Part shown: positions 1 through 64,000 of the stretch, one piece after another
Numbering within the stretch: position 1 is the first letter of the stretch
Layout of the letters: every line of letters begins with the position of its first letter
DNA from: Hominimerdicola alba 8
GTDB taxonomy: Bacteria > Bacillota > Clostridia > Oscillospirales > Ruminococcaceae
Assembly (NCBI RefSeq): GCF_000178155.2
Contig: NZ_ADKM02000018.1
Coordinates: forward strand, 62,001-126,000
Direction: 5' to 3'
DNA: 64,000 nucleotides
Notes under the pieces: generated by a model
Databases searched by the model: none
Told to the model about the DNA's origin: nothing
What the model saw: the letters and a program-made list of their open reading frames with translations, nothing else
Made by a program: the position numbers and the translations under genes

Positions 1-18
1 AATGTACAGAAGGAAAGC

Positions 19-24
19 TATAAT
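19..24 (+). promoter_or_regulatory. -10 box of the sensor/GGDEF gene
   Basis: A perfect TATAAT lies 46 bases before the start codon. With the 17-base spacer usual in this window, its -35 box would fall off the left edge, so only half the promoter is visible. The ribosome site is AAGGTGG at about 57-63. Confidence 0.55.
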
Positions 25-70
25 AAGACATAATTAATTACTGACTATATAAAATTAAGGTGGTAAGTCT

Positions 71-1999
71 ATGTCCAGACGAAAAACTATAGCACTGCTC
101 AATCTTATGCCTGAAACTACTCACAGCAACAACATTGCAAGAGGTATCTTCGGTCAATGTCAGAAATACGGCTACAATGTGGCTTCCTTTGCTTCGATGA
201 CCCCGCTCTCTTTCTATTATCAGGATTATGCCGATGGCGAGCGGGCGATATACGACCTGCCGGATTACAGCGGTTTTGACGGTATCGTGATAGATGCCAT
301 CCCGCTGACCGACCAGAGCGTACCCGAATTTCCGCCGCATCTGGCAGAATTATTAAAAGACGCAAAATGCCCCGTCGTATGTATGGGTGTCGGCATCGGT
401 GACTACAAGGTCATAACCAGCAGCAACGATTTCAATCTGCGTGAGATCGTCAGGCATGTGGTATGTTATCACGGCAAGCGCGATATCATCGTGCTGACAG
501 GTCCGAAAGGCAAACATGAAGCTGAGGACAGACTGACGATATTCCTTGATGAACTTGAAAAGCTGGGCGTTGATGTCCCCGAAGAGAATATCGTATACGG
601 CAATTTCTGGTATGACTGCGGCACTGCCCTTGCTGATGAGATACTTTCAGGCAAGCGCAAACTGCCCGAAGCTGTCATATCCGCCAGTGACCATATGGCA
701 CTGGGTCTGGTGGACAGACTGTCAAAAAAAGGCATAAAGATACCCGAACAAATGATAGCTGTGGGATTTGAGGCTACGCAGGAGGCTCTGCTGGGCGAAG
801 TGTCGCTGTCCTCTTTCGAGTCTAACTTCACCAAAACTGCCGCCAATGCGGTTGACTACATACATTCGATAATAGACCCCGATGTGCCTTTACAGCCCTA
901 CGAACCGCAGGCAGATAAGATATTCCACCCCGCCATGAGCTGCGGGTGCGAACCCGATCTGCGCAGAGCGGCGCACGCTTTCAAAGATGCGCTTTATTAC
1001 AGGAGCCGTAATTACACTGAGGAAGAACTTATGGACAATATAGACATCGGTCTGCTGATGGAGAACTATGTGCCTGAGATACTTACTTCTTCCGAAACGC
1101 CCGATGCCTGCATGGAAAACATCTACCATAACAGCTACCTTACACTGCCTTTTCTTAACTTCGGTCTGTGTCTGCGCGAAGACTGGCTCACTGCAAGCCA
1201 GTCCGACCTTAACGGCTTCACCGATAAGATGATACTGGCAGTTGCAAACTCAAAGGTGGGCGACCTCAATTACCACGAAGCCGAAAAACGTGTGGTATTC
1301 GACCGCAGGATAATGCACCCCGCCTTGCAGAATTACACCGAAGAACCCTGTGTTTTCTACTTTTCGGCAGTACATTACAGCAACAGGGTGCTGGGCTACA
1401 CCATGCTTCAGCGTAAGCTGACCGACCGCCATATACTCAATGTTGTGTTCCGCAACTGGCTGAGGAACGTAAACAGCGCCTTGCAGATGGTGCGTACCCG
1501 CAACAGGTATGTAATGCTATCCATAAGAGACAATATGACAGGACTGTACAACAGGCGCGGCATGTACGAGCGCTTTGAGAAGATGCGTGCGGCGGCAAAG
1601 CCCGAAGACAGGCTGTTCACAGCAGTCATAGACATGGACGGTCTTAAGTATGTCAACGACACTTTCGGTCATAACGAAGGTGACTACGGCATAAATGCCG
1701 TCAGCAGAGCGGCACAGCAGTCGGCGCGGACGGAAGAATTCTGTGTGCGTGCAGGCGGTGACGAATTCTATGTGATAGGTATAGGCAGTTACGCTGATGA
1801 CGAGTGCGAATACAGATGCGCCGCATATCTGGCGGCACTGGCTGATATATCCGCAAACAGCGGCAAGCCCTACCCCATAAGCGCAAGTATAGGCTGTGCG
1901 CTGGGCGATGCGGGCGACTTCGACCTTGAAGAACTCCTGCGGACGGCTGATGAAGAGATGTACCGCTTCAAAGTCATGCGCAAAAAACACCGCCAATAA
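71..1999 (+). CDS. Cytosolic LacI-fold sensor fused to a GGDEF diguanylate cyclase
   Basis: 642 residues. The first ~290 residues resemble the ligand-binding half of LacI/GalR regulators (ribose-binding-protein fold), but there is no HTH before it and no signal peptide or membrane segment. The sensor should therefore sit in the cytosol. After a ~190-residue linker comes a GGDEF domain: DNMTGLYNRR at 487-496 and an intact GGDEF at 562-566. It probably makes c-di-GMP in response to a small ligand, perhaps a sugar. The inhibitory I-site (RxxD) reads RTEE at 553-556, so product inhibition may be altered. A strong terminator follows, so it is probably transcribed alone. The domain call is firm; the ligand is unknown. 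Confidence 0.85.
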   Translation: MSRRKTIALLNLMPETTHSNNIARGIFGQCQKYGYNVASFASMTPLSFYYQDYADGERAIYDLPDYSGFDGIVIDAIPLTDQSVPEFPPHLAELLKDAKCPVVCMGVGIGDYKVITSSNDFNLREIVRHVVCYHGKRDIIVLTGPKGKHEAEDRLTIFLDELEKLGVDVPEENIVYGNFWYDCGTALADEILSGKRKLPEAVISASDHMALGLVDRLSKKGIKIPEQMIAVGFEATQEALLGEVSLSSFESNFTKTAANAVDYIHSIIDPDVPLQPYEPQADKIFHPAMSCGCEPDLRRAAHAFKDALYYRSRNYTEEELMDNIDIGLLMENYVPEILTSSETPDACMENIYHNSYLTLPFLNFGLCLREDWLTASQSDLNGFTDKMILAVANSKVGDLNYHEAEKRVVFDRRIMHPALQNYTEEPCVFYFSAVHYSNRVLGYTMLQRKLTDRHILNVVFRNWLRNVNSALQMVRTRNRYVMLSIRDNMTGLYNRRGMYERFEKMRAAAKPEDRLFTAVIDMDGLKYVNDTFGHNEGDYGINAVSRAAQQSARTEEFCVRAGGDEFYVIGIGSYADDECEYRCAAYLAALADISANSGKPYPISASIGCALGDAGDFDLEELLRTADEEMYRFKVMRKKHRQ

Positions 2000-2020
2000 C
2001 ACGGCAAAAACATACAAATG

Positions 2021-2064
2021 AAAAGACACCTCTGTTTTTTGGGAACGCAGAGGTGTCTTTTTTT
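2021..2064. terminator. Bidirectional terminator
   Basis: A 14-bp perfect stem (AAAGACACCTCTG and its complement) is flanked by A and T runs on both sides, between converging genes. It can serve both strands. Confidence 0.9.
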
Positions 2065-2073
2065 ATCATGCCG

Positions 2074-3273
2074 TCATTCAAGCCAGACAAAGTTGTTGTC
2101 TGAGTTTATGAAATCCACATTGTAAATATATATCACGCGGTCGATGCCGTGTGACTTCACATATTCCGATACCGTTTCATCTTCCATGTGGTAGTATCGC
2201 AGGTCTATCAGGCTGATGTGCTTAAACTGCGCACAGAGTTCGGGCAGTACAGCGTTCGCATAGCTGTCTTTCAGCACCAGCACCCTCTCGTCTGACGGTG
2301 CATTCGTTTCTATCTCGCACAGCGCGAAATTGCCGCCCATTATCGCCGCATACTTGTCTTTGGAAGATTTTGGTGCTTCTGCGTAAAGTCCCTGTTTCAC
2401 AGGCACTCCGTCTATCTCAGCACATTCGTCGGGCGGCGTGTGATCGCCGTTTTGAGAAACATACTTCACCGTTATGTCATTCTCTTCATAGGTCACCAGC
2501 GAAACAGTATCGCTCTTCGCCAGAGCAGACGGCGCTTTCGAATACAGCGTCCCATAAAAATCGTGCAGTTCCTCGACAGTGCGCGTAAGCCCCGTCACCG
2601 CAGGCAGACCCATCGTCTGCCTCAGCTGTGAGTAGCCCAGCTGTGCGCCGTGTGCCGTCCAGTGGTGGTCGGTGCGGTAATAGCAGTCCTCCGCCTCAGC
2701 TTTAAGGGCTTCGGCAGGGAACGCAAGTTTTATCCTGTCCGATAGCATCTGCTTTATCCGCTCCACAGTTGCCATCTGGTCGCCGCATATGTTTGCAGAG
2801 GGCAGATGATCCCGCAAAACGCAGGAAGCATTCGGCACCAGCAGAAAGCTGACAGGTATGCCCTCATCAAGCGACTCCGCAAAGCTGTTAAGACAGCCGA
2901 TGTTCGTATCCACCTGCGCGGTATTCTCACTGTAATTCTGTATATAGAAACCGTTCTTCGCGAAGTACACACCGTTCAGATAATTCTTTCCCAGCAGTCG
3001 GTCAGCCCCCGTCTTAAGGGTCACCAGATCGTCTTTCATGAATATCTGGTCGGACATATACTGTTCGATATCCCCCGTAAAACTGCCGTCTTTCAGCCTT
3101 TCAGCCGAAAATTCGGGTATCTGCTGAAGTGTGCGGTTCTCCATCTCCGAGAACTGACGGTCGGGGCTTATGATACCCGCCAGCGAAAAGCCGAATATCA
3201 GCGCCGCAAACACCGCCGTCGTCACGATATGCCCTGTTTTCGGGGGAGTGGGTTCTTTTCCTTTATTTGCCAT
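2074..3273 (-). CDS. DHHW-family protein (AlgX/SGNH-like, membrane-anchored)
   Basis: 399 residues. One N-terminal membrane segment (about 16-36) is followed by an extracytoplasmic domain carrying DHHW at 202-205, the signature of the DHHW family related to AlgX/AlgJ-type polysaccharide O-acetylation proteins. The ending includes the family-like pattern 'VLVLKDSYANAVLPEL', where the serine is a candidate catalytic residue. It is the last gene of a minus-strand operon after YfhO and NUDIX genes, only two bases from the latter. A role in modifying cell-surface polysaccharide is likely by family; the substrate cannot be seen. Confidence 0.75.
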   Translation of the reverse strand: MANKGKEPTPPKTGHIVTTAVFAALIFGFSLAGIISPDRQFSEMENRTLQQIPEFSAERLKDGSFTGDIEQYMSDQIFMKDDLVTLKTGADRLLGKNYLNGVYFAKNGFYIQNYSENTAQVDTNIGCLNSFAESLDEGIPVSFLLVPNASCVLRDHLPSANICGDQMATVERIKQMLSDRIKLAFPAEALKAEAEDCYYRTDHHWTAHGAQLGYSQLRQTMGLPAVTGLTRTVEELHDFYGTLYSKAPSALAKSDTVSLVTYEENDITVKYVSQNGDHTPPDECAEIDGVPVKQGLYAEAPKSSKDKYAAIMGGNFALCEIETNAPSDERVLVLKDSYANAVLPELCAQFKHISLIDLRYYHMEDETVSEYVKSHGIDRVIYIYNVDFINSDNNFVWLE

Positions 3274-3275
3274 AT

Positions 3276-3818
3276 TCAGACCTCACCATGCAGTTTCAGA
3301 TATGTCTTCAAGACCGCCATCTGTGTTTTGGCATCATTCAGTTCGTTCGCCATCACCATTCTGTAGACTTCTTTCAGAGGTATCTTCTTTACATCAAGGA
3401 ACTCGCCGTCATCAAGGTGCTGTTCACCGAAATGCAGTCCCCTCGCCAGAAACATGTGTATTATCTCGGTGTCGTAAGCCACTGTCGGGTAAATACAGCC
3501 GAGATACTCAAAGCTGTCAGCGACAGCCCCGACCTCTTCTTTAAGTTCGCGCCTGCCGCACTGTTCGGGGTCTTCACCGAATTCCAGCTTGCCTGCGGGA
3601 ACTTCCGTCAGCGCCTTGCCGAAAGGATAGCGGAACTGCTCGACCATATAGATGTTCTCGTCATCATCTACCGCCGCCACACACACACCGCCCGGATGCC
3701 TGATATATTCGCGCACAGCCCTTTCGCCGTTTTCAAGTTCTATCTCATCGCGGTAGAGTTTTACCACCACGCCGTCAAATATCTGCTCGCTCGTGAGCGC
3801 CTTTTCTTTCTGGTACAT
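3276..3818 (-). CDS. NUDIX hydrolase, ADP-ribose pyrophosphatase type
   Basis: 180 residues. The Nudix box is complete: G, five residues, E, seven residues, REL, then EEVG (box starts GKLEFGEDPEQ). It should cleave a nucleoside diphosphate linked to another group. ADP-ribose or a nucleotide sugar is the usual substrate for this length and the PAGK/EFGE context. It lies between a YfhO gene (15 bases upstream) and a DHHW gene (2 bases downstream) and is evidently co-transcribed. A link to nucleotide-sugar balance during envelope synthesis is possible but only inferred. Confidence 0.85.
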   Translation of the reverse strand: MYQKEKALTSEQIFDGVVVKLYRDEIELENGERAVREYIRHPGGVCVAAVDDDENIYMVEQFRYPFGKALTEVPAGKLEFGEDPEQCGRRELKEEVGAVADSFEYLGCIYPTVAYDTEIIHMFLARGLHFGEQHLDDGEFLDVKKIPLKEVYRMVMANELNDAKTQMAVLKTYLKLHGEV

Positions 3819-3833
3819 CGTCAGTCCTCCGTT

Positions 3834-6281
3834 TCAGACCTCTTTGCGGCTCTCGGCATTTTTCTTCTTGTTCTCCTCTTTGGTTTCCTTATCGAAGAAC
3901 TTGTAGTAAGCGAGGTATACCGCCAGTCCCACAAAGCCGATGACTGTCAGCGCGATGCCCTTAGTCTGTCCTTCAGCCGAGTAGGTGAACTTTATCTCGC
4001 AGTCGCCCGCAGGCACAGGCACAGCCATCATGCCGTAGTTTACCTTTTCGACCTTAGTTTCAACACCGTTGACCGTTGCAGACCAGCCCTTTTCGTAAGG
4101 CACGCTGAAATATACCAGCTTCGGGCTTGAAAGATTTATCCTGCCTGTAAAGCCGTTGGTATCATGGCGGAAGTAATAGCAGCTCTCAGCCTTGCGGTCA
4201 GCGCAGTTCTGCACATAAGCATCGTAGGAGAAGTCCTCATCGAGGAAGCTGTAGTACCTGATATAGTCAGAATATGTTGCCGCCTGATTGTCGTTGATGA
4301 CCAGCGCTTTCTCCAGCATCAGCGACCTGTTCAGTTCGCTCTCGTTCTTGATGTCGTTATCGGTGACATAGTAGTCAAAAGCGAAGCCCATCGGTATATA
4401 GTTGTTGTTCTCGTAGATGTTGAAGCCGTTCATCGTATCGAGGTAGGTGAAGCCCTGCAGCTTCGGCACCAGTTCGGGGTGAGTGACCTCTTCCTCGCCC
4501 TTGCGCTGTTTTTCGGGCAGTTCGTTGAAGTAATATCTCACCGAGTTCAGCGACCTCAGCGCATAGTAATCGGTGTCGATACGTGTAGCTACATCACGCT
4601 GCTGACCTATCTCCGCATAGAAATCCATGATAGACGGGTCAACACAGCTGTGGAAGCATCTCATACAGGGCATATCCCAGAACATTACCCAGTTGTCGAT
4701 GCTGTCAGAAACATCTATGCGGTAGAAGTCCGAATCTTCGCCGCCGTAGCTGAATGCGGCATCAAGTGCGGCTGCATCAATGTTCTTGCCGCCGTTTATG
4801 CCGTGTTCGATATAATTTGCATTGTCACTTCCCTGCTTAACACCGTACCACACCTCAGATGTGTTGCAGACTATGCAGGATATCATCGTCATCACAAGCG
4901 CTGTCTTGTGGAAATCCAGCTTCTTTTTGGCGATAAAGTATATCAGTACGCCCAGCGCTATTATCATTGCAAGGGTAACGCCCACCTGTATATAGTAGAG
5001 TTCGGGGTACTGCGCCAGCTTGCCGTATACGATATCCTCGCCCTCATACTTCGGCAGAAGTCCCACAGCCAGAAAACCGATGCCTGCGGCAGCGGTAGGT
5101 ATAAAGCCCTTTTTCAGCTGAGTGTGGTCTTCTTCCAGCACCTTTGCGGTCATCAGTGCGAAGAGCAGTATCGGGTGGTAGTACCATCTCGCATAGTAAG
5201 ATGCGTTGAAAAGTGTGAACGCAGAGTTCAGGAAAGGCACACAAGCCATTATAACAAACACTATAACAGACCAGCTCAGCCAGTCGCGCTTCTTCCTCGT
5301 GCGCATGTAAGCGATAACGCCGCACATCGAGAACAGCGGCAGATAGCCCGCCAGCGAAGCCCATCTCGCGCTGTCAACATCAAATATGTTCACGCGGGCA
5401 GGCATGTCCGACAGCGTGAAGAACGCCTGAAATATCCTTGCGACACGCGCCTTGTCGTTGTAGAGTATATAGTCAAGACCCACCATGCGCTCATTTACAC
5501 GGTAGTTGTTCATGACCATCAGCACTGACGGCAGAAGTATGATGCAGGACATAGCCAGACCGATAACAGCCTCAATGCCCAGCGAAACGAATTTCTTCAC
5601 ATCTATCTCGAAATCCTTGTCGATACACCTCAGGAAGAAGTATATCACCGTGAATACCACAGCCGAAACAAAGAAGAAATAGCTTATCGTCGCAGTTATG
5701 GCGACAGCTATGGCAAACGCGCCCCGCTTCTTCTCCTGTACCAGCAGTTCAAAAGCCAGCAGCAGCAGCGGGAAGAATGCCGTAGCATCGTGGAAGTGGT
5801 TGAAAAATATGTTGTAGGTCTGGAAACCCGAAAATGCGTACAGCAGACCGCCTATCGCGGCACAGTCCCTATTGGTTATGAACCTCCTGATATAGGCATA
5901 CGCGCACATTGCAGCAACGCCCGTCTTTATGGCGAGCAGCCAGGGCATCAGGTAGACCGTCGAACCCACAGGGAACAGCGTGGTCAGCCAGAAAAACGGT
6001 GAACCCAGCAGGTAGAACGAGTAAGTGCCGACAAAGCCCGAACCGAGATCGGTACCCCAGTCCCAGCCGAAGTTTCCCTCTTTCACCATCTGCTGTGCGT
6101 GCTTGTAGAACATCAGCTGCTGCGAGTTGAAATCGCCGTAATACATGAAAATGCCCTTGTTGTTTATCATGTTCGGCAAAAATGCTATCATCATGCCCAC
6201 AAAGGCAACGATGAACAGCAGCAGGTATCTTTCCTTGCCCTTGCCCTCAGGCGGGCTTAGCTTGCTTTTGAACATCTGCAT
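3834..6281 (-). CDS. YfhO-family multi-spanning membrane protein
   Basis: About 815 residues with a dozen or more hydrophobic helices, a large extracytoplasmic loop and a final membrane helix followed by a charged tail. This is the layout of YfhO-type, GT-C-like proteins, which in other Firmicutes glycosylate lipoteichoic acid. The frame is open to 6440, but a near-perfect promoter at 6376-6404 lies inside that extension, so the upstream start cannot be right. AAAGGA at about 6285-6290 precedes two in-frame ATGs, at 6281 and 6275; either may be used. It is the first gene of an operon with the NUDIX and DHHW genes. A second YfhO gene lies at 17802. Confidence 0.8.
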   Translation of the reverse strand: MQMFKSKLSPPEGKGKERYLLLFIVAFVGMMIAFLPNMINNKGIFMYYGDFNSQQLMFYKHAQQMVKEGNFGWDWGTDLGSGFVGTYSFYLLGSPFFWLTTLFPVGSTVYLMPWLLAIKTGVAAMCAYAYIRRFITNRDCAAIGGLLYAFSGFQTYNIFFNHFHDATAFFPLLLLAFELLVQEKKRGAFAIAVAITATISYFFFVSAVVFTVIYFFLRCIDKDFEIDVKKFVSLGIEAVIGLAMSCIILLPSVLMVMNNYRVNERMVGLDYILYNDKARVARIFQAFFTLSDMPARVNIFDVDSARWASLAGYLPLFSMCGVIAYMRTRKKRDWLSWSVIVFVIMACVPFLNSAFTLFNASYYARWYYHPILLFALMTAKVLEEDHTQLKKGFIPTAAAGIGFLAVGLLPKYEGEDIVYGKLAQYPELYYIQVGVTLAMIIALGVLIYFIAKKKLDFHKTALVMTMISCIVCNTSEVWYGVKQGSDNANYIEHGINGGKNIDAAALDAAFSYGGEDSDFYRIDVSDSIDNWVMFWDMPCMRCFHSCVDPSIMDFYAEIGQQRDVATRIDTDYYALRSLNSVRYYFNELPEKQRKGEEEVTHPELVPKLQGFTYLDTMNGFNIYENNNYIPMGFAFDYYVTDNDIKNESELNRSLMLEKALVINDNQAATYSDYIRYYSFLDEDFSYDAYVQNCADRKAESCYYFRHDTNGFTGRINLSSPKLVYFSVPYEKGWSATVNGVETKVEKVNYGMMAVPVPAGDCEIKFTYSAEGQTKGIALTVIGFVGLAVYLAYYKFFDKETKEENKKKNAESRKEV

Positions 6282-6375
6282 TTGTCCTTTCTTTTTACAG
6301 TTAACGACTCTCTGCATCTTCACACAGCCCGCATGAAGATACCTGTCGTTTCCTATAGTATTGCATACGTAGATT

Positions 6376-6404
6376 ATTATACCACAAACACAGCACCAAT
6401 GCAA
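6376..6404 (-). promoter_or_regulatory. Promoter of the YfhO operon
   Basis: Read on the minus strand: TTGCAT, 17 bases, TATAAT. It lies downstream of the terminator at 6455-6489, so the YfhO-NUDIX-DHHW operon is a separate unit. It also fixes the YfhO start at 6281 or 6275. Confidence 0.85.
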
Positions 6405-6454
6405 GGCTTTTTCAGAAATTTTCACCCCCCGCGCAGACATGTTCCCCCAACCGC

Positions 6455-6489
6455 AAAAAAGCCCGCAGACATAAACCGCCTGCGGACTT
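6455..6489 (-). terminator. Terminator after the repeat-protein gene
   Basis: Minus strand: a 10-bp stem AAGTCCGCAG/CTGCGGGCTT with one G-T pair, followed by six T. Confidence 0.85.
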
Positions 6490-6502
6490 GTGATGTGCTT
6501 TA

Positions 6503-7693
6503 TTACTTCTTTGCGTTCATTCTCGCGATACGCTTTTTCTCGGCAGCTGCCTTCATTGCATCGCCCTTTGCATCGCCTGCTGTTTCCTTTTCGTATTCGC
6601 TTATGATGTCGTTTGCATCATCGTCGTCATCATCAAGGAAATTACCCAGACGCTTCTTGAAAGCCGTACCCGAACTTCCGTTCTTTGTAAGGTACTCGCT
6701 CTTAAGGAACTCGCTCGCCTGCGGTGTCATGACGCTCTGTGTCGTGGTGCTGTTGTATACAGATGTTGCGGCAGTAACGCCTGTAGCCGCCTGAGGCATC
6801 TGCATGTTCTGCATCTGCTGATATGGGTTGCTGAACTCCTGACCGCCCTGCATGCCGTAGCCCTGCTGGGGGTAGCCCTGTCCCATGTAACCGCCCTGCT
6901 GGGGGTAACCCTGATTCATATAGCCGCCCTGCTGAGGATAGCCCTGATTCATGTAGCCGCCCTGCTGAGGATAGCCCTGATTCATATAGCCGCCCTGCTG
7001 GGGATAGCCCTGATTCATATAACCGCCCTGCTGAGGGTAGCCCTGTCCCATATAGCCGCCCTGCTGGGGATAGCCTTGTCCCATATAGCCGCCCTGCTGG
7101 GGATAACCCTGTCCTGCACCCTGCTGAGGCTGCTGTGCCTGAGCGCCGTTGTTTTCAAGAGAATCAGCACTTACAGATGAGCCGCTGTCATCAAACAGGA
7201 AAGAAGATGCTGCCACAGGTTCAGACGGCGCAGCTTCCTCATAGAACGGATTGCTCTTGTCAACACTGAAACCGTCAACAAACTCCGAAGGTGCAAGCCC
7301 TTCATCGCTGCTGCCCGCCAGTTCACCGAGAGGTGTTTCCCTGTTGCCGTCACAGGCAGCCACACAACGGCTGTTCGAGCCGTTCATGTCAAGAAACTTC
7401 GCTGCTGTTTCAGCATCGGGTGTCACAGTCATCTCACTGCCTATATCGAATATCAACAGCTGTGCCGCGATGGTCTTGCCTGCCGCCTTCATCGCATTCA
7501 GTGCAAAATCAGCCGCGCTGCAAACGACTATATCATCGCCCGAAACGGTTATACCTGTTATGCCGCTGTAAATAGTGCCGTCCTCTGCCGCCACAAGACA
7601 TAGCTCGCTGCCCATCGGCGCATAGCTGCTTTTCTCGGTACGAATTTTCTCTGACAGTGCTGTTGCTTTGTTCTTCAAAGTTGCAATATCCAT
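6503..7693 (-). CDS. Unknown protein with Gln/Gly/Tyr-rich tandem repeat
   Basis: About 396 residues; family not recognised. Residues ~1-120 form a compact domain of alternating hydrophobic and small residues. An acidic, Ser/Ala-rich linker follows, then eight near-identical 11-residue units ([11 protein letters not shown] or YMNQG) at about residues 195-285. The tail has an Asp run (DDDDD) and a basic end. The repeat resembles prion-like low-complexity segments that phase-separate in other proteins. Start is ATG at 7693; a GTG at 7702 behind AAAGGA is the alternative. It lies 81 bases after the kinase gene on the same strand and ends at a terminator, so the three genes from 10176 probably form one operon. 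Confidence 0.7.
6850..7110 (-). repeat. Eight tandem 33-bp coding repeats
   Basis: Each unit encodes YPQQGGYM plus G/N-Q-G; the last unit diverges to [11 protein letters not shown]. The units differ mostly by silent changes, which points to selection on the peptide or recent expansion. Copy number may vary between strains. Confidence 0.9.
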
Positions 7694-7783
7694 ATTACCC
7701 ACCGGTTCCTTTCATTTTATCAGCATTTGCAGACATATAGCCCCCGCCAATGCTCAATATCTTAGTTTATGGATCAGATCCTA

Positions 7784-9148
7784 TTATATATGGCGCACAT
7801 CGGGCTGCATCACCCTTGCGCGCGTATTGCCTATCTCTATGTGCAGACCGCTCCACACAGGCATTCCCTTGCCCTGTACGACATCATACACCTTGCCGTC
7901 GGGAAGTCTTGCACGCCACACCAGCGGTGTGCAGTTCTTTATGCCGGGCATACCTCTGTCAAGACGGTTCTCCACCACCTCACCCACGACCGTTTCGGTG
8001 TTGCCGAAAAGCGGGTCAAGTTCGCAGACATGTATCTTGTAGCCACAGTATATCGGGGCTTTTATGCTGTTATTATTGTATTCCAGCACCGCATACTCTC
8101 TGCCGCATGCGGGACACCTGCACCTGCCCGCCGCCGTCAGGTCATTCACGCAGAAAGTTTCCGCGCCGCAGATACAGCCCAGTATCTCAGCCCGCAGCCT
8201 TATGAAAAGCTGCTGCCACTCACTCTCTATCAGCCGCTTCGAGGGATCGCCCATGCCCAGCGTGAAAGACCTTATAAATGCGTCCTTCACATACTGCGGA
8301 TAGAACTCCCACAGCCTGACCACATGATCCTGCCTGCCCGCAACAGGGCGGTTTGAAGCATCGTTCGGGTCAAAGATGAACACGCCGTTGTTGCCGTAAG
8401 CCATGCGCCTTGCATTCTCGGTAAGCACACCTGCGCCCAGCACCCTCGAACCCTCCAGCGGGTCAGCCCTGAACAGCATGCGGAACAGAAGTACCGCCAG
8501 CGAATATTTGTCAGTCTGCACATCGGGCACAGCCATGCCCCTGACTATCTCAGGTGCCATGTAGCCGGGTTTGCCGCTTATGCCGAAGTTACAGCCCTCA
8601 GGCGCGATATTGTCACAGTCGCACACCAGCACATCGCCCGTGTCGGTGTCGATGAAATAACCGCCGTCATTAAGATCCTGATAACTCTTGCCCACCCGAT
8701 GCAGTTCCCGCATGGCACTGACGATGTTTATCGCCGCCGTAAGGTTAGCGTACAGGCTCGAAAACAGCACAGGTCTGCTGTTCAGCCTGCCCGTCAGCGG
8801 GTCACTGACCTGCCTGAAATTTGATATAACATCGGTCAGCTGTACATACTTGTCGGGCATAAGTTCCATGAGATATCCGAACTCGCCGTCCTGATTGACC
8901 TCCGTCATGAACTGCGGCCACACGAACCGTCTGTCGGGCGGACCGTCATCTATATTGTTCTCAATATTCCGCCTGAATTCCTCAGGTGAAGATATCTTGC
9001 CTATATCATACCACTTCAGCGCCATGATCTTGCCGTGAAAATCGACCCTGTACACAGTACCCTGTCCGCCGCTTCCAAGAACGCCCAGCACCCTTGCACT
9101 GCCGCCGTACTGTATGCCTATATCCTGTCCGATACTCAGTCCGACCAT
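7784..9148 (-). CDS. Atypical Ser/Thr protein kinase with C-terminal zinc ribbon
   Basis: 454 residues, cytosolic. It has a glycine loop GSGGQGTVYRV near residue 26, the VAIK-type lysine in MALKW, a catalytic loop reading YQDLNDGGYFID, a DCD in place of DFG, and YMAPE. The catalytic Asp is present, but the usual Lys and Mg-binding Asn of HRDLKxxN are replaced by Asn and Gly. The YQD...CDCDN pattern resembles kinases found beside TerD/TerY genes (from memory of that family). After the kinase fold comes a zinc ribbon (CICG...CRCPACG) and a ~100-residue end domain. It starts two bases after the LRR gene stop, so the two are coupled. Activity needs testing. Confidence 0.8.
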   Translation of the reverse strand: MVGLSIGQDIGIQYGGSARVLGVLGSGGQGTVYRVDFHGKIMALKWYDIGKISSPEEFRRNIENNIDDGPPDRRFVWPQFMTEVNQDGEFGYLMELMPDKYVQLTDVISNFRQVSDPLTGRLNSRPVLFSSLYANLTAAINIVSAMRELHRVGKSYQDLNDGGYFIDTDTGDVLVCDCDNIAPEGCNFGISGKPGYMAPEIVRGMAVPDVQTDKYSLAVLLFRMLFRADPLEGSRVLGAGVLTENARRMAYGNNGVFIFDPNDASNRPVAGRQDHVVRLWEFYPQYVKDAFIRSFTLGMGDPSKRLIESEWQQLFIRLRAEILGCICGAETFCVNDLTAAGRCRCPACGREYAVLEYNNNSIKAPIYCGYKIHVCELDPLFGNTETVVGEVVENRLDRGMPGIKNCTPLVWRARLPDGKVYDVVQGKGMPVWSGLHIEIGNTRARVMQPDVRHI

Positions 9149-9150
9149 CG

Positions 9151-10176
9151 CTATCTCCTCACAAGAACATGATCTATGTCATGTTCCTCACAAAACCTCT
9201 GCGCGTAACTGCCCGCCGCACAACTCACCGAGAGCATGCCGCAGTATGAGAACGCAGTCGGGTCGATATACCTTATCTCCTGCGGGAGATTTACCTTTTC
9301 CAGCTTCTCACAGCCCGAAAATGCGCCCGCGCCTATCATGCAGACCGATGATGGTATATCCACCTCGCTCAGCGTGACACAGCCGCCGAAAAGTTCATCG
9401 TCTATCTCGCACAGACCTCGCGGCAGTTTCACCGTCCTCAGCCTTTCACAGCCCGAAAACGCCCCCTGCTTTATTACCTTTACCGAGTCGGGCAGCTCAA
9501 TGCTCGCAAGATGCACACACTCAGCAAAAGCATACCTGCCTATCACCAGCATGGTAGACGGCAGCTTTACCGTCTTAAGACGTAAATAACCGTGATATAC
9601 CGAGTCGTTTATCTTCACATAGCCCTCAGGCACTATGATGTTGCGCGACAGCTTCGAGCGCACCGCATCTGCCGCAGTCAGCACCGCAGCACGTTCCGCG
9701 AAAGCAGGCGCTTCATCAGCCCCGTCATCATTCCTTATTATCCGACTTTCCTCATGCTCTTCCACCCTGTATGCCGACTGATACGGCAGACCCAGCAGAT
9801 ACGTGAAACACGCCAGCACAAAATCACAGGCGTTCTCAGCCAAAAAAGCCTCGCCCAGCAGATAGCGCTTCGCCTTCGTCACCGCTATCTCAGGTTCACC
9901 CCTGCCCTTTATAAGTGTACCGAGCACCCCCGCCCTGATGGCACGCACCAGCAGCCTGCGCTCTTTATCAAGGTCAGGCAGATGATCCATCACCAGCGAT
10001 ATGAAACGCCTGCTGCCTATGACCTCCGCACCGTAAAGTTCAGTCATGCTGTGCAGCCTGCGCTGTATCACAGCAGTGTTCGCAAAGCCCTTGATGTTCT
10101 GCAAAACGGGCGCCCCGCATTCGTCACACACGATGCTTCCCGCTCTTATCTCGCTCCGACATCGCTCGCAGCGCAT
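9151..10176 (-). CDS. Zinc-ribbon protein with BspA-type leucine-rich repeats
   Basis: 341 residues, no signal peptide, so cytosolic. It begins with a zinc ribbon (CERC...CDEC). A helical middle follows, then about five LRR_5/BspA repeats of the form 'I..YAF..C..L..I.LP.SV' at ~190-320. It is the first gene of the operon with the kinase and the Gln-rich repeat protein, behind a strong promoter. BspA repeats usually bind proteins; here the protein may be a scaffold or partner of the kinase (inference). A second protein of the same plan lies at 38680-39702. Confidence 0.8.
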   Translation of the reverse strand: MRCERCRSEIRAGSIVCDECGAPVLQNIKGFANTAVIQRRLHSMTELYGAEVIGSRRFISLVMDHLPDLDKERRLLVRAIRAGVLGTLIKGRGEPEIAVTKAKRYLLGEAFLAENACDFVLACFTYLLGLPYQSAYRVEEHEESRIIRNDDGADEAPAFAERAAVLTAADAVRSKLSRNIIVPEGYVKINDSVYHGYLRLKTVKLPSTMLVIGRYAFAECVHLASIELPDSVKVIKQGAFSGCERLRTVKLPRGLCEIDDELFGGCVTLSEVDIPSSVCMIGAGAFSGCEKLEKVNLPQEIRYIDPTAFSYCGMLSVSCAAGSYAQRFCEEHDIDHVLVRR

Positions 10177-10285
10177 TACACCAACTCCCGTTAAACTCTA
10201 TGCGTCTATAAAATGCTGAAATAGACAAAATTTATAACAATTGCACTTAAATTTAGGATAAAGTAAATCAAAAATCTACATTCAT

Positions 10286-10314
10286 ATTTTAACACCTTTC
10301 AGTCAATTTGTCAA
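10286..10314 (-). promoter_or_regulatory. Promoter of the LRR-kinase-repeat operon
   Basis: Minus strand: TTGACA, 17 bases, TAAAAT; leader of about 105 bases. Between this promoter and the divergent one at 10476 lies ~160 bases of AT-rich DNA in which nothing else is seen. Confidence 0.85.
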
Positions 10315-10475
10315 GAGATACTTTCCGTTCATTTGCTTAACAGTGCAAGTTGTACAGCAGGTTATATATAACTAATTATGCGGATATACGCGCAAAAGTT
10401 TAGCTAAAAATCCATAATTGTGAAAAGTAACTAAATTATTTTAAAAAAATTGTTAGATGTCATTGTCCAACAAAC

Positions 10476-10504
10476 TTGAAATTTATAATGAAATATGATA
10501 GAAT
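10476..10504 (+). promoter_or_regulatory. Promoter of the binding-protein/GGDEF pair
   Basis: TTGAAA, 17 bases, TAGAAT. The ~85-base leader holds an imperfect hairpin (CGGTC/GACCG at about 10546-10570) just before the ribosome site AGAGGAGG. Confidence 0.75.
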
Positions 10505-10594
10505 GTAAATGCGTAAAGATTTCATTTATCTCACAATTTAACGGACGGTCTGCCGACAGGCTGCCGACCGATCTTTAGAGGAGGTTAGGGGCAA

Positions 10595-11647
10595 ATGAAT
10601 AAAAATAAAAGGATATTCAGCCGCACAGCGATATGCGCTATGGCGTTCTCGCTGGTGTTCGCATCAGGCTGCGGCTCGAAAACGGAAGAAGCGGATAACG
10701 GCAAGATCACTGTTATCGTCAAGTCACAGGACCCTTACTGGGACGCTGTTAAAAACGGTGCTACCGAAGCTGCGTCCGAGTTGGGCTATACCATCGACTG
10801 GCAGGCACCCGAAAATGAGGACGTTGCACAGGGTTCTTTCGTTGAGGACGCTGTAAAGGGCGGTTCAAAGGCTATACTTATCGCACCGTCTGTTGCTGAC
10901 GGTCTTGAAGACAGCTTCAAGGTCGCTGCTGACAAGGAGATACCTATACTCGCAGTCGATACAGATATAAAGTCTGATTATAAACTTAGCTGCCTTGCTA
11001 CCAATCAGGACGCTGCGGGCGGCATCGCCGCAAGACAGACCGAAGCACTGGTACCTGAGGGCGGCGAGATAGCAGTCATGGGTCACATGCAGGATTCGCC
11101 TACAGCTATAGGACGTTTCGGCGGCTATTTCAAAAACCTGCCCCATACCACAGACTGCCGTATCCCCAATGGTTATGCCGATGACAATGAACTGGCTCCC
11201 AATACCATCAAGGCAAGGCAGACAGGCGGTCAGCCCGTCTTCACACTGGTAGATGTCAAGTTCTGCAACAATGATGCAGATCTGGCTTTAGAGGGCACTC
11301 TCGAACTGATAAACAACCACCCCGATCTTAAGGTCATCTACTGCACCAACCAGACTTCGACAATAGGTGTCGGCAGAGCGATCGATCAGCTGGGTCTTAA
11401 GGATCAGGTGCAGGTTGTCGGCTTCGACTCCTCAGATGAAGAGATAAAGTTCGTTAAAGAGGGCGTGCTGGACGGCATCGTTGTACAGAGCCCTTACAAC
11501 ATGGGCTATCTGGGCGTAAGATATGCGGTCAAGAGCATCAATGACTATTCCATACCTTCAGCTATCGATACAGGTGCGACATTCGTTACACAGGAAAATC
11601 TGAACAACGAAGAGGTCCAGATGCTCCTGCACCCTGAGAATTACTGA
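10595..11647 (+). CDS. Sugar-binding lipoprotein (ribose-binding-protein family)
   Basis: 350 residues. The signal peptide ends in a lipobox FASGC, so the mature protein is lipid-anchored outside the membrane. The rest matches periplasmic binding protein family 1 (RbsB/MglB type). No ABC permease or ATPase gene is adjacent. Instead, 15 bases downstream, comes a membrane protein with a degenerate GGDEF domain. The pair resembles binding-protein/sensor couples such as LuxP/LuxQ, so its job may be sensing rather than uptake (inference). Start ATG is set by GAGGTTAGGGG. Confidence 0.85.
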   Translation: MNKNKRIFSRTAICAMAFSLVFASGCGSKTEEADNGKITVIVKSQDPYWDAVKNGATEAASELGYTIDWQAPENEDVAQGSFVEDAVKGGSKAILIAPSVADGLEDSFKVAADKEIPILAVDTDIKSDYKLSCLATNQDAAGGIAARQTEALVPEGGEIAVMGHMQDSPTAIGRFGGYFKNLPHTTDCRIPNGYADDNELAPNTIKARQTGGQPVFTLVDVKFCNNDADLALEGTLELINNHPDLKVIYCTNQTSTIGVGRAIDQLGLKDQVQVVGFDSSDEEIKFVKEGVLDGIVVQSPYNMGYLGVRYAVKSINDYSIPSAIDTGATFVTQENLNNEEVQMLLHPENY

Positions 11648-11662
11648 TGGAGGTACTGAATA

Positions 11663-12892
11663 ATGGCTGCTAATAATAAAAAAGAAAACGGCAAGTCCGC
11701 TAACGTGTTCCTTATCGCGGGCATTGCACTGGTAGTATTCGTTGCCTACAGTATGTTTCTGGGTTACAGACTGTATACCCAGCTGACAGGCACATATAAC
11801 AACATTCAGCGTTCACTGGTCGATGTTTCGACCATCAAGGATAACCTGCTGATGGTAAACCGTGATGTTCTGCTGATAATCGCAGACCCCAACAGCAACG
11901 CGGTAGATAACGTTCACGAGATAACCAACTGCTTCAATGACATCGACAGATGTATGAAGGATTACGAGCAGGTCGAAGACCGTGAGGAAAAAGAGTTCAG
12001 GCGTTACAATCAGGCTAAGACCTTCATCAACGCCTACCACAAGAAGATACTGTCATTCCAGGAAATGTACATGAGCGGCGCAGAAAACAGCGAGTCGCTC
12101 AGACTCGATGCCGACCGCGCAAAGCTGCTCTACACTCAGGAGCTTCAGCCTTTGCAGGTAACCGCACTGGAAATGTTCGATGCGGCTAAGGATATCGGTC
12201 AGTCAAACTCCGAATCGCAGATAGCTATGGTATACAGAACTCTTGATATATTCATGGGTCTGATGCTGGTAGCACTGGTCGGCGGCGAGGCTGCTATAAT
12301 CATCATCGCGAGAATGGCTAAGGCACAGAGCGCTAAGCTGGACAAGCGTGAGAAGGAGCTGGAGGCTTTCGACTCAAAGCTGAAGGTATCAAAGAGAAAG
12401 ATGAACGAGATGGCGGTAATGAACATACTTACAGGTATGAAGAACCGCTATGCGCTCGATGAAGACATCAGTGGCAGACTGGAAACAGATAACATGTGCG
12501 TAACTCTGCTGGATATCGATAACTTCCGCCAGATAAACGACATCTACGGCTACGATTTCGGTGATGAGTTCTTAGGCATGGTTTCCGATAAGCTGAAAGA
12601 AGAATTCAGCGAACATGCCGAACTCTATAACATTCAGGGTAACCAGTTCTGTCTGGTATTCAAGGACAGCGTTGCAGGCTCGCAGGCTATGAGGCTCTCC
12701 GAGCAGGCTATACAGGTAATGAACAACGTTTATACCATTTCAAACATCGGCTTGCAGCTGAGTGCTACAGGCAGCTTCTACAACTACCACGCACGCGAGT
12801 GTGCAAACCTCAGTGCGCTGCTGGTAAAGATGATATCGGGCATTCGTCAGGGCAAGGCTCGCGGCGGCAATGTGCTGATAACTGTTATGTAA
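11663..12892 (+). CDS. Membrane sensor with degenerate GGDEF domain
   Basis: 409 residues. Two membrane helices (about 13-33 and 192-213) enclose a ~155-residue helical extracytoplasmic domain, as in four-helix-bundle sensors. A coiled-coil linker leads to a GGDEF-type domain that keeps ILTGMKNR and LDIDNFRQIND. The signature itself reads QGNQF at 325-329, so it should not make c-di-GMP. It may bind GTP or c-di-GMP, or act through protein contacts. It is translated just after the binding lipoprotein and very likely reads that protein's ligand state. A terminator follows. Confidence 0.8.
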   Translation: MAANNKKENGKSANVFLIAGIALVVFVAYSMFLGYRLYTQLTGTYNNIQRSLVDVSTIKDNLLMVNRDVLLIIADPNSNAVDNVHEITNCFNDIDRCMKDYEQVEDREEKEFRRYNQAKTFINAYHKKILSFQEMYMSGAENSESLRLDADRAKLLYTQELQPLQVTALEMFDAAKDIGQSNSESQIAMVYRTLDIFMGLMLVALVGGEAAIIIIARMAKAQSAKLDKREKELEAFDSKLKVSKRKMNEMAVMNILTGMKNRYALDEDISGRLETDNMCVTLLDIDNFRQINDIYGYDFGDEFLGMVSDKLKEEFSEHAELYNIQGNQFCLVFKDSVAGSQAMRLSEQAIQVMNNVYTISNIGLQLSATGSFYNYHARECANLSALLVKMISGIRQGKARGGNVLITVM

Positions 12893-12901
12893 ATAATAAT
12901 T

Positions 12902-12940
12902 ATCCCGCTGACGGCATATCGCTGTCAGCGGGATCTTTTT
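12902..12940 (+). terminator. Terminator after the sensor gene
   Basis: A 14-bp stem ATCCCGCTGACGGC/GCTGTCAGCGGGAT with one G-T pair and a 5-base loop, then a T run. Confidence 0.9.
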
Positions 12941-12945
12941 ATTAT

Positions 12946-13106
12946 ATGGTTATCCCGCTGATACACCACAAAAAAACAGCGATCTAGCAGAACTTAAAGT
13001 GGTTGGCGGATATCTTTCCCCCGCCGCAGGCGGGGGAAAGATATCCTGCAATCAATTATCCTTTTGTTTACCACATTTTCAGCCGGTGTGCTAAAGGAAT
13101 AGTCAT
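12946..13106. mobile_element. MITE family 2, full copy
   Basis: 161 bp. The left end reads ATGGTTATCCCGCTG and the right end GTGTGCTAAAGGAATAGTCAT, an imperfect terminal inverted repeat. A central GC-rich palindrome (CTTTCCCCCGCC/GGCGGGGGAAAG) forms a stable hairpin. No coding capacity. It lies between the converging sensor and CorA genes. Confidence 0.8.
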
Positions 13107-13145
13107 ATTTTATTATGACTGCATTTTTGTGACCGTTATATCCTC

Positions 13146-14051
13146 CTACAGCCACTTTTTCTTCTTGAAAAACCACAGACACCCCACCACTATCGCGGCA
13201 CTTATAAGTATGACTATCGGGTAAGATGCCTTCCATGCCAGTTCGGGCATGTGTACAAAGTTCATGCCGTACCAGCCCGTTATCAGCGTCAGCGGAGTGA
13301 ATACGGTGGTGACTATGGTCAGCACCGCCATTATGTGGTTCTGCCTTACATCAAGCTGTGACTGATAGAGGTCGCGCACCTGTATCGTGTAGTCGCGCAG
13401 CGATGCCGCAATGTCGTGCAGAAGTTCCATGCGCTGGTTGAAAAGATGGAAGTACCGCAGATTATCCTGCTTGAAGAAGTTGTTCTCGTTCTCTTCCAAC
13501 TCCTGCCCCAGATCCATCAGCTGTTCATAGTGTATCCGCAGGTCACGCAGATCACTTCGTATCTCGTTGATGCGTCTGGGATAGCTGTCGTTCATGTCCG
13601 TCATTATGGCGTGTTCTATCTCGTCCAGTTCAGCCTCATACCGCTCCATCACCTGCTGGTCACTGTGGACTATCTGCTCTAAAAAGTCGTATATGAACCG
13701 CTCCAGACAAGGCACTTTCCAGCGCTTTGCGGCGGCTATGGCTTCGATAAGTTTCAGCACCGTACCGCTGTCATCTATGAAAACTATGCCCTTTTCGTCC
13801 AGCGCAAAGGCAAAACGCCCGTCAGGTGCCGCTATGTTGTCGCGGTCGGGTATCGAAAATGTCCCTGTCAGCGAGTCATAGTTGACCTCCGCTTTGGTGC
13901 TGTTGACATTGGCGGCGCTTACTTCCAGTTCTATGCCCATATCAAAACTCGCGCTCTCCTCTATCCACTCAGCACCCGTCAGCACCGCCACATACGGCGA
14001 AGCGGGGCGGCTGTCGGTCTTTTCGAGGGTGGTGGCTATCCTGTAGTACAT
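13146..14051 (-). CDS. corA: CorA-family magnesium/divalent cation transporter
   Basis: 301 residues. The long, helical N-terminal cytosolic part is followed by two C-terminal membrane helices and the hallmark YGMNF (about 262-266) before the second helix. It forms a pentameric channel for Mg2+ (or Co2+/Ni2+) by family. The basic tail KKKKWL is typical. It lies 12 bases after a small unknown gene and downstream of radC on the minus strand, so it is likely in the same operon. No Mg riboswitch precedes it. Confidence 0.9.
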   Translation of the reverse strand: MYYRIATTLEKTDSRPASPYVAVLTGAEWIEESASFDMGIELEVSAANVNSTKAEVNYDSLTGTFSIPDRDNIAAPDGRFAFALDEKGIVFIDDSGTVLKLIEAIAAAKRWKVPCLERFIYDFLEQIVHSDQQVMERYEAELDEIEHAIMTDMNDSYPRRINEIRSDLRDLRIHYEQLMDLGQELEENENNFFKQDNLRYFHLFNQRMELLHDIAASLRDYTIQVRDLYQSQLDVRQNHIMAVLTIVTTVFTPLTLITGWYGMNFVHMPELAWKASYPIVILISAAIVVGCLWFFKKKKWL

Positions 14052-14063
14052 CTGTGTGCCCTC

Positions 14064-14429
14064 CTATATTTCGTAAAGCAAATATCTGTCATATCCGCAT
14101 ATCTGCATTATGTATCTTCGGTCATCATCGCTCAGTTCCTTTTCGGGAAAGAATGCTGTCAGCGAACAAAGATATCGGTACTCAGGCGAATTTCGGTATG
14201 AAAATCTCTCTCTGCCATAAATGCCCTGCACCGCATCAAAATTCCGCTGTAACTCAGAAACGGTGCGACATTCGGCAAATCTCTCCGCCGCCGCAAGGTC
14301 AGCCTTGTCAGCGTTGTCTATCATCGCCCTCGCAGTGTTCACCACCACAAACAGCCATTCTTCAGTATCACTGAGCGTTTTCGGCTTGCCGACCAGCTTT
14401 GCCTTTATTCGTTCAAATGTTTCTGTCAT
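14064..14429 (-). CDS. Small unknown protein
   Basis: 121 residues, acidic and probably all-helical; family not recognised. No signal peptide, membrane helix or metal motif. It sits between radC (25 bases upstream) and corA (12 bases downstream) on the same strand. GGGAGGGCGGC stands just before its ATG. The spacing supports a real gene in this operon, but its role cannot be inferred. Confidence 0.65.
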   Translation of the reverse strand: MTETFERIKAKLVGKPKTLSDTEEWLFVVVNTARAMIDNADKADLAAAERFAECRTVSELQRNFDAVQGIYGRERFSYRNSPEYRYLCSLTAFFPEKELSDDDRRYIMQICGYDRYLLYEI

Positions 14430-14454
14430 GCCGCCCTCCCATGATACTTGCAGT

Positions 14455-15144
14455 TCAGTCGGCGGCTTTCAATATGCCCATCATGCGCATCGAACATACC
14501 TTGTCCGCACCAACTATGACATGATCCATCAGACTTATCCTGCCCGCCAGCATAGCCTGTATCTGCCTTGTCATCATGATGTCTTCATCTGACGGATCGC
14601 CGCGCCCGAAAGGGTGATTGTGCGACAGCACCAGCGCATCAGCATGATTGTAGAGCAAAAATCGCTCCAGTTCCTCCACATTGAAGCACACCTTGTCGGA
14701 TATCCCCACCGACAGCACCGAACAGCCCGATATCCTGCCCGACTTGTTCACGCTGAAAGCGCAAAGCCTTTCTGTGCGGTCACCATAAAAGAAATTGCGC
14801 AGATAGACGCACAGTTCATTGTAATCGTCAGCCTGCACCGTCAGGAAACTCTCCCTCTCAGCACGCCTGAACACCTGTCCTAGAAAATTCAGCTGTTCCG
14901 CACATTTAACGCCCACACCCTGCACCTGACACAGGTCGGTCACAGGTGCCGTCAGGACAGTCCTTATATTGCCGAACTTTTTCAGCAGGCGGTGGGCTAT
15001 CTCATTGGTGTTCACACGCGGGAGTATACCAAACAACAGCATCTCCAGCACCTCATGTTCAGCGAAACCTTCAAGGTCATTCTGCGTTCTCAGCCTTGCG
15101 CGCATGCGCTCACGGTGACCGCTGTGCAGACTGTTATCGGGCAT
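14455..15144 (-). CDS. radC: RadC-family JAMM-domain protein
   Basis: 229 residues. A helix-hairpin-helix-like N-terminal half (VQGVGVKCAEQL) precedes a JAMM/MPN metal site: SHNHPFGRGDPSDED with H175, H177 and D188. This matches RadC (YsxA-type) proteins, once thought to repair DNA; their biochemical role remains unsettled. The ATG follows AGGAGGAAC. It is first in a minus-strand unit with the small unknown gene and corA. A family 1 MITE ends 22 bases upstream of the start codon, so this gene's promoter must lie in or beyond the element. Confidence 0.9.
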   Translation of the reverse strand: MPDNSLHSGHRERMRARLRTQNDLEGFAEHEVLEMLLFGILPRVNTNEIAHRLLKKFGNIRTVLTAPVTDLCQVQGVGVKCAEQLNFLGQVFRRAERESFLTVQADDYNELCVYLRNFFYGDRTERLCAFSVNKSGRISGCSVLSVGISDKVCFNVEELERFLLYNHADALVLSHNHPFGRGDPSDEDIMMTRQIQAMLAGRISLMDHVIVGADKVCSMRMMGILKAAD

Positions 15145-15166
15145 TTGAGTTCCTCCTGTTCATCAT

Positions 15167-15269
15167 TATAGCAATCCAACTTTTTAAATTCACAAAATCC
15201 AGTCGCAAAAGCTGGGATTTATGGGTTTTGTGACTGGATTTTGTCTGAATTTTAAGGCGGATTGCTATA
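15167..15269. mobile_element. MITE family 1, full copy
   Basis: 103 bp including the TA at each end. Ends are TATAGCAATCC and GGATTGCTATA. The interior is a long imperfect palindrome (CACAAAATCCAGTC ... GACTGGATTTTGT). Read toward radC, its edge creates TGCTATAAT, an extended -10 sequence. Confidence 0.9.
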
Positions 15270-15296
15270 TCTCCGTCATCGTGTAATGACGCTTAC

Positions 15297-15368
15297 AAAA
15301 AAGCCCCGCGAGTCACAGCAAGCGGCACATGATATCCATGCCGTTTGCTGTAAATGCTCATACGGGGC
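15297..15368 (-). terminator. Long-stem terminator of the PLP enzyme gene
   Basis: Minus strand: GCCCCG/CGGGGC encloses an inner hairpin (ACAGCAA-CGGCATG/CATGTGCCG-TTGCTGT), then six T. Confidence 0.85.
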
Positions 15369-15377
15369 ATCTTAGCA

Positions 15378-16577
15378 TCAATCTACAGTTTCAAGACCCT
15401 CTGCCTTGAATGCCTGCCTCAGGTCGTTGATAAGGTCGTTCTTGTCCTCTATGCCGATGGCTACACGGTAGAAACCGCCGTGGAACTCTTCGGGGTACAG
15501 GTACATTCTCTCATCGTCCTCACCTAAGAATACGATAAGACTGCCTGTGTTGCCCAGCGATACGGCTGAGGTGAATATGTTCAGATGTGTTACAACTCTG
15601 TTGAACAGGTCGTGCTCGCCCTTCAGACCAAAGCTGAGTACGCCGCCGAAGCCGTTCTTCATCTGCTTCTTTGCCAGTTCATGACCCTTGAAACTCTTAA
15701 GACCCGGATAAGCCACAAAGCTGACACAAGGCTGCTTCTCCAGCCACTCAGCCACAGCGAGAGCGTTGTCGTTGTGTACCTGCATCCTCAGCGGGAATGT
15801 TGCCGCGCCGCGCTGTATCAGCCATGCGTTGAACGGGCTTATACAGCCGCCGATGTTTACCTGTGCCTGATAGCGTATAGCCTCACAGGTCTTGTGGTCA
15901 GCGATTATCGCGCCGCCCATCGAGTCACCGTGACCGTTGATGTATTTGGTCAGGCTCTCAACAACATAGTCAACGCCGTATTCAAGGGGTCTTGTGTTGT
16001 ATGGCGAAGAGAATGTGTTGTCAACGGAAACTTCTATGTTATGCTCATGCGCCAGCTTTACGATAGCCTCAATGTCGCAGATACAGCAGGTGGGGTTGCC
16101 GGGAGTTTCAAAGTGTATCAGCTTTGTGTTGGGGCGTATAGCCGCCTTTATCTTCTCAACATCTGTGCAGTCAACGATGCTTGTTTCGATGCCCCACTTG
16201 TCGCACCAGAGTTCGTTGAATATGCGGTATGTAGCCACATATGTAACGGTCGAGAATATAACATGGTCGCCCTTTTTCAGCTTTGTGAAGAACAGACCCG
16301 ACAGCGCCGCAACGCCGCTCGCCAGTACCACGCAGTCCTCGCCGCCGTGAAGATTTGCCACCTTTCTCTCCAGCATGCCCTGATTTACGCCGCCGTTTCT
16401 GGTGTAGATGTTAGCCTCAGATGCCGACCAGTTCATGGTAGAAGGGTCATAAGGCAGCTGGAAGCTGTTCGCCATATATATCGAAGGCTCGATAGCACCG
16501 CTGGCAGGGTCGGGGTCAGCGCCTACATGTATGGCGCGGGTAGTAAAACTCAGTTCATCGTAGTTCTTGTTGCTCAT
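15378..16577 (-). CDS. Cys/Met-metabolism PLP enzyme (cystathionine synthase/lyase family)
   Basis: 399 residues, the usual family length. The PLP lysine is K211 in ESLTKYINGHGD, with the typical SVDNTFSSPYNTRPLEYG stretch before it and ASGVAALSG near residue 87. Members make or split cystathionine, or make methanethiol from methionine; sequence alone does not decide between them. RBS AAAGGAAG precedes the ATG. The ~190-base leader is strongly structured (separate entry). A LysR regulator is transcribed just upstream on the same strand, which suggests control by sulfur supply. Confidence 0.85.
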   Translation of the reverse strand: MSNKNYDELSFTTRAIHVGADPDPASGAIEPSIYMANSFQLPYDPSTMNWSASEANIYTRNGGVNQGMLERKVANLHGGEDCVVLASGVAALSGLFFTKLKKGDHVIFSTVTYVATYRIFNELWCDKWGIETSIVDCTDVEKIKAAIRPNTKLIHFETPGNPTCCICDIEAIVKLAHEHNIEVSVDNTFSSPYNTRPLEYGVDYVVESLTKYINGHGDSMGGAIIADHKTCEAIRYQAQVNIGGCISPFNAWLIQRGAATFPLRMQVHNDNALAVAEWLEKQPCVSFVAYPGLKSFKGHELAKKQMKNGFGGVLSFGLKGEHDLFNRVVTHLNIFTSAVSLGNTGSLIVFLGEDDERMYLYPEEFHGGFYRVAIGIEDKNDLINDLRQAFKAEGLETVD

Positions 16578-16602
16578 TATTATACTTCCTTTCAGAAAAA
16601 CT

Positions 16603-16780
16603 ACCGTTATCTATCGGTACGCCGCTGTCTTACCACACGCAGGCATATCTGCGTGAAAAAAGACAGCCGCATACTGACTTGACCTAATCAACAGCCGCTT
16701 CACAAACGGCTCGCTCTGCCCGCCGCCCCGTCATACAGGAAAAAATCATCGGGCAAAGAAAATACCAAAATCTATTATAT
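16603..16780 (-). promoter_or_regulatory. Structured leader and -10 box of the PLP enzyme gene
   Basis: Minus strand: a TATAAT at 16775-16780 starts a leader of about 190 bases. It can form AGCCG/CGGCT (16693-16711), then a stem GCTGTCT/AGACAGC (16624-16667) enclosing CACGCAG/CTGCGTG, and last TACCG/CGGTA followed by GTTTTT (about 16603-16619), which could terminate weakly. It does not match the SAM-I riboswitch core. Function unknown. Confidence 0.5.
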
Positions 16781-16819
16781 CATATTAAAGCACTGAATTT
16801 GTAAATTTTATATGAATTT

Positions 16820-17743
16820 TCAGCTGATTATCTCAAATCCATAGCCCGCGACCACCTGTTCCAGCATGTCGATGTATCTCCGCGCCGCCGCCGAAAGACC
16901 TGTGCGGGTGTTCTCTATCCAGCCTATCAGCATGTCTTCATCGGTCACCAGCGGAACAGCCGTTATGCTCCCGCTGTTGATATCTCCCCCAAGCACACCG
17001 CTCGAAATGGTGTAACCGTTCAGCCCCTCCAGCAGGTTGAACAGCGTTGCGCGGTCGCTGACATGTATCTGCTTTTTGTAGCTGTAGGTACTGCATATCT
17101 CCTCCGAAAAATAGAAAGAGTTCAGCTGACCCTGTTCAAAGCAGACAAAAGGGTATTCCTCCAGCTGTTCCAGCTTGACCGACTTCTCCCCCGCCAGCGG
17201 ATGGCTCCTGCTGAGAAAAACATGCGGTTCAGCCCGAAAAAGCGGGTGGAACACCAAACCGTTCTCTTTCAGCAGTTTAAGTATGACTTTGCGGTTGAAG
17301 TCGTTTATGTACAGCACCCCGACCTCGCTGTGCAGGTTGCGCACATCATCGATTATCTCGCCCGTCCTCGTTTCCCGCAGAGTGTATTCGTAGCTGTCGC
17401 GGTCAAGTTCACTCAGCATCTTCACGAAGGCTTCCACCGCAAAGGCGTAGTGCTGTGTCGATATCGAACATATCCGCTTCACCTTGCTTGACCCCGAATA
17501 ATGCTCTTCCAGCAGGTCAGCCTGTTCGACGACCTGTCGGGCGTAGCTTAAAAACTCGCTTCCCTCCGCCGAAAGTGTTATACCTCTCGGCGTGCGGCGG
17601 AATATCTCTATGCCAAGTTCCTTTTCAAGTTCCTTTATGGCGTTTGAAAGACTCGGCTGTGAGATGAAAAGCTGTTTCGCGCCCTCGCTTATCGAGCCGT
17701 AGGTCACTACCGCTATCACATATTTAAGCTGTTGAAGTGTCAT
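16820..17743 (-). CDS. LysR-family transcriptional regulator
   Basis: 307 residues. The N-terminal winged HTH (MTLQQLKYVIAVVTYGSI, then ISQPSLSNAIKELEKELG) is typical, followed by a two-lobed effector-binding domain. It is oriented the same way as the Cys/Met enzyme gene 243 bases downstream, which may be its target; LysR proteins near such enzymes often sense O-acetylserine or similar (family knowledge, not shown here). It starts 58 bases after the stop of the YfhO gene, with no clear promoter in between, so read-through from YfhO is possible. Confidence 0.9.
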   Translation of the reverse strand: MTLQQLKYVIAVVTYGSISEGAKQLFISQPSLSNAIKELEKELGIEIFRRTPRGITLSAEGSEFLSYARQVVEQADLLEEHYSGSSKVKRICSISTQHYAFAVEAFVKMLSELDRDSYEYTLRETRTGEIIDDVRNLHSEVGVLYINDFNRKVILKLLKENGLVFHPLFRAEPHVFLSRSHPLAGEKSVKLEQLEEYPFVCFEQGQLNSFYFSEEICSTYSYKKQIHVSDRATLFNLLEGLNGYTISSGVLGGDINSGSITAVPLVTDEDMLIGWIENTRTGLSAAARRYIDMLEQVVAGYGFEIIS

Positions 17744-17801
17744 CGTGAGTACCTCTGTTTCTATATATCACATTCGGCAGGGTCGGACCGCCCGCACCGC
17801 A

Positions 17802-20462
17802 TCATTCCTTGTAGGTGAGGTTCAGCCACACGGGCAGTACATACACCGCGATAAATACCGCGCCGCCTGCCGCAGTCACCGCCCACATCACTGCTTTTGC
17901 AGGCTTTTCGGCTATCTTCAGCTTCTTCCCGAATAAATGCCATGCCGCACAAAGCGCCAGCCCCGCAAGGCTTATCACCAGCCCCGCGCCAAAGCCCTTC
18001 GCTGTTGCCGTGACGGTGATGCTGTTCTCGCCGTCCTGCAATTCCACCGCCGTCAGACCGCCCAGCGCCATCTCACAGGGAACGTTCCTGCCGTTTATCT
18101 TAACTCTGATGTCATCGGTGTATGGCACGTTTATCAGGCATTTCTGCCCCGCCTTTGCACTGACCGTACCGCTGAGTTTCCCGCCTTTCTGCGCAAAGTC
18201 CACCGTCTGAGCGTTTTCAGCCGCCGCATACAGCTTGTCAAGGTCGATGGTCACCGCCCCCATCGAACGCAGTGTCAGGTCGCGCTTTGCATTCACTGTC
18301 ACAGTTATCTTCTCGTTCTCGAACTCGCCCAGTTTCAGCAGACCGTTGAAGTCACCGTTGGGGTATTCGCTCTTTATCATATTTCCGTTGACCAGCACAT
18401 CGAAACTCTTGTCGATGTCAGTACCCAGTGCGACAACAGGCTTGTCAAAGCCGTCAAAGTACACCGACTGTCTGCCTTTTATATCCAGTTCCAGCACATA
18501 GCTTTCGCCCGCTGTCACCTTGTAGCCGTCCGCATACTGCGTGCCGTCAAACTCGTAAAGTGCGACCGCATCAGCACCGCCGTACTGTGCCAGCGTGTGG
18601 TCATACAGGATCTTCTGCACCTCACCTCTTGTGACATCGCCCGGCTCACAGTAAGCAATGCTGTCAAGCACCAGTCCCGACGGCAGCCATTCTTCCATCG
18701 GCACTATCGAATAATCACCGTTTGAGTAGACCGCATCTTCCGCACTGCCGCGCACTATCCTGTATTTTATCGACATCAGCAGGTCGGTCAGTTCAGTGCC
18801 GCCGTAACTTCCAACGTCCATCCAGTTTGATGAATAGCCGTACCTCTTCATCATGAACATGTAGTCCTGACTGTTCAGTGAGGTATAGTGGCTTATCGAA
18901 CCGTACCCCAGCGTTCCCACCAGATTTACATAGAACAGCTTTCCGTCAGTCTTTACGCGGAACATGTCCGTGTCGGGCAACCTGTCCGCCAGATCGTAGA
19001 CCTTGTTCTGGTCAGCGGCGCGTTCGGGGTAACTGTATACAGGCATGGTCAGGTAGATGCGTGTGTTGTTGTAGGCTTCACAGGCTATCAGCGCGGCGCA
19101 AAGCACGCCCAGCATAAGTCTGCTGAGCAGACCTTTTTTATACAGCACTATCATCAGCGAAGACAGCGCCGCACCCACCGCAAAGAACATCACGCAAATT
19201 TGCAGTGAACCGCCGTTGCCCCAGAGTGTTTTGGCGTATTCGCCCGCCTTGTCGCGGTGTGCCGCGAGGTAGTCCATCATCTTCTGAGAGGCGATATAGA
19301 TCACAAAAAGCAGTGCCGCCAGCAGGAAATAGTTGTCTGTGTGCTTGCATTCATCGGGCTTGCGGAAGCCTTCTTTATCTTCCAGAAATGCGGCGGTGCA
19401 GGTCACCAGCATGAATTCGGTGATAAAGCCGAACCTTGACGGGAAAGACATGTAGTTCCCTGTATGCCACATAAGGTTTATCGGCTCGACTATCAGCGGT
19501 ATCAGCGTCAGCACAGTCAGCAGAAGATAGTTGTTCAGCCGCCTTGAACGCTTTCTGCCGTCAGATGAGAATACAGCCACAGCCGCAAGCACAAAAGCCG
19601 AACACAGCACTGTCGGCAGAACTGTTTCATAATTTGTCAGGAAGCCCGCAGTTTTTACCGAACTGAAAAATTCTTCCTTGACGCGCCCGCTTTTTGTGTA
19701 CTGCAAAAGGCTCGGCAGCCACACAACGGCAGTCAGCATAGCCGCCATAGCCGACCCGATGACGAACCGCACCGCGATATCGCCGCCTGTTTTCTCTTTC
19801 CTCACCGACATCAGCGCAAGTGCGATGAACAGCATTATGAAGATTACGACCATGTAGCCGATGTAGTAGTTGACCGTCATCATAGCCGCCAGCACCGCCG
19901 TGTAAGGCAGTACACGCTTTTTATCGCAAAGCGCTTCCAGCGAGAGCAGCAGCAGCGGGAAGAGGTACATCATATCCAGCCAGATGATGTTCTGATAGTA
20001 GAGCATACCGTAGCCTGAAAGCCCGTACAGCGTGCCGAGAGCGCCTGCCCAGATGTTGTCGAGCGTCTTGTAGTTCTTTCTGAGGTAAAAAGCCGCTGTG
20101 CCGCCGCAGAGCATCAGTTTCAGCATTACGAGAATGTTCGCGAAATGCAGCATGTCGGTCTTTTCGACAAAAGCAGCGAGGAACGAGAACGGGCTTGCCA
20201 TAAAGAAGAATATGACCGCCCACATATTCATGCCCGCCGCGTTGTGGAAGTTCAGAAAAACGCCGTCCTTGCCTGCTAAGATATCCTTGAAGTCGATAAG
20301 CAGCGGCACGACCTGCTGTACCATATCACACCACGCGACCGTCCCCTCCCCGAAAGGATAAGCGCCGTCCTGCTTATAAGCCAGCAGTATTATTATCATT
20401 ACAGCGACAGGTGCAGAAAGCACCGTCAGCATCGGTACGAGGTATTTTTTAGCTTTGGTCAT
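17802..20462 (-). CDS. YfhO-family membrane protein (second copy)
   Basis: 886 residues with many membrane helices in the N-terminal 480 residues, a long extracytoplasmic part and one last helix with a short tail. It resembles the protein at 3834 in plan: the early motif '...GEGTVAWCDMVQQ...' corresponds to the loop after helix 1. YfhO proteins are linked to glycosylation of lipoteichoic acid. The start at 20462 is set by AAAAGGAGATCCC; the open frame continues 75 codons further but without an RBS. Promoter at 20716-20744 gives a ~250-base leader that contains a repeat. Confidence 0.8.
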   Translation of the reverse strand: MTKAKKYLVPMLTVLSAPVAVMIIILLAYKQDGAYPFGEGTVAWCDMVQQVVPLLIDFKDILAGKDGVFLNFHNAAGMNMWAVIFFFMASPFSFLAAFVEKTDMLHFANILVMLKLMLCGGTAAFYLRKNYKTLDNIWAGALGTLYGLSGYGMLYYQNIIWLDMMYLFPLLLLSLEALCDKKRVLPYTAVLAAMMTVNYYIGYMVVIFIMLFIALALMSVRKEKTGGDIAVRFVIGSAMAAMLTAVVWLPSLLQYTKSGRVKEEFFSSVKTAGFLTNYETVLPTVLCSAFVLAAVAVFSSDGRKRSRRLNNYLLLTVLTLIPLIVEPINLMWHTGNYMSFPSRFGFITEFMLVTCTAAFLEDKEGFRKPDECKHTDNYFLLAALLFVIYIASQKMMDYLAAHRDKAGEYAKTLWGNGGSLQICVMFFAVGAALSSLMIVLYKKGLLSRLMLGVLCAALIACEAYNNTRIYLTMPVYSYPERAADQNKVYDLADRLPDTDMFRVKTDGKLFYVNLVGTLGYGSISHYTSLNSQDYMFMMKRYGYSSNWMDVGSYGGTELTDLLMSIKYRIVRGSAEDAVYSNGDYSIVPMEEWLPSGLVLDSIAYCEPGDVTRGEVQKILYDHTLAQYGGADAVALYEFDGTQYADGYKVTAGESYVLELDIKGRQSVYFDGFDKPVVALGTDIDKSFDVLVNGNMIKSEYPNGDFNGLLKLGEFENEKITVTVNAKRDLTLRSMGAVTIDLDKLYAAAENAQTVDFAQKGGKLSGTVSAKAGQKCLINVPYTDDIRVKINGRNVPCEMALGGLTAVELQDGENSITVTATAKGFGAGLVISLAGLALCAAWHLFGKKLKIAEKPAKAVMWAVTAAGGAVFIAVYVLPVWLNLTYKE

Positions 20463-20681
20463 GGGATCTCCTTTTGTCTGTTGTTCTATGTTTGTCCATG
20501 CGGCAACGGTTACATGGGCGAGGGGGAAACGGCGGGGGCTTGCCCTCACCTTATCATGCTTGGGGGATTGTGGGCGATAGTTTGATGTGCTATCATGGGG
20601 GACTGTGCCGCGACCGCCGAAAACGCTTGGTTGGCGGCTTGGCTTGCGCTCCTTTTTGCTAAAACGGCATTCTCCAACGCA

Positions 20682-20714
20682 TGCCAATAATTATGAATTA
20701 TGAATTATGAATTT
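20682..20714. repeat. AT-rich intergenic repeat, copy 1
   Basis: TGCCAATAATT followed by ATGAATT units. Other copies at 25949, 32024 and 46402. This one lies in the 5' leader of the YfhO gene; the remaining ~200 leader bases (20480-20680) are G-rich and show no gene. Confidence 0.85.
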
Positions 20715-20715
20715 T

Positions 20716-20744
20716 ATTATACCCCCCGTCAGGTCAAAAGTCAA
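20716..20744 (-). promoter_or_regulatory. Promoter of the second YfhO gene
   Basis: Minus strand: TTGACT, 17 bases, TATAAT. Confidence 0.85.
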
Positions 20745-20793
20745 TCTCTCTAAGTCAAAATGATGAAATTTCGGTGAAATGTACAGCAGGTTA

Positions 20794-20822
20794 TTGATTT
20801 TTAAGCAAATAGGTGCTATAAT
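20794..20822 (+). promoter_or_regulatory. Promoter of the cyclophilin lipoprotein
   Basis: TTGATT, 17 bases, TATAAT, about 40 bases before the start codon. Confidence 0.85.
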
Positions 20823-20867
20823 TTAAAGACTGAGTTGTTACGAACTCCGAAAAAATAACGAAAGGGA

Positions 20868-22124
20868 ATGAAAATTTTGAGAATAACAAAATTCAGTAAA
20901 CTCCTGAAAATGCTGGCGCTGACTACCGCTATGGCTATCACCTGCGGTTCTTTCGCCGCTTGCGGCAATAACCACGAAAAGTCGGAGAGTTCAGCAGAAA
21001 AAAATGAAACTGCCTCAACAGCTGCCCCCGCAGCCGAAACTTCTCCCGAAGAGGATATCGCCCAGACTAATGAGGATATCCCCGAAAACAGCTTCATAAT
21101 CACCCTGCGTGAGGATAAAGCCCCCATCAGCTGTGAGAACTTTGAAAAGCTTGTAAGTTCGGGCTTCTATGACGGTCTGACTTTCCACCGCGTAGTCAAA
21201 GGCTTCATGGCACAGGGCGGTGACCCCGAAGGTACAGGCGCAGGCGGTTCGGACGAGAATATCAAGGGCGAATTCAGCGCCAACGGCGTTGAAAATGACC
21301 TCAGCCACCAGCGCGGTGTCGTTTCTATGGCAAGGTCACAGGATAATGACAGCGCTTCCAGCCAGTTCTTTATCTGCTATGATGACGCATCTTTCCTTGA
21401 CGGCAACTATGCCGCTTTCGGTCAGGTCACTCAGGGCATGGAAGTAGTTGATAAGTTCCTCAACTGCGACAGAGAGCTTAATTCAAACTATGAGCTTGCT
21501 GTTCCCGTCAAGCCCATAACTATCACTAAGGCTTCAATGATGGACCCCGATGCTGACGGTCACAAGCGCGCACTGTTCACCGTTGAGTTCACCGAGCATG
21601 AGTTCAAGGAGGGTGAATTCACCATCACTCTCTACGCCGATAAAGCCCCCATCACCTGCGAGAATTTTGAAGAACTGGTTTCTTCGGGCTTCTATGACGG
21701 TCTTACCTTCCACCGCGTGATCGATGACTTCATGGCACAGGGCGGCGACCCCGAAGGTACAGGCATGGGCGGTTCTGAAAAGACCATCAAGGGCGAATTC
21801 AGTTCCAACGGTGTCGAGAACGACCTCAAGCACACTAAGGGCACAGTTTCTATGGCAAGGTCTAACGACCCCGACAGTGCTTCCAGCCAGTTCTTCATCT
21901 GCTATGATACCTGCGATTTCCTTGACGGCAATTACGCCGCATTCGGTGAAGTAACTGAGGGCATGGACGTTGTGGACGGCTTCACCACCGTTACCCGCGA
22001 CTATACACAGTCCCAGAGCCCCGAACTTTCTGTACCCGGCACACCTATCACCATCGAAAAAGCCGAGATGATAGATGACGATGCCAACGGCAACCACAGG
22101 GCAAAGTTCACAGTTAAATACTAA
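20868..22124 (+). CDS. Lipoprotein with two tandem cyclophilin domains
   Basis: 418 residues. A signal peptide with lipobox SFAAC is followed by a Ser/Glu-rich linker, then two cyclophilin-type prolyl isomerase domains (about 70-225 and 240-415). Both carry GLTFHRV, FMAQGGDP, SASSQFFIC and FLDGNYAAFG, which include the catalytic Arg and the Gln/Phe pocket. They look like an internal duplication within one gene. It probably helps fold proteins on the outer membrane face. AAAGGG lies very close to the ATG at 20868, so TTG 20877 or ATG 20910 are possible alternative starts. Confidence 0.9.
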   Translation: MKILRITKFSKLLKMLALTTAMAITCGSFAACGNNHEKSESSAEKNETASTAAPAAETSPEEDIAQTNEDIPENSFIITLREDKAPISCENFEKLVSSGFYDGLTFHRVVKGFMAQGGDPEGTGAGGSDENIKGEFSANGVENDLSHQRGVVSMARSQDNDSASSQFFICYDDASFLDGNYAAFGQVTQGMEVVDKFLNCDRELNSNYELAVPVKPITITKASMMDPDADGHKRALFTVEFTEHEFKEGEFTITLYADKAPITCENFEELVSSGFYDGLTFHRVIDDFMAQGGDPEGTGMGGSEKTIKGEFSSNGVENDLKHTKGTVSMARSNDPDSASSQFFICYDTCDFLDGNYAAFGEVTEGMDVVDGFTTVTRDYTQSQSPELSVPGTPITIEKAEMIDDDANGNHRAKFTVKY

Positions 22125-22134
22125 TGTGATAACG

Positions 22135-22167
22135 AAAAGAGCTGTCCCCGCAGGGCGGCTCTTTTTT
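22135..22167 (+). terminator. Terminator after the cyclophilin gene
   Basis: AAAAGAGCTGTCC pairs with GGGCGGCTCTTTT, then more T. Confidence 0.9.
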
Positions 22168-22245
22168 CACGCACAAAGCGTTCGGCAACGTAAATAGTGA
22201 ATAAAATTCTCCCCGAAAGCACTGAAAAATTCTGCGCACCATACA

Positions 22246-22274
22246 TTGACAAGTCCGATGTAATGTGCTAAAAT
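22246..22274 (+). promoter_or_regulatory. Promoter of the AraC-type regulator
   Basis: TTGACA, 17 bases, TAAAAT. Transcription should start near 22281, only ~20 bases before the hairpin at 22301. Confidence 0.9.
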
Positions 22275-22300
22275 GTACATATAGAATAATTCAAGGCAAG

Positions 22301-22341
22301 GACGCTGTAATTTCATTATTACGGCGTCTTTGTCTTTTTTT
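22301..22341 (+). terminator. Terminator-like attenuator in the regulator leader
   Basis: An 11-bp stem GACGCTGTAAT/ATTACGGCGTC (one G-T pair, 6-base loop) is followed by TTTGTCTTTTTTT. It lies wholly between the promoter and the ribosome site GGAGGTGAGGGG, which begins three bases later, so read-through is needed for expression. Confidence 0.8.
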
Positions 22342-22357
22342 GCGGAGGTGAGGGGAA

Positions 22358-23116
22358 ATGAATGCCCCGATAAATGTTCTTATAGCCGAAAGTGACCCCA
22401 AAAAGCTGAAAAAATATGCTTCTCTTTCTCTCTGGAAAGAACTGGGTTTCAGCGTGATAAAGACCGTTTCAAATACCCGCGATGCCCTCTGTGCCATCGC
22501 AGAAAACAGCTGTAGTCTGCTCATCACCGTCAGCAGACCGCCCGAAGTCGATGCACGCGCTATACTCAAAGCACGCGGCGATGCGGCGGCAATAGTCATC
22601 GTCCCCCGAAAAGAGGGCGAGAGCGTTGGCAGATATTTCGCACTGGGCGCATGCGATGTCATAGCCGAACCACCCTCCCGCACAAGGCTTCGTCAGGCAC
22701 TCATGAAAGCCCACCGCATCGTCAGCCGCGGTACTTCCAGCGATGAATACCGCCGCGCCGCCGAAAAAGCCTTAGCTTCTCTCAACGTCACCAGCGAGAG
22801 TTTCGCACTCAAACTACGCGACTTTATCGCCAAAAGCGAGGGTGAAACTGCCACCACAGGTTCAGCCGCCGAGTTTTTCAGCTTCAACCGCGATTACTTC
22901 GGCAAACTCTTCAAGCAGGAAACAGGCATGACCTTCAACAGCTTCTATAACGGCTTCCGCATCGAGTACGCCAAAGAACTCCTCAGCGCAGGCGGTCTGC
23001 GCGTCCGCGAGATAAGCGAGGTGCTGGGTTTCTCCTCCGTTGACCACTTCACAGCCCTCTTCCGCCGCCATACAGGCGTTACACCCTCCAAATACCGCAC
23101 AGATGCCCCAAAATAA
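22358..23116 (+). CDS. Pseudo-receiver fused to AraC-type DNA-binding domain
   Basis: 252 residues. Residues 1-120 have the response-regulator receiver fold, but where the phosphorylated Asp is expected the sequence reads LLITVSRPPEVD, and the conserved Lys site reads IAEPPS. Phosphorylation is therefore unlikely. Residues ~165-250 are an AraC/XylS two-HTH domain ending GFSSVDHFTALFRRHTGVTP. No kinase gene is near. Expression appears to be gated by the hairpin in its leader. The nearby cyclophilin and NUDIX genes give no hint of targets. Confidence 0.85.
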   Translation: MNAPINVLIAESDPKKLKKYASLSLWKELGFSVIKTVSNTRDALCAIAENSCSLLITVSRPPEVDARAILKARGDAAAIVIVPRKEGESVGRYFALGACDVIAEPPSRTRLRQALMKAHRIVSRGTSSDEYRRAAEKALASLNVTSESFALKLRDFIAKSEGETATTGSAAEFFSFNRDYFGKLFKQETGMTFNSFYNGFRIEYAKELLSAGGLRVREISEVLGFSSVDHFTALFRRHTGVTPSKYRTDAPK

Positions 23117-23147
23117 AGGGCGGCATAAGTTATATACAAAACCCAAA

Positions 23148-23182
23148 GCGGGACTGCCCACCAAAGCAGTCCCGCCCTTTTT
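23148..23182. terminator. Terminator between converging genes
   Basis: GCGGGACTGC/GCAGTCCCGC with an 8-base loop, then CCTTTTT. Best suited to the plus-strand regulator. Confidence 0.9.
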
Positions 23183-23183
23183 G

Positions 23184-23600
23184 TCAGATAATGAATTTCT
23201 TCGCCTTGTTTACTATGCTTCGGTCGTTCTCGTAGGCAAGCACCTGACCGCATCGGTCTATCTCGACCCAGCGTATCTCCGCTATCTCGTCCTCCTGCGG
23301 ACGGTAGTCGGTGTTCTTCGCCTTGCCGATGAAGTAGACAACTATCTTCTGTGTATCCTTGCGCGGCGAGTATGAAACTATCTCGCGGAAAGTGGTGTCA
23401 AGGTTGACCTCAATGCCCGTTTCTTCCAATATCTCGCGCTTGGCAGTTTCTTCTTCGGTCTCATCGCCCTCAACATGCCCCTTCGGAAAAGACCAGTGTC
23501 CGCTGTTGATGTGTTTTATCAGCAGTATTTCCGTATTGCCGTGATACTTGCGGTAAACAATAGCGCCGCAGGATTTTTCATGCAGCATCGTTATAAGCAT
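23184..23600 (-). CDS. NUDIX hydrolase, MutT/diadenosine-polyphosphate type
   Basis: 138 residues with a complete Nudix box: GHVEGDETEEETAKREILEETGI spans about residues 41-63 with the REILEETG core. The preceding HWSFPKGH is typical of Ap4A hydrolase or MutT-like enzymes. It should hydrolyse a nucleotide polyphosphate; exact substrate unknown. The ribosome site AGGAAGG abuts ATG 23600, so ATG 23588 (MLHEK) is a plausible alternative. It has its own promoter and converges with the AraC-type gene. Confidence 0.85.
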   Translation of the reverse strand: MLITMLHEKSCGAIVYRKYHGNTEILLIKHINSGHWSFPKGHVEGDETEEETAKREILEETGIEVNLDTTFREIVSYSPRKDTQKIVVYFIGKAKNTDYRPQEDEIAEIRWVEIDRCGQVLAYENDRSIVNKAKKFII

Positions 23601-23629
23601 CCTTCCTATTAGTAAGATATATCAAGTTT

Positions 23630-23658
23630 ATTATAGCACATCTGTGCTGATTTGTCCA
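23630..23658 (-). promoter_or_regulatory. Promoter of the NUDIX gene
   Basis: Minus strand: TGGACA, 17 bases, TATAAT. Confidence 0.8.
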
Positions 23659-23675
23659 GTACTTTTTATTTCATA

Positions 23676-23724
23676 ATGTGGTCATCCCGCTGACACACTG
23701 CAAAAAAAGCGGCTACACAGGACT
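23676..23724. mobile_element. MITE family 2, left-end fragment
   Basis: ATGTGGTCATCCCGCTG and the next ~30 bases match the start of family 2. The copy stops exactly where a family 1 element begins, and no right end is found beyond it. Confidence 0.75.
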
Positions 23725-23827
23725 TATAGCAATCCGCCTTAAAATTCAGACAAAATCCAGTCACAAAACCCATAGATCCCAGCTTTTGCGACTGGATTTT
23801 GTGAATTTAAATAGTTGGATTGCTATA
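23725..23827. mobile_element. MITE family 1, full copy, inverted
   Basis: 103 bp with TATAGCAATCC and GGATTGCTATA ends, reversed relative to the copy at 15167. It abuts the truncated family 2 fragment on one side and a 68-bp block shared with 51437 on the other. Confidence 0.9.
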
Positions 23828-23895
23828 GCACCATGATCTGTCATCGCTGCGCTTATGCGTATTTCTGAATCCACCCAAAATTGATTTCCGTGGAA
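23828..23895. repeat. 68-bp block upstream of the aconitase promoter, shared with 51437
   Basis: Starts GCACCATGATCTGTCATCG; ends GATTTCCGTGGAA. Aligned without gaps to 51437-51504, about 55 of 68 positions agree by eye. Both copies directly follow a family 1 MITE and end 15 bases before a -35 box. Confidence 0.75.
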
Positions 23896-23910
23896 TTAAC
23901 ATTCTCACGC

Positions 23911-23939
23911 TTGACAGAAACGTGGTTTTAGTATATAAT
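23911..23939 (+). promoter_or_regulatory. Promoter of the aconitase gene
   Basis: Consensus TTGACA, 17 bases, TATAAT. It shows that the in-frame ATG at 23942 lies at the transcript start, and supports the start at 24011. Confidence 0.9.
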
Positions 23940-24010
23940 AGATGATGTATGATTATGTAAAAAACAGGGGCATTCCGCCCTGCATCAAAACAAGGAAGGA
24001 ATTGATTTAC

Positions 24011-25957
24011 ATGGGACTTACACTGACTGAAAAGATCCTTAAAGCGCATCTGGTTGACGGCGAGTTCGTCAAGGGACAGGAGATCGGTATACGCATCGAC
24101 CAGACCCTTACTCAGGACGCTACGGGCACTATGGCTTATCTCGAATATGAGGCTATGGGCGTGCCCAGAGTAAAGACTGAGAAGAGTGTGGCTTATATCG
24201 ACCACAACACCCTCCAGTCGGGCTTTGAGAACGCTGATGACCACAGGTTCATCGGTTCGGTCTGCAAAAAACACGGCATCTATTTCTCGCGTCCCGGCAA
24301 CGGTATCTGCCATCAGGTACATCTGGAGCGCTTCGGCATTCCCGGCAAGACCCTGATAGGTTCTGACAGCCATACCCCCACAGGCGGCGGCATCGGCATG
24401 ATAGCTATCGGCGCGGGCGGACTTGATGTTGCAGTCGCTATGGGCGGCGGTGCTTACTACATAACCTACCCCAACATCGTAAAGGTGAACCTGACAGGCA
24501 AGCTGTCACCTTGGGTCTCCGCAAAGGATGTTATCCTCGAAGTTCTGAGAAGAATGTCCGTAAAGGGCGGTGTCGGCAAGGTCATAGAGTACTGCGGCGA
24601 GGGCGTAAAGACTCTGTCTGTACCTGAGAGAGCTACCATCACGAACATGGGCGCTGAGCTGGGTGCTACAACATCTATATTCCCCTCTGATGAGATAACA
24701 CTTTCCTTCCTTAAGGCACAGGAAAGGGCTGAGGTATGGACTGAACTTAAGGCTGACGATGACGCAGTTTACGATGAGGTCATCGACATCGATCTCGGTG
24801 CGCTTGTACCGATGGCTGCATGTCCGCACAGCCCCGACAATATCAAGACTGTTGAAGAACTGGGCGGCATGAAGATCGATCAGGTCTGCATCGGTTCCTG
24901 CACAAACTCTTCTTATGTTGACATGATGAAAGTCGCTCACATACTTAAGGGCAAGACCGTTCACCCCGATGTTTCGCTGGCTATCGCTCCCGGTTCAAAG
25001 CAGGTGCTCAATATGATCGCTGAGAACGGCGCTCTGGCTGATATGATCGCGGCAGGCGCAAGAATACTGGAGAGCGCATGCGGTCCCTGCATCGGTATGG
25101 GTCAGGCTCCTAACTCAAAGGGTATCTCCCTGAGAACTTTCAACAGAAACTTCCTCGGCAGATCGGGAACTAAGGACGGTCAGATCTATCTGGTATCGCC
25201 CGAACTGGCTGCTGCATCGGCAGTTGCAGGCGTGCTGACCGACCCCAGAACTCTGGGTGAGATGCCTGAGATAAAAGTACCCGAACACTTCAAGATAAAC
25301 GATAACATGGTAGTTCCTCCCGTTGCTGAGGCTGACATGGACAGCGTTGAGGTGCTGAGAGGTCCCAACATCAAGCCTTACCCCGAAACCGCTCCGCTGG
25401 TGGAGAACATCAGCTGTCAGGTATCGCTGAAAGTAGGCGACAACATCACTACCGACCACATCATGCCCGCAGGCGCTAAGATACTGCCTCTGAGATCGAA
25501 TATCCCTGCTATCTCACAGCACTGCTTCACTGTATGCGATGAAGATTTCCCCAGAAGAGCAAAGAATATGGAGAAGTCCATCATCGTCGGCGGTTCCAAC
25601 TACGGTCAGGGTTCTTCGAGAGAACATGCGGCGCTCGCACCTCTGTATCTGGGCATAAAGGCAGTTCTGGTGAAGAGTTTTGCGCGTATCCACAGGGCTA
25701 ACCTGATAAACGCAGGCATTCTCCCGCTGACATTTGTTAACGAAGCTGACTACGAAAAGATAGGTCAGGGCGACGAGATCGAGATCGCAAATGTACGCGC
25801 TGATATCGAAGCAGGCAAGACTCAGCTGACTGTTGTAAACAAGTCCACAGGTGCCGAGATACCTGTTCTCTGTGAACTGACAGGCAGAACTAAGGATATT
25901 ATCCTCGCAGGCGGTCTGCTTGACTACACACGCGAACAGCTTTCTGCTAATTCATAA
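24011..25957 (+). CDS. acnA: Aconitate hydratase
   Basis: 648 residues, the compact (mitochondrial/archaeal-like) form rather than the ~890-residue bacterial AcnA. It interconverts citrate and isocitrate in the cytosol. The 4Fe-4S ligands are visible in QVCIGSCTNS and ESACGPCIGMG; GSDSHTPTGGG and GGSNYGQGSSREHAA mark the active site, the last in the swivel domain. The start at 24011 follows AAGGAAGGA. With isocitrate dehydrogenase at 27971 it forms the oxidative branch that supplies 2-oxoglutarate for glutamate; citrate synthase is not in the window. The last codons and stop overlap an intergenic repeat. Confidence 0.93.
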   Translation: MGLTLTEKILKAHLVDGEFVKGQEIGIRIDQTLTQDATGTMAYLEYEAMGVPRVKTEKSVAYIDHNTLQSGFENADDHRFIGSVCKKHGIYFSRPGNGICHQVHLERFGIPGKTLIGSDSHTPTGGGIGMIAIGAGGLDVAVAMGGGAYYITYPNIVKVNLTGKLSPWVSAKDVILEVLRRMSVKGGVGKVIEYCGEGVKTLSVPERATITNMGAELGATTSIFPSDEITLSFLKAQERAEVWTELKADDDAVYDEVIDIDLGALVPMAACPHSPDNIKTVEELGGMKIDQVCIGSCTNSSYVDMMKVAHILKGKTVHPDVSLAIAPGSKQVLNMIAENGALADMIAAGARILESACGPCIGMGQAPNSKGISLRTFNRNFLGRSGTKDGQIYLVSPELAAASAVAGVLTDPRTLGEMPEIKVPEHFKINDNMVVPPVAEADMDSVEVLRGPNIKPYPETAPLVENISCQVSLKVGDNITTDHIMPAGAKILPLRSNIPAISQHCFTVCDEDFPRRAKNMEKSIIVGGSNYGQGSSREHAALAPLYLGIKAVLVKSFARIHRANLINAGILPLTFVNEADYEKIGQGDEIEIANVRADIEAGKTQLTVVNKSTGAEIPVLCELTGRTKDIILAGGLLDYTREQLSANS

Positions 25958-25980
25958 TTCATAATTCATAATTGTTGGCA
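25949..25980. repeat. AT-rich intergenic repeat, copy 2, on the aconitase stop codon
   Basis: AATTCATAATTCATAATT and then GTTGGCA. The final residues N-S and the TAA of aconitase are formed by the repeat. Confidence 0.85.
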
Positions 25981-26319
25981 TAGTCGATGGTTCTGTGTAT
26001 TTGAGGCGGGGGAGTTTCCTTGCTTGCGGAGTACACGATCATTGGCTTTGCTGATAGGGTTGTGTATTTACAGCGGGCGGGGAGTGTCCCCGTCCTGCTG
26101 TGATATCACGTTTTGTGGCGGGCGTTCGACCGTTTGAGCGCCTGTCAGAGTGCGTGAAGAGAAAGATAAAAAATATCCCAATTTGGTTTTGTATCATCAG
26201 CAACACACATCAAAATTGGGAGTAAAAAAAATATATCCCGTGCAGGGCGTGTACGGTGTTTTGTATCATCAGCTATACGTAATGCGGGCGGGAGAAAAAT
26301 AAGGAGAAACAAAATTAGC
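25981..26319. other. Gene-free G-rich stretch with short repeats
   Basis: No gene is supported. TGTGTATTT followed by a G-rich run occurs twice (about 25993 and 26062). TTTTGTATCATCAGC occurs at 26187 and 26259, 72 bases apart. CCCAATTT/AAATTGGG can pair around the first copy. Confidence 0.5.
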
Positions 26320-26499
26320 ATGAGATCAAGAAATCCCGTGACTATCATCGGGGCACTGGTGCTGTGCGGCGTGATATTCGTGGCGCTGAAATTATTATTT
26401 CCCGGCAGGAGCAGCAGGTGGTACATGAACAGGATAAAGCTGACAGCGGGAATAGTACTGTTTATCACGGCGCTGATACTGTTTTTCACGAGGCAGTGA
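26320..26499 (+). CDS. 59-residue small membrane protein
   Basis: Family not recognised. The peptide starts MRSRNPVTIIGALVL and has two hydrophobic helices (about 7-27 and 41-56) around a basic loop with LFPGRSSRWYMN. AAGGAG lies 13 bases before the ATG, a rather long spacing. A second, interrupted gene one base downstream encodes a relative sharing LFPxRSxxWYxN, which argues that both are real. Two helices with a short polar loop suggest a small subunit or a holin-like protein, but this is only shape. Confidence 0.7.
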   Translation: MRSRNPVTIIGALVLCGVIFVALKLLFPGRSSRWYMNRIKLTAGIVLFITALILFFTRQ

Positions 26500-26500
26500 C

Positions 26501-26790
26501 ATGCAGAAAGATAAACTTCCTTTGCCGCTTATTCTATAGCAATCCAACTTTTTAAATTCACAAAATCCAGTCGCAAAAGCTGGGATTTATGGGTTTTGTG
26601 ACTGGATTTTGTCTGAATTTTAAGGCGGATTGCTATAGTCATATCCATCGCCTGCTGTGCGGTGTACTTCTTTTTGAGATACCTGTTCCCGAACAGGAGC
26701 AGGAGTTGGTATAACAACATGCTGAAAGTGGTCGGCATGTCAGTTATCATCATAGCCGTGATGATATATTTCGTTACAACACATCAATGA
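26501..26790 (+). pseudogene. Paralogous small membrane-protein gene interrupted by a MITE
   Basis: The gene starts ATG at 26501, one base after the previous stop, and reads MQKDKLPLPLIL up to codon 12. A family 1 MITE then brings an immediate TAG. If the element (26537-26635) and one TA are removed, the frame continues exactly with VISIACCAVYFFL, then YLFPNRSRSWYNN, to TGA at 26788. That gives a 62-residue two-helix protein similar to its neighbour. As it stands the gene is broken unless the 3' part is translated separately; no good start is seen there. Confidence 0.8.
26537..26635. mobile_element. MITE family 1 inside a coding sequence
   Basis: 99 bp, flanked by TA on both sides (26535-26536 and 26636-26637). 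It has the same orientation as the copy at 15167. The host reading frame on both sides gives direct proof of the insertion and of TA target duplication. Confidence 0.92.
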
Positions 26791-26801
26791 GGTGGTAATC
26801 T

Positions 26802-27857
26802 GTGGCTGATGACAAGAGAATAAACCGCCGTCAGAGCATGGACGCTCTTTTTGGCGCAGATGCGGGCGAACTCAGCGAGGAGTTTTTTGAGGAAAAACTC
26901 AAAGAGATGGGCGATGCCCCGAAAGTCACAAAAGGCATGGCGCTCAAACACCAAAAACTCACCGAAGACCCCGTTTCACTGGTGGAAAGCGCCGAAAAAG
27001 GCAGGGTGGTGCGCGATGATAAAATGTCCGCACTGTTCGGTGCTGATGATATCGTACCCGATGAGAACGAGTTTGAACAAAAGCTGAAAGCCCTCGAAGA
27101 AAAGCAGGAAACTGCTCCCGAAAAACAGCTGACCGAGTATGAGCGGTGGCTGGAAGAGGGTCTGAAAAATGATAAGGGCTACGGTGCGAAAGTCGCCTAT
27201 ACAGGCGAGGTGACCGAAGAGCCCGACAGCTACGCAGGCTCTACTCACGAAAGCTATGATAAGTGGCAGGCTGAGACACAGGAGCTTATCCGCAACCTTA
27301 AAAGACGCGATGCAAGGATAAAAGCCCGCGATGACAATATCCACGATGCGCTCTACCTCACATCAGTGATGAAAGGCGGCGCGGGCATGGAGCATTCGGG
27401 CGACGGCGCACGCTTTATGGATATCATAATATCACTGGCATGGTATGTGCTTTTCGCCTTTACGTTCGTGGGACTTTTCAAAGTAGCAGGCGGCGAGGGC
27501 ATGGACCTCTGGGCAGGCGGAGGGATAGGCGGCGTTGTGGGCGCTGTCGTGCGCTACAACGGCAGGCAGGATTATCCTCTGTGGCAGGCTTTGCAGAAAG
27601 GCGCGGTGGAAGTCGCGCTGTGCATAGCATTCATACTTTGCTGGATATTGAACTGTTTTGCGAGTATGAATTTCGCGGCTGTCATGTTCATAGGCGGCGT
27701 ATTCGCATGCTTCGGCTTGTACCTGCGCGAAAGGCTGTTTGAAGCCCGCCCCGCTAAGGAGGCGTTCTACAGGTGTCTGCCGATATTTATCGGGACAGTG
27801 GCGCTGATAGTGCTGGTGGTTTTGGTCGTGGTGATGTATCGCGAGGCCGGCTTATGA
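26802..27857 (+). CDS. Unknown protein with four C-terminal membrane helices
   Basis: 351 residues, GTG start behind GAGGTGG; family not recognised. The N-terminal cytosolic part contains two related units, MDALFGADAGELSEEFFEEKL and MSALFGADDIVPDENEFEQKL-like, at about residues 13-35 and 73-96. Charged helices follow, including YERWLEEGL. From ~205 on there are about four hydrophobic helices with a Gly-rich GGGIGGVVGAVVRY. The start lies 11 bases after the interrupted small membrane-protein gene, so the three genes likely form one operon. The paired LFGAD motifs may dock a partner (inference). Confidence 0.75.
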   Translation: MADDKRINRRQSMDALFGADAGELSEEFFEEKLKEMGDAPKVTKGMALKHQKLTEDPVSLVESAEKGRVVRDDKMSALFGADDIVPDENEFEQKLKALEEKQETAPEKQLTEYERWLEEGLKNDKGYGAKVAYTGEVTEEPDSYAGSTHESYDKWQAETQELIRNLKRRDARIKARDDNIHDALYLTSVMKGGAGMEHSGDGARFMDIIISLAWYVLFAFTFVGLFKVAGGEGMDLWAGGGIGGVVGAVVRYNGRQDYPLWQALQKGAVEVALCIAFILCWILNCFASMNFAAVMFIGGVFACFGLYLRERLFEARPAKEAFYRCLPIFIGTVALIVLVVLVVVMYREAGL

Positions 27858-27923
27858 CGGCGCATTCCACATGAAAGAACGTTTTTCGGTGTATGCCGAT
27901 GAACATAGAACCAAATTACCGCA

Positions 27924-27945
27924 GGAATGTTTACTATAACGTTCC
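27924..27945 (+). promoter_or_regulatory. Inverted repeat upstream of isocitrate dehydrogenase
   Basis: GGAATGTT and AACGTTCC, eight bases each with one G-T pair and a 6-base spacer, 25 bases before the start codon. It could be an operator or a leader hairpin. No convincing promoter for this gene was found. Confidence 0.45.
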
Positions 27946-27970
27946 TGATAATAAGAAGGAGGAAACCCCA

Positions 27971-29185
27971 ATGGCAAAGATCCAAATGAAAACACCATTA
28001 GTCGAGATGGACGGCGATGAGATGACCAGAATAATCTGGCAGGAGATAAAGGACATACTGATAACCCCATATGTCGATCTCAAAACAGATTATTATGATC
28101 TCGGACTTGTCCACAGAAACGAAACAAACGATCAGGTAACTGTTGACTCTGCCAATGCTACCAAGAAGTACGGCGTTGCTGTAAAGTGCGCTACCATCAC
28201 CCCTAATGCGGCAAGAATGCCCGAATATAACCTCAAAGAGATGTGGAAGTCCCCCAACGGCACTATTCGTGCAATGCTGGACGGCACCGTTTTCAGAACA
28301 CCTATACTGGTAAAGGGCATCACCCCCTATATCCCCACATGGACAAAGCCTATCACTATCGCACGTCACGCATACGGCGATGTTTACAAGAACGTTGAGA
28401 TGAAATGCCCCGCAGGTGCAAAGGCTGAACTGGTATGCACCGACAAGGACGGCAACGAGAGCCGCGAAACTATCTACAACTTCGAGTGCGACGGCGTTAT
28501 ACAGGGCATGCACAACAAGTCCACCTCCATCGCATCTTTCGCAAGGAGCGTTTTCAACTTTGCCCTTGACACCAAGCAGGACGTTTGGTTCGCTACAAAG
28601 GACACCATCTCCAAGAAGTACGACCACACTTTCAAGGATATATTCTCCGAGATATTCGAGAACGAGTACAAGGCTAAGTTTGAAGCCGCAGGCATAGAGT
28701 ATTTCTACACACTGATAGATGATGCCGTTGCAAGAGTTATCCGTTCCAACGGCGGCTACATCTGGGCTTGCAAGAACTATGACGGCGATGTTATGTCCGA
28801 TATGGTGGCTACTGCTTACGGTTCGCTGGCTATGATGACTTCTGTACTGGTATCGCCCGACGGTGTTTACGAGTATGAAGCCGCACACGGCACAGTTCAG
28901 CGCCACTACTACAAGCACCTTAAGGGTGAGGAAACTTCCACCAACTCTGTTGCAACACTGTTCGCATGGACAGGCGCATTCCGCAAGAGAGGTGAACTGG
29001 ACGAACTGCCCGAACTGGTGAACTTCGCTGACTGCCTTGAAAAGGCTACCATACAGACCATCGAAGACGGCATAATGACAGGCGACCTTTATCTGCTCTC
29101 CAAGCTGGAGAACAAGCAGAAAGTCAACACTGAGGACTTCCTCAAAGCCGTTGACGAAAGGCTGAAAAAGTTACTTAACGTATAA
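27971..29185 (+). CDS. icd: NADP-dependent isocitrate dehydrogenase, dimeric eukaryotic-like type
   Basis: 404 residues. It converts isocitrate to 2-oxoglutarate with NADP+. The sequence follows the class shared by eukaryotic cytosolic/mitochondrial enzymes and some bacteria: [17 protein letters not shown] at the start, the substrate loop around GTVFRTPI, the metal site YDGDVMSD, and the NADP site [14 protein letters not shown]. Start at 27971 is set by GAAGGAGGAAA. It is followed by a clear terminator. Its near neighbour aconitase supplies the substrate; the genes between them are unrelated membrane proteins. Confidence 0.94.
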
Positions 29186-29203
29186 TATCCGCATAAAAGT
29201 TCA

Positions 29204-29243
29204 GCCCCTGAGCCTTTAAAAGCGCTCAGGGGCATTTTTTATT
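29204..29243 (+). terminator. Terminator after icd
   Basis: GCCCCTGAGC/GCTCAGGGGC followed by ATTTTTT. Confidence 0.92.
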
Positions 29244-29297
29244 ATGACTATCCCTTTAGCACACCAACTAAAAATGCGGTAAACAAAAGGATAATTC
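29244..29297. mobile_element. MITE family 2, right-end fragment
   Basis: ATGACTATCCCTTTAGCACA, then the sequence matches the reversed right third of the copy at 34974 (AAAAGGATAATT), then similarity stops. Its left end is missing. Confidence 0.7.
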
Positions 29298-29419
29298 TGC
29301 GGAGTAAATATCACCTTTCAGTGAACCAATATCGCATCGCTCATTTGTATCCGTTCTTTCGGTCATTGATCCGAAATTGCATTTCACGCATACCTGATCG
29401 CAGCTTACGCATATTCCTG

Positions 29420-29448
29420 TTGACATTTGATTATATCTACTGTATAAT
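29420..29448 (+). promoter_or_regulatory. Promoter of the CPBP-like gene
   Basis: Consensus TTGACA, 17 bases, TATAAT. Confidence 0.9.
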
Positions 29449-29502
29449 ACAGACATACCGAATAGATGTACTGAAAAAAATCATCAATGGAGGAGATACA
29501 AA

Positions 29503-30225
29503 ATGAAACAGTTAAACCAAGGACTTACCGCAGAAAGAAAAAAGCAGCTTGACCATGATATTATTGCGATAGGTATTATAACATGTATAGTGCTTACACT
29601 TATTTTGGCGGTATTCGGCAAACAGTTCAACGGCTTTATTTACGACAGGACAAGTCCCGTACTACCGAGAGTTGCTCTTGCAGCTGTGTGCGGACAGTTC
29701 GCACTTGCAGGACTCGGCATTACCGCAGTCTGCATATACAGAAAAGAGAAGTTCACAAATTTCGGGCTTACAAAAAAGAATCTCGTCCCGGCGTTGCTTT
29801 TAAGCCTTGCCTGCTGTGTACCCGACTTCATCTATAATCTTGTAATGGGCAATGTTCATCCCTGGTGTCCGTTCATAGACGTATTCACCACAAAGGAACT
29901 GCTTTCATCATCATTACCCGTAAAGGCGTTGGGATTTGAACTTACAGCAATAGCGTGGGGATTTTTTGAGGGATTCAACTATGTTGTGATAAGAGATAAG
30001 CTGAGTGAGCGTTATCATTCCGATCACAGATTCTGGGATACGGGAGCATTTGTCTGCGCTGTTATGTGCATACTTATACACGGTGTTATAGGAGTTACTC
30101 CCGACGCATTTATGAATATGCTCGTGACTATGTTTCTTATTTATGGTATGCTGATCGTAAGAAAAGAAACCGGAAATGCGTGGGGCTGTGTGCTGATATT
30201 CTTCGTGTACTGGAACGCTCTGTGA
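29503..30225 (+). CDS. CPBP/Abi-like membrane protein, degenerate
   Basis: 240 residues with about six membrane helices, start behind GGAGGAG. The helix GFFEGFNYVVIRDKLSER lies where CPBP intramembrane proteases carry EExxxR; only one Glu is kept. A later helix with CILIHGV offers the conserved His. The protein therefore looks like a CPBP relative whose protease activity is doubtful. It is transcribed alone from a consensus promoter. Other small-helix membrane families cannot be excluded. Confidence 0.6.
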   Translation: MKQLNQGLTAERKKQLDHDIIAIGIITCIVLTLILAVFGKQFNGFIYDRTSPVLPRVALAAVCGQFALAGLGITAVCIYRKEKFTNFGLTKKNLVPALLLSLACCVPDFIYNLVMGNVHPWCPFIDVFTTKELLSSSLPVKALGFELTAIAWGFFEGFNYVVIRDKLSERYHSDHRFWDTGAFVCAVMCILIHGVIGVTPDAFMNMLVTMFLIYGMLIVRKETGNAWGCVLIFFVYWNAL

Positions 30226-30254
30226 TCCCCGGAGGGAACGGTGTAAATGCGATT

Positions 30255-30417
30255 ATGACTATCCCTTTAGCACACCACTGCAAAATACCTTTATCAATGA
30301 GGAAAATCTGAGTTGATGTTATCTTTCCCCCGCCGCAGGCGGGGGAAAAATATACAACAAGAACCTTAAGTTCTGTATAGCCGCTGTTTTTGTGGTGTGT
30401 CAGCGGGATAACCACAT
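30255..30417. mobile_element. MITE family 2, full copy, inverted
   Basis: 163 bp from ATGACTATCCC to GGGATAACCACAT with the central GC palindrome. It lies between the CPBP-like gene and a converging membrane-protein gene. Confidence 0.82.
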
Positions 30418-30435
30418 TTTTTATTCAGCCGATGG

Positions 30436-30957
30436 TCACATGTGGGCTGAAATATGTTCGTATGAGGGGAACATGCTTTCCAGTATCAGCACGACAGCGA
30501 TTATCACGGCGGCAAAAAACGATGTGACGATCAGCTGAGATCGCTTTGCTGTTTGTTGTTTTTCTCTATCTGTGACCAGCGCTATGACAGCGGCTATCAG
30601 GCAATTGACGGAAAGTATCACTATAAGGAAAAAACCTGTAAAATTACCGCCTGCCGTTTCTCTGCCGTAATTGGGGAAGATCAGGTTCAGTGCCCTGACA
30701 GAGTAATCTGCTGAAATAAAATATTGCAGTACAAGGCGCGAGATGGGTATGGAAAGCCCCCATTTCACCAGCCATTCTATTTTGTCATCACTTATCAGCG
30801 CAAGACCGTACAGCGCTGATATAAACAATATATAGATAAATGCGGCGGCAAGACCGAACGCATCGGTGATTATTTTGCTGAGAAAAACAGAAGATACATA
30901 GAATACCGATATTTCAGCCGCAAGAAGAACATCTTTTGCTATTTTCTTTCCGCTCAT
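30436..30957 (-). CDS. Unknown membrane protein
   Basis: 173 residues with four likely membrane helices; family not recognised. The start at 30957 is set by CGGAGCGG; the open frame extends further but would overlap hisA. It begins 32 bases after the hisA stop on the same strand and is probably co-transcribed with it. The final segment ILESMFPSYEH is hydrophobic then charged. No functional motif is visible. Confidence 0.65.
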   Translation of the reverse strand: MSGKKIAKDVLLAAEISVFYVSSVFLSKIITDAFGLAAAFIYILFISALYGLALISDDKIEWLVKWGLSIPISRLVLQYFISADYSVRALNLIFPNYGRETAGGNFTGFFLIVILSVNCLIAAVIALVTDREKQQTAKRSQLIVTSFFAAVIIAVVLILESMFPSYEHISAHM

Positions 30958-30988
30958 ATCTGTCCGCTCCGTGATCCTGCCCGCAGGC

Positions 30989-31765
30989 TCATTTTTTTCC
31001 AAAATCGCAGACTTCCTCAAAGCGCATGTGACCGCCGAATATATCCAGCGCACTGCCGATGGTGAAATCTACTTTGCCGCGCCCCAGTTCTTTGAGTTTG
31101 GCGAGGTCATCAAAGGACGCTATGCCGCCCGCATATGTGGCAGGCATGCCGTCGATACCGCCCAGCATGGCGGCGACTTCTTCTTCTATGCCGTGAGCCT
31201 TGCCCTCCACATCGACTGCGTGTATCAGGAATTCGTCACAGCTGTCGCGCAGGCGTTCTATGGTTTCACGGCAGAGTTTTGTATCGGTGAACTTCTGCCA
31301 GCGGTCGGTGACGATATAGTAGCCGTCCCCGCGCCTGCGGCAGGAGAGGTCGAGAACAAGGCGTTCCTTGCCGACTGCGCGTTTCATAAGTGACAGGTTG
31401 TGTTCATCTATCTCGCCGTTGCGGAAAACAAAGCTGGTCACTATGACATGGCTCGCGCCCTTGTCAAGGAAATTTTTGGCATTCTCGTTATTGATGCCGC
31501 CGCCTATCTGCAAGCCGCCCTCAAAAGCGGCGAGGGCTTTGTGCGCCTGTTCGACATCTGCATTATAGTACTGACTTCCTGCGGGGTTGAGGATAATGAT
31601 ATGTCCCCCCGTAAGCCCGCGCTTTTTATAGAGTTCGCCGTAATAGCCGCCGTCCTGCTGTGAAACGAAGTTATCCTCAGCCATATCGCCCTTATCCGAA
31701 AGGCTCCCGCCGACTATCTGCTTGACCGAGCCGTTGTGTATATCTATACATGGTCTGAATTTCAT
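30989..31765 (-). CDS. hisA: HisA-type isomerase, eukaryotic-like form
   Basis: 258 residues. It isomerises the ProFAR intermediate in step four of histidine synthesis by family. FRPCIDIHNGSVKQIVGG carries the first catalytic Asp, GGLQIGGGIN the first phosphate loop, and YAGGIASFDDL the second catalytic region. The spacing and ends (GSALDIFGG) are those of plant/fungal HIS6 and a few bacteria rather than the usual bacterial HisA. No other his gene is in the window. RBS GGAGGT, own promoter. Confidence 0.85.
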   Translation of the reverse strand: MKFRPCIDIHNGSVKQIVGGSLSDKGDMAEDNFVSQQDGGYYGELYKKRGLTGGHIIILNPAGSQYYNADVEQAHKALAAFEGGLQIGGGINNENAKNFLDKGASHVIVTSFVFRNGEIDEHNLSLMKRAVGKERLVLDLSCRRRGDGYYIVTDRWQKFTDTKLCRETIERLRDSCDEFLIHAVDVEGKAHGIEEEVAAMLGGIDGMPATYAGGIASFDDLAKLKELGRGKVDFTIGSALDIFGGHMRFEEVCDFGKK

Positions 31766-31796
31766 ACTGTACCTCCAACTATGATATGCTGAAATG

Positions 31797-31826
31797 ATTA
31801 TACCACAGCGGTAGAGGGTTTGTCAA
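31797..31826 (-). promoter_or_regulatory. Promoter of hisA
   Basis: Minus strand: TTGACA, 18 bases, TATAAT. Confidence 0.85.
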
Positions 31827-31830
31827 TCGG

Positions 31831-32028
31831 GGGGCGCGAGCGACAGTGTCGGCATGACCCCTGCTGCAATGGTTTGCCATTCTTATCCTTTGGACTGCTG
31901 ACCGAACGGCAGGAGTCACGCCGACACTGTCGCGTGTGCCCCCGCCATACACTATTGACTTGCTTATCATCGGGAGCGATGGACGAACGGCGGGAGTCAC
32001 GCCGACACTGTCGCGTGTGCCCCTGCCA
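31831..32028. repeat. Cluster of three ~40-47-bp repeats with GCCGACACTGTCGC core
   Basis: Two direct copies (31901-31947 and 31982-32028) differ at only a few positions. A third, inverted copy lies at about 31831-31867. Each core (GCGACAGTGTCGGC) is palindromic. The cluster fills the space between the divergent hisA and thioesterase promoters. No gene is seen. Confidence 0.8.
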
Positions 32029-32063
32029 ATAATTATGAATTGTGAATTATGAATTATGAATTG
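32024..32063. repeat. AT-rich intergenic repeat, copy 3
   Basis: TGCCAATAATT followed by ATGAATT/GTGAATT units; abuts the GCCGACACTGTCGC repeat cluster. Confidence 0.85.
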
Positions 32064-32074
32064 TTTTGCTCGGC

Positions 32075-32103
32075 TTGCAAATTAAGCCCAAATATGTTAC
32101 AAT
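32075..32103 (+). promoter_or_regulatory. Promoter of the thioesterase-lysozyme-birA operon
   Basis: TTGCAA, 17 bases, TACAAT. Confidence 0.8.
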
Positions 32104-32139
32104 ATAAATAGTATATCTATCGAAAGAAGGAACCAAAAA

Positions 32140-32571
32140 ATGAATGAATATAAACCCTATCGCCGTAAGGCTTATTATTATGAAACCGATCGTATGGATA
32201 TCGTCCATCACTCAAATTATGTCCGCTGGCTCGAAGAAGCCCGCGTCGATATGATGGAACAGCTTGGCTGTCCGTTCGATTTCACCGAGAAACATGGCAT
32301 TGTGTCCCCTGTTCTGAGCGTGTCCTGCGAATATAAATACCCCGTCCGCTTCGGTGATGAGTTTGAGGTCAACTGCCATCTTCTGAGTTTCAACGGCTGT
32401 AAGTTTGAACTGGAATATGAGGTCACTAACCTGACGACAGGTCAGCTGTCACTTATCGCCAAAACTTCCCACTGCTTCACAGGCACCGACCTGCGCCCTA
32501 TCCGCATGCAGAAGAAATTTCCGCAGCTGTACGATAACCTGCTGAAAGCACTGGAGGATAAGGGCGAATGA
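32140..32571 (+). CDS. Hotdog-fold acyl-CoA thioesterase, YbgC/4HBT type
   Basis: 143 residues. The motif YYETDRMDIVHHSNYVRWLE holds the catalytic Asp of 4HBT thioesterases, with HxNY-type residues after it. It should hydrolyse acyl-CoA or acyl-ACP thioesters; chain preference unknown. The RBS is GAAAGAAGG. The stop overlaps the next ATG in ATGA, so translation is coupled to the lysozyme gene. Confidence 0.9.
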   Translation: MNEYKPYRRKAYYYETDRMDIVHHSNYVRWLEEARVDMMEQLGCPFDFTEKHGIVSPVLSVSCEYKYPVRFGDEFEVNCHLLSFNGCKFELEYEVTNLTTGQLSLIAKTSHCFTGTDLRPIRMQKKFPQLYDNLLKALEDKGE

Positions 32572-33911
32572 AAAAAGCACTGATATTCGCCGCTTCTGCC
32601 CTTATGCTGACTTCCTGCGGCAAGGAGATAGAACAGCAGTCTGCCCCCCGCGTGACAACGGTCAATACCACCACCGCCGAGCAAGATGCTGTCCCTGACG
32701 AAATGACCCCCGCCGAAACCGAAGAATCCCCCGCTGTCACCACGACCGCCACAACAAAAAAGGAAGAACCTTCAAAAGCTGAAACTACCGCAAAAGCCCC
32801 CAAAAAAGCAGAGCCCGCCCCCATCAGCGCGGTCTGCATGGATACGGTCGAGGTATACCATAAGGTAAAACTCAGCGAGTTTGTGACGGAAAGCAGTGCA
32901 GTCCTTGCCAACGGCGATGACATACTTGATACCGAAACTCTCGGTGAACACGAAGTTACATTGAAGTTTGAGCAGGACGGCGCTTCTGTCGAGAAAAAGG
33001 TGACCTATACCGTCATCGACAGCACTGCCCCCGTCATACTTCTGGGCGATACCATGAGCGTTTCAGTCGGTGAATGGTTCGACCCCGCCGACTATATCAG
33101 CTACGCCGACAACTTCGACCGCGCCCCGTCTTTTGACTGGTCGGGCACAGTCGATACCTCAGCGGCAGGCGTTTACCCCATAACCGTCTATATCTCCGAC
33201 CATAACGGAAATACTCTGACACAGGATATCGATGTCACCGTTTCCGACTACGTTACCGACCCATACTATGATGACAGCGTGATATATTTCAGCGACTTCA
33301 GACAGCAGTACGCCGCCGATGGCAGAGAATTCGGCATAGATGTTTCAAGGTGGCAGGGCAGTATAGATTTTGACGCTGTCGCATCTGAGGGCTGTTCATT
33401 TGCCATCGTGCGCATGGGCTACGGCGAATTTGGCGGCGCTGACCTCGATGCTTATTACTATGACAACATAGCAGGCGCTAAAAACGCAGGTCTTAAAGTC
33501 GGCGTGTATTTCTATTCCACCGACACCACCACCGAAGGCGCAAGGGCAACAGCCCGCCGCATGGTCGAAGTGCTGGGCGGTCAGTCCCTTGATATGCCCA
33601 TCGCCTTTGACTGGGAGGAATTTCAGCATTTCCAGAACTACGGCATCAGCCTGCACGACCTCAGCGAGGTGTTTGAAGCCTTCGCTGATGAACTCAGACA
33701 GAACGGCTATGATACCATGCTTTACAGCAGTAAGAATTTTATGGAACGCTTCTGGGAAAACAAGAACGACCACCCCGTATGGGTGGCACAGTATTATGAC
33801 GAACTGACCTACAGCGGCGACTGGTACATCTGGCAGAGGTGCGGCACAGGCCGCATCTCAGGCATAGACGGCGCTGTTGACCTGAATGTTATGCAGGAGG
33901 TAGCAAGATGA
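32568..33911 (+). CDS. GH25 lysozyme lipoprotein with Ig-like region
   Basis: 447 residues. Signal peptide with lipobox LTSC, then a Thr/Glu/Ala-rich linker (25-90), then two Ig-like beta segments, ending with a GH25 muramidase domain (about 255-445). The domain shows FGIDVSRWQGSIDF and PIAFDWEEF with the catalytic acids. It cuts peptidoglycan between MurNAc and GlcNAc from the outer membrane face, so it is a likely wall-remodelling enzyme. ATGA overlaps join it to the genes on both sides, an unusual operon with a cytosolic thioesterase and BirA. Confidence 0.9.
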   Translation: MKKALIFAASALMLTSCGKEIEQQSAPRVTTVNTTTAEQDAVPDEMTPAETEESPAVTTTATTKKEEPSKAETTAKAPKKAEPAPISAVCMDTVEVYHKVKLSEFVTESSAVLANGDDILDTETLGEHEVTLKFEQDGASVEKKVTYTVIDSTAPVILLGDTMSVSVGEWFDPADYISYADNFDRAPSFDWSGTVDTSAAGVYPITVYISDHNGNTLTQDIDVTVSDYVTDPYYDDSVIYFSDFRQQYAADGREFGIDVSRWQGSIDFDAVASEGCSFAIVRMGYGEFGGADLDAYYYDNIAGAKNAGLKVGVYFYSTDTTTEGARATARRMVEVLGGQSLDMPIAFDWEEFQHFQNYGISLHDLSEVFEAFADELRQNGYDTMLYSSKNFMERFWENKNDHPVWVAQYYDELTYSGDWYIWQRCGTGRISGIDGAVDLNVMQEVAR

Positions 33912-34879
33912 CTGTAAAGGACGAACTTATACGGCTTTTTGAGCGCAACAGAGGTACATTCCTTTCGGGTGCCGATATTGCCGACAAGCTGGGCTGTACT
34001 CGCGGCGCTGTCTGGAAAGCGGTCAAAAGCCTGCAAACTGAGGGCTATAATATAAGCGCAGTCACCAATCGCGGCTACTGCCTTGACGGTGCAGATGTGC
34101 TTTCGGCGGCGGGTATCGAGAAATATCTCACCCCCGAATGCGGCGCAAAACTGACCGTCTATAAGGAAACCGACTCTACCAACACCCGCCTGCGCGAACT
34201 GGCGGCAAACGGTGCGGCTGAGGGTACAACAGTCGTTGCAGGCATGCAGACCAACGGCAGGGGCAGGCTGGGCAGAAGTTTTTTCTCGCCCTCTGATACA
34301 GGGCTGTATCTCAGCATACTGCTAAGACCCGAAATGACCGCCGCTGACGCAGTGCGCATCACCACCGCCGCCGCAGTCGCAGTAGCCGAAGCCGCCGAAG
34401 AAGTCAGCGGCAGACAGGCTGATATAAAGTGGGTCAACGATGTCTATATGGATTCCCGCAAGATATGCGGCATACTCACCGAAGCCTCTTTCAGCCTTGA
34501 AAGCGGCGGACTTGACTACGCAGTCTGCGGCATCGGCATAAACGTGTATGAGCCCGAAGGCGGCTTCCCCGAAGAGATACGCGATATCGCGGGCGCAGTC
34601 CTCACCGCCCGCGTTGAAGATGCCCGCAACCGCATGGCGGGGCTGGTCATATCAAAATTCCTGCGCTACTACCGCGAACTTTCAGAGGACACTTTCCTTG
34701 AAGGCTACCGCTCACGCCTTATCTGGCGCGGCGAAGAGATAAACCTCATACGCGGCAGTGAGATCACTCCCGCAAAGCTGATAGATGTTGACGAACGCTG
34801 CCGCCTGCTGGTCGAACGGCATGACGGCACCCGCGACTGCATTTCCAGCGGCGAGATAAGCATTCGCCGCAGAGAATAA
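33908..34879 (+). CDS. birA: Biotin ligase / biotin operon repressor
   Basis: 323 residues. The N-terminal HTH (SGADIADKLGCTRGAVWKAV) is followed by the ligase domain with the biotinoyl-AMP loop GRGRLGRSFFSP, KWVNDVY, and a C-terminal SH3-like cap. It attaches biotin to carboxylase subunits and, by having the HTH, may also repress biotin genes. The start overlaps the lysozyme stop in ATGA. A nested pair of MITEs begins eight bases after its stop. Confidence 0.93.
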   Translation: MTVKDELIRLFERNRGTFLSGADIADKLGCTRGAVWKAVKSLQTEGYNISAVTNRGYCLDGADVLSAAGIEKYLTPECGAKLTVYKETDSTNTRLRELAANGAAEGTTVVAGMQTNGRGRLGRSFFSPSDTGLYLSILLRPEMTAADAVRITTAAAVAVAEAAEEVSGRQADIKWVNDVYMDSRKICGILTEASFSLESGGLDYAVCGIGINVYEPEGGFPEEIRDIAGAVLTARVEDARNRMAGLVISKFLRYYRELSEDTFLEGYRSRLIWRGEEINLIRGSEITPAKLIDVDERCRLLVERHDGTRDCISSGEISIRRRE

Positions 34880-34886
34880 CCATACC

Positions 34887-35123
34887 TATAGCGATCCGCC
34901 TTATAATTCAGACAAAATCCAGTCACAAAACCCATAGATCCCAGCTTTTGCGACTGGATTTTGTGAATTTAAAATGTGGTTATCCCGCTGACACACCACA
35001 AAAACAGCGGCTATACAGAACTTAAGGTTTTTGGCGTATGGCGCTCAATTATCCTTTTGTTCACCGCTTTTTTAGTTGGTGTGCTAAAGGGATAGTCATA
35101 ATTTAAAAAGTTGGATCGCTATA
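34887..35123. mobile_element. MITE family 1 split by a nested family 2 element
   Basis: Outer ends TATAGCGATCC and GGATCGCTATA. The family 1 sequence runs to 34973, is broken by the family 2 copy, then resumes at 35100-35108. Without the insert it would be about 103 bp. Confidence 0.92.
34974..35099. mobile_element. MITE family 2 nested in family 1
   Basis: 126 bp from ATGTGGTTATCCC to GGGATAGTCAT. AATTTAAA stands at both borders (34966-34973 and 35100-35107), while uninterrupted family 1 copies have it once. This fixes the element ends and an 8-bp target duplication (9 bp if the first A is counted). Confidence 0.92.
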
Positions 35124-35175
35124 AAAGTAATGAACACTCTGCCCCACGCATAAAATGTATGCAGGGGGTATTATT

Positions 35176-35751
35176 ATGTTCCGTGTATATATCAGGCGGG
35201 TGCGGCTGGGCGTGAGTTTCAGCTTCCCCGCAGTCATAGCCCTTGTTTTGCTGACAGGCGGTGCAGATACGAACGAACTGCTGACCGCTCTTGTCTGCTG
35301 TGCTCTGCACGAATGCGGGCATCTGTTTTTCATGCTTGTCTTCCGCCGCCGCCCCGAAGCTGTCACCCTCTACGGCGGCGGGATAAAAATAACTCCCCCG
35401 CGCGGCAGGATAGACAGCCTCCCACGCGACATAGCTGTGCTTGCAGGCGGCTGTCTGGTCAATTTCCTGCTGGCGGCGGCAGGTGCGTTATTCGGCGCAG
35501 GCGATTTTTTCATCGCCGCAAACCTGCTTCTCGCCCTCTTCAACCTCCTGCCATTTGATTACTTTGACGGCGGACGTATACTGGCACTCCTCCTTGACGG
35601 CAAAGACCTCCGACCATTCCGCGCCGCCGTCATTCTGCTGACCGCCTGCCTTATCGCCGCTATGACACTGCGCGGCACAGTCAGCCCCAGTCTGCCCGTG
35701 ACTTTCCTCTTCGTTGCCGCCGCAGAACTCTTCGATAACGCCAAAGACTGA
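35176..35751 (+). CDS. M50 intramembrane metalloprotease (SpoIVFB/site-2 type)
   Basis: 191 residues with about five membrane helices. HECGH at 45-49 is the zinc site and NLLPFDYFDGGR supplies the third ligand Asp. The family cuts membrane-bound regulators or sigma-factor precursors. Here it stands alone, so its substrate is unknown. The start at 35176 follows AGGGGG; an ATG at 35155 lacks a ribosome site. Confidence 0.85.
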   Translation: MFRVYIRRVRLGVSFSFPAVIALVLLTGGADTNELLTALVCCALHECGHLFFMLVFRRRPEAVTLYGGGIKITPPRGRIDSLPRDIAVLAGGCLVNFLLAAAGALFGAGDFFIAANLLLALFNLLPFDYFDGGRILALLLDGKDLRPFRAAVILLTACLIAAMTLRGTVSPSLPVTFLFVAAAELFDNAKD

Positions 35752-35790
35752 AAAAGGCACTCCCGCCCGCAAGCGGAGTGCCTTGAATTT
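35752..35790. terminator. Terminator between the M50 gene and MITE
   Basis: GGCACTCC/GGAGTGCC with an 11-base loop; the T run is better on the minus strand. Confidence 0.7.
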
Positions 35791-35794
35791 ATTT

Positions 35795-35933
35795 ATGTGG
35801 TTATCCCGCTGACACACCAAAATAAACGATGTTATATTGGGAACTGAATATAGTTGGCGGTTATCTTTCCCCCGCCGTAGGCGGGGGGAAAGATAATATC
35901 AACACTGTGGTGTTGTATTAAAAGGATAACCAT
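35795..35933. mobile_element. MITE family 2, full copy
   Basis: 139 bp from ATGTGGTTATCCC to GGATAACCAT with the central GC palindrome. Located between converging genes. Confidence 0.8.
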
Positions 35934-35964
35934 AATTTTATCTGCCGCGCCTTATATCATCACG

Positions 35965-36438
35965 TCAGACCTGTTCCAGCAGTACCACAGCCGTTGCCGA
36001 GATGCCCAGCCCTTCACCCGTGAAGCCCAGCCTTTCTTCGGTCGTGGCTTTCACCGATATCTGCCCGATGTCACAGCCGATAGTTTCCGCGATGTTCTTT
36101 CGCATCTCCAGAATGTACGGCGCTAATTTCGGGCTCTGACAGCAGATGGTCATGTCCGCATTTGAGAACACATAGTCGCTCTCATCTATCATCTCGCTGA
36201 CCCTGTCCAGCAGTTTAAGACTGTCCGCACCCTTGTATTCAGGGTCGCTGTCAGGGAAATGCTTACCGATATCGCCCAGCGCCAGCGCACCCAGCATCGC
36301 GTCCATAAGCGCATGTACCAGCACATCAGCGTCCGAATGTCCGTCAAGCCCCTTTTCATAGGGTATCTCCACACCGCCGAGTATCAGCTTCCTGCCCTCG
36401 ACCAGCCTGTGTACATCGTAACCGTGACCTATCCGCAT
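35965..36438 (-). CDS. ispF: 2-C-methyl-D-erythritol 2,4-cyclodiphosphate synthase
   Basis: 157 residues, standard length. [11 protein letters not shown] holds the zinc ligands D8 and H10; [14 protein letters not shown] and [12 protein letters not shown] complete the active site. It makes the cyclic intermediate of the MEP isoprenoid pathway. Its start lies three bases after the pheA stop, so the two are co-transcribed although unrelated in pathway. No other MEP gene is in the window. Confidence 0.95.
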
Positions 36439-36441
36439 ATT

Positions 36442-37554
36442 TCAGACCTCCTCGTAGTTTCCTAAAAATTTGAAATAACTCAATTCCTGTTCAAGTTCAC
36501 TGAGCAGTTTTGCCACCTCAGGGGTGTCTATCGCACCGTGAAAATCCAGATAGAACACAACATCAAAGTCGGTGTTCGCTATGGGCATACTCTCTATCAT
36601 CGAAAGGTTCAGCCCAGCCACCGAGAACTTTGTCAGCAGTCTGTACAGCGATGATGACTGGTGCGGCAGTGCCAGACAAACCGATATTGTGTTGGCATTT
36701 TCGGATTTCAGCGTTTCTTTCGATATCAGTATGAACTTTGTGTAGTTATCAGTTGCATTCTGTATGTTCTTTCGCAGTATATCCAGCCCGAACTGTTCCG
36801 CCGCATTCTCCGAACAGATGGCGGCATACGGCTTCTCGCTATCCTTTATGAACTTTGCCGCCAGCGATGTGTTGGCATAGCGGTGTGTCTTGAAATTATT
36901 CTCTCTTATGAAATCCGAGCACTGCTGTAACCCCTGTTCATGTGAGTATACACTTTCTATCTCATCAAACTTCACCCCGCGCTTTACCGCCAGACAGTGG
37001 GATATCCTCAGCTTCGTACCCGCGCATATCTTGAAGTCGTACTCTTTCATCAGTTCATAGGTCTGCGCCACCGAACCCGCTGTCGAATTGACTATCGGCA
37101 GTATCCCGAACTCAGCTTCGCCCTCACTTACAGCCCTGAAGATATCCTCAAAGTCCTCATGGAATATCGGCTCAAAATCATCAAACAGATTTGAGCACGC
37201 GATGTGGTTGTAAGAACCGTTGGTTCCCGGCACTGCCACCGTATGCCTGCCCTTGAGTATCAGCGGCTTATACGGCACGCTGTCAGCATTAGCAAAGAAC
37301 TGCTGGTATTGCAGGCACTTGGATATGTCCATCATCGTCTGGAAATATACCCGTGTCGCCCCTTTCAGGTCATCGGGCGCATCGTTCGTCACCCTGTTGA
37401 TTATCTCCTTCTCCCTGTCTTTGTGAAAAACAGGCAGGTCGTTGGCTATCTTGTATTCAGCCACCTGAAAGCAAAGCCGCATGCGCTTTGTAAAAAGTTC
37501 CTGCATCTGCTTGTCAACATCATTTATCTGAAGTCTGAGTTCGTTAAGATCCAT
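36442..37554 (-). CDS. pheA: Bifunctional chorismate mutase / prephenate dehydratase
   Basis: 370 residues: chorismate mutase (1-85, RLQINDVDKQMQELFTKRM), prephenate dehydratase (about 105-280, with NSTAGSV and the YANTSLAAKF region), and an ACT domain (about 290-365, SLYRLLTKFSVAGLNLSMIE). It makes phenylpyruvate for phenylalanine. Phe feedback through the ACT domain is expected. Start at 37554 is set by AGGGAG; the longer open frame runs into a MITE and is not used. No T-box or leader peptide was seen. Confidence 0.93.
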   Translation of the reverse strand: MDLNELRLQINDVDKQMQELFTKRMRLCFQVAEYKIANDLPVFHKDREKEIINRVTNDAPDDLKGATRVYFQTMMDISKCLQYQQFFANADSVPYKPLILKGRHTVAVPGTNGSYNHIACSNLFDDFEPIFHEDFEDIFRAVSEGEAEFGILPIVNSTAGSVAQTYELMKEYDFKICAGTKLRISHCLAVKRGVKFDEIESVYSHEQGLQQCSDFIRENNFKTHRYANTSLAAKFIKDSEKPYAAICSENAAEQFGLDILRKNIQNATDNYTKFILISKETLKSENANTISVCLALPHQSSSLYRLLTKFSVAGLNLSMIESMPIANTDFDVVFYLDFHGAIDTPEVAKLLSELEQELSYFKFLGNYEEV

Positions 37555-37601
37555 AAATATCTCCCTAAAGCTATGATTTGCACACCCGATCAACACCACA
37601 C

Positions 37602-37693
37602 TATAGCGATCCAACTTTTTAAATTCACAAAATCCGGTCGCAAAAGCTGGGATCTATGGGTTTTGTGACTGAATTTTAAGGCGGATTGCTATA
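37602..37693. mobile_element. MITE family 1, internally deleted
   Basis: 92 bp. It lacks about 11 bases (GGATTTTGTCT) of the right arm relative to the full form. Lies just upstream of pheA; a short family 2-like scrap (CCAAAGGGATAGCTAT) follows near 37737. Confidence 0.88.
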
Positions 37694-37814
37694 AACAGCA
37701 TTTCGGCATAGTATGCCGACCTTTTCCGTGATGTACCAAAGGGATAGCTATATTATATTTTACCACATTTCGGCAGATTTTGCAATAGCCAAAAATCAGT
37801 GGTATCTCCCAAAC

Positions 37815-37842
37815 AAAAAAGCGCAGGGATATCCCCCCGCGC
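37815..37842 (-). terminator. Terminator after the AlkD gene
   Basis: Minus strand: a GCGCGGGG/CCCTGCGC-type stem followed by six T, starting at the stop codon. Confidence 0.75.
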
Positions 37843-37844
37843 CT

Positions 37845-38519
37845 TTACCGCCTTAACTCTTTAAGATATCTCTTGCGCTCATCGGGTATTTTCAGACTCT
37901 CCCGCGCTTTCTGTATCGCCTTGTTGTGTACCCACTTCTCAAGCCGACTTCCCTCTATATACCCGACAGCTTCTTCGTACCTGACCGCCAGCGCCTCCGC
38001 AAAGAACCACGCCTGCATCATTCTCACATAGTATTCCTCAGACTTAACCGCCGCCGCAATTTCCAGATACCTGCCCTCAAAGCAGTCCCCCAGAAAATGA
38101 AGCATCAGCATCTCCAGCCCGAAACGTACCTTGTAACACTCCCCGCTGTCCAGCCATTCTTCTATCTTCGGCAGAAGTTCAGCCTGCCTGCCCTTGAAAG
38201 CCGCAGGTCTTAGCTGGTCACAGGTCGCCCAGTTGTTCACATATGGCAGAAATCTCTCCGTTTCAGCCAAAGCATCGTCAAACCCCTTTAGCTGACTTAT
38301 CACCAGCGCATGAAGCTGATATTCGTCAAACAACTCATGGGGCAGAACAGCCGTAAACTCAGCCGCCGTCCCCTCTTTTATCAGACGCTTCGCCAGCTTC
38401 CTTATTTCGGGCGTGCGCACCCCCAGAAATTTCTCCTTTTCAAGTTCGGGTATCAGCCCCGCCTGAAAATCGCGGTACTTTTCATCTGCAAGAACCAATA
38501 ATTCAGCACGTATATCCAT
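37845..38519 (-). CDS. AlkD-type DNA alkylation repair protein
   Basis: 224 residues built from repeated helical pairs (HEAT-like). FLGVRTPEIRKLAK, NNWATCDQL and KWVHNKAIQKA match the AlkD/AlkC family of 3-methyladenine/7-methylguanine DNA glycosylases. ATG at 38519 has GGGGGCG before it; ATG at 38534 has none. The gene is bracketed by two family 1 MITEs, so its promoter probably lies in or near the upstream one. Confidence 0.88.
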   Translation of the reverse strand: MDIRAELLVLADEKYRDFQAGLIPELEKEKFLGVRTPEIRKLAKRLIKEGTAAEFTAVLPHELFDEYQLHALVISQLKGFDDALAETERFLPYVNNWATCDQLRPAAFKGRQAELLPKIEEWLDSGECYKVRFGLEMLMLHFLGDCFEGRYLEIAAAVKSEEYYVRMMQAWFFAEALAVRYEEAVGYIEGSRLEKWVHNKAIQKARESLKIPDERKRYLKELRR

Positions 38520-38587
38520 CAAACGCCCCCGCATTCGGCAAAAGCCGCCATTTTTTCAGCCGTCAAACAGCCACACTTCCGCACAGC

Positions 38588-38677
38588 TATAGCAATCCAA
38601 CTATTTAAATTCACAAAATCCGGTCGCAAAAGCTAGGATCTATGGATTTTGTCTGAATTTTAAGGCGGATCGCTATA
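38588..38677. mobile_element. MITE family 1, short form
   Basis: 90 bp with TATAGCAATCC and GGATCGCTATA ends; it lacks GTTTTGTGACT of the full form. It ends two bases from the stop codon of the LRR gene. Confidence 0.88.
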
Positions 38678-38679
38678 GA

Positions 38680-39702
38680 TCAGTAGTCCTTCACCAGCCC
38701 GCAGACTTCACAAGTCTTCCTGAAGACCCCCTTGAAATGCCCGCCGCAGTGTCGGCAAAGCCCCTTTTTCATCAGGTATTCTTCCAGCCACGGAGTAGTC
38801 GCGAAAACGTCCATAAAATTCACAGGCAGTTTTCCCAGATTTATCTTTCTCAGCTGACTGCACCCCGCAAATGTCCTCACACCCGCACCGTCATTCTCAA
38901 AAGTTTCTATGGAGGCAGGCACAGTTATCACCGCAAGATTGCGGCAGTCAGCAAAAGCAGATGCCCCCAGCGATATGACCGTACCGGGCAGAAGAAGTTC
39001 GCTCAGCCCGAAACAGCCCGCAAAAGCATACGCCCCGATGGTCTTCACACCCGGAGGTATGGTCAGCGCACGCAAAGCATGGCAGTTCTCAAAAGCATGG
39101 TCGCCTATCGTCTTTATGTTGCCGTTCAGACGTATCTCGGTCAGCGATACACAGCCCTTGAATATGTCGTTTGAAAGTTCCCTCAGACCCTTCGGCAGCT
39201 TGACCAGACCCAGTTCGGCGCACCCGCTGAATGCCCCCGCACCTATCTGGTTCACATCATCGGGTATCTTCACATTCGTCAGTTTTTTACAGCCGTTGAA
39301 AGCGTTCGAGCCTATCCGCCTCAGCGATTTCGGCAGTGCGATGCTCTCCAGTGCCGAACAGCCGAAAAATGCGCCCCACATGCCGTCACCCGAACCCTGT
39401 ATCTCGGTTATGCCCTCAGGCAGTACCACACGGTGAACATTGTCGCAGTCCTTAAAAGCCTGACCGCCTATCGCCATCACGCCATCGGGAACAGTCACCA
39501 CAGGTTCACTGCCGTTGTACCTTTCAAGCACCCCCGAACGTATGGTAAACGGCGGAAGGTCATTCTTAGGCATCTCATGCTCAGGGCGCATCACAGGCAC
39601 AGCAAAAGCCGCACCGCAGCTCTGGCAGTAAGCCGAAGCAAGTCCGCTGTCAACGCGGTTTATATCCCCGCAGATGGGGCAGGCTACATCTATCTCGGTC
39701 AT
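38680..39702 (-). CDS. Zinc-ribbon protein with BspA-type leucine-rich repeats (second)
   Basis: 340 residues, cytosolic. N-terminal zinc ribbon (CPIC...CQSC), about nine BspA/LRR_5 repeats (for example IGSNAFNGCKKLTNVKIP), and a second zinc ribbon at the end (CRHCGG...CEVC). The plan matches the protein at 9151, with the ribbon duplicated. Start at 39702 follows GGAGGAG, one base past the YkgJ-type stop, so they are coupled. The stop is two bases from a MITE, but the closing zinc ribbon is complete, so the protein is not truncated. Confidence 0.8.
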   Translation of the reverse strand: MTEIDVACPICGDINRVDSGLASAYCQSCGAAFAVPVMRPEHEMPKNDLPPFTIRSGVLERYNGSEPVVTVPDGVMAIGGQAFKDCDNVHRVVLPEGITEIQGSGDGMWGAFFGCSALESIALPKSLRRIGSNAFNGCKKLTNVKIPDDVNQIGAGAFSGCAELGLVKLPKGLRELSNDIFKGCVSLTEIRLNGNIKTIGDHAFENCHALRALTIPPGVKTIGAYAFAGCFGLSELLLPGTVISLGASAFADCRNLAVITVPASIETFENDGAGVRTFAGCSQLRKINLGKLPVNFMDVFATTPWLEEYLMKKGLCRHCGGHFKGVFRKTCEVCGLVKDY

Positions 39703-39703
39703 A

Positions 39704-40186
39704 TCATCTCTCCTCCGCAAGCATTATGGGGAAGCCGTGTATATACTTTTTCACAGCATAAGGGTGTTCATCAGCATACGCGAATATCTGCGGCGCAAGT
39801 TCTTTCGCCACCGCCTGTATATCGCACAGCGGTCTTTTCTGCACCGTAGGACATACAAGCGAAAGCACTATCACCCGCGTGCCGTACAAGTCCATTATGC
39901 GAAAAGGCCATATTCGGCAGTCGAACGGTTTTTCGGTGCCCATTATACAGCCCCGCTCATGGTCGAGCATCGGGCAGTAGTACAGGTCTTCATTCGGCTC
40001 CCTGTCCATTTTCATCAGGTAGTGGTCATCAAGTTCAAGAAACTTCTGGTCGGGCTTGAACTCTTCCAATATGCGCTCATGACATTCCTGCGTTATCACA
40101 GGCGTTTCCCAGAGGTCGTAGCTGTCAAAGCAGCAGCAGTACCTGCACTTTGCACATTCTTCTCTTGAAAGCAGTTTCGTTATCAT
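39704..40186 (-). CDS. YkgJ-family Cys-cluster protein
   Basis: 160 residues with the pattern CAKCRYCC near residue 11, then CPML...GCIM and DCRIWPF. Such YkgJ/UPF0153-type proteins are thought to hold a metal or Fe-S cluster; activity is generally unknown. It lies 11 bases after the kinase-like gene and one base before the LRR gene, in an operon starting at acylphosphatase. The function cannot be told from context. Confidence 0.8.
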   Translation of the reverse strand: MITKLLSREECAKCRYCCCFDSYDLWETPVITQECHERILEEFKPDQKFLELDDHYLMKMDREPNEDLYYCPMLDHERGCIMGTEKPFDCRIWPFRIMDLYGTRVIVLSLVCPTVQKRPLCDIQAVAKELAPQIFAYADEHPYAVKKYIHGFPIMLAEER

Positions 40187-40197
40187 CGGTCATCGCC

Positions 40198-41142
40198 TCA
40201 GTCAGTGTACCTGCTTCCGCCCAGAAATTCGCGCACCAGCGAATCTTCGCCTATCAGACTTGTATCGATGGGGTCTACCTCTTCCAGCAGACGCAGTATG
40301 CTCTCATACTTGTCAAAATCCTTGTAAGTCTTGCTGACTTCTCTCATCTTATCCAGCAGAAGCCCCTTGTAAGCGGCAGGCTCATAAGCGATATAGGTGT
40401 CCAGCGAGAACTCCTTCTCCTCCTCGGCGCGGTACTTGAACGGCAGTATGTACTGCTCTTCACCACGCGAAACGTTCCTGAACATATCGAAAGTTTCCGC
40501 AGGTCCTCTTCCGCGTGAACGCTCATCGCGTATCAGTCGGCGCATCAGCCTTATCATGGAGGGGTGTACCAGCGTGCCGTCATTCAGTTCGATACGTGTT
40601 CTCACACTGACGTACATGCACCTTGCAAATTCGCCCGCACCGCCCGTAACAAGCGGGTTGAGCGCATGTATGCCCTCAAATACTATTATGTCGTCCTTGC
40701 CGCGCTTGAACAGAAAGCCGTCCGAACTTGACTGCTCGGCAAAGTTGAACTTCGGTATCATGACTTCCTCACAGCGGGATATCTTCTCCATATGCTCGTT
40801 CAGCTTGTTTATGTCTATGCGCATGGGCGACTCATAATCGGGCGTGCCGTCCTCGTTGACGATGTGCTCAAAAAAGCCCTTTGGCAGAAAGTAATCGTCC
40901 ATAGAGATAGTGTGCGTGTGTATGCCCATGCCGTCCAGCATATCGTCTATTTTCAGCGCAGATGTGGTCTTGCCCGAACCCGATGGACCTGCCAGCAGTA
41001 TGATGGGTCTTTCGCGGTGTTCATCAGCTATCCTTTCGGCGGCGCGGCGGAGTTTTTTCTCATACTTCGCGTTGCTCTCCTCAATGAACAGACCTTGTTC
41101 AGCTACCTTGCTGTTAAGTTTATTGATGTTAATTTTCTTCAT
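40198..41142 (-). CDS. Uridine kinase / phosphoribulokinase-like P-loop kinase
   Basis: 314 residues. Walker A is LLAGPSGSGKTTSALK; SMDDYFLP and IIVFEGIHALN follow as in uridine kinases. The ~50-residue N-terminal extension and ~100-residue C-terminal part are longer than in Udk, so the substrate may differ. ATG 41142 has AAAGGGAG upstream; ATG 41163 overlaps the acylphosphatase stop in ATGA and could be used by coupling. Confidence 0.82.
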   Translation of the reverse strand: MKKININKLNSKVAEQGLFIEESNAKYEKKLRRAAERIADEHRERPIILLAGPSGSGKTTSALKIDDMLDGMGIHTHTISMDDYFLPKGFFEHIVNEDGTPDYESPMRIDINKLNEHMEKISRCEEVMIPKFNFAEQSSSDGFLFKRGKDDIIVFEGIHALNPLVTGGAGEFARCMYVSVRTRIELNDGTLVHPSMIRLMRRLIRDERSRGRGPAETFDMFRNVSRGEEQYILPFKYRAEEEKEFSLDTYIAYEPAAYKGLLLDKMREVSKTYKDFDKYESILRLLEEVDPIDTSLIGEDSLVREFLGGSRYTD

Positions 41143-41159
41143 ACCGAATTTTCTCCCTT

Positions 41160-41429
41160 TCATCTTATATTGAATACAGCATCGCCTTTCAGCGGTATCT
41201 CGCTTATGTCCATGCTGTCTATCTCGATAAATCTGCCGCGCTTTATGGCGGCTATCATCATGTCGATATCTGCCTGCGTGCCTTCTGCCTCAGCTTCAAC
41301 AGTGCCGTCGTACAGATTTCTTACCCAGCCCGTCACCCCGACGCTCTGCGCCGCGTAATAAGCCGTATACCGAAATCCCACGCCCTGCACAGTGCCGTGA
41401 AATATTATATGCTTCCTGACCTTTTCCAT
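41160..41429 (-). CDS. acyP: Acylphosphatase
   Basis: 89 residues, standard length. FHGTVQGVGFRYTAYYAA contains the acyl-phosphate loop with the catalytic Arg, and GWVRNLYDGTVEAEAEG the catalytic Asn. It hydrolyses acyl phosphates such as acetyl phosphate. First gene of the operon with the kinase-like, YkgJ-type and LRR genes; own strong promoter. Confidence 0.93.
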   Translation of the reverse strand: MEKVRKHIIFHGTVQGVGFRYTAYYAAQSVGVTGWVRNLYDGTVEAEAEGTQADIDMMIAAIKRGRFIEIDSMDISEIPLKGDAVFNIR

Positions 41430-41463
41430 TGAACACGCCGCCTTTGACAGATAAGTTTTCTAT

Positions 41464-41492
41464 ATTATAACATTTTGCGCGTGATATGTCAA
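41464..41492 (-). promoter_or_regulatory. Promoter of the acylphosphatase operon
   Basis: Minus strand: TTGACA, 17 bases, TATAAT. Confidence 0.9.
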
Positions 41493-41595
41493 TTCATTGA
41501 GAAATATGACCGTACATTCGGCAGAACGCTTGATAAGGCGTGGGAACGAACACCTCTCGATATGTACCTTGTTATACCTTTATTATTAGCGGTGT

Positions 41596-41635
41596 AAAAA
41601 AGTGAGCCTGCAAACTTTCCGCAAGCCCACTTTTT
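41596..41635 (-). terminator. Terminator after the RluA gene
   Basis: Minus strand: AAAGTGGGCTTGC pairs with GCAGGCTCACTTT, then T run. Confidence 0.88.
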
Positions 41636-41638
41636 ATC

Positions 41639-42604
41639 CTACAACTCAAAGAATTTCTCCCTGAACCAAACTTTTTTCACCTCAAAACTCTTACCATTGA
41701 GATGTTCAAGACAGCCGCTCTCGGTGGTGAACCTGAAAGTCAGCTTGTAGGCGCAGAGTGCCTGCGTCTTCACGCCGAATTCGCGGTTTATGCGGTTGAT
41801 GCCGTACTTGCCGTCACCCAGCAGAGGACAGCCGATGTGCGCGAGGTGCGCCCTTATCTGGTGAGTCCTGCCTGTTACAAGGTCAACTTCCAGCAGTGCC
41901 AGCCCCGACTGCTTGTTCTCTTCAAGGACTTTATAGCGCGTTATCATCGTCTTACAGCCGTCAAAGGGCTTGTCTGCCACCTTGACGGTCTTTGTCTGCT
42001 CGTTGCGGCGGTGGTAGGCTTTCAGTTCGGCAGACTTTGCTTTCGGCACACCTACCGTCACGCAAAGATACTTCTTTTCAAGTTCGCGGTCTTTGACTTT
42101 TTGGTTGAGAATGCGCAGGCTCTCGGCATTTTTGGCGCATATCACTATGCCTGCTGTGTTGCGGTCGATGCGGTTGCACAGCGCGGGCGTGAAACTCAGT
42201 TCGCTGTCGGGATCGTACTCGCCCTTATCGTAAAGATAGTGCAGTATCCTGTCGATGAGGGTATCGCTCTCGCCGCTCTCGTCCTCATGCACCACAAGAC
42301 CACAGGGCTTGTTGCAGAGGATAACATCATCGTCCTCATAGACCACTTCGATATCTTTCGGCGCATTGAGGAAACGGTGCGCCGCATCGCGCTTTTCCGG
42401 GAAAAACTCATCGTTTATATAAAGCTGAACGATGTCGCCGTCTTTAAGGCGGGTGCTTATCTCACAGCGCTTGCCGTTGAGTTTTATGCGCTTAAGTCTG
42501 ATATACTTGTACAGCAGATTTTTCGGCAGTGCGGGCACAGCCTTAGTCAGGAACTTGTCCATGCGCTGGTCTGCATCGTTTTTGCTTATGGTAAATTCTC
42601 TCAT
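41639..42604 (-). CDS. RluA-family 23S rRNA pseudouridine synthase
   Basis: 321 residues: an S4 RNA-binding domain (about 10-75) and the pseudouridine synthase domain with NRIDRNTAGIVICAK, where Asp is catalytic (RluC/D usually have HRLDRxTSG), and GRTHQIRAHLAHIGCPLLGD. It isomerises uridine in rRNA; which site is not clear. The start at 42604 follows AAAGGTG. It has its own promoter and terminator. Confidence 0.92.
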   Translation of the reverse strand: MREFTISKNDADQRMDKFLTKAVPALPKNLLYKYIRLKRIKLNGKRCEISTRLKDGDIVQLYINDEFFPEKRDAAHRFLNAPKDIEVVYEDDDVILCNKPCGLVVHEDESGESDTLIDRILHYLYDKGEYDPDSELSFTPALCNRIDRNTAGIVICAKNAESLRILNQKVKDRELEKKYLCVTVGVPKAKSAELKAYHRRNEQTKTVKVADKPFDGCKTMITRYKVLEENKQSGLALLEVDLVTGRTHQIRAHLAHIGCPLLGDGKYGINRINREFGVKTQALCAYKLTFRFTTESGCLEHLNGKSFEVKKVWFREKFFEL

Positions 42605-42691
42605 GCTAACACCTTTTTCGGTCATTTTTTATGTCATCACACCGCGCTGAAAAAGTTCTCATCAGCTGAGTGATGTGATATTGTCCTGTTA

Positions 42692-42720
42692 ATTATATCA
42701 GAAAACTCACCGACTTTCAA
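42692..42720 (-). promoter_or_regulatory. Promoter of the RluA gene
   Basis: Minus strand: TTGAAA, 17 bases, TATAAT. The ~130 bases from here to the metF promoter hold only a G run (42721-42727) and AT-rich DNA. Confidence 0.88.
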
Positions 42721-42853
42721 GGGGGGGCTTTTCATTTTGGCAAGTGAATATTCAGTGGTCATTCTTTACTGCTTTTTAAATGGTACGCAAGCGGGGAGTT
42801 CGGGGCAACTTAGATATAGTTTAAAACTATACATTATTATAACAATTTAGTAC

Positions 42854-42882
42854 TTGACTATATCGAAAAAATGTGGTATAAT
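42854..42882 (+). promoter_or_regulatory. Promoter of metF
   Basis: TTGACT, 17 bases, TATAAT. The ~55-base leader is too short for a SAM riboswitch. Confidence 0.88.
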
Positions 42883-42942
42883 TCATATCGACTTGCGGGG
42901 TATTTAGTAATATAAAGCATTGAAACGAGAGGAAGAATATAT

Positions 42943-43800
42943 ATGAAGACCTGCGATATTTTCAAGCAGAAGACCACATTGTCCTTTGAGGTGTTCCCGC
43001 CGAAGAGCGACACACCGATAGACAGCATATACTCGACCATTGACGGACTTGCGCCGCTTAAGCCCGATTTCATCAGCGTGACCTACGGTGCAGGCGGAAG
43101 CGGAAGCAACGCCACCATCGGGATATGCGAGATGATAAAGGAAAAATACGGCATTGAACCTGTGGCGCACCTTGCCTGCATAAATCTGACTAGGGAAAAG
43201 GTACTGTTTGAACTGGCGCAGATGCGTGCGGCGGGCATTGAGAACATTCTGGCGCTGAGGGGCGACATCAACCCGAACGTACCTCCCCATGAGGATTTCA
43301 GATATGCGGCTGAACTTATCGAACTTATCAAAGAAAGCGGCGATTTCAACATACTTGGTGCTTGCTACCCCGAGGGTCACCCCGAAGCACCCAACATGGT
43401 AGAGGATATCAGACACCTGAAAGAAAAGGTAGATGCGGGCTGTTCACAGCTTATCTCACAGCTTTTCTTTGACAACGAAGATTTCTACGCATTCCGTGAA
43501 AAGGCGGCTATCGCGGGCATCGATGTGCCTATCGAGGCGGGCATAATGCCTGTGACAAACCCGAAGACCATCGCGAGAATGGCGACACTCTGCCACGCAA
43601 AACTGCCGAAAAAGTTCCTGACGATAATGTCGAAATATGAGAACGACCCGATCGCGATGCGCGATGCGGGCATAGCTTATGCGGTATCGCAGATAGTTGA
43701 CCTTATAGCCAACGATGTTGACGGCATACATCTTTACACGATGAACAACCCCTACATAGCCACAAAGATCTGTTCGGCTGTGCAGTCGCTATTCAAATAA
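42943..43800 (+). CDS. metF: 5,10-methylenetetrahydrofolate reductase
   Basis: 285 residues, bacterial MetF length. LSFEVFPPKSDTP with the catalytic Glu, FISVTYGAGGSG, and ILALRGDIN of the FAD barrel are all present, with SQLFFDNEDFYAF near the middle. It makes 5-methyl-THF for methionine. RBS GAGAGGAAG. Transcribed alone, closed by a terminator. Confidence 0.95.
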   Translation: MKTCDIFKQKTTLSFEVFPPKSDTPIDSIYSTIDGLAPLKPDFISVTYGAGGSGSNATIGICEMIKEKYGIEPVAHLACINLTREKVLFELAQMRAAGIENILALRGDINPNVPPHEDFRYAAELIELIKESGDFNILGACYPEGHPEAPNMVEDIRHLKEKVDAGCSQLISQLFFDNEDFYAFREKAAIAGIDVPIEAGIMPVTNPKTIARMATLCHAKLPKKFLTIMSKYENDPIAMRDAGIAYAVSQIVDLIANDVDGIHLYTMNNPYIATKICSAVQSLFK

Positions 43801-43808
43801 GAAGCAGG

Positions 43809-43845
43809 AAAGGGCATCACGCGAAAAGGTGATGCCCTTTTATTC
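43809..43845 (+). terminator. Terminator after metF
   Basis: AAAGGGCATCAC/GTGATGCCCTTT with an 8-base loop, then TATT. Confidence 0.9.
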
Positions 43846-43899
43846 TATCTGTCACAAGAAAAACTTTCCTGACGGGACAGTAATCATCACATCAAATGG

Positions 43900-44763
43900 T
43901 CAATTTATAATGAGGTTACCATCTACTTCGGGGGACTGCTGTGCGCGGAAAAGTGCATCGGAGAGGTCGAACTGTCTGTCACAGAGGGTATCGCCTGTTT
44001 CCCTGTCGGTGAACTTTATGTTGAAAGTGTAGCCGCTGACATAATCAACGGTGAAATCGACTTCGCCGGCATCTTTCAGCAGTCTGCCGTCATCAAGTTC
44101 GGTATCACCCAGAACTGTGCCGACATCGACTTTCTCTACCCTGTCGCCAAATATGTACATATAGGCTACATGCGGGAATCTTTCGGAATATGCGCCGTAG
44201 GTGATGAATGACATTATCTGACCGTCATCGAGGGCAACATGAGTGCCGACACCACTCGGTTCGTCATAGAACTGACCCTCCTGCCAGCTTGCGCCGCCGT
44301 CTGCGGTGGTATATACCTTATAATACTTATGGCCTGCGCCGCCGTCGGACGGTACGACTGCGTATGCGCCGTCCTGCATAAATGCGTTTGCAAGACCCAT
44401 ATCGTGCAGTTCAGTGAAAGTCATGCCGCTTTCGCCAACGACAGAAGCGCCGTCGATGGTGCTGAGGTTCAGTTCGTTATTGGAAAGTTCGGGGGCGGAG
44501 CTTTCAGCCTCTTTAGCGGAAGAGGTGGTCACTTCGGGCGCTGACTCGGGCGCTTCGGTGACGGTGGTAACTTCGGGTGTTTCCTCTTCGGGGGTGGGGG
44601 TGGGTTCTTCTTCTGCGGGAGCTTCGCTCTCCTCTGCGGCGGCTGATGTTTCAGCGGCGGGAGCAGTTTCCTCTTTGGCGGCAGGTTCTTCGACCTGACC
44701 GCAGGCTGTCAGTGCCGCGCAGAGCATTGCTGTGAATATCAGCATAGATGTAAGTTTTTTCAT
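43900..44763 (-). CDS. Lipoprotein of unknown function
   Basis: 287 residues. Signal peptide with lipobox ALTAC, a long acidic Ala/Glu/Thr/Pro linker (25-95), then a ~190-residue domain rich in beta strands with YKVYTTADGGASWQEG, a motif seen in BNR/Asp-box-like folds. Not otherwise recognised. RBS AGGAGGAAAC. It has no partner gene; a family 2 MITE lies 55 bases upstream of its start, so the promoter is close to or within that element. Confidence 0.7.
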   Translation of the reverse strand: MKKLTSMLIFTAMLCAALTACGQVEEPAAKEETAPAAETSAAAEESEAPAEEEPTPTPEEETPEVTTVTEAPESAPEVTTSSAKEAESSAPELSNNELNLSTIDGASVVGESGMTFTELHDMGLANAFMQDGAYAVVPSDGGAGHKYYKVYTTADGGASWQEGQFYDEPSGVGTHVALDDGQIMSFITYGAYSERFPHVAYMYIFGDRVEKVDVGTVLGDTELDDGRLLKDAGEVDFTVDYVSGYTFNIKFTDRETGDTLCDRQFDLSDALFRAQQSPEVDGNLIIN

Positions 44764-44818
44764 TTTTGTTTCCTCCTGAGATATATAATTGCGTTAAATT
44801 AGGGATGATCAATTTAAT

Positions 44819-44983
44819 ATGTGGTTATCCCGCTGATACACCAAAATAAACGATGTTATATCGGGAATTGAATACAGTTGGCGGTTATCTTTCCCCCGCC
44901 TGCGGCGGGGGAAAGATAACATCACCTCAGTTTTTACTCATTGATAAAGGTATTTTGCAGTGATGTGCTAAAGGGATAGTCAT
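44819..44983. mobile_element. MITE family 2, full copy
   Basis: 165 bp from ATGTGGTTATCCC to GGGATAGTCAT with the central GC palindrome. A phrase like GGGAT(C)GTC..ATTTAATAT flanks it on both sides. The bases from here to 45135 show no gene. Confidence 0.82.
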
Positions 44984-45135
44984 ATTGCGAAAAGTTCGGG
45001 ATCGTCCATTTAATATTTTTACATATCTTATTGTAGCACCATTTTGTGGTCAAGTCAATGACAATTTAATGTCAATTTATACAATTTTGTATGGAAAGTT
45101 TGTGCGAAAAAATAATAGCAAATTTACATAATCTA

Positions 45136-45164
45136 TTGAATTTTAAGTCAAAATATTGTATACT
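45136..45164 (+). promoter_or_regulatory. Promoter of fucO
   Basis: TTGAAT, 17 bases, TATACT. Confidence 0.75.
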
Positions 45165-45254
45165 ATAAATAATAGATTTGACTGTACGAAAAGCGGCGGG
45201 AAAATCTGTTTGTAACCGATGTAACAATTTGAAATCGAAAGGCGGTAAAAAATC

Positions 45255-46403
45255 ATGGCTAACAGAATGGTACTCAACGAAACTTCGTACTTCGGCGCGG
45301 GGGCTATCAAGGAGATAGTGGGCGAACTGGACAAGCGGGGATTCAAAAAGACGCTGGTCGTTACCGACCCCGACCTGGTAAAATTCGGTGTGACGAAGAA
45401 AGTCACCGACCTGCTGGACGCGGCGGGCAAGGCATACGAAGTTTATTCGGAGGTAAAAGCCAATCCTACCATAGCAAATGTAAACAAGGGCGTTGCAACG
45501 TTCAAGGCGGCGGGCGCTGACTCCATCGTGGCGGTGGGCGGCGGTTCTGCTATGGACACGGCAAAAGCTATAGGCATAATATCCGCCAATCCCGATTTTG
45601 CAGATGTGGTATCGCTGGAGGGTGTGGCTGACACGAAAAATCCATCTGTGCCGATAATAGCTGTTCCCACAACGGCGGGCACTGCGGCTGAGGTCACGAT
45701 AAACTACGTTATCACCGATGAGGAGAAGAAGCGCAAGTTTGTATGCGTTGACCCTCACGACATACCTGTTGTGGCTGTGGTAGACAGCGACATGATGTCA
45801 TCTATGCCTAAAGGACTTACAGCATCTACGGGCATGGACGCGCTGACACATGCCATTGAGGGCTACACCACTCTTGCGGCGTGGGAACTGACCGATGCAC
45901 TGCACCTGAAAGCCATCGAGATAATAGGGCGTTCGCTGAGGGCGGCATGTGACAACGACCCTAAGGGCAGAGAGGACATGGCGCTGGGTCAGTATGTGGC
46001 AGGCATGGGTTTCTCGAACGTGGGACTGGGCGTAGTACACGGCATGGCGCACCCTCTGGGGGCTTTTTACGACACGCCTCACGGCATTGCGAATGCGGTG
46101 CTTCTGCCATATGTGATGGAGTACAATGCTGAATGCACAGGCGACAAGTTCAAACACATAGCGGAGGCTATGGGTGTTGACACCGCAGGCATGTCGCAGG
46201 AGGAATACCGCGCGGCGGCTGTAAATGCAGTAAAACGGCTTTCAAAGGACGTTGGCATACCCGAAAAACTCCACGAGATAGGCGTTAAGGAAGAAGATCT
46301 CCCCGCGCTGGCTGAGGCGGCTATGGCAGATGTCTGCACAGGCGGCAACCCTCGCCCATGCACTGTTGAGTCGATACTTGAGATATACAAAAAGGCTTTT
46401 TAA
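45255..46403 (+). CDS. fucO: Iron-dependent lactaldehyde reductase / 1,2-propanediol dehydrogenase
   Basis: 382 residues, close to E. coli FucO in many stretches (VPTTAGTAAEVTINYVI, MSSMPKGLTASTGMDALTHA). The NAD loop is GGGSAMDTAK; the His ligands of the group III iron-dependent dehydrogenases lie in DALTHAIEG and GMAHPLGAFYDTPHG. It reduces lactaldehyde from fucose/rhamnose breakdown to 1,2-propanediol, regenerating NAD+. No fucose or rhamnose genes adjoin it. RBS AAAGGCGG. Its TAA is the start of an intergenic repeat. Confidence 0.92.
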   Translation: MANRMVLNETSYFGAGAIKEIVGELDKRGFKKTLVVTDPDLVKFGVTKKVTDLLDAAGKAYEVYSEVKANPTIANVNKGVATFKAAGADSIVAVGGGSAMDTAKAIGIISANPDFADVVSLEGVADTKNPSVPIIAVPTTAGTAAEVTINYVITDEEKKRKFVCVDPHDIPVVAVVDSDMMSSMPKGLTASTGMDALTHAIEGYTTLAAWELTDALHLKAIEIIGRSLRAACDNDPKGREDMALGQYVAGMGFSNVGLGVVHGMAHPLGAFYDTPHGIANAVLLPYVMEYNAECTGDKFKHIAEAMGVDTAGMSQEEYRAAAVNAVKRLSKDVGIPEKLHEIGVKEEDLPALAEAAMADVCTGGNPRPCTVESILEIYKKAF

Positions 46404-46440
46404 TTCATAATTCATAATTCATAATTCATAATTGTTGGCA
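46402..46440. repeat. AT-rich intergenic repeat, copy 4, on the fucO stop codon
   Basis: Four ATTCATA units then ATTGTTGGCA. As with aconitase, the stop codon lies in the repeat. Confidence 0.85.
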
Positions 46441-46645
46441 GGCATTCGGGGTTTGAGTGTCCTGATAAGGTGGTCGTGCGGACGGAAGTAATGGGGTTCG
46501 GGCGATAACAAATAGATGGTGGTTTTCTTTCTCACTCCGCGGGAGTGGGAAAGGAAACATCACGATGAATGTTCCTGATGTATCGTCTTTTTGGGGCGGT
46601 GTATGGGAGTTTTGGATTTTGGCAGGCATTCGGGGCTTGAGTGTC
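46435..46645. repeat. Direct repeat pair between fucO and the GH2 gene
   Basis: TTGGCAGGCATTCGGGG then YTTGAGTGTC at 46435-46461 and again at 46619-46645. The interval includes a palindrome like TTTCTCACTCC/GGGAGTGGGAAA. No gene. Confidence 0.75.
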
Positions 46646-46673
46646 TGCTGATGGGGACATTGTAAATATGATA

Positions 46674-46705
46674 GGGCGGAAAAGCCGATTTTTCCGCCCT
46701 TTTTT
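46674..46705 (+). terminator. Terminator-like hairpin touching the GH2 ribosome site
   Basis: GGGCGGAAAA/TTTTCCGCCC stem with a short loop, then a T run ending one base before AGGGAG. It is either the fucO terminator displaced by ~270 bases or an attenuator of the GH2 gene. Confidence 0.8.
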
Positions 46706-46719
46706 AGGGAGTGAAGGAT

Positions 46720-49700
46720 ATGAAAAAGATACTTTTCTGTGACGGCTGGGAGTTCTCGAAGAACCCTCTCGGCACTGAGTACGCTGATGCGGCGGGGTGG
46801 GCGAAAGTCGATGTGCCGCACGACTGGCTGATATACAACACACGCGGCCTCTACGAGGATTCAACGGGGTGGTACCGCAAAAAGCTGAACTATACGCCCG
46901 ACGGTATGCGCCGCTCGCTGAGATTTGAAGGCGTGTATATGAATTCAAAGGTATATGTCAACGGAATGCCTGCGGGTGAATGGAAGTACGGCTACACGAC
47001 CTTTGAATTTGACATCACCGACCTGCTGAAAGAGGGGGTCAACGAGGTGACTGTAAGGGTCGACCATCAGGCACCGAACTCGCGCTGGTATTCGGGCGCG
47101 GGCATTTTCCGCAAGGTGTGGCTGAACGAATATGCGCCCTGCCATATCATGGCTGACGGCGTTTACATATCTGCGGACATTGACGGCAATGTGACGATAA
47201 CGGCGGAAGTGGAGCGCCCCGAAGACGAAACAGTTGACAGTCTGTCGCTGAAAGCGGTGGTATACGAAGACGGTGTCGGCGGGCGCAAGGCGCTGGCTGA
47301 AACGCTCTATTCATGCACTGCGGTGGACAGGTCTGTGATGCCGCAGACGGTGATACGCGAGGGGTGCAGGTACTCGGTGAACACGCTGAAACTGAAGATA
47401 GACTCTCCCCTGCTGTGGGATATCACCGACCCGAACTTATACCACTATGCGGTGGCGCTGTTCAAGGGGGAAGAGATGATCGACACGGCTGAGGGAAAAT
47501 TCGGTTTCAGGAAAGCCGAGATGACCGTTGACAGGGGATTTTTCCTGAACGAGCGGCATGTGAAACTGCATGGCGCCTGCATGCACCACGACTTGGGTGC
47601 GCTGGGTTCGGCGGTGAACAGGTATGCTGTAAGGCGGCAGATAGAAAAGCTGAAAGAGATGGGTGTCAACGCCATACGCACCAGTCACAACCCGCCGTCG
47701 GTGGAACTGCTGGAACTGGCTGACGAGATGGGCATGATGATACTCGATGAAGCCTTTGACATGTGGGAACTCTCGAAGACCAACTATGACTACGGCAGGT
47801 TTTTCAGCGAATGGTGCGGGAAAGATGTGGCATCGTGGGTGCGCCGCGACCGCAATCACCCTTGTGTCATCGGCTGGAGCATCGGCAACGAGATATACGA
47901 CACCCATGCGAGTGAGCGCGGACAGGAGATAACCTCTAAACTGCTGGCGCTCACACGGCTGCACGACCCGCGCGGCAACGGTTTTGTGACCATCGGCTCG
48001 AACTACATGGCGAGCGAGAACGCTCAGAAATGCGCGGATATACTGAAAATACCGGGCTACAACTACGCGGAGCGGCTATATGAAGAGCATCACGCCGCTC
48101 ACCCCGACTGGGCGATATACGGCAGTGAAACTTCATCGGTGGTGCAGAGCAGGGGCATATATCACTTCCCGCGTGCGCAGTCGATAGTCAGTGAGGACGA
48201 TGAACAGGCATCTTCCATCGGCAACAGCGCACCGGGCTGGGCGGCAAGGAGCTGGGAAGCCTGCATAATCCCCGACCGCGATGCCGAATACTGCGCGGGG
48301 CAGTTCATATGGACGGGCTTCGACTACATCGGTGAGCCGACACCTTATGCGACGAAAAACAGCTATTTCGGGCAGTATGACACGGCGGGCTTTGCTAAGG
48401 ACAGCGCTTATGTTTTCCGTTCGGCGTGGACAAAGTGGAAAACTGCGCCGTTTGTACACATCTTCCCGCACTGGGACTTCAACGAGGGCGAGATGATAGA
48501 TATCCGCGCGGCATCGAATGCGCCGAGAGTGGAACTTTACTTTAACGGCGAACTTATTGCCGCGCAGGACTTTGACAGGAAGACCTGCAAACAGCTGACG
48601 CTGGATGCAAGACTTCCCTACCGCAAGGGCGAACTGCTGGCGGTGGCTTATGACGACAAGGGGAATGAGCTTTGCCGCGATGTGCAGAGGAGTTTCGGTG
48701 ACACGGCGCAGATAGTGCTCACGCCCGACAAGACCGAACTGAAAGCTGACGGCAGAGATATAATATTTGTGGAGATATCGGCACTGGACGAGAACGGCAC
48801 GTTTGTGGCGAACGCCAATGACCGCGTGAAAGTAGAGGTCAGCGGGGCAGGCAGGCTGGTGGGTCTTGACAACGGCGACTCTACCGACTACGACCAATAC
48901 AAGGGCGTTTCACGCAGGCTGTTCAGCGGAAAACTGCTGGCTATGGTGGCGGCTAAGAACGTGGGCGGCGAGATAAAAGTGCGGGTGACTTCGGCGGGTC
49001 TGCCCGATGCTGAACTTACGCTGAACGCGGTGGAGATAAGCCCTGAGGAATTTATCTCACCCGGCTATCCTTTCGGGGAAGAGTGCGAACCATGCGAGAA
49101 CGACTTCGGACTGCCCGATGATGAAAAGCCGATACGCAAGATAGAACTGACGGGTGCGGAAAAGAGTTTCACGCCCGAAAGACGCGAGATAACTTTCGGG
49201 GTGAAGATACTGCCCGAAAATGCCACTCTGCGGGATATGGTATTCAGGCTGACCACTGTGACGGGCATAGACTCAAATCTCGGAAGGATAAAGTGCTTTG
49301 ACGAAAACAGCGTGACGGTAGAATGCTTCGGGGACGGCGAGATGTACCTGAGAGCGCAGGCGAAAAACGGCACTGACAAGTTCCACATAATATCTTCTGT
49401 GCGGCTGACGGCTGAGGGGCTGGGCAGTGCCCACAATGACCCCTACAAGATGGTCATGGGCGGTCTGTATTCGCTGGAGAGAGGACGGGTCACACACGGC
49501 ATACAGAAAGGCGTGAACCTGCGTGACGGTGCGTGGTGCGCCTTTGAGAACGTTGATTTCGGTGAGATAGGCGCTGACACTGTGACACTGCCTATATTCG
49601 CGAACTACTCGACCCCTGTGAGGATACAGCTTTGGGACGGAACGCCCGAAAACGGCGAACTTCTTGGGGATTTTGAATACTTCAAAGAACCGATATGGCT

Positions 49701-50181
49701 GGTATACCAGAACGAAACTTACAAGCTGGACAGGGTGCTGAGGGGGATACACACCATCGGCATAACAACAGAGTACAACCTTGATGTACAGGGCTTTGTA
49801 TTTGAGCGCCGCGCTAAGGAATGGTCTGAACTGGCGGCGGCAAGTGCCGAAAACATCTACGGCGACAAGTTCAACAAAGAGGACGAAGCTGTTACGGGCA
49901 TCGGCAACAATGTGAACCTGTTCTACGGCGGGTTTGATTTCAGTGAGAAAGCGCCCGAAAAGGTCATCATCAAGGGGCGCTCGAAGCTGGCTGTCAACAG
50001 CATACACCTGCTGTTCAAGAGTGAAGACGGCACTGAGAAGCGCATACTCGCGGAGTTTGAGGGTGCTGAGGACTACACTGAGAGAGGATTTGCCGTTGAT
50101 GGCATAAGCGGCAGGGGTACAGTGGAATTCGTATTCCTGCCGGGAAGTGAGTTTGACTTCCGCTCTTTCAGATTTGAATAA
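46720..50181 (+). CDS. Large intracellular GH2 beta-galactosidase-like glycosidase
   Basis: 1153 residues, no signal peptide. GH2 sugar-binding domain (1-150), Ig-like domain, TIM barrel with acid/base E391 in WSIGNE and nucleophile E470 in YGSETSS, then several beta domains. The last ~200 residues include a carbohydrate-binding-like module (GIHTIGITTEYNLDVQGF). The size and extra C-terminal domains fit long GH2 enzymes of gut and rumen Firmicutes; beta-galactosidase is likeliest, beta-glucuronidase or mannosidase are alternatives. ATG 46720 is set by AGGGAG; the in-frame GTG at 46711 overlaps that site. Confidence 0.88.
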   Translation: MKKILFCDGWEFSKNPLGTEYADAAGWAKVDVPHDWLIYNTRGLYEDSTGWYRKKLNYTPDGMRRSLRFEGVYMNSKVYVNGMPAGEWKYGYTTFEFDITDLLKEGVNEVTVRVDHQAPNSRWYSGAGIFRKVWLNEYAPCHIMADGVYISADIDGNVTITAEVERPEDETVDSLSLKAVVYEDGVGGRKALAETLYSCTAVDRSVMPQTVIREGCRYSVNTLKLKIDSPLLWDITDPNLYHYAVALFKGEEMIDTAEGKFGFRKAEMTVDRGFFLNERHVKLHGACMHHDLGALGSAVNRYAVRRQIEKLKEMGVNAIRTSHNPPSVELLELADEMGMMILDEAFDMWELSKTNYDYGRFFSEWCGKDVASWVRRDRNHPCVIGWSIGNEIYDTHASERGQEITSKLLALTRLHDPRGNGFVTIGSNYMASENAQKCADILKIPGYNYAERLYEEHHAAHPDWAIYGSETSSVVQSRGIYHFPRAQSIVSEDDEQASSIGNSAPGWAARSWEACIIPDRDAEYCAGQFIWTGFDYIGEPTPYATKNSYFGQYDTAGFAKDSAYVFRSAWTKWKTAPFVHIFPHWDFNEGEMIDIRAASNAPRVELYFNGELIAAQDFDRKTCKQLTLDARLPYRKGELLAVAYDDKGNELCRDVQRSFGDTAQIVLTPDKTELKADGRDIIFVEISALDENGTFVANANDRVKVEVSGAGRLVGLDNGDSTDYDQYKGVSRRLFSGKLLAMVAAKNVGGEIKVRVTSAGLPDAELTLNAVEISPEEFISPGYPFGEECEPCENDFGLPDDEKPIRKIELTGAEKSFTPERREITFGVKILPENATLRDMVFRLTTVTGIDSNLGRIKCFDENSVTVECFGDGEMYLRAQAKNGTDKFHIISSVRLTAEGLGSAHNDPYKMVMGGLYSLERGRVTHGIQKGVNLRDGAWCAFENVDFGEIGADTVTLPIFANYSTPVRIQLWDGTPENGELLGDFEYFKEPIWLVYQNETYKLDRVLRGIHTIGITTEYNLDVQGFVFERRAKEWSELAAASAENIYGDKFNKEDEAVTGIGNNVNLFYGGFDFSEKAPEKVIIKGRSKLAVNSIHLLFKSEDGTEKRILAEFEGAEDYTERGFAVDGISGRGTVEFVFLPGSEFDFRSFRFE

Positions 50182-50224
50182 TACAGCACTTTTGGATAGT
50201 GTGCCAAAGAGAAAGGAGAAACAT

Positions 50225-51232
50225 ATGGAATACAAGAATCTGCTTGAACTGATAGCTAACAGCGTGACGGAAGAGGGTGAACTGCCGCAGGATTTCGTTC
50301 TGCCTGCCGAAGATGACTCGCCTGTGCGCTTTGCGGACGGTGCTAAGGACGGGATATCGCTTTACCACACAAGACCCTCTGAGATGAGCGATGAGGCTTA
50401 CGGGCTGATGAAGGCGGGCTTTGAGGCGGGCACTGACTGGGCGGCGGCTTTTGAAGCGTTCGATGAACTGTTTAAGAAGATATCTCCCATCTCAGCCATA
50501 GACCATATACAGAACTACATATGTGAGAACGCACTTCCCGGCGACAAGGTATCGGCGCTTTCGATACAGGGCATGTTAGCGAAAAAGACAGACCGCGTAA
50601 AGCTGGGGCTGATGATACGCGAACTCTTTGGTGAACCATCTGAGGACGGCAAGGACTTTTTCAGGGTGCTGGGGCTGTGCAATGAGTTCACGATATTCTG
50701 CATATACAACATGAAGCGCTGGAAAAATGCCAACGAAGAGATATTTGAACTGGCGAAGCACACTCACGGCTGGGGGCGCGTACACGCGGTAAGGTATCTT
50801 GAAGCTGACACCGATGAGATAAGGGAGTGGCTGCTGCATGAGGGCTGCCGCAACGATGTGATGCCGCAGTATTCGGCGCTGACGGTATACCGCAAACTCG
50901 ACCTGCCCGACATGTTTGACGAAGAACTGAGCGAAGATGAGTTCGATGACATATCGTTCATCATGGCAAATCTGATAGATGAAGGACCTGTGGCGGGAAT
51001 TTCTGCGGTGGAGAACGCGATGGAAGTCATCGGGAGTTACCTGACGCTGGCGGAGAACCGTCCGCTGACCGCAGAGGTGTGCCACACCGTATATGGGATA
51101 TTCGGCATTGAACCCTTTGCTGACAGGGCGAAAAAGATATTACAGACAGAGGAATGCCGAAATATCATCGCAGAAGAGGTGAAGAGGGGCATAAAGTCCT
51201 CGCTGGCGGAATATCTTGGGATAGAAGGATAA
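50225..51232 (+). CDS. Unknown helical protein after the GH2 gene
   Basis: 335 residues, cytosolic, acidic; family not recognised. The middle (about 80-310) looks like a row of helical pairs, reminiscent of HEAT-type solenoids. Start ATG 50225 is set by AAAGGAGAAAC; the longer frame lacks an RBS. It is 43 bases after the GH2 gene and ends at a terminator, so both form one unit. It may serve that enzyme or be an unrelated passenger. Confidence 0.75.
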   Translation: MEYKNLLELIANSVTEEGELPQDFVLPAEDDSPVRFADGAKDGISLYHTRPSEMSDEAYGLMKAGFEAGTDWAAAFEAFDELFKKISPISAIDHIQNYICENALPGDKVSALSIQGMLAKKTDRVKLGLMIRELFGEPSEDGKDFFRVLGLCNEFTIFCIYNMKRWKNANEEIFELAKHTHGWGRVHAVRYLEADTDEIREWLLHEGCRNDVMPQYSALTVYRKLDLPDMFDEELSEDEFDDISFIMANLIDEGPVAGISAVENAMEVIGSYLTLAENRPLTAEVCHTVYGIFGIEPFADRAKKILQTEECRNIIAEEVKRGIKSSLAEYLGIEG

Positions 51233-51241
51233 CAGACCATC

Positions 51242-51276
51242 AAAGCAGACCTTTTCGGGAGAGAGGGTCTGCTTTT
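51242..51276 (+). terminator. Terminator of the GH2 operon
   Basis: AAGCAGACC/GGTCTGCTT with a 14-base loop, then T run. Confidence 0.88.
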
Positions 51277-51346
51277 TGCGCACTTCACTGCGGGTCACAT
51301 CATTGGCAGAAAATAGTCATGGAAATCAATTTTGATAAAATACACT

Positions 51347-51436
51347 TATAGCAATCCAACTATTTAAATTCACAAAATCCGGTCGCAAAAGCTCGGATCT
51401 ATGGATTTTGTCTGAATTTTAAGGCGGATCGCTATA
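51347..51436. mobile_element. MITE family 1, short form
   Basis: 90 bp with TATAGCAATCC and GGATCGCTATA ends, same deletion as the copy at 38588. It directly precedes the block shared with 23828. Confidence 0.88.
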
Positions 51437-51504
51437 GCACCATCATTTATCATCGTTACGCTTATGCGTATCTCTGCATTTCCCGAAAATTGAATTCTGT
51501 GGAA
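51437..51504. repeat. 68-bp block shared with the aconitase upstream region
   Basis: GCACCATCATTTATCATCG through GAATTCTGTGGAA; about 55 of 68 positions agree with 23828-23895. Confidence 0.75.
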
Positions 51505-51519
51505 AATAGCGCAAACATC

Positions 51520-51548
51520 TTTACTTTTGGGGAACAATGTGCTATAAT
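51520..51548 (+). promoter_or_regulatory. Promoter of the TerD-AIM24 pair
   Basis: TTTACT, 17 bases, TATAAT. Its distance from the 68-bp block equals that of the aconitase promoter from its block. Confidence 0.7.
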
Positions 51549-51591
51549 GAATGTGTATAAATAAAACCCCGATACAAAAGGAGGCAGCATT

Positions 51592-53223
51592 ATGGGTCTT
51601 ATGGTTCCTATGATAACAAGAGGCGCACTGGGCAGGAACGACCTGCTCAACAACTACGGCACAACGAATTTCGTTCAGCCGCCTATCAATGACCTGACAA
51701 GTCTTATGATGCGAGGCAGTATGGGCGGCGGCATGATGGGCGGACTCGGCGGCGCGATGATGGGCGGCATGGCTGATCCTGTCGGCGGCATCATGGGCGC
51801 GGCGGCTAACCCTGTCGGCGCTGTGATGGGCGGCATGGGCAGTCCTGTCGGAGGAATGGGCGGCTCGATGATAAATCAGAGTTCTGTCGGCGGATTTGTC
51901 GCAGGTGCGGCTGTGGGTGCAGTGGCAATGAATGCCATGCAGAACGGCGGTCTTAACGGCGCAAACTCCATCGACCACCCGAACAGAGGAAATCAGCCGC
52001 AGAATAACTACAACAACGGCAGCGGGTACAACAATCAGCCGCAGAACAACTACAACAACGGCGGAGGGTACAACAATCAGCCGCAGAATAACTATAACAA
52101 CGGCGGCGGGTACAACAATCAGCCGCAGAACAACTACAACAACGGCGGGGGGGACAACAATCAGCCGCAGAACAACTACAACAACGGCGGCGGGTACAAT
52201 AATCAGCCGCAGAACAACTATAACAACGGCGGCGGGTACAATAATCAGCCGCAGAACAACTATAACAACGGCGGCGGGTACAATAATCAGCCGCAGAATA
52301 GCTACAACAACGGCAGCGGGTACAATAATCAGCCGCAGAATAACTACAACAACGGCGGCGGGTACAACAATCAGCCGCAGAACAGCTACAACAACGGCGG
52401 CGGGTACAACAATCAGCCGCAGAGAAACAGCGACCCGCTGGGAGATATTTTCAACCAGCCATCTCAGCCGCAGAGGAATGTACAGCCGAACCCCTCACAG
52501 ATGGGGCAGAACGCTTTGGAGCCTGTACGCAATTCACCAAATTCGGGCAACACGAATTTCGGGGTACAGCACCCTGTCAGCACTGCGCCTGCGGCTTACG
52601 CATCAAATCCCCAGCAGGCTCAGCCTGTTGTCAGGAGAAACCGCGTAGAACCTACGGGCGACCGACTGGCTAAGGGTCAGAAATACTCAATAAAAGACCG
52701 CGATGGCAGACCTGCCACTCAGCTTAAGATATGTCTTGGCTGGGATATCAAAGACGGCAGATGTGAACTTGATGCTTCGGCTTTCATGCTGGCAGACAAC
52801 GGCAAGGTAGTGGGCGATGAATGGTTCATCTTCTATGGTCAGCCTGACAGTCCCGACAACGGCGTACACTACAAGGTCTATAAAGATGACCCAAATTCCC
52901 CCGATGATGCGGCGATAGTGCTTGACCTGACCCGCGTTGACCAGAGGGTGCAGAAGATAGCCCTTGCGGTGACCATCTACGAGGCTTCACAGCATGCACT
53001 GAACTTCGGCATGGTGCAGAACCTTTATGCACGCATACTTGACAGCCGCACGAACCGTGAGATAGCATGTTTCCGCATGGACGAATGCTATTCCAGCGTT
53101 ACGGCTATGGTGCTGGGCGAACTTTACCGCTACAAGGGCGAGTGGAAGTTCAACGCTGTGGGTTCGGGCGTAAATCAGGATCTCGCACAGTTCTGCGGAA
53201 TGTACGGCGTGGCGCTCGAATAG
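51592..53223 (+). CDS. TerD-domain protein with Asn/Gln/Gly/Tyr repeat
   Basis: 543 residues. Residues 1-125 are Gly/Met-rich (MMGG, ANPVGAVMGG). Residues ~134-280 are about ten 14-residue units NNQPQNNYNNGGGY. After a linker, residues ~355-543 are a TerD domain: ICLGWDIKDGRCELDASAFML, WFIFYGQPDSPD, LDLTRVDQRVQKIALAVTIYEA and ELYRYKGEWKFNAVGSG. TerD domains bind calcium and occur in tellurite/stress-response clusters. The low-complexity part suggests self-assembly (inference). RBS AAAGGAGGC; followed by an AIM24-type gene. Confidence 0.88.
   Translation: MGLMVPMITRGALGRNDLLNNYGTTNFVQPPINDLTSLMMRGSMGGGMMGGLGGAMMGGMADPVGGIMGAAANPVGAVMGGMGSPVGGMGGSMINQSSVGGFVAGAAVGAVAMNAMQNGGLNGANSIDHPNRGNQPQNNYNNGSGYNNQPQNNYNNGGGYNNQPQNNYNNGGGYNNQPQNNYNNGGGDNNQPQNNYNNGGGYNNQPQNNYNNGGGYNNQPQNNYNNGGGYNNQPQNSYNNGSGYNNQPQNNYNNGGGYNNQPQNSYNNGGGYNNQPQRNSDPLGDIFNQPSQPQRNVQPNPSQMGQNALEPVRNSPNSGNTNFGVQHPVSTAPAAYASNPQQAQPVVRRNRVEPTGDRLAKGQKYSIKDRDGRPATQLKICLGWDIKDGRCELDASAFMLADNGKVVGDEWFIFYGQPDSPDNGVHYKVYKDDPNSPDDAAIVLDLTRVDQRVQKIALAVTIYEASQHALNFGMVQNLYARILDSRTNREIACFRMDECYSSVTAMVLGELYRYKGEWKFNAVGSGVNQDLAQFCGMYGVALE
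51991..52426 (+). repeat. About ten tandem 42-bp coding repeats
   Basis: Each encodes NQPQN-N/S-YNNG-G/S-GYN with mostly silent differences between units. It is a likely site of copy-number change. Confidence 0.92.
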
Positions 53224-53298
53224 AGAAAGCATATCTGACGGCATTTATATTGCTGAACGAAAGTTTTGATGCCGTTTACTATAAAGGAGATAAATACT

Positions 53299-54042
53299 AT
53301 GGTAATGTTTGAAACTGTTAATGAGCTTTGCCTCAAAATAACCTGTCGCGGCGGCGGTGACCTGATATACACAAAAGCAGGTTCATTCATCGGCGGCGAA
53401 TGCGTAGGTCAGAAGAACTATACGTTCACAAAAGTTATGCTGGGTCCGCAGGAGGGCTTCGGACAGGCTTTGCTGGGTCAGTTGGCAAGGCGTGTCACAG
53501 GCGAGAACCTGCCGCTGATGAAAGTTGAGTTCAACGGCGACAGCGTGACATATTACGCCAACGACCAGCAGCATGTGGTGGTATACAAGCTGGAACCCAA
53601 CGAAACCATATCCATCGAGAGCGAGAACATACTGGCTTTCTCACGCGAATGCAAGTACGGCGTGCGTTTTCTCGGACAAGGCGTTATCTCACAGAAAGGT
53701 CTTGCGACCTCGACACTGACGGGACAGGGCAACGACTCTTACGTGGCTATACTGGTTGACGGCAACCCGCTGGTGCTTAGCAATTACCAGTCCGGCGCGA
53801 CCATTGAGGCTGACCCCGATGCGACTGTCTGCTGGATAGGTTCTGACCCGACCATGCGCACAGATATCTCTTGGAGGAACTTCATCGGTCAGAGTTCGGG
53901 CGAATCCTACATGTTTGAGTGGCCTGCGCAGGCACCTGCAACGGTCATAATACAGCCTGAAGAGAGAACTTCGGGCGTTGATGTTTCGATGGACGGCAGA
54001 GCGTCAGGCTCGCGCCCCTCGACCCAGAGAAGACTTTACTGA
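53299..54042 (+). CDS. AIM24-family protein
   Basis: 247 residues. A beta-rich AIM24 (TerD-cluster-associated) fold: the start ELCLKITCRGGGDLIYTKAG is typical, as are the Gly-rich turns GLATSTLTGQG and the closing strand. The C-terminal tail (RASGSRPSTQRRLY) is basic and disordered. Molecular role unknown; AIM24 genes often neighbour TerD genes. Start 53299 follows AAAGGAG; 75 bases after the TerD gene, so co-transcribed. Confidence 0.82.
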   Translation: MVMFETVNELCLKITCRGGGDLIYTKAGSFIGGECVGQKNYTFTKVMLGPQEGFGQALLGQLARRVTGENLPLMKVEFNGDSVTYYANDQQHVVVYKLEPNETISIESENILAFSRECKYGVRFLGQGVISQKGLATSTLTGQGNDSYVAILVDGNPLVLSNYQSGATIEADPDATVCWIGSDPTMRTDISWRNFIGQSSGESYMFEWPAQAPATVIIQPEERTSGVDVSMDGRASGSRPSTQRRLY

Positions 54043-54054
54043 TAACATAAACGG

Positions 54055-54089
54055 CCCGCAGTGCTTTGCGCATTGCGGGTCATTTTTTA
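54055..54089 (+). terminator. Terminator of the TerD-AIM24 unit
   Basis: CCCGCAGTG/CATTGCGGG with one G-T pair, then TCATTTTTT. Confidence 0.85.
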
Positions 54090-54107
54090 TGGGAAGATCA
54101 TCACAAC

Positions 54108-54139
54108 ATAAAAGAGCCGCCCATCGCTGAGCGGCTCTC
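54108..54139 (-). terminator. Terminator of the Cna_B adhesin gene
   Basis: Minus strand: GAGCCGC/GCGGCTC stem followed by TTTTATG. Confidence 0.8.
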
Positions 54140-54158
54140 ATTATTTTCGGGTCAGTTA

Positions 54159-55676
54159 TTACTGATCGTCATTGTTGTTCTTCTTGCGTCTTACAGCGAA
54201 GAAGCACAGACCAACTGCTGCTGCGAACTCTGCCGCATTCACCAGTACTCTTGCACCTGTGTTGGGGTTGCTTGTATTGGTGGTGGTAGAAGTTGTGGTA
54301 GTAGCCTTGCTGCTTGTCGAAGTGCTTGAAGTGCTGCTTGCAGAACTGCTTGTGCTGCTGCTTGCACTGTCATCGGTCGCGGAAGACTCATCGGTGTCAG
54401 CCTTGCTGCTGTCAGCGGTGGTGTCACCCTCAGGAACAGAGCTGTCCATGTCAGGACCGGGTCTGCTGCTGTCTTCGTTGTCCTTCTGCTCTTCGGAACT
54501 GCTGTCGTCAACGACATCAGTCTTGGAAGACTCATCACCATCGACCACAGTCTTCTTCTTAGCATCGCAAACGGTTATTTCGTCTGCTTCGTTGCCGTTT
54601 GTTACAACTACGTAACCCTCAGTGGAATCCTTATCAAAAGTATCCTTGACCAGCTTTTCGGTGGTTACGGTTACCTTGCCGTCCTCAACGGTGAACTTGA
54701 TCTCGGAAGTGATTATCTCAAATTCCTCGCCTGCTTCGTTGGTCACGGTATCGCCTGTTTCGGTCAGTGTGTAGGTGCCGTCTTCAAGTTCGATTTCAAA
54801 CTTCTCGCCCTTCTTGGAAGTCCAGCTTTCGCCTACGGTCTTGCCGTCAGAATCGGTCACAGTCAGGATTGCACCGTCAAGTTCTTCCTCGCCTGTGATG
54901 TCGGTCTTGTTGATGATGACCTTTGTCTTTTTCTTCTTAGCGTCGCAAACGGTGATCTCGTCTGCATCGTTGCCGTTGGCAACTACTACGTAACCCTCAG
55001 TGGAATCCTTGTCGAAATCGTCCTTGACCAGCTTTTCGGTGGTTACGGTTACCTTGCCGTCCTCAACGGTGAACTTGATCTCGGAAGTGATTATCTCAAA
55101 TTCCTCGCCTGCTTCGTTGGTTACGGTATCGCCTGTTTCGGTCAGTGTGTAGGTGCCGTCTTCAAGTTCGATCTCAAACTTCTCGCCCTTCTTGGAAGTC
55201 CAGCTTTCGCCTACTGTCTTGCCGTCGGAATCGGTCACAGTCAGGATTGCACCGTCAAGTTCTTCCTCGCCTGTGATGTCGGTCTTGTTGATGATGACCT
55301 TTGTCTTTTTCTTCTTAGCGTCGCAAACGGTTATCTCATCTGCTTCGTTGCCGTTGGTAACTACTACGTAACCCTCAGTGGAATCCTTGTCAAAAGTATC
55401 CTTGACCAGCTTCTCGGTGGTTACGGTTACCTTGCCGTCCTCAACGGTGAACTTGATCTCGGAAGTGATTATCTCAAATTCCTCGCCTGCTTCGTTGGTT
55501 ACGGTATCGCCTGTTTCGGTCAGTGTGTAGGTGCCGTCTTCAAGTTCGATCTCAAATTTCTCGCCCTTCTTGGAAGTCCAGCTTTCACCTACTGTCTTGC
55601 CGTCAGAATCGGTCACTGTCAGGATAGCACCGTCAAGTTCTTCCTCGCCTGTGATGTCGGTCTTGTTGATGATGAC
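54159..55676 (-). pseudogene. C-terminal, sortase-anchored part of a split Cna_B adhesin
   Basis: About 505 sense codons in the same frame as the large gene upstream, cut off by a single TAA at 55677-55679. It holds three almost identical 126-residue Cna_B units (VIINKTDITGEEELDGA... to ...ICDAKKKKTK), a Ser/Asp/Glu/Thr wall-spanning stretch, a sorting signal NPNTG, a hydrophobic helix and RRKK. On its own it has no signal peptide or convincing ribosome site, so it would not reach the surface unless the stop is read through or is absent in other cells. Confidence 0.85.
54543..55676 (-). repeat. Three 378-bp tandem repeats in the adhesin
   Basis: Period exactly 378 bases (126 residues), copies nearly identical in DNA. 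They are good substrates for recombination, and the stop codon lies at their upstream edge. Confidence 0.9.
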
Positions 55677-58600
55677 TTATGTGGTCTTTACCACCTTTTC
55701 TGCATCGCAGATGGTGATCTTGCCTGTAGCCTTGTCAACTACAGCATAGCTGTCCTCAGACTCAGCATTGAAATCATTGTACAGTGCCTTGCCTGCAACT
55801 GCGGAAGTGATCTTGCCGTTCTTGACAGTGAATGTTACAACAGAGTCGATTATTTTGAAATCGCCGCCTGCAACAGCTGCATCAACAGCAGTTTCTTCCA
55901 GTGTGTAAGTGCCGTTTGTCAAAGCGGAAACAATGTGATCCTTGCCGTTGGAATCCCACTGGTCAACGATCCTGCCGCTTGCGTCCTTGATGACCAGATG
56001 TGCGCCGATGACCTCTTTCTCACCTGTGATATCCTTCTTGGATACGGTGATGACAGTTCTCGAAGCATCACATATGGTTATGGTGTCGCCCTTGCCGACT
56101 GCATAGCCCTTGTCGCTCTCCTCAGCATTAGCTGCGGGCTTTGTTTCGGAGATAACAGTTACCTTGCCGTCAGCATCGATAGTGAAACCGATCTTCGAGT
56201 CGATAACTTCATAGATATCACCGTCATACTCAAAAGGCTTGCCTGTTTCGGTCAGTGTATAGCTGCCCTCAGTCAGACCCCAGAGTACTACAGGTGACTG
56301 GTCGTCAGATGTCCAGCTAAGACCTATTACCTTGCCGTTCTGAGTTACCTTTTCAAGACCTGCATTTGCAGCAACGATCTCAGTCCAGTCAACATCAGTG
56401 CTTGTTACCTGAAGCTGAGCGCCCTTGATCTCCTTCTCGCCGGTGATGTCGGTCTTGCTGATGGTGACATCGGTGGTCTTAACGATTATCTTCTTGGCAT
56501 CGCAGATGTATATCTCGTTTACGCCGTTGTTTGCTACAACATAGCTGTCTGTAGTTTCATCGGTGGCGTTGGGGTTTGCCCTGCCTGCGATGTCAGTCTG
56601 CTTGTTGTCGATATTAGCTACCTTGCCGTCAACTATATCAAATGATATCGAAGATGGGATAACTTCGTACTCAGTTTCGCCGTCCTTAGCGACAGCAGTT
56701 TCAGTCAGCACATAGCCTGTGCCATCTCTCAGGGTAACGTTCCACTCAGCACCCTTTTCGGATACCCACTGAAGACCTGTTACCTTGCCTGTCTTATCGG
56801 TGATGTACTGGGAATCGGGATTGAACTCTGCCAGTCTTGCCCAGTCGATACCCTCGCCTGTGAGTGTGAGCTGTGCGCCCTCCACCTCGTTCTGACCTGT
56901 GATATCGAACTTGTTGATAGTTACATCGCCCTGCTTTATCTCAGCATCGCAAATGCTGATGGTGTTGTTGCGTCCTGCCACATAGTATTCCTCAGCAGGT
57001 GCGGAAGAAGGAGTCGAGGGATATATCTCAACCTTGTTGGAAGAAGTGTTCCATACACTGCCGTCCCTTACGCTGAAAGTGAGAGTATCCTTGATGACCT
57101 TGTAGTACTTGCCTGTGGTCATATCAAATATCTCGCCGCTCTCGTCATCAGCTTCTTCGGTAAGTGTGTAATCGCCGTCTGCCAGACCTGTGAGCACTTC
57201 AGCCTTGCCCTTTACGGATACCCAGCTGTACTCATAGTCCTCAACGCCCGCAGAGATGCCCTTTACGGTCAGTCTTGCGCCCTCGACCTCGTTCTTGCCT
57301 GTCAGGTCGAACTTGTTGATGGAAACGGTGGTGTTGCGGTTATCTGTCATGATGACAGTACCGCTAGTAGCCTTGCCGTTAACGCTTGTTACGGTAACGT
57401 TGCCATAATAAACATCGAATGTGATATCGGTCGTTACCTGATAGCCGTTAGGTGCAGCGACCTCGTGGAAAGTGTAGGAACCGTTCGGCAGACCAACTAC
57501 CTCAACGGGAGTTCTGCTCGATGTCCACGAAATAACGTTCTTTGCAATAGAACCGTCTGTTACCGACGACTCGTCAGCGAACCTTACGTTCTCAAATGAG
57601 AGTGCCCTGCCGTTAGCGTCAACACCCTTGAGTGTCAGCTTGGCATTTGGTATCTCATCACCGCCTGTGCTCTGCTTGCTCAGCTTTACGTTAGTTCTCT
57701 TTGCATCGCAGATGTTGATGACTTCTGCCTTGTCAGCATTTGTGCCAACGGTGAAGTAGCCATCGTAAGCATTCTTATTGAAGCCGTCCTTGCTGATATC
57801 AGCGCCGTTGTCGGTCTTGACATCGGTCACTTTGCCGTTCTTAACGGTGAAGTTCAGCGAAGAGGGTATAACATCGAACACGCCGTCATCGGTGACGATG
57901 ACATCGCCTGTTTCGGAAAGTGTGTACACACCGTCGTCCAGCGAGATGTTCCATGTTTCGTTCTCTTTTGAAGTCCAGTCCATAGATACAGCCTCGCCTG
58001 CATCGGTGGTGCCTGTGATGGTGAGTTTAGCGCCTGCTATCTCGTTCTCGCCTGTCAGGTCGAACTTGTTGATAACGAGGTCAGCAGGACCGCTTACGAT
58101 ATCCTCAGCAACAGCATTGCACACGAAGAGTTTGCCGTCATAGCCTGTCTTCTGTACATTCTCGGCGGTGTAGTAGCTGCCGTCGATCTGTACGCCGTAC
58201 ATGCTCAGTTCGGTACTTCTCACATCGGTCAGCTGACCTTCCTTGACAGTAAATCTCAGGGAGGACTCAACTACCTGATACTTCTTGCCGTCAAGGGTAA
58301 CGTTGCCGTCAGCATCAGCGCCCGACTCGTCCAGATAATAGGTGCCGTCAGGCAGACCCTTGATGATCCTGGGTTCTGTGCCTGAGAGCCATGTGATGCC
58401 TGTGGGAGCGGAAGTTGTGCCGCCTACAGGTCTTACGCCATCGTTCGCGGCGATGACCTTGTTCCAGTCAACATCGTTATTGCCGCTTGCGGCAGTTACC
58501 GACAGTCTTGCACCGGGAAGTTCTTTCTGACCGCCGACAGCCATCTTGCTTATCTCGATATTATTGTGATCCTTGACAGCCAGCTGTCTGAAACCGTTCT

Positions 58601-59681
58601 GGTGTATCTCACAGCCGTTGTTCTCAACATAGAAGCCCATTACAGAACCGTTATGGGTCTGATAGATATAGACTTCCTGAGTTGGTGCGAGGATAACGCC
58701 CTGGTTGAGTTTGGTGAAATAATACTGGTCACCGTCTTCGCCCAGCATGTTGAACAGCACCTTGCCTGCCTGAGGACCGTAAAGGCTGTCAGCATCATCG
58801 ATCTTTATCTCACGGTCAAAGTGGTCGCCGTCATTAAGACCTGTGACATTGATTATCAGCGAGTAATCGCTGACACCGTCTTTTGCCTTGACATTCAGTC
58901 TGGAATCCTTGATATCCTGCGCATCAAGAGTGACAACGTTGCCGCCCTCTGCACACTCGATATCGATGACCCAGTTGTTCTGGTCAGAATTTTCCTTATC
59001 GGGGAGAGTGACCTCAGTCACATCGGAAGTATCCTGCTTTGCCCAGTACTCCTGATACTCGTCAAGGGCTGTCAGCGCATCTATAAAGTCGATATTGTAA
59101 GTTACCTCACTTACATGGTAGATCTTCTTTGCGAGATCTTTTTCGCTGTTGAAGACACCGCTCTGGTAGCCGTTCACGTCTTCAAGCTGTACGCCCTGAC
59201 CGTTATTGGCAGTCCTGTTGATGGTGATAGTATCGGGCAGTATCATATCCCAGAGCATATCATCGTTGATGCCGTTTGTCTGGTGTACCTGCTCGATAAC
59301 ATTGAGTTCAGCGTCACCGCCGCCGATGTTCTCACCGATGTAGATATGGTTCTCTTTGGAGTCAACATAGTTCACAACGTTGTTTGTAGTACCGAAAGCA
59401 TCACCATATGGGTGGTAGTTATTGCACGCGAAGATACCTTCCATATGATTTGCCTGAGTGTAGGTATAAGCGAACGCTGCGTACTTGTTAGCACTGCCGA
59501 GTTCTTTCTGGGTAGCGTATTTGAAAGTACCCAGATCGACAAGATCACCTGCCGCAGAAGCAACGGAAGCAGGCAGCGCACCGACTATGGAAGATGCTGC
59601 CAGCAGACCCGCAGTCAGCCCCGAAACAAGGCGTTTTCTACCGCTGATCTTTCTGCCATGTTTAAAAGGGTTTCTTATCAT
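55677..59681 (-). CDS. Large secreted Cna_B/SpaA-repeat surface protein, N-terminal part
   Basis: 1334 residues. Signal peptide with RKRLVSGLTAGLLAAS and a cleavage site near ASAAG. Residues ~45-370 resemble a choice-of-anchor/collagen-binding-type head. About seven Cna_B/SpaA domains follow, each beginning with a Lys strand (INKFDLTG...) and closing with a Glu strand (YTLTETG-like), the pair that usually forms an isopeptide bond. It ends at TAA before the last three repeats and the NPNTG sorting signal (previous entry). If not rejoined, it would be released rather than anchored. Long leader and promoter at 59930. Confidence 0.88.
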   Translation of the reverse strand: MIRNPFKHGRKISGRKRLVSGLTAGLLAASSIVGALPASVASAAGDLVDLGTFKYATQKELGSANKYAAFAYTYTQANHMEGIFACNNYHPYGDAFGTTNNVVNYVDSKENHIYIGENIGGGDAELNVIEQVHQTNGINDDMLWDMILPDTITINRTANNGQGVQLEDVNGYQSGVFNSEKDLAKKIYHVSEVTYNIDFIDALTALDEYQEYWAKQDTSDVTEVTLPDKENSDQNNWVIDIECAEGGNVVTLDAQDIKDSRLNVKAKDGVSDYSLIINVTGLNDGDHFDREIKIDDADSLYGPQAGKVLFNMLGEDGDQYYFTKLNQGVILAPTQEVYIYQTHNGSVMGFYVENNGCEIHQNGFRQLAVKDHNNIEISKMAVGGQKELPGARLSVTAASGNNDVDWNKVIAANDGVRPVGGTTSAPTGITWLSGTEPRIIKGLPDGTYYLDESGADADGNVTLDGKKYQVVESSLRFTVKEGQLTDVRSTELSMYGVQIDGSYYTAENVQKTGYDGKLFVCNAVAEDIVSGPADLVINKFDLTGENEIAGAKLTITGTTDAGEAVSMDWTSKENETWNISLDDGVYTLSETGDVIVTDDGVFDVIPSSLNFTVKNGKVTDVKTDNGADISKDGFNKNAYDGYFTVGTNADKAEVINICDAKRTNVKLSKQSTGGDEIPNAKLTLKGVDANGRALSFENVRFADESSVTDGSIAKNVISWTSSRTPVEVVGLPNGSYTFHEVAAPNGYQVTTDITFDVYYGNVTVTSVNGKATSGTVIMTDNRNTTVSINKFDLTGKNEVEGARLTVKGISAGVEDYEYSWVSVKGKAEVLTGLADGDYTLTEEADDESGEIFDMTTGKYYKVIKDTLTFSVRDGSVWNTSSNKVEIYPSTPSSAPAEEYYVAGRNNTISICDAEIKQGDVTINKFDITGQNEVEGAQLTLTGEGIDWARLAEFNPDSQYITDKTGKVTGLQWVSEKGAEWNVTLRDGTGYVLTETAVAKDGETEYEVIPSSISFDIVDGKVANIDNKQTDIAGRANPNATDETTDSYVVANNGVNEIYICDAKKIIVKTTDVTISKTDITGEKEIKGAQLQVTSTDVDWTEIVAANAGLEKVTQNGKVIGLSWTSDDQSPVVLWGLTEGSYTLTETGKPFEYDGDIYEVIDSKIGFTIDADGKVTVISETKPAANAEESDKGYAVGKGDTITICDASRTVITVSKKDITGEKEVIGAHLVIKDASGRIVDQWDSNGKDHIVSALTNGTYTLEETAVDAAVAGGDFKIIDSVVTFTVKNGKITSAVAGKALYNDFNAESEDSYAVVDKATGKITICDAEKVVKTT

Positions 59682-59923
59682 ACTTTTCTTTCACTCCTTA
59701 AATTTTAATGATCGTTTATCGCTGACCGTTTCGCAGTTTGCCCAAATCGTGCAAGCTCATTATCTCCCCATTATCGAGATATAGATTTTTGGACATACTG
59801 AAAACTTCGGGGTAAAATATCCAAATCCCCCCACAAGGTCAGTTCAAAACGGGCGAACGGCTGTTCAGCCGTCCAACAGACAGTCCCGTCAAAGAAAACA
59901 TTGCGCATTATACTGTTACATAT
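59682..59923 (-). promoter_or_regulatory. Long structured leader of the adhesin gene
   Basis: About 240 bases before RBS TAAGGAGTG. It contains ACGGCT/AGCCGT (59857-59872) within an outer CGGG/CCCG pairing. Nearer the gene is the phrase GGGCAAACTGCGAAACGGT, which recalls but does not complete a c-di-GMP-I aptamer. Regulation by RNA structure is possible. Confidence 0.4.
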
Positions 59924-59929
59924 TATAAT

Positions 59930-59958
59930 AGTATACGTATACCTGAGCTATTTGTCAG
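59930..59958 (-). promoter_or_regulatory. Promoter of the adhesin gene
   Basis: Minus strand: CTGACA, 17 bases, TATACT. The ~270 bases from here to 60234 are AT-rich with no gene seen. Confidence 0.7.
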
Positions 59959-60234
59959 ATGTTGGCACAATTATCCAATTTAAACTATCTGTTATATAAT
60001 TTAATTATACACAATTAGATTACAAATGTCAAGATTTTTCCACTTGTTTTCTTTATATTAGGAATAAAATTTACTTGATTTATTAATCGTTTTCTTAGTG
60101 AATAATGAATAGTTTTAAGTTCCACAATTATCCACTTCGTCCATATGACGGTAATATGGCAGTATTTAACACATAATATTCGGCACTTATGCCAAATGTC
60201 AGCATAAGCGCCAAAAATCCATATCAGATAAAAA

Positions 60235-60477
60235 TCACTTCGCATCCGCAGCCCTGTGTGCTGCAAAGCCGCCCTCGACAAAGAACCTCACTACCTCGAA
60301 AATGAACGAGTAAATGATGAAGCCCAGCACGAAAGCCGATGCAAAAGTCAGGTAATCAAATTTAGTGAAAACAGCGCCGCTGAACCATCTGCCTGTTTCG
60401 ACTGCCTTGCAGATGACACCCGCGATACCTGTGCTGATGACGAACCACATAAGCATGTACATGGTCTTCTCTCTCAC
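60235..60477 (-). CDS. Small membrane protein (second of a pair)
   Basis: 80 residues with two membrane helices (about 8-26 and 44-66) and a charged end; family not recognised. GTG at 60477 overlaps the TGA of the gene upstream (GTGA), giving translational coupling; ATG at 60462 is an alternative. The pair shares promoter 60749. Both proteins are short, hydrophobic and adjacent, which suggests a two-part membrane complex. Confidence 0.65.
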   Translation of the reverse strand: MREKTMYMLMWFVISTGIAGVICKAVETGRWFSGAVFTKFDYLTFASAFVLGFIIYSFIFEVVRFFVEGGFAAHRAADAK

Positions 60478-60662
60478 ATCATTGAAGCTGCCACGCCTGT
60501 GACAGCCCTGTATATCGCTGAGGCAGCCATCGGTATCACGAACCATTCAGCGAGCATAAGCATGTGAACGCCCGCAAAGCTGCCCAGAAACAGGTCAGTC
60601 AGGGAAAAAAGCGCCCAACCCACGACATTCATTATCAATGTGAACACGAACATAGCTGCCAT
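60474..60662 (-). CDS. Small membrane protein (first of a pair)
   Basis: 62 residues with two hydrophobic helices (about 3-25 and 31-53); family not recognised. Start ATG 60662 is set by AAAGGAAG. It ends in SMM with ATGATGTGA, where the next gene begins. A consensus-like promoter lies 87 bases upstream. Confidence 0.7.
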   Translation of the reverse strand: MAAMFVFTLIMNVVGWALFSLTDLFLGSFAGVHMLMLAEWFVIPMAASAIYRAVTGVAASMM

Positions 60663-60748
60663 AGTCAAACTTCCTTTCTTATTTTGGTCAATGTGAATAT
60701 TGTTGTACGAAAGTGACACAAAATTCACTTCGTTAAGTTTACAAACCA

Positions 60749-60777
60749 ATTATAGCACATTTCACAAAAGTTTTCAA
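60749..60777 (-). promoter_or_regulatory. Promoter of the small membrane-protein pair
   Basis: Minus strand: TTGAAA, 17 bases, TATAAT. The stretch 60778-61129 is AT-rich and no gene is seen in it. Confidence 0.88.
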
Positions 60778-61129
60778 GAATAAAATTATATAGTTTCAAA
60801 ATTTCTTTTTCAATAACCTTTGTGCATATTATTCAATTGTCTGAAAAGCTGACAAAACTTTCACAAACCGCCGAGATTTAGGCGTTTCAGAGCAGTGCGT
60901 TTTCAGATGTTACTTTTGCGCCCACCAAAGCGCGGCACATGTTACCGTTTTAGGAATTTTATCATCTATAAGAATATGTTTGTTAAAATTATAAACTTAG
61001 TTCACATATATATCGATATGAGCATTCTTACAGTCGAAAGGAAGTATCCCGTCAAAACGCAATTGACAAAATTATCCATCAGATCACACCGAGCGACATA
61101 CTTCGCAGAAAAATCTATAGATATACCCT

Positions 61130-61158
61130 TTGACAAAACTGATAATATGTGCTATACT
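61130..61158 (+). promoter_or_regulatory. Promoter of smpB
   Basis: TTGACA, 17 bases, TATACT. The leader (about 61165-61296) starts with an AGGGGG/CCCCCT hairpin and then contains a MITE. Confidence 0.88.
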
Positions 61159-61184
61159 ATATAGGCAGCAGGGGGTGTTCCCCC

Positions 61185-61273
61185 TATATCAATCCAAATT
61201 TTAAATTCACAAAATCCGGTCGCAAAAGCTGGGATTTATGGATTTTGTCTGAATTTTAAGGCGGATCGCTATA
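61185..61273. mobile_element. MITE family 1 in the smpB leader
   Basis: 89 bp, short form, left end altered to TATATCAATCC, right end GGATCGCTATA. It lies between the smpB promoter and ribosome site, so its palindrome is part of the mRNA. Confidence 0.88.
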
Positions 61274-61296
61274 GTATATGATGGGAGGTCAAGCCT

Positions 61297-61770
61297 GTGG
61301 CTATCGACAAAAAAGGCACTAAACAAATAGCCGACAACCGCAAGGCGCGGCATGACTATTTTATACTTGAAACCATCGAATGCGGCATTGAACTGGTGGG
61401 CACTGAGGTCAAGTCTATCCGTCAGGGGGGCGTTAACCTCAAGGACAGCTGGTGCAGTGTCGATGACGGTGAGATGTGGATAAAAGGCATGCACATAAGT
61501 CCTTACGACCACGGCAACATTTTCAACAAAGACCCGCGCCGCGTGCGCAAGCTGTTACTGCACAAGCGCGAGATAATGCGCCTGTTCGGGCAGGTACAGC
61601 AGGAGGGTCTGGCGCTGATACCGCTCTCTCTTTATTTCAAAGGCAGCAGGGTCAAGGTGGCGCTGGGGCTGTGCAAGGGTAAAAAACTGCACGACAAGCG
61701 CGATGACATGGCGAAAAAAGCCGCTAACCGCGAGATCGAGCGCACACTCAAAGACAGGCAGAACTACTGA
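61297..61770 (+). CDS. smpB: SsrA-binding protein SmpB
   Basis: 157 residues. The oligonucleotide-binding barrel ([28 protein letters not shown]) and the basic C-terminal tail ([21 protein letters not shown]) are typical. It carries tmRNA to stalled ribosomes. GTG start behind GGGAGGT. Its partner ssrA lies ~580 bases downstream on the same strand. Confidence 0.96.
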
Positions 61771-61779
61771 CGGAGCGTT

Positions 61780-62283
61780 ATGGAAAATAAGACAAAGAAG
61801 ATATCTTTTGCTTATGCGTTCCCCATTGCGCTGATAGCGGCGGGTCTGCTGTGTGCGGCGGTTTTTATCGTGATAGCGATGATAGGGTATGATGTTCGTA
61901 TAAAATTGTATAATGACATCGGCGCACTTCCGTGGAAAGACCCTGAGATAAACATCTCGGCGGAAAAGTCGGAGAGGTACACCGATGACGAGATACAGCT
62001 GGCGATAGATGCCGCCATAAAAACATACAAGCGCGACTGGCACACCTACAACGGCGTATACATGCTTGAACTGTACTATGATGACGCTTTCAGCGAAAAT
62101 CACCGCAATGATAATGTCGGTGACTGGATATATCTTAAGTCGGTGGTCTACACGGGCTATGCCGACACGGTAGATGAAAAATTCCGCGGCAAGCTGCATT
62201 CTGAGGCTTACTGGGCGGTAGAACAGCTATCTGACGGTTCATGGATATGTCACGGGTGCGGCGAACTTGAAAAAGATGAATAG
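61780..62283 (+). CDS. Unknown single-span membrane protein between smpB and ssrA
   Basis: 167 residues; family not recognised. One membrane helix (about 10-36) is followed by a ~125-residue, probably extracytoplasmic, mixed domain with YLKSVVYTGYADTVDEKF and two late Cys (CHGCG). Start nine bases after smpB, so they share a transcript. Position between the two trans-translation genes may be chance. Confidence 0.7.
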   Translation: MENKTKKISFAYAFPIALIAAGLLCAAVFIVIAMIGYDVRIKLYNDIGALPWKDPEINISAEKSERYTDDEIQLAIDAAIKTYKRDWHTYNGVYMLELYYDDAFSENHRNDNVGDWIYLKSVVYTGYADTVDEKFRGKLHSEAYWAVEQLSDGSWICHGCGELEKDE

Positions 62284-62349
62284 AAAGGAATGTGACAGCA
62301 GGATATTTTCCCTGTGACTATCCGTTAAACATTACAACTGCGAAAACAG

Positions 62350-62704
62350 GGGGATGTAAAGGTTTCGACGGGGGTCTTGAAGGGCGATAAGCGAGTGGAG
62401 GAGCGCACTCTCCTTAAACGGCGTACGTTTTAAAATTAGACGACAACGATAATTTTGCAATGGCAGCCTAAGGGCAGCCCGTCTTGCCTGAGAGTACCAC
62501 GGCTTGGGTAAAGGCGTCGACTAGTGGTGAACGTCGGCAGGCGATGACTGTGACCTGTCGGTGTATTGCAGTCTACCAAAGCGAGGGGCGTGTCTGTTTG
62601 CCCGTGCGGAGGGAAACGGCGCAAGCCGAAATAACCGACTAGACTCGTAGAAATTCGCGTGAATGGGCTTTCGGACAGGAGTTCGATTCTCCTCATCTCC
62701 ACCA
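62350..62704 (+). ncRNA. ssrA: Transfer-messenger RNA
   Basis: About 355 bases. The 5' end GGGGATG pairs with CATCTCC before the encoded ACCA, forming the tRNA-like acceptor stem; GGAGTTCGATTCTCC forms the T arm. The tag frame at 62439-62471 most likely starts at GAC and reads DDNDNFAMAA, then TAA; the Ala-Ala end is the usual degradation signal. No strong promoter lies between 62283 and 62350, so it may be processed from the smpB transcript. Confidence 0.96.
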
Positions 62705-62712
62705 GATATTTG

Positions 62713-62756
62713 ACCGCGTACTTGCGTATTATCGCGCAGGTACGCGGTTTTCTTAT
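62713..62756 (+). terminator. Terminator of ssrA
   Basis: ACCGCGTACTTGCG pairs with CGCAGGTACGCGGT, then TTTCTT. Confidence 0.9.
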
Positions 62757-63294
62757 ATTTTCGGCTGTTATAAAATATCATCAAATTCGATGAAATATGA
62801 CACGAAGCGCTTTTGCAGGTTTCTGCCTGTAAGTTCTGCCGCTTTTGGTGATGACAGTCAATTTCTTGGACCGCATAAGTGTGCATTCATCGAGCCTTTA
62901 ATAATCAGCGCTGTGTCAAAAGTCATTTTTTGTAGGAAATCACAATACTCTCTGTCGCAGCTTGTAGATAGTCAACAAATTTAGTTTTTCACCAAACAGG
63001 TGAATGACAAACTGCACAATTTGTGTTATTATTTACTAAAGAGATTTATGATATAAACATAAATCCCAGACAAGCACTACTATTCCCAATTCATTGCTTG
63101 AACAACTTAGACCGATCGGGAGGTGACGGCTGTAATATAGCTTGACATCGACGGGCAGATCGGCTGCGGCAGCGCAGTGCCGAAAGGCAGCTGCCGCAAG
63201 GGATCCCCCCAAAAACGACTATTTTCCGGCAGAATGAAGCGTTATCAGCATCATTTCTGACAAGGTATACATAAAAACACAGGAGGAAACAACT
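62757..63294. other. Gene-poor stretch with a candidate structured leader
   Basis: No gene with a ribosome site is supported in 62757-63100. From about 63108 the sequence is GC-rich; TGCGGCAGC (63165-63173) pairs with GCTGCCGCA (63190-63198) around GTGCC/GGCA. It may be a structured leader of the small gene at 63295. Confidence 0.45.
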
Positions 63295-63492
63295 ATGGCA
63301 GAAAACAAAAGCGGTGTGCCCGACAAAAATGATAATGTCACAGCCTATTGCAGGCAGTGCGGCAAAAAGCTGCAATATCACGGTCAGGCGAGGATAGAGG
63401 GCGGCAACACAGGCGTTTTCAGCTGCACTAACCGCAACTGTTCGCAGTACACGAAGAAGAAGTACAACACTCAGGTTGACTTTAAAAAGTAA
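63295..63492 (+). CDS. Small zinc-ribbon protein
   Basis: 65 residues, basic. CRQCGKKL and, 24 residues later, CTNRNC form a four-Cys zinc ribbon; the ends are polar. Family not recognised. The ribosome site is AGGAGGAAAC. It could bind nucleic acid or a protein partner. Confidence 0.75.
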   Translation: MAENKSGVPDKNDNVTAYCRQCGKKLQYHGQARIEGGNTGVFSCTNRNCSQYTKKKYNTQVDFKK

Positions 63493-63523
63493 AACAAGCT
63501 CCCAAATTTACAGCAGGCGACAT

Positions 63524-63557
63524 TATAGCGATCCGCCTTAAAATTCAGACAAAATCC
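63524..63557. mobile_element. MITE family 1, half copy
   Basis: TATAGCGATCCGCC to CAGACAAAATCC matches one arm in reverse; the rest is gone. Confidence 0.75.
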
Positions 63558-63664
63558 CATACGCGCCTTTTTAAGCGGCAATAATAGCAGGAAGCTGCTT
63601 TCTTTGCTGCGGCGGTGTGCTATTTTTGTCGCTTACTATCATTTTATTTTTTCCTTACAAGTGG

Positions 63665-63831
63665 TTTGGCGCTGCCGTCCTCGTTTTTGGCTTGGACGCA
63701 GCGCCAAAACTTTTTCACCGCCTGTCCGAAGCAGCCTTCTTCGGACAGGCGGCGGGAGGCTGTCGAGGTCGGGGGAATACGCGAGATACGGGCGAGGGCT
63801 GCGGAGGGCGATTTCCGCAGCCGATTTTTTT
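63665..63831 (+). other. Three strong hairpins in series
   Basis: Hairpin A 63665-63708 (GGCGCTG/CAGCGCC plus CGTCC/GGACG) then CTTTTTC; hairpin B 63718-63752 (CCGCCTGTCCGAAG/CTTCGGACAGGCGG); hairpin C 63797-63831 (GGCTGCGGA/TCCGCAGCC) then seven T. A and C look like terminators. No convincing protein gene overlaps them, so they may belong to a small RNA. Confidence 0.5.
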
Positions 63832-63933
63832 ATGACTATCCGGCTTTTCAGATACACAAAAGCCGTTCGCAAAAACTTTGATATATGGGCTTTATGAACG
63901 AACTTTGTCTGACTTTTACGGGAAATCGCTATA
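63831..63933. mobile_element. Divergent or chimeric MITE
   Basis: The left end TATGACTATCC is like family 2, while the body has the family 1 layout with diverged arms (CACAAAAGCCGTTCGC ... GAACGAACTTTGTCTG) and a right end ATCGCTATA. Confidence 0.6.
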
Positions 63934-63937
63934 ATGC

Positions 63938-63966
63938 TTGATTTCAGTCGATAATTGTGTTATAAT
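63938..63966 (+). promoter_or_regulatory. Promoter reading out of the window
   Basis: TTGATT, 17 bases, TATAAT; no start codon with an RBS follows before the window ends. Confidence 0.75.
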
Positions 63967-64000
63967 AATGAATAATATTTGTTATTTCCATGTAAAGGAC

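Follow-up and report, generated by a model that had tools for sequence, protein, structure and literature searches.

The RUP element of the pneumococcus is described as a palindromic, TA-inserting repeat of 107 bp that numbers 108-110 copies and, in some strains, disrupts genes (PMC2229807, PMC3049150), and it has been proposed to be mobilised by IS630-Spn1. The Correia or NEMIS elements of Neisseria are reported to include a form of about 107 bp with inverted ends, a terminal TA and a duplicated target (PMC2229807). MITE-like repeats of Thiomargarita carry TATAG ends and are IS630-derived in the view of their authors (PMC4853749), and IS630 and ISY100 are both described as inserting at TA with duplication of the TA (PMC2170065). 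Our literature search found no paper on MITEs in Ruminococcus and, for Faecalibacterium and Clostridia, none on these elements among the matches listed, as far as the retrieved text of those papers goes.

The split small gene described here, gene 2, occupies positions 26501-26790 on the plus strand of the window, by which we mean the whole 64,000-nucleotide stretch of DNA that was analysed. Its 5′ piece (26501..26536, +) starts with an ATG at 26501 and comprises codons 1-12, which close with C-TA at 26534-26536; the final two bases are the left copy of the target TA (26535..26536), the duplication of which was examined at other copies of the element. A 99-bp MITE copy follows (26537..26635, +), then the right TA copy (26636..26637) and the 3′ piece (26638..26790, +), in which the frame picks up again at GTC (26638) and stays intact over 50 codons up to the TGA stop (26788-26790). 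Codon 13 is a TAG stop whose T is the first base of the element. Since the element brings this immediate stop, gene 2 now encodes a 12-residue peptide. Removal of the element and one TA leaves 290 - 101 = 189 nt, that is, 62 codons and a stop, without a further stop or frameshift, and the restored frame starts one base past the stop of the upstream gene 1. The arrangement of the pieces, the ends of the element between its two TAs and the exact restoration of a 62-residue frame all agree with the original prediction, which had been made from the sequence. Frame length by itself does not speak for gene 2, for an antisense frame of 85 aa is the longest one to span the joined site; the evidence for its being a gene is its homology to gene 1.

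We consider it about 85% probable that a recent jump of a TA-inserting MITE split gene 2, with duplication of the TA, an IS630-type transposase acting in trans and a gene that was dispensable. In this reading, the non-autonomous element would have transposed into the CTAG at codons 12-13 of gene 2, the second of two paralogous genes for small predicted membrane proteins in the interval that an aconitase-like gene bounds on the left and an isocitrate-dehydrogenase-like gene on the right. The identity of the element to its consensus and the otherwise intact frame suggest that the insertion is recent, as had been proposed.

The left anchor of this interval (23942..25957, +) is an open reading frame whose product we take, from its protein sequence, to be aconitase-like and whose end has a counterpart in 28 of the 29 genus genomes, its own among them; the right anchor (27893..29185, +) is a frame whose product is presumably isocitrate-dehydrogenase-like. 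Gene 1 (26320..26499, +) encodes a predicted two-helix membrane protein of 59 aa, modelled with helices at residues 6-26 and 32-58 (mean pLDDT 75), and has orthologues in six genus relatives (G018, G008, G026, G013, G003 and G002). A search of its own genome matched the downstream piece of gene 2 to this intact paralogue with 36% identity over 44 aa (E 1.6e-6), and the Smith-Waterman score was 89, whereas shuffled sequences averaged 22.6 (sd 4.4). The two share LFPxRSxxWYxN, the joined start of gene 2 lying two residues farther from it than the start of gene 1, and the predicted paralogy of the restored protein to its upstream neighbour was thus borne out by alignment and shuffles. The pair has no match over the curated cut-off in Pfam or NCBIfam, in line with its having been called undescribed. 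Gene 3 (26802..27857, +), the right neighbour, encodes a predicted membrane protein of 351 aa with no Pfam match at E 1 and no NCBIfam match over cut-off; it is unclassified and carries a repeated N-terminal motif, MDALFGxD...EEFFEEKLKEM. The content of the interval varies among Ruminococcus relatives (L010, L011, L012, L013-L017), in which gene 1, a membrane protein of about 100 aa and gene 3 occur in differing sets and orders.

The original prediction named two comparisons with relatives. The first, a search for an empty site at the gene 2 locus, gave a negative result: an element-free, intact version of the gene was found in none of the 28 other genus genomes. The second, a search for relatives of the two small proteins, showed that the restored protein does have relatives, namely gene 1 and its orthologues, and the refuting outcome named in the prediction, a protein with none, did not occur; but no clear orthologue of gene 2 was found in these 28 genomes. 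Among the 29 genus genomes, the downstream piece of gene 2 convincingly matches only itself, gene 1 and the gene 1 orthologues, and a profile of the small proteins matched G000 (the genome that carries the window) and G003, with one further weak match, among 347 family genomes, few of which belong to the genus. The slot between gene 1 and gene 3 holds an unrelated gene for a membrane protein of about 100 aa in G018 and G008, and in G026 it holds a diverged homologue of the gene 1/gene 2 family that is apparently start-less (score 54 against 25.6 ± 4.6 for class-preserving shuffles). Because a clear orthologue is missing from the 28 genomes and G026 has only the start-less homologue, gene 2 was probably dispensable. 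The same two observations, together with the different gene in the slot of two relatives, would also fit a gene 2 that was already decaying, or a duplicate that had never functioned, in which case the MITE hit a relic and broke nothing. We regard this as possible but doubtful, since the 62-codon frame holds no other stop or frameshift, begins one base after the gene 1 stop and retains LFPxRSxxWYxN.

As to the element itself, its ends (TAGCAATCC...GGATTGCTA) are terminal inverted repeats, and its sequence is the same as the consensus built from 51 full copies of 103 bp, the figure of 99 bp being the length between the two TAs; 18 of the 51 copies are equal to the consensus. Across the Ruminococcus-like genome G000 (4.05 Mb), its core gave 158 matches (78 + 80) compared with none for the reversed pattern, and of the 40 copies that were scored, 21 are identical over 103 bp. 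The window itself contains an identical copy at 15167..15269 (+), a further full 103-bp copy at 23725..23827 (-) and a 90-bp copy at 38588..38677 (+). The RNA fold is a single long hairpin (-50.1 kcal/mol, z -10.2). With a length below 200 bp, many copies, no transposase-sized frame inside, terminal inverted repeats and target duplication, the element displays the features by which bacterial MITEs are recognised, which supports its identification as a typical non-autonomous MITE, as it had been named. No plasmid or phage match to the element was obtained, and Rfam returned no family at the gathering score; 24 sub-threshold Rfam matches, mostly to models of miRNA precursors, were taken as chance. 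At other copies (L119, L136), long frames run across the joined flanks, and more intragenic insertions are possible.

The target was analysed in 59 parsed full-length copies of 85-110 bp. Nearly all of them start with TATAG (56/59) and all finish with CTATA (59/59); the preceding base is a pyrimidine in 56/59 and the following base a purine in 52/59. A YTAR target was found at 49/59 copies, compared with 245 of the 3233 TA sites in the window, an enrichment whose p value of 3.6e-45 assumes an independence that nested copies violate; the target in gene 2 was CTAG. When the flanks were joined and matched to other sequence, with a tolerance of 8 mismatches over 36-40 nt, they matched with a single TA in 12/59 cases, with no TA in 2/59 and with TATA in none of the 59. 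Judged by their flanks, 11 of the 12 single-TA matches appear to sit inside a second family of repeats and do not count as separate loci. The remaining match is the orthologous empty site in G018 of the copy at 38588, with CA, not TA, at the target. The predicted TA duplication is supported by joined flanks at other copies and would extend to gene 2. The second interspersed family, into which copies of the element have inserted, lies in the window at 12943-13112, 23663-23726, 29241-29299, 30252-30425, 34961-35105, 35794-35890 and 44818-44984.

That these traits place the element with IS630/Tc1-mariner had been part of the original prediction, and this held only in part. Insertion at TA with TA duplication, in YTAR, is what MITEs dependent on such transposases show. 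Their genome commonly, though not necessarily, also encodes an IS630 transposase; none was found in G000, where the domain PF13358 had no match. The element's own ends did not rise above shuffles. Across the 29 genus genomes PF13358 gave nothing over cut-off and two weak sub-threshold loci (G008, G019), which had no convincing matching ends and were rejected as partners, while 26 of the 347 family genomes had a match over cut-off. A lone TATAGCAATCC near G000:C75:82100 was likewise rejected as an autonomous partner, as inspection revealed no transposase-like frame. The ends of one IS630 (L147 in G311; TAGAGCAACCC) resemble those of the element by eye; scored against 30 IS630 loci, however, the left end of the element reached 30 (null maximum 31) and the right end 29 (null maximum 29). 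Among 13 end sequences compared, one was clearly above shuffles, namely G030a, the end of an element that shares the hairpin core described below, which matched an IS630 of G353 at 38/44 positions (maximum of 60 shuffles, 33). Since the TA is duplicated within YTAR and the ends of core-sharing elements match an IS630, we infer a transposase of the IS630/Tc1-mariner type, probably acting in trans; the link is plausible and indirect, resting on the TA/YTAR target and on the core-sharing relatives. Loss, or a copy left out of the assembly, may possibly account for the missing transposase in G000.

IS5-type elements prefer YTAR, and a YTAR-preferring transposase of such another family could have moved the element instead, which would be consistent with its target preference, the missing IS630 domain in G000 and ends that match no IS630 above shuffles. 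We consider this unlikely: the duplication comprises TA only and not four bases, PF13340, the sole IS5-type domain searched, had no match in the 29 genus genomes, and the G030 elements do have ends that match an IS630. IS630 also reportedly prefers the TA in CTAG, to go by the title of Tenzen and Ohtsubo 1991. A role for the insertion as a functional switch or regulator, with the hairpin changing downstream expression in a transcript from gene 1 to gene 3, is very improbable. In its favour, the palindrome is very stable and sits between closely spaced same-strand genes, and ERIC elements are described as able to destabilise transcripts (PMC2229807); against it, 56 copies have no strong orientation with respect to neighbouring frames (upstream, 32 -, 17 + and 7 none; downstream, 29 +, 22 - and 5 none) and an Rfam family at the gathering score is absent.

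The apical hairpin core of the MITE (26574..26598, +; CAAAAnCTnnnATnTATGGnTTTTG) is common to elements elsewhere. Among 347 family genomes, BLAST found the element in other genera (G123, 88-93%; G322, 84-92%) and partial matches in G216, G204, G138, G030 and G262 (centre), G173 (right arm) and G119. Four of the five centre matches (G216, G138, G030 and G262, but not G204) lie within TA-bounded inverted ends of other sequence, as scored by a rule defined for this analysis. Of 394 order genomes, 13 contained the core pattern with up to 2 mismatches (G000, 159 matches; G030, 60; G401, 10; G701, 9; the remaining nine, 1-2 each), with 2 matches in total for the reversed control, and several of the single 2-mismatch matches look like chance. 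Beyond G000, 20 of 32 core matches lie within TA-bounded inverted ends; as two pairs coincide, this corresponds to 19 of 30 distinct sites, compared with 33 of 1800 positions drawn at random from these loci. Sites with such ends span three other families (G401 in f9, G409 and G588 in f20, G508 in f7). On this excess over random positions, we judge the hairpin tip shared among TA-ended palindromes with different terminal repeats to be real, its conservation being overstated because most relatives were found via the core itself. Core-bearing TA-ended palindromes with differing terminal repeats can be seen at loci L183-L218 and L254-L257.

For the apical stem, 46 segments from 42 chosen loci plus the window copy, with other core loci left out, were reduced to 35 at 88% identity and, after one opposite-strand duplicate was dropped, to 34 aligned sequences. 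Over 8 pairs, 88.6% of cells are paired, a value reached by 2 of 500 shuffles. Three pairs are changed on both sides (reached by 36 of 500), the covariation score was reached by 0 of 500, and positions 32 and 46 do not pair in 19 of the 34 sequences. Stem pairing in a DNA palindrome does not demonstrate RNA function. Coding from the ATG in the loop was rejected: that frame stays free of stops for 11 codons in 25 of the 34 sequences, and the other two frames do so in 21 and 15, too small a difference. The G030 element was found in 19 phage records, all labelled 'Bacteriophage sp.' and from human faecal samples, the four inspected being marked UNVERIFIED and without annotation, and in 0 plasmids; viral contigs gave 0 matches to the exact core pattern.

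We tentatively raise the possibility of an order-wide superfamily of palindromic, TA-inserting MITEs, each about 100 bp long, that would have kept the tip as a functional module while their terminal repeats diverged or were replaced. Such changes of terminal repeats would probably track different IS630 transposases, and the tip would be a candidate site for a host protein or the transposase, or an RNA hairpin. If the core does persist through these changes, MITEs may contain an internal module that is under selection, and this, if true, would help explain the continued amplification of elements that lack a transposase. The shared tip is more interesting than the natural knock-out of gene 2 itself, which is clean, has exactly defined ends and so serves as a marker of recent MITE activity. 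Elsewhere in the window, tandem arrays lie at 51907-52536, 54553-55608 and 6827-7144, with units of 42, 378 and 33 bp.

Compared with the known systems, as these are described in the papers at hand, RUP is likewise palindromic and TA-inserting (107 bp and 108-110 copies, against 99 bp and 158 core matches), but it belongs to another host and is partnered by an IS630 whose ends are similar, whereas none was found for the element; the likeness is one of description. Also by description, Correia/NEMIS elements resemble it in size, inverted ends, TA termini and duplication, and the Thiomargarita repeats in their TATAG ends, although the latter, unlike the element, stem from an intron hairpin region. 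IS630 and ISY100 share the insertion at TA and its duplication but are autonomous and carry a transposase. Because gene-breaking RUP insertions are already in print (PMC3049150), the splitting of a gene by a MITE, as seen at gene 2, is an ordinary event of a known kind.
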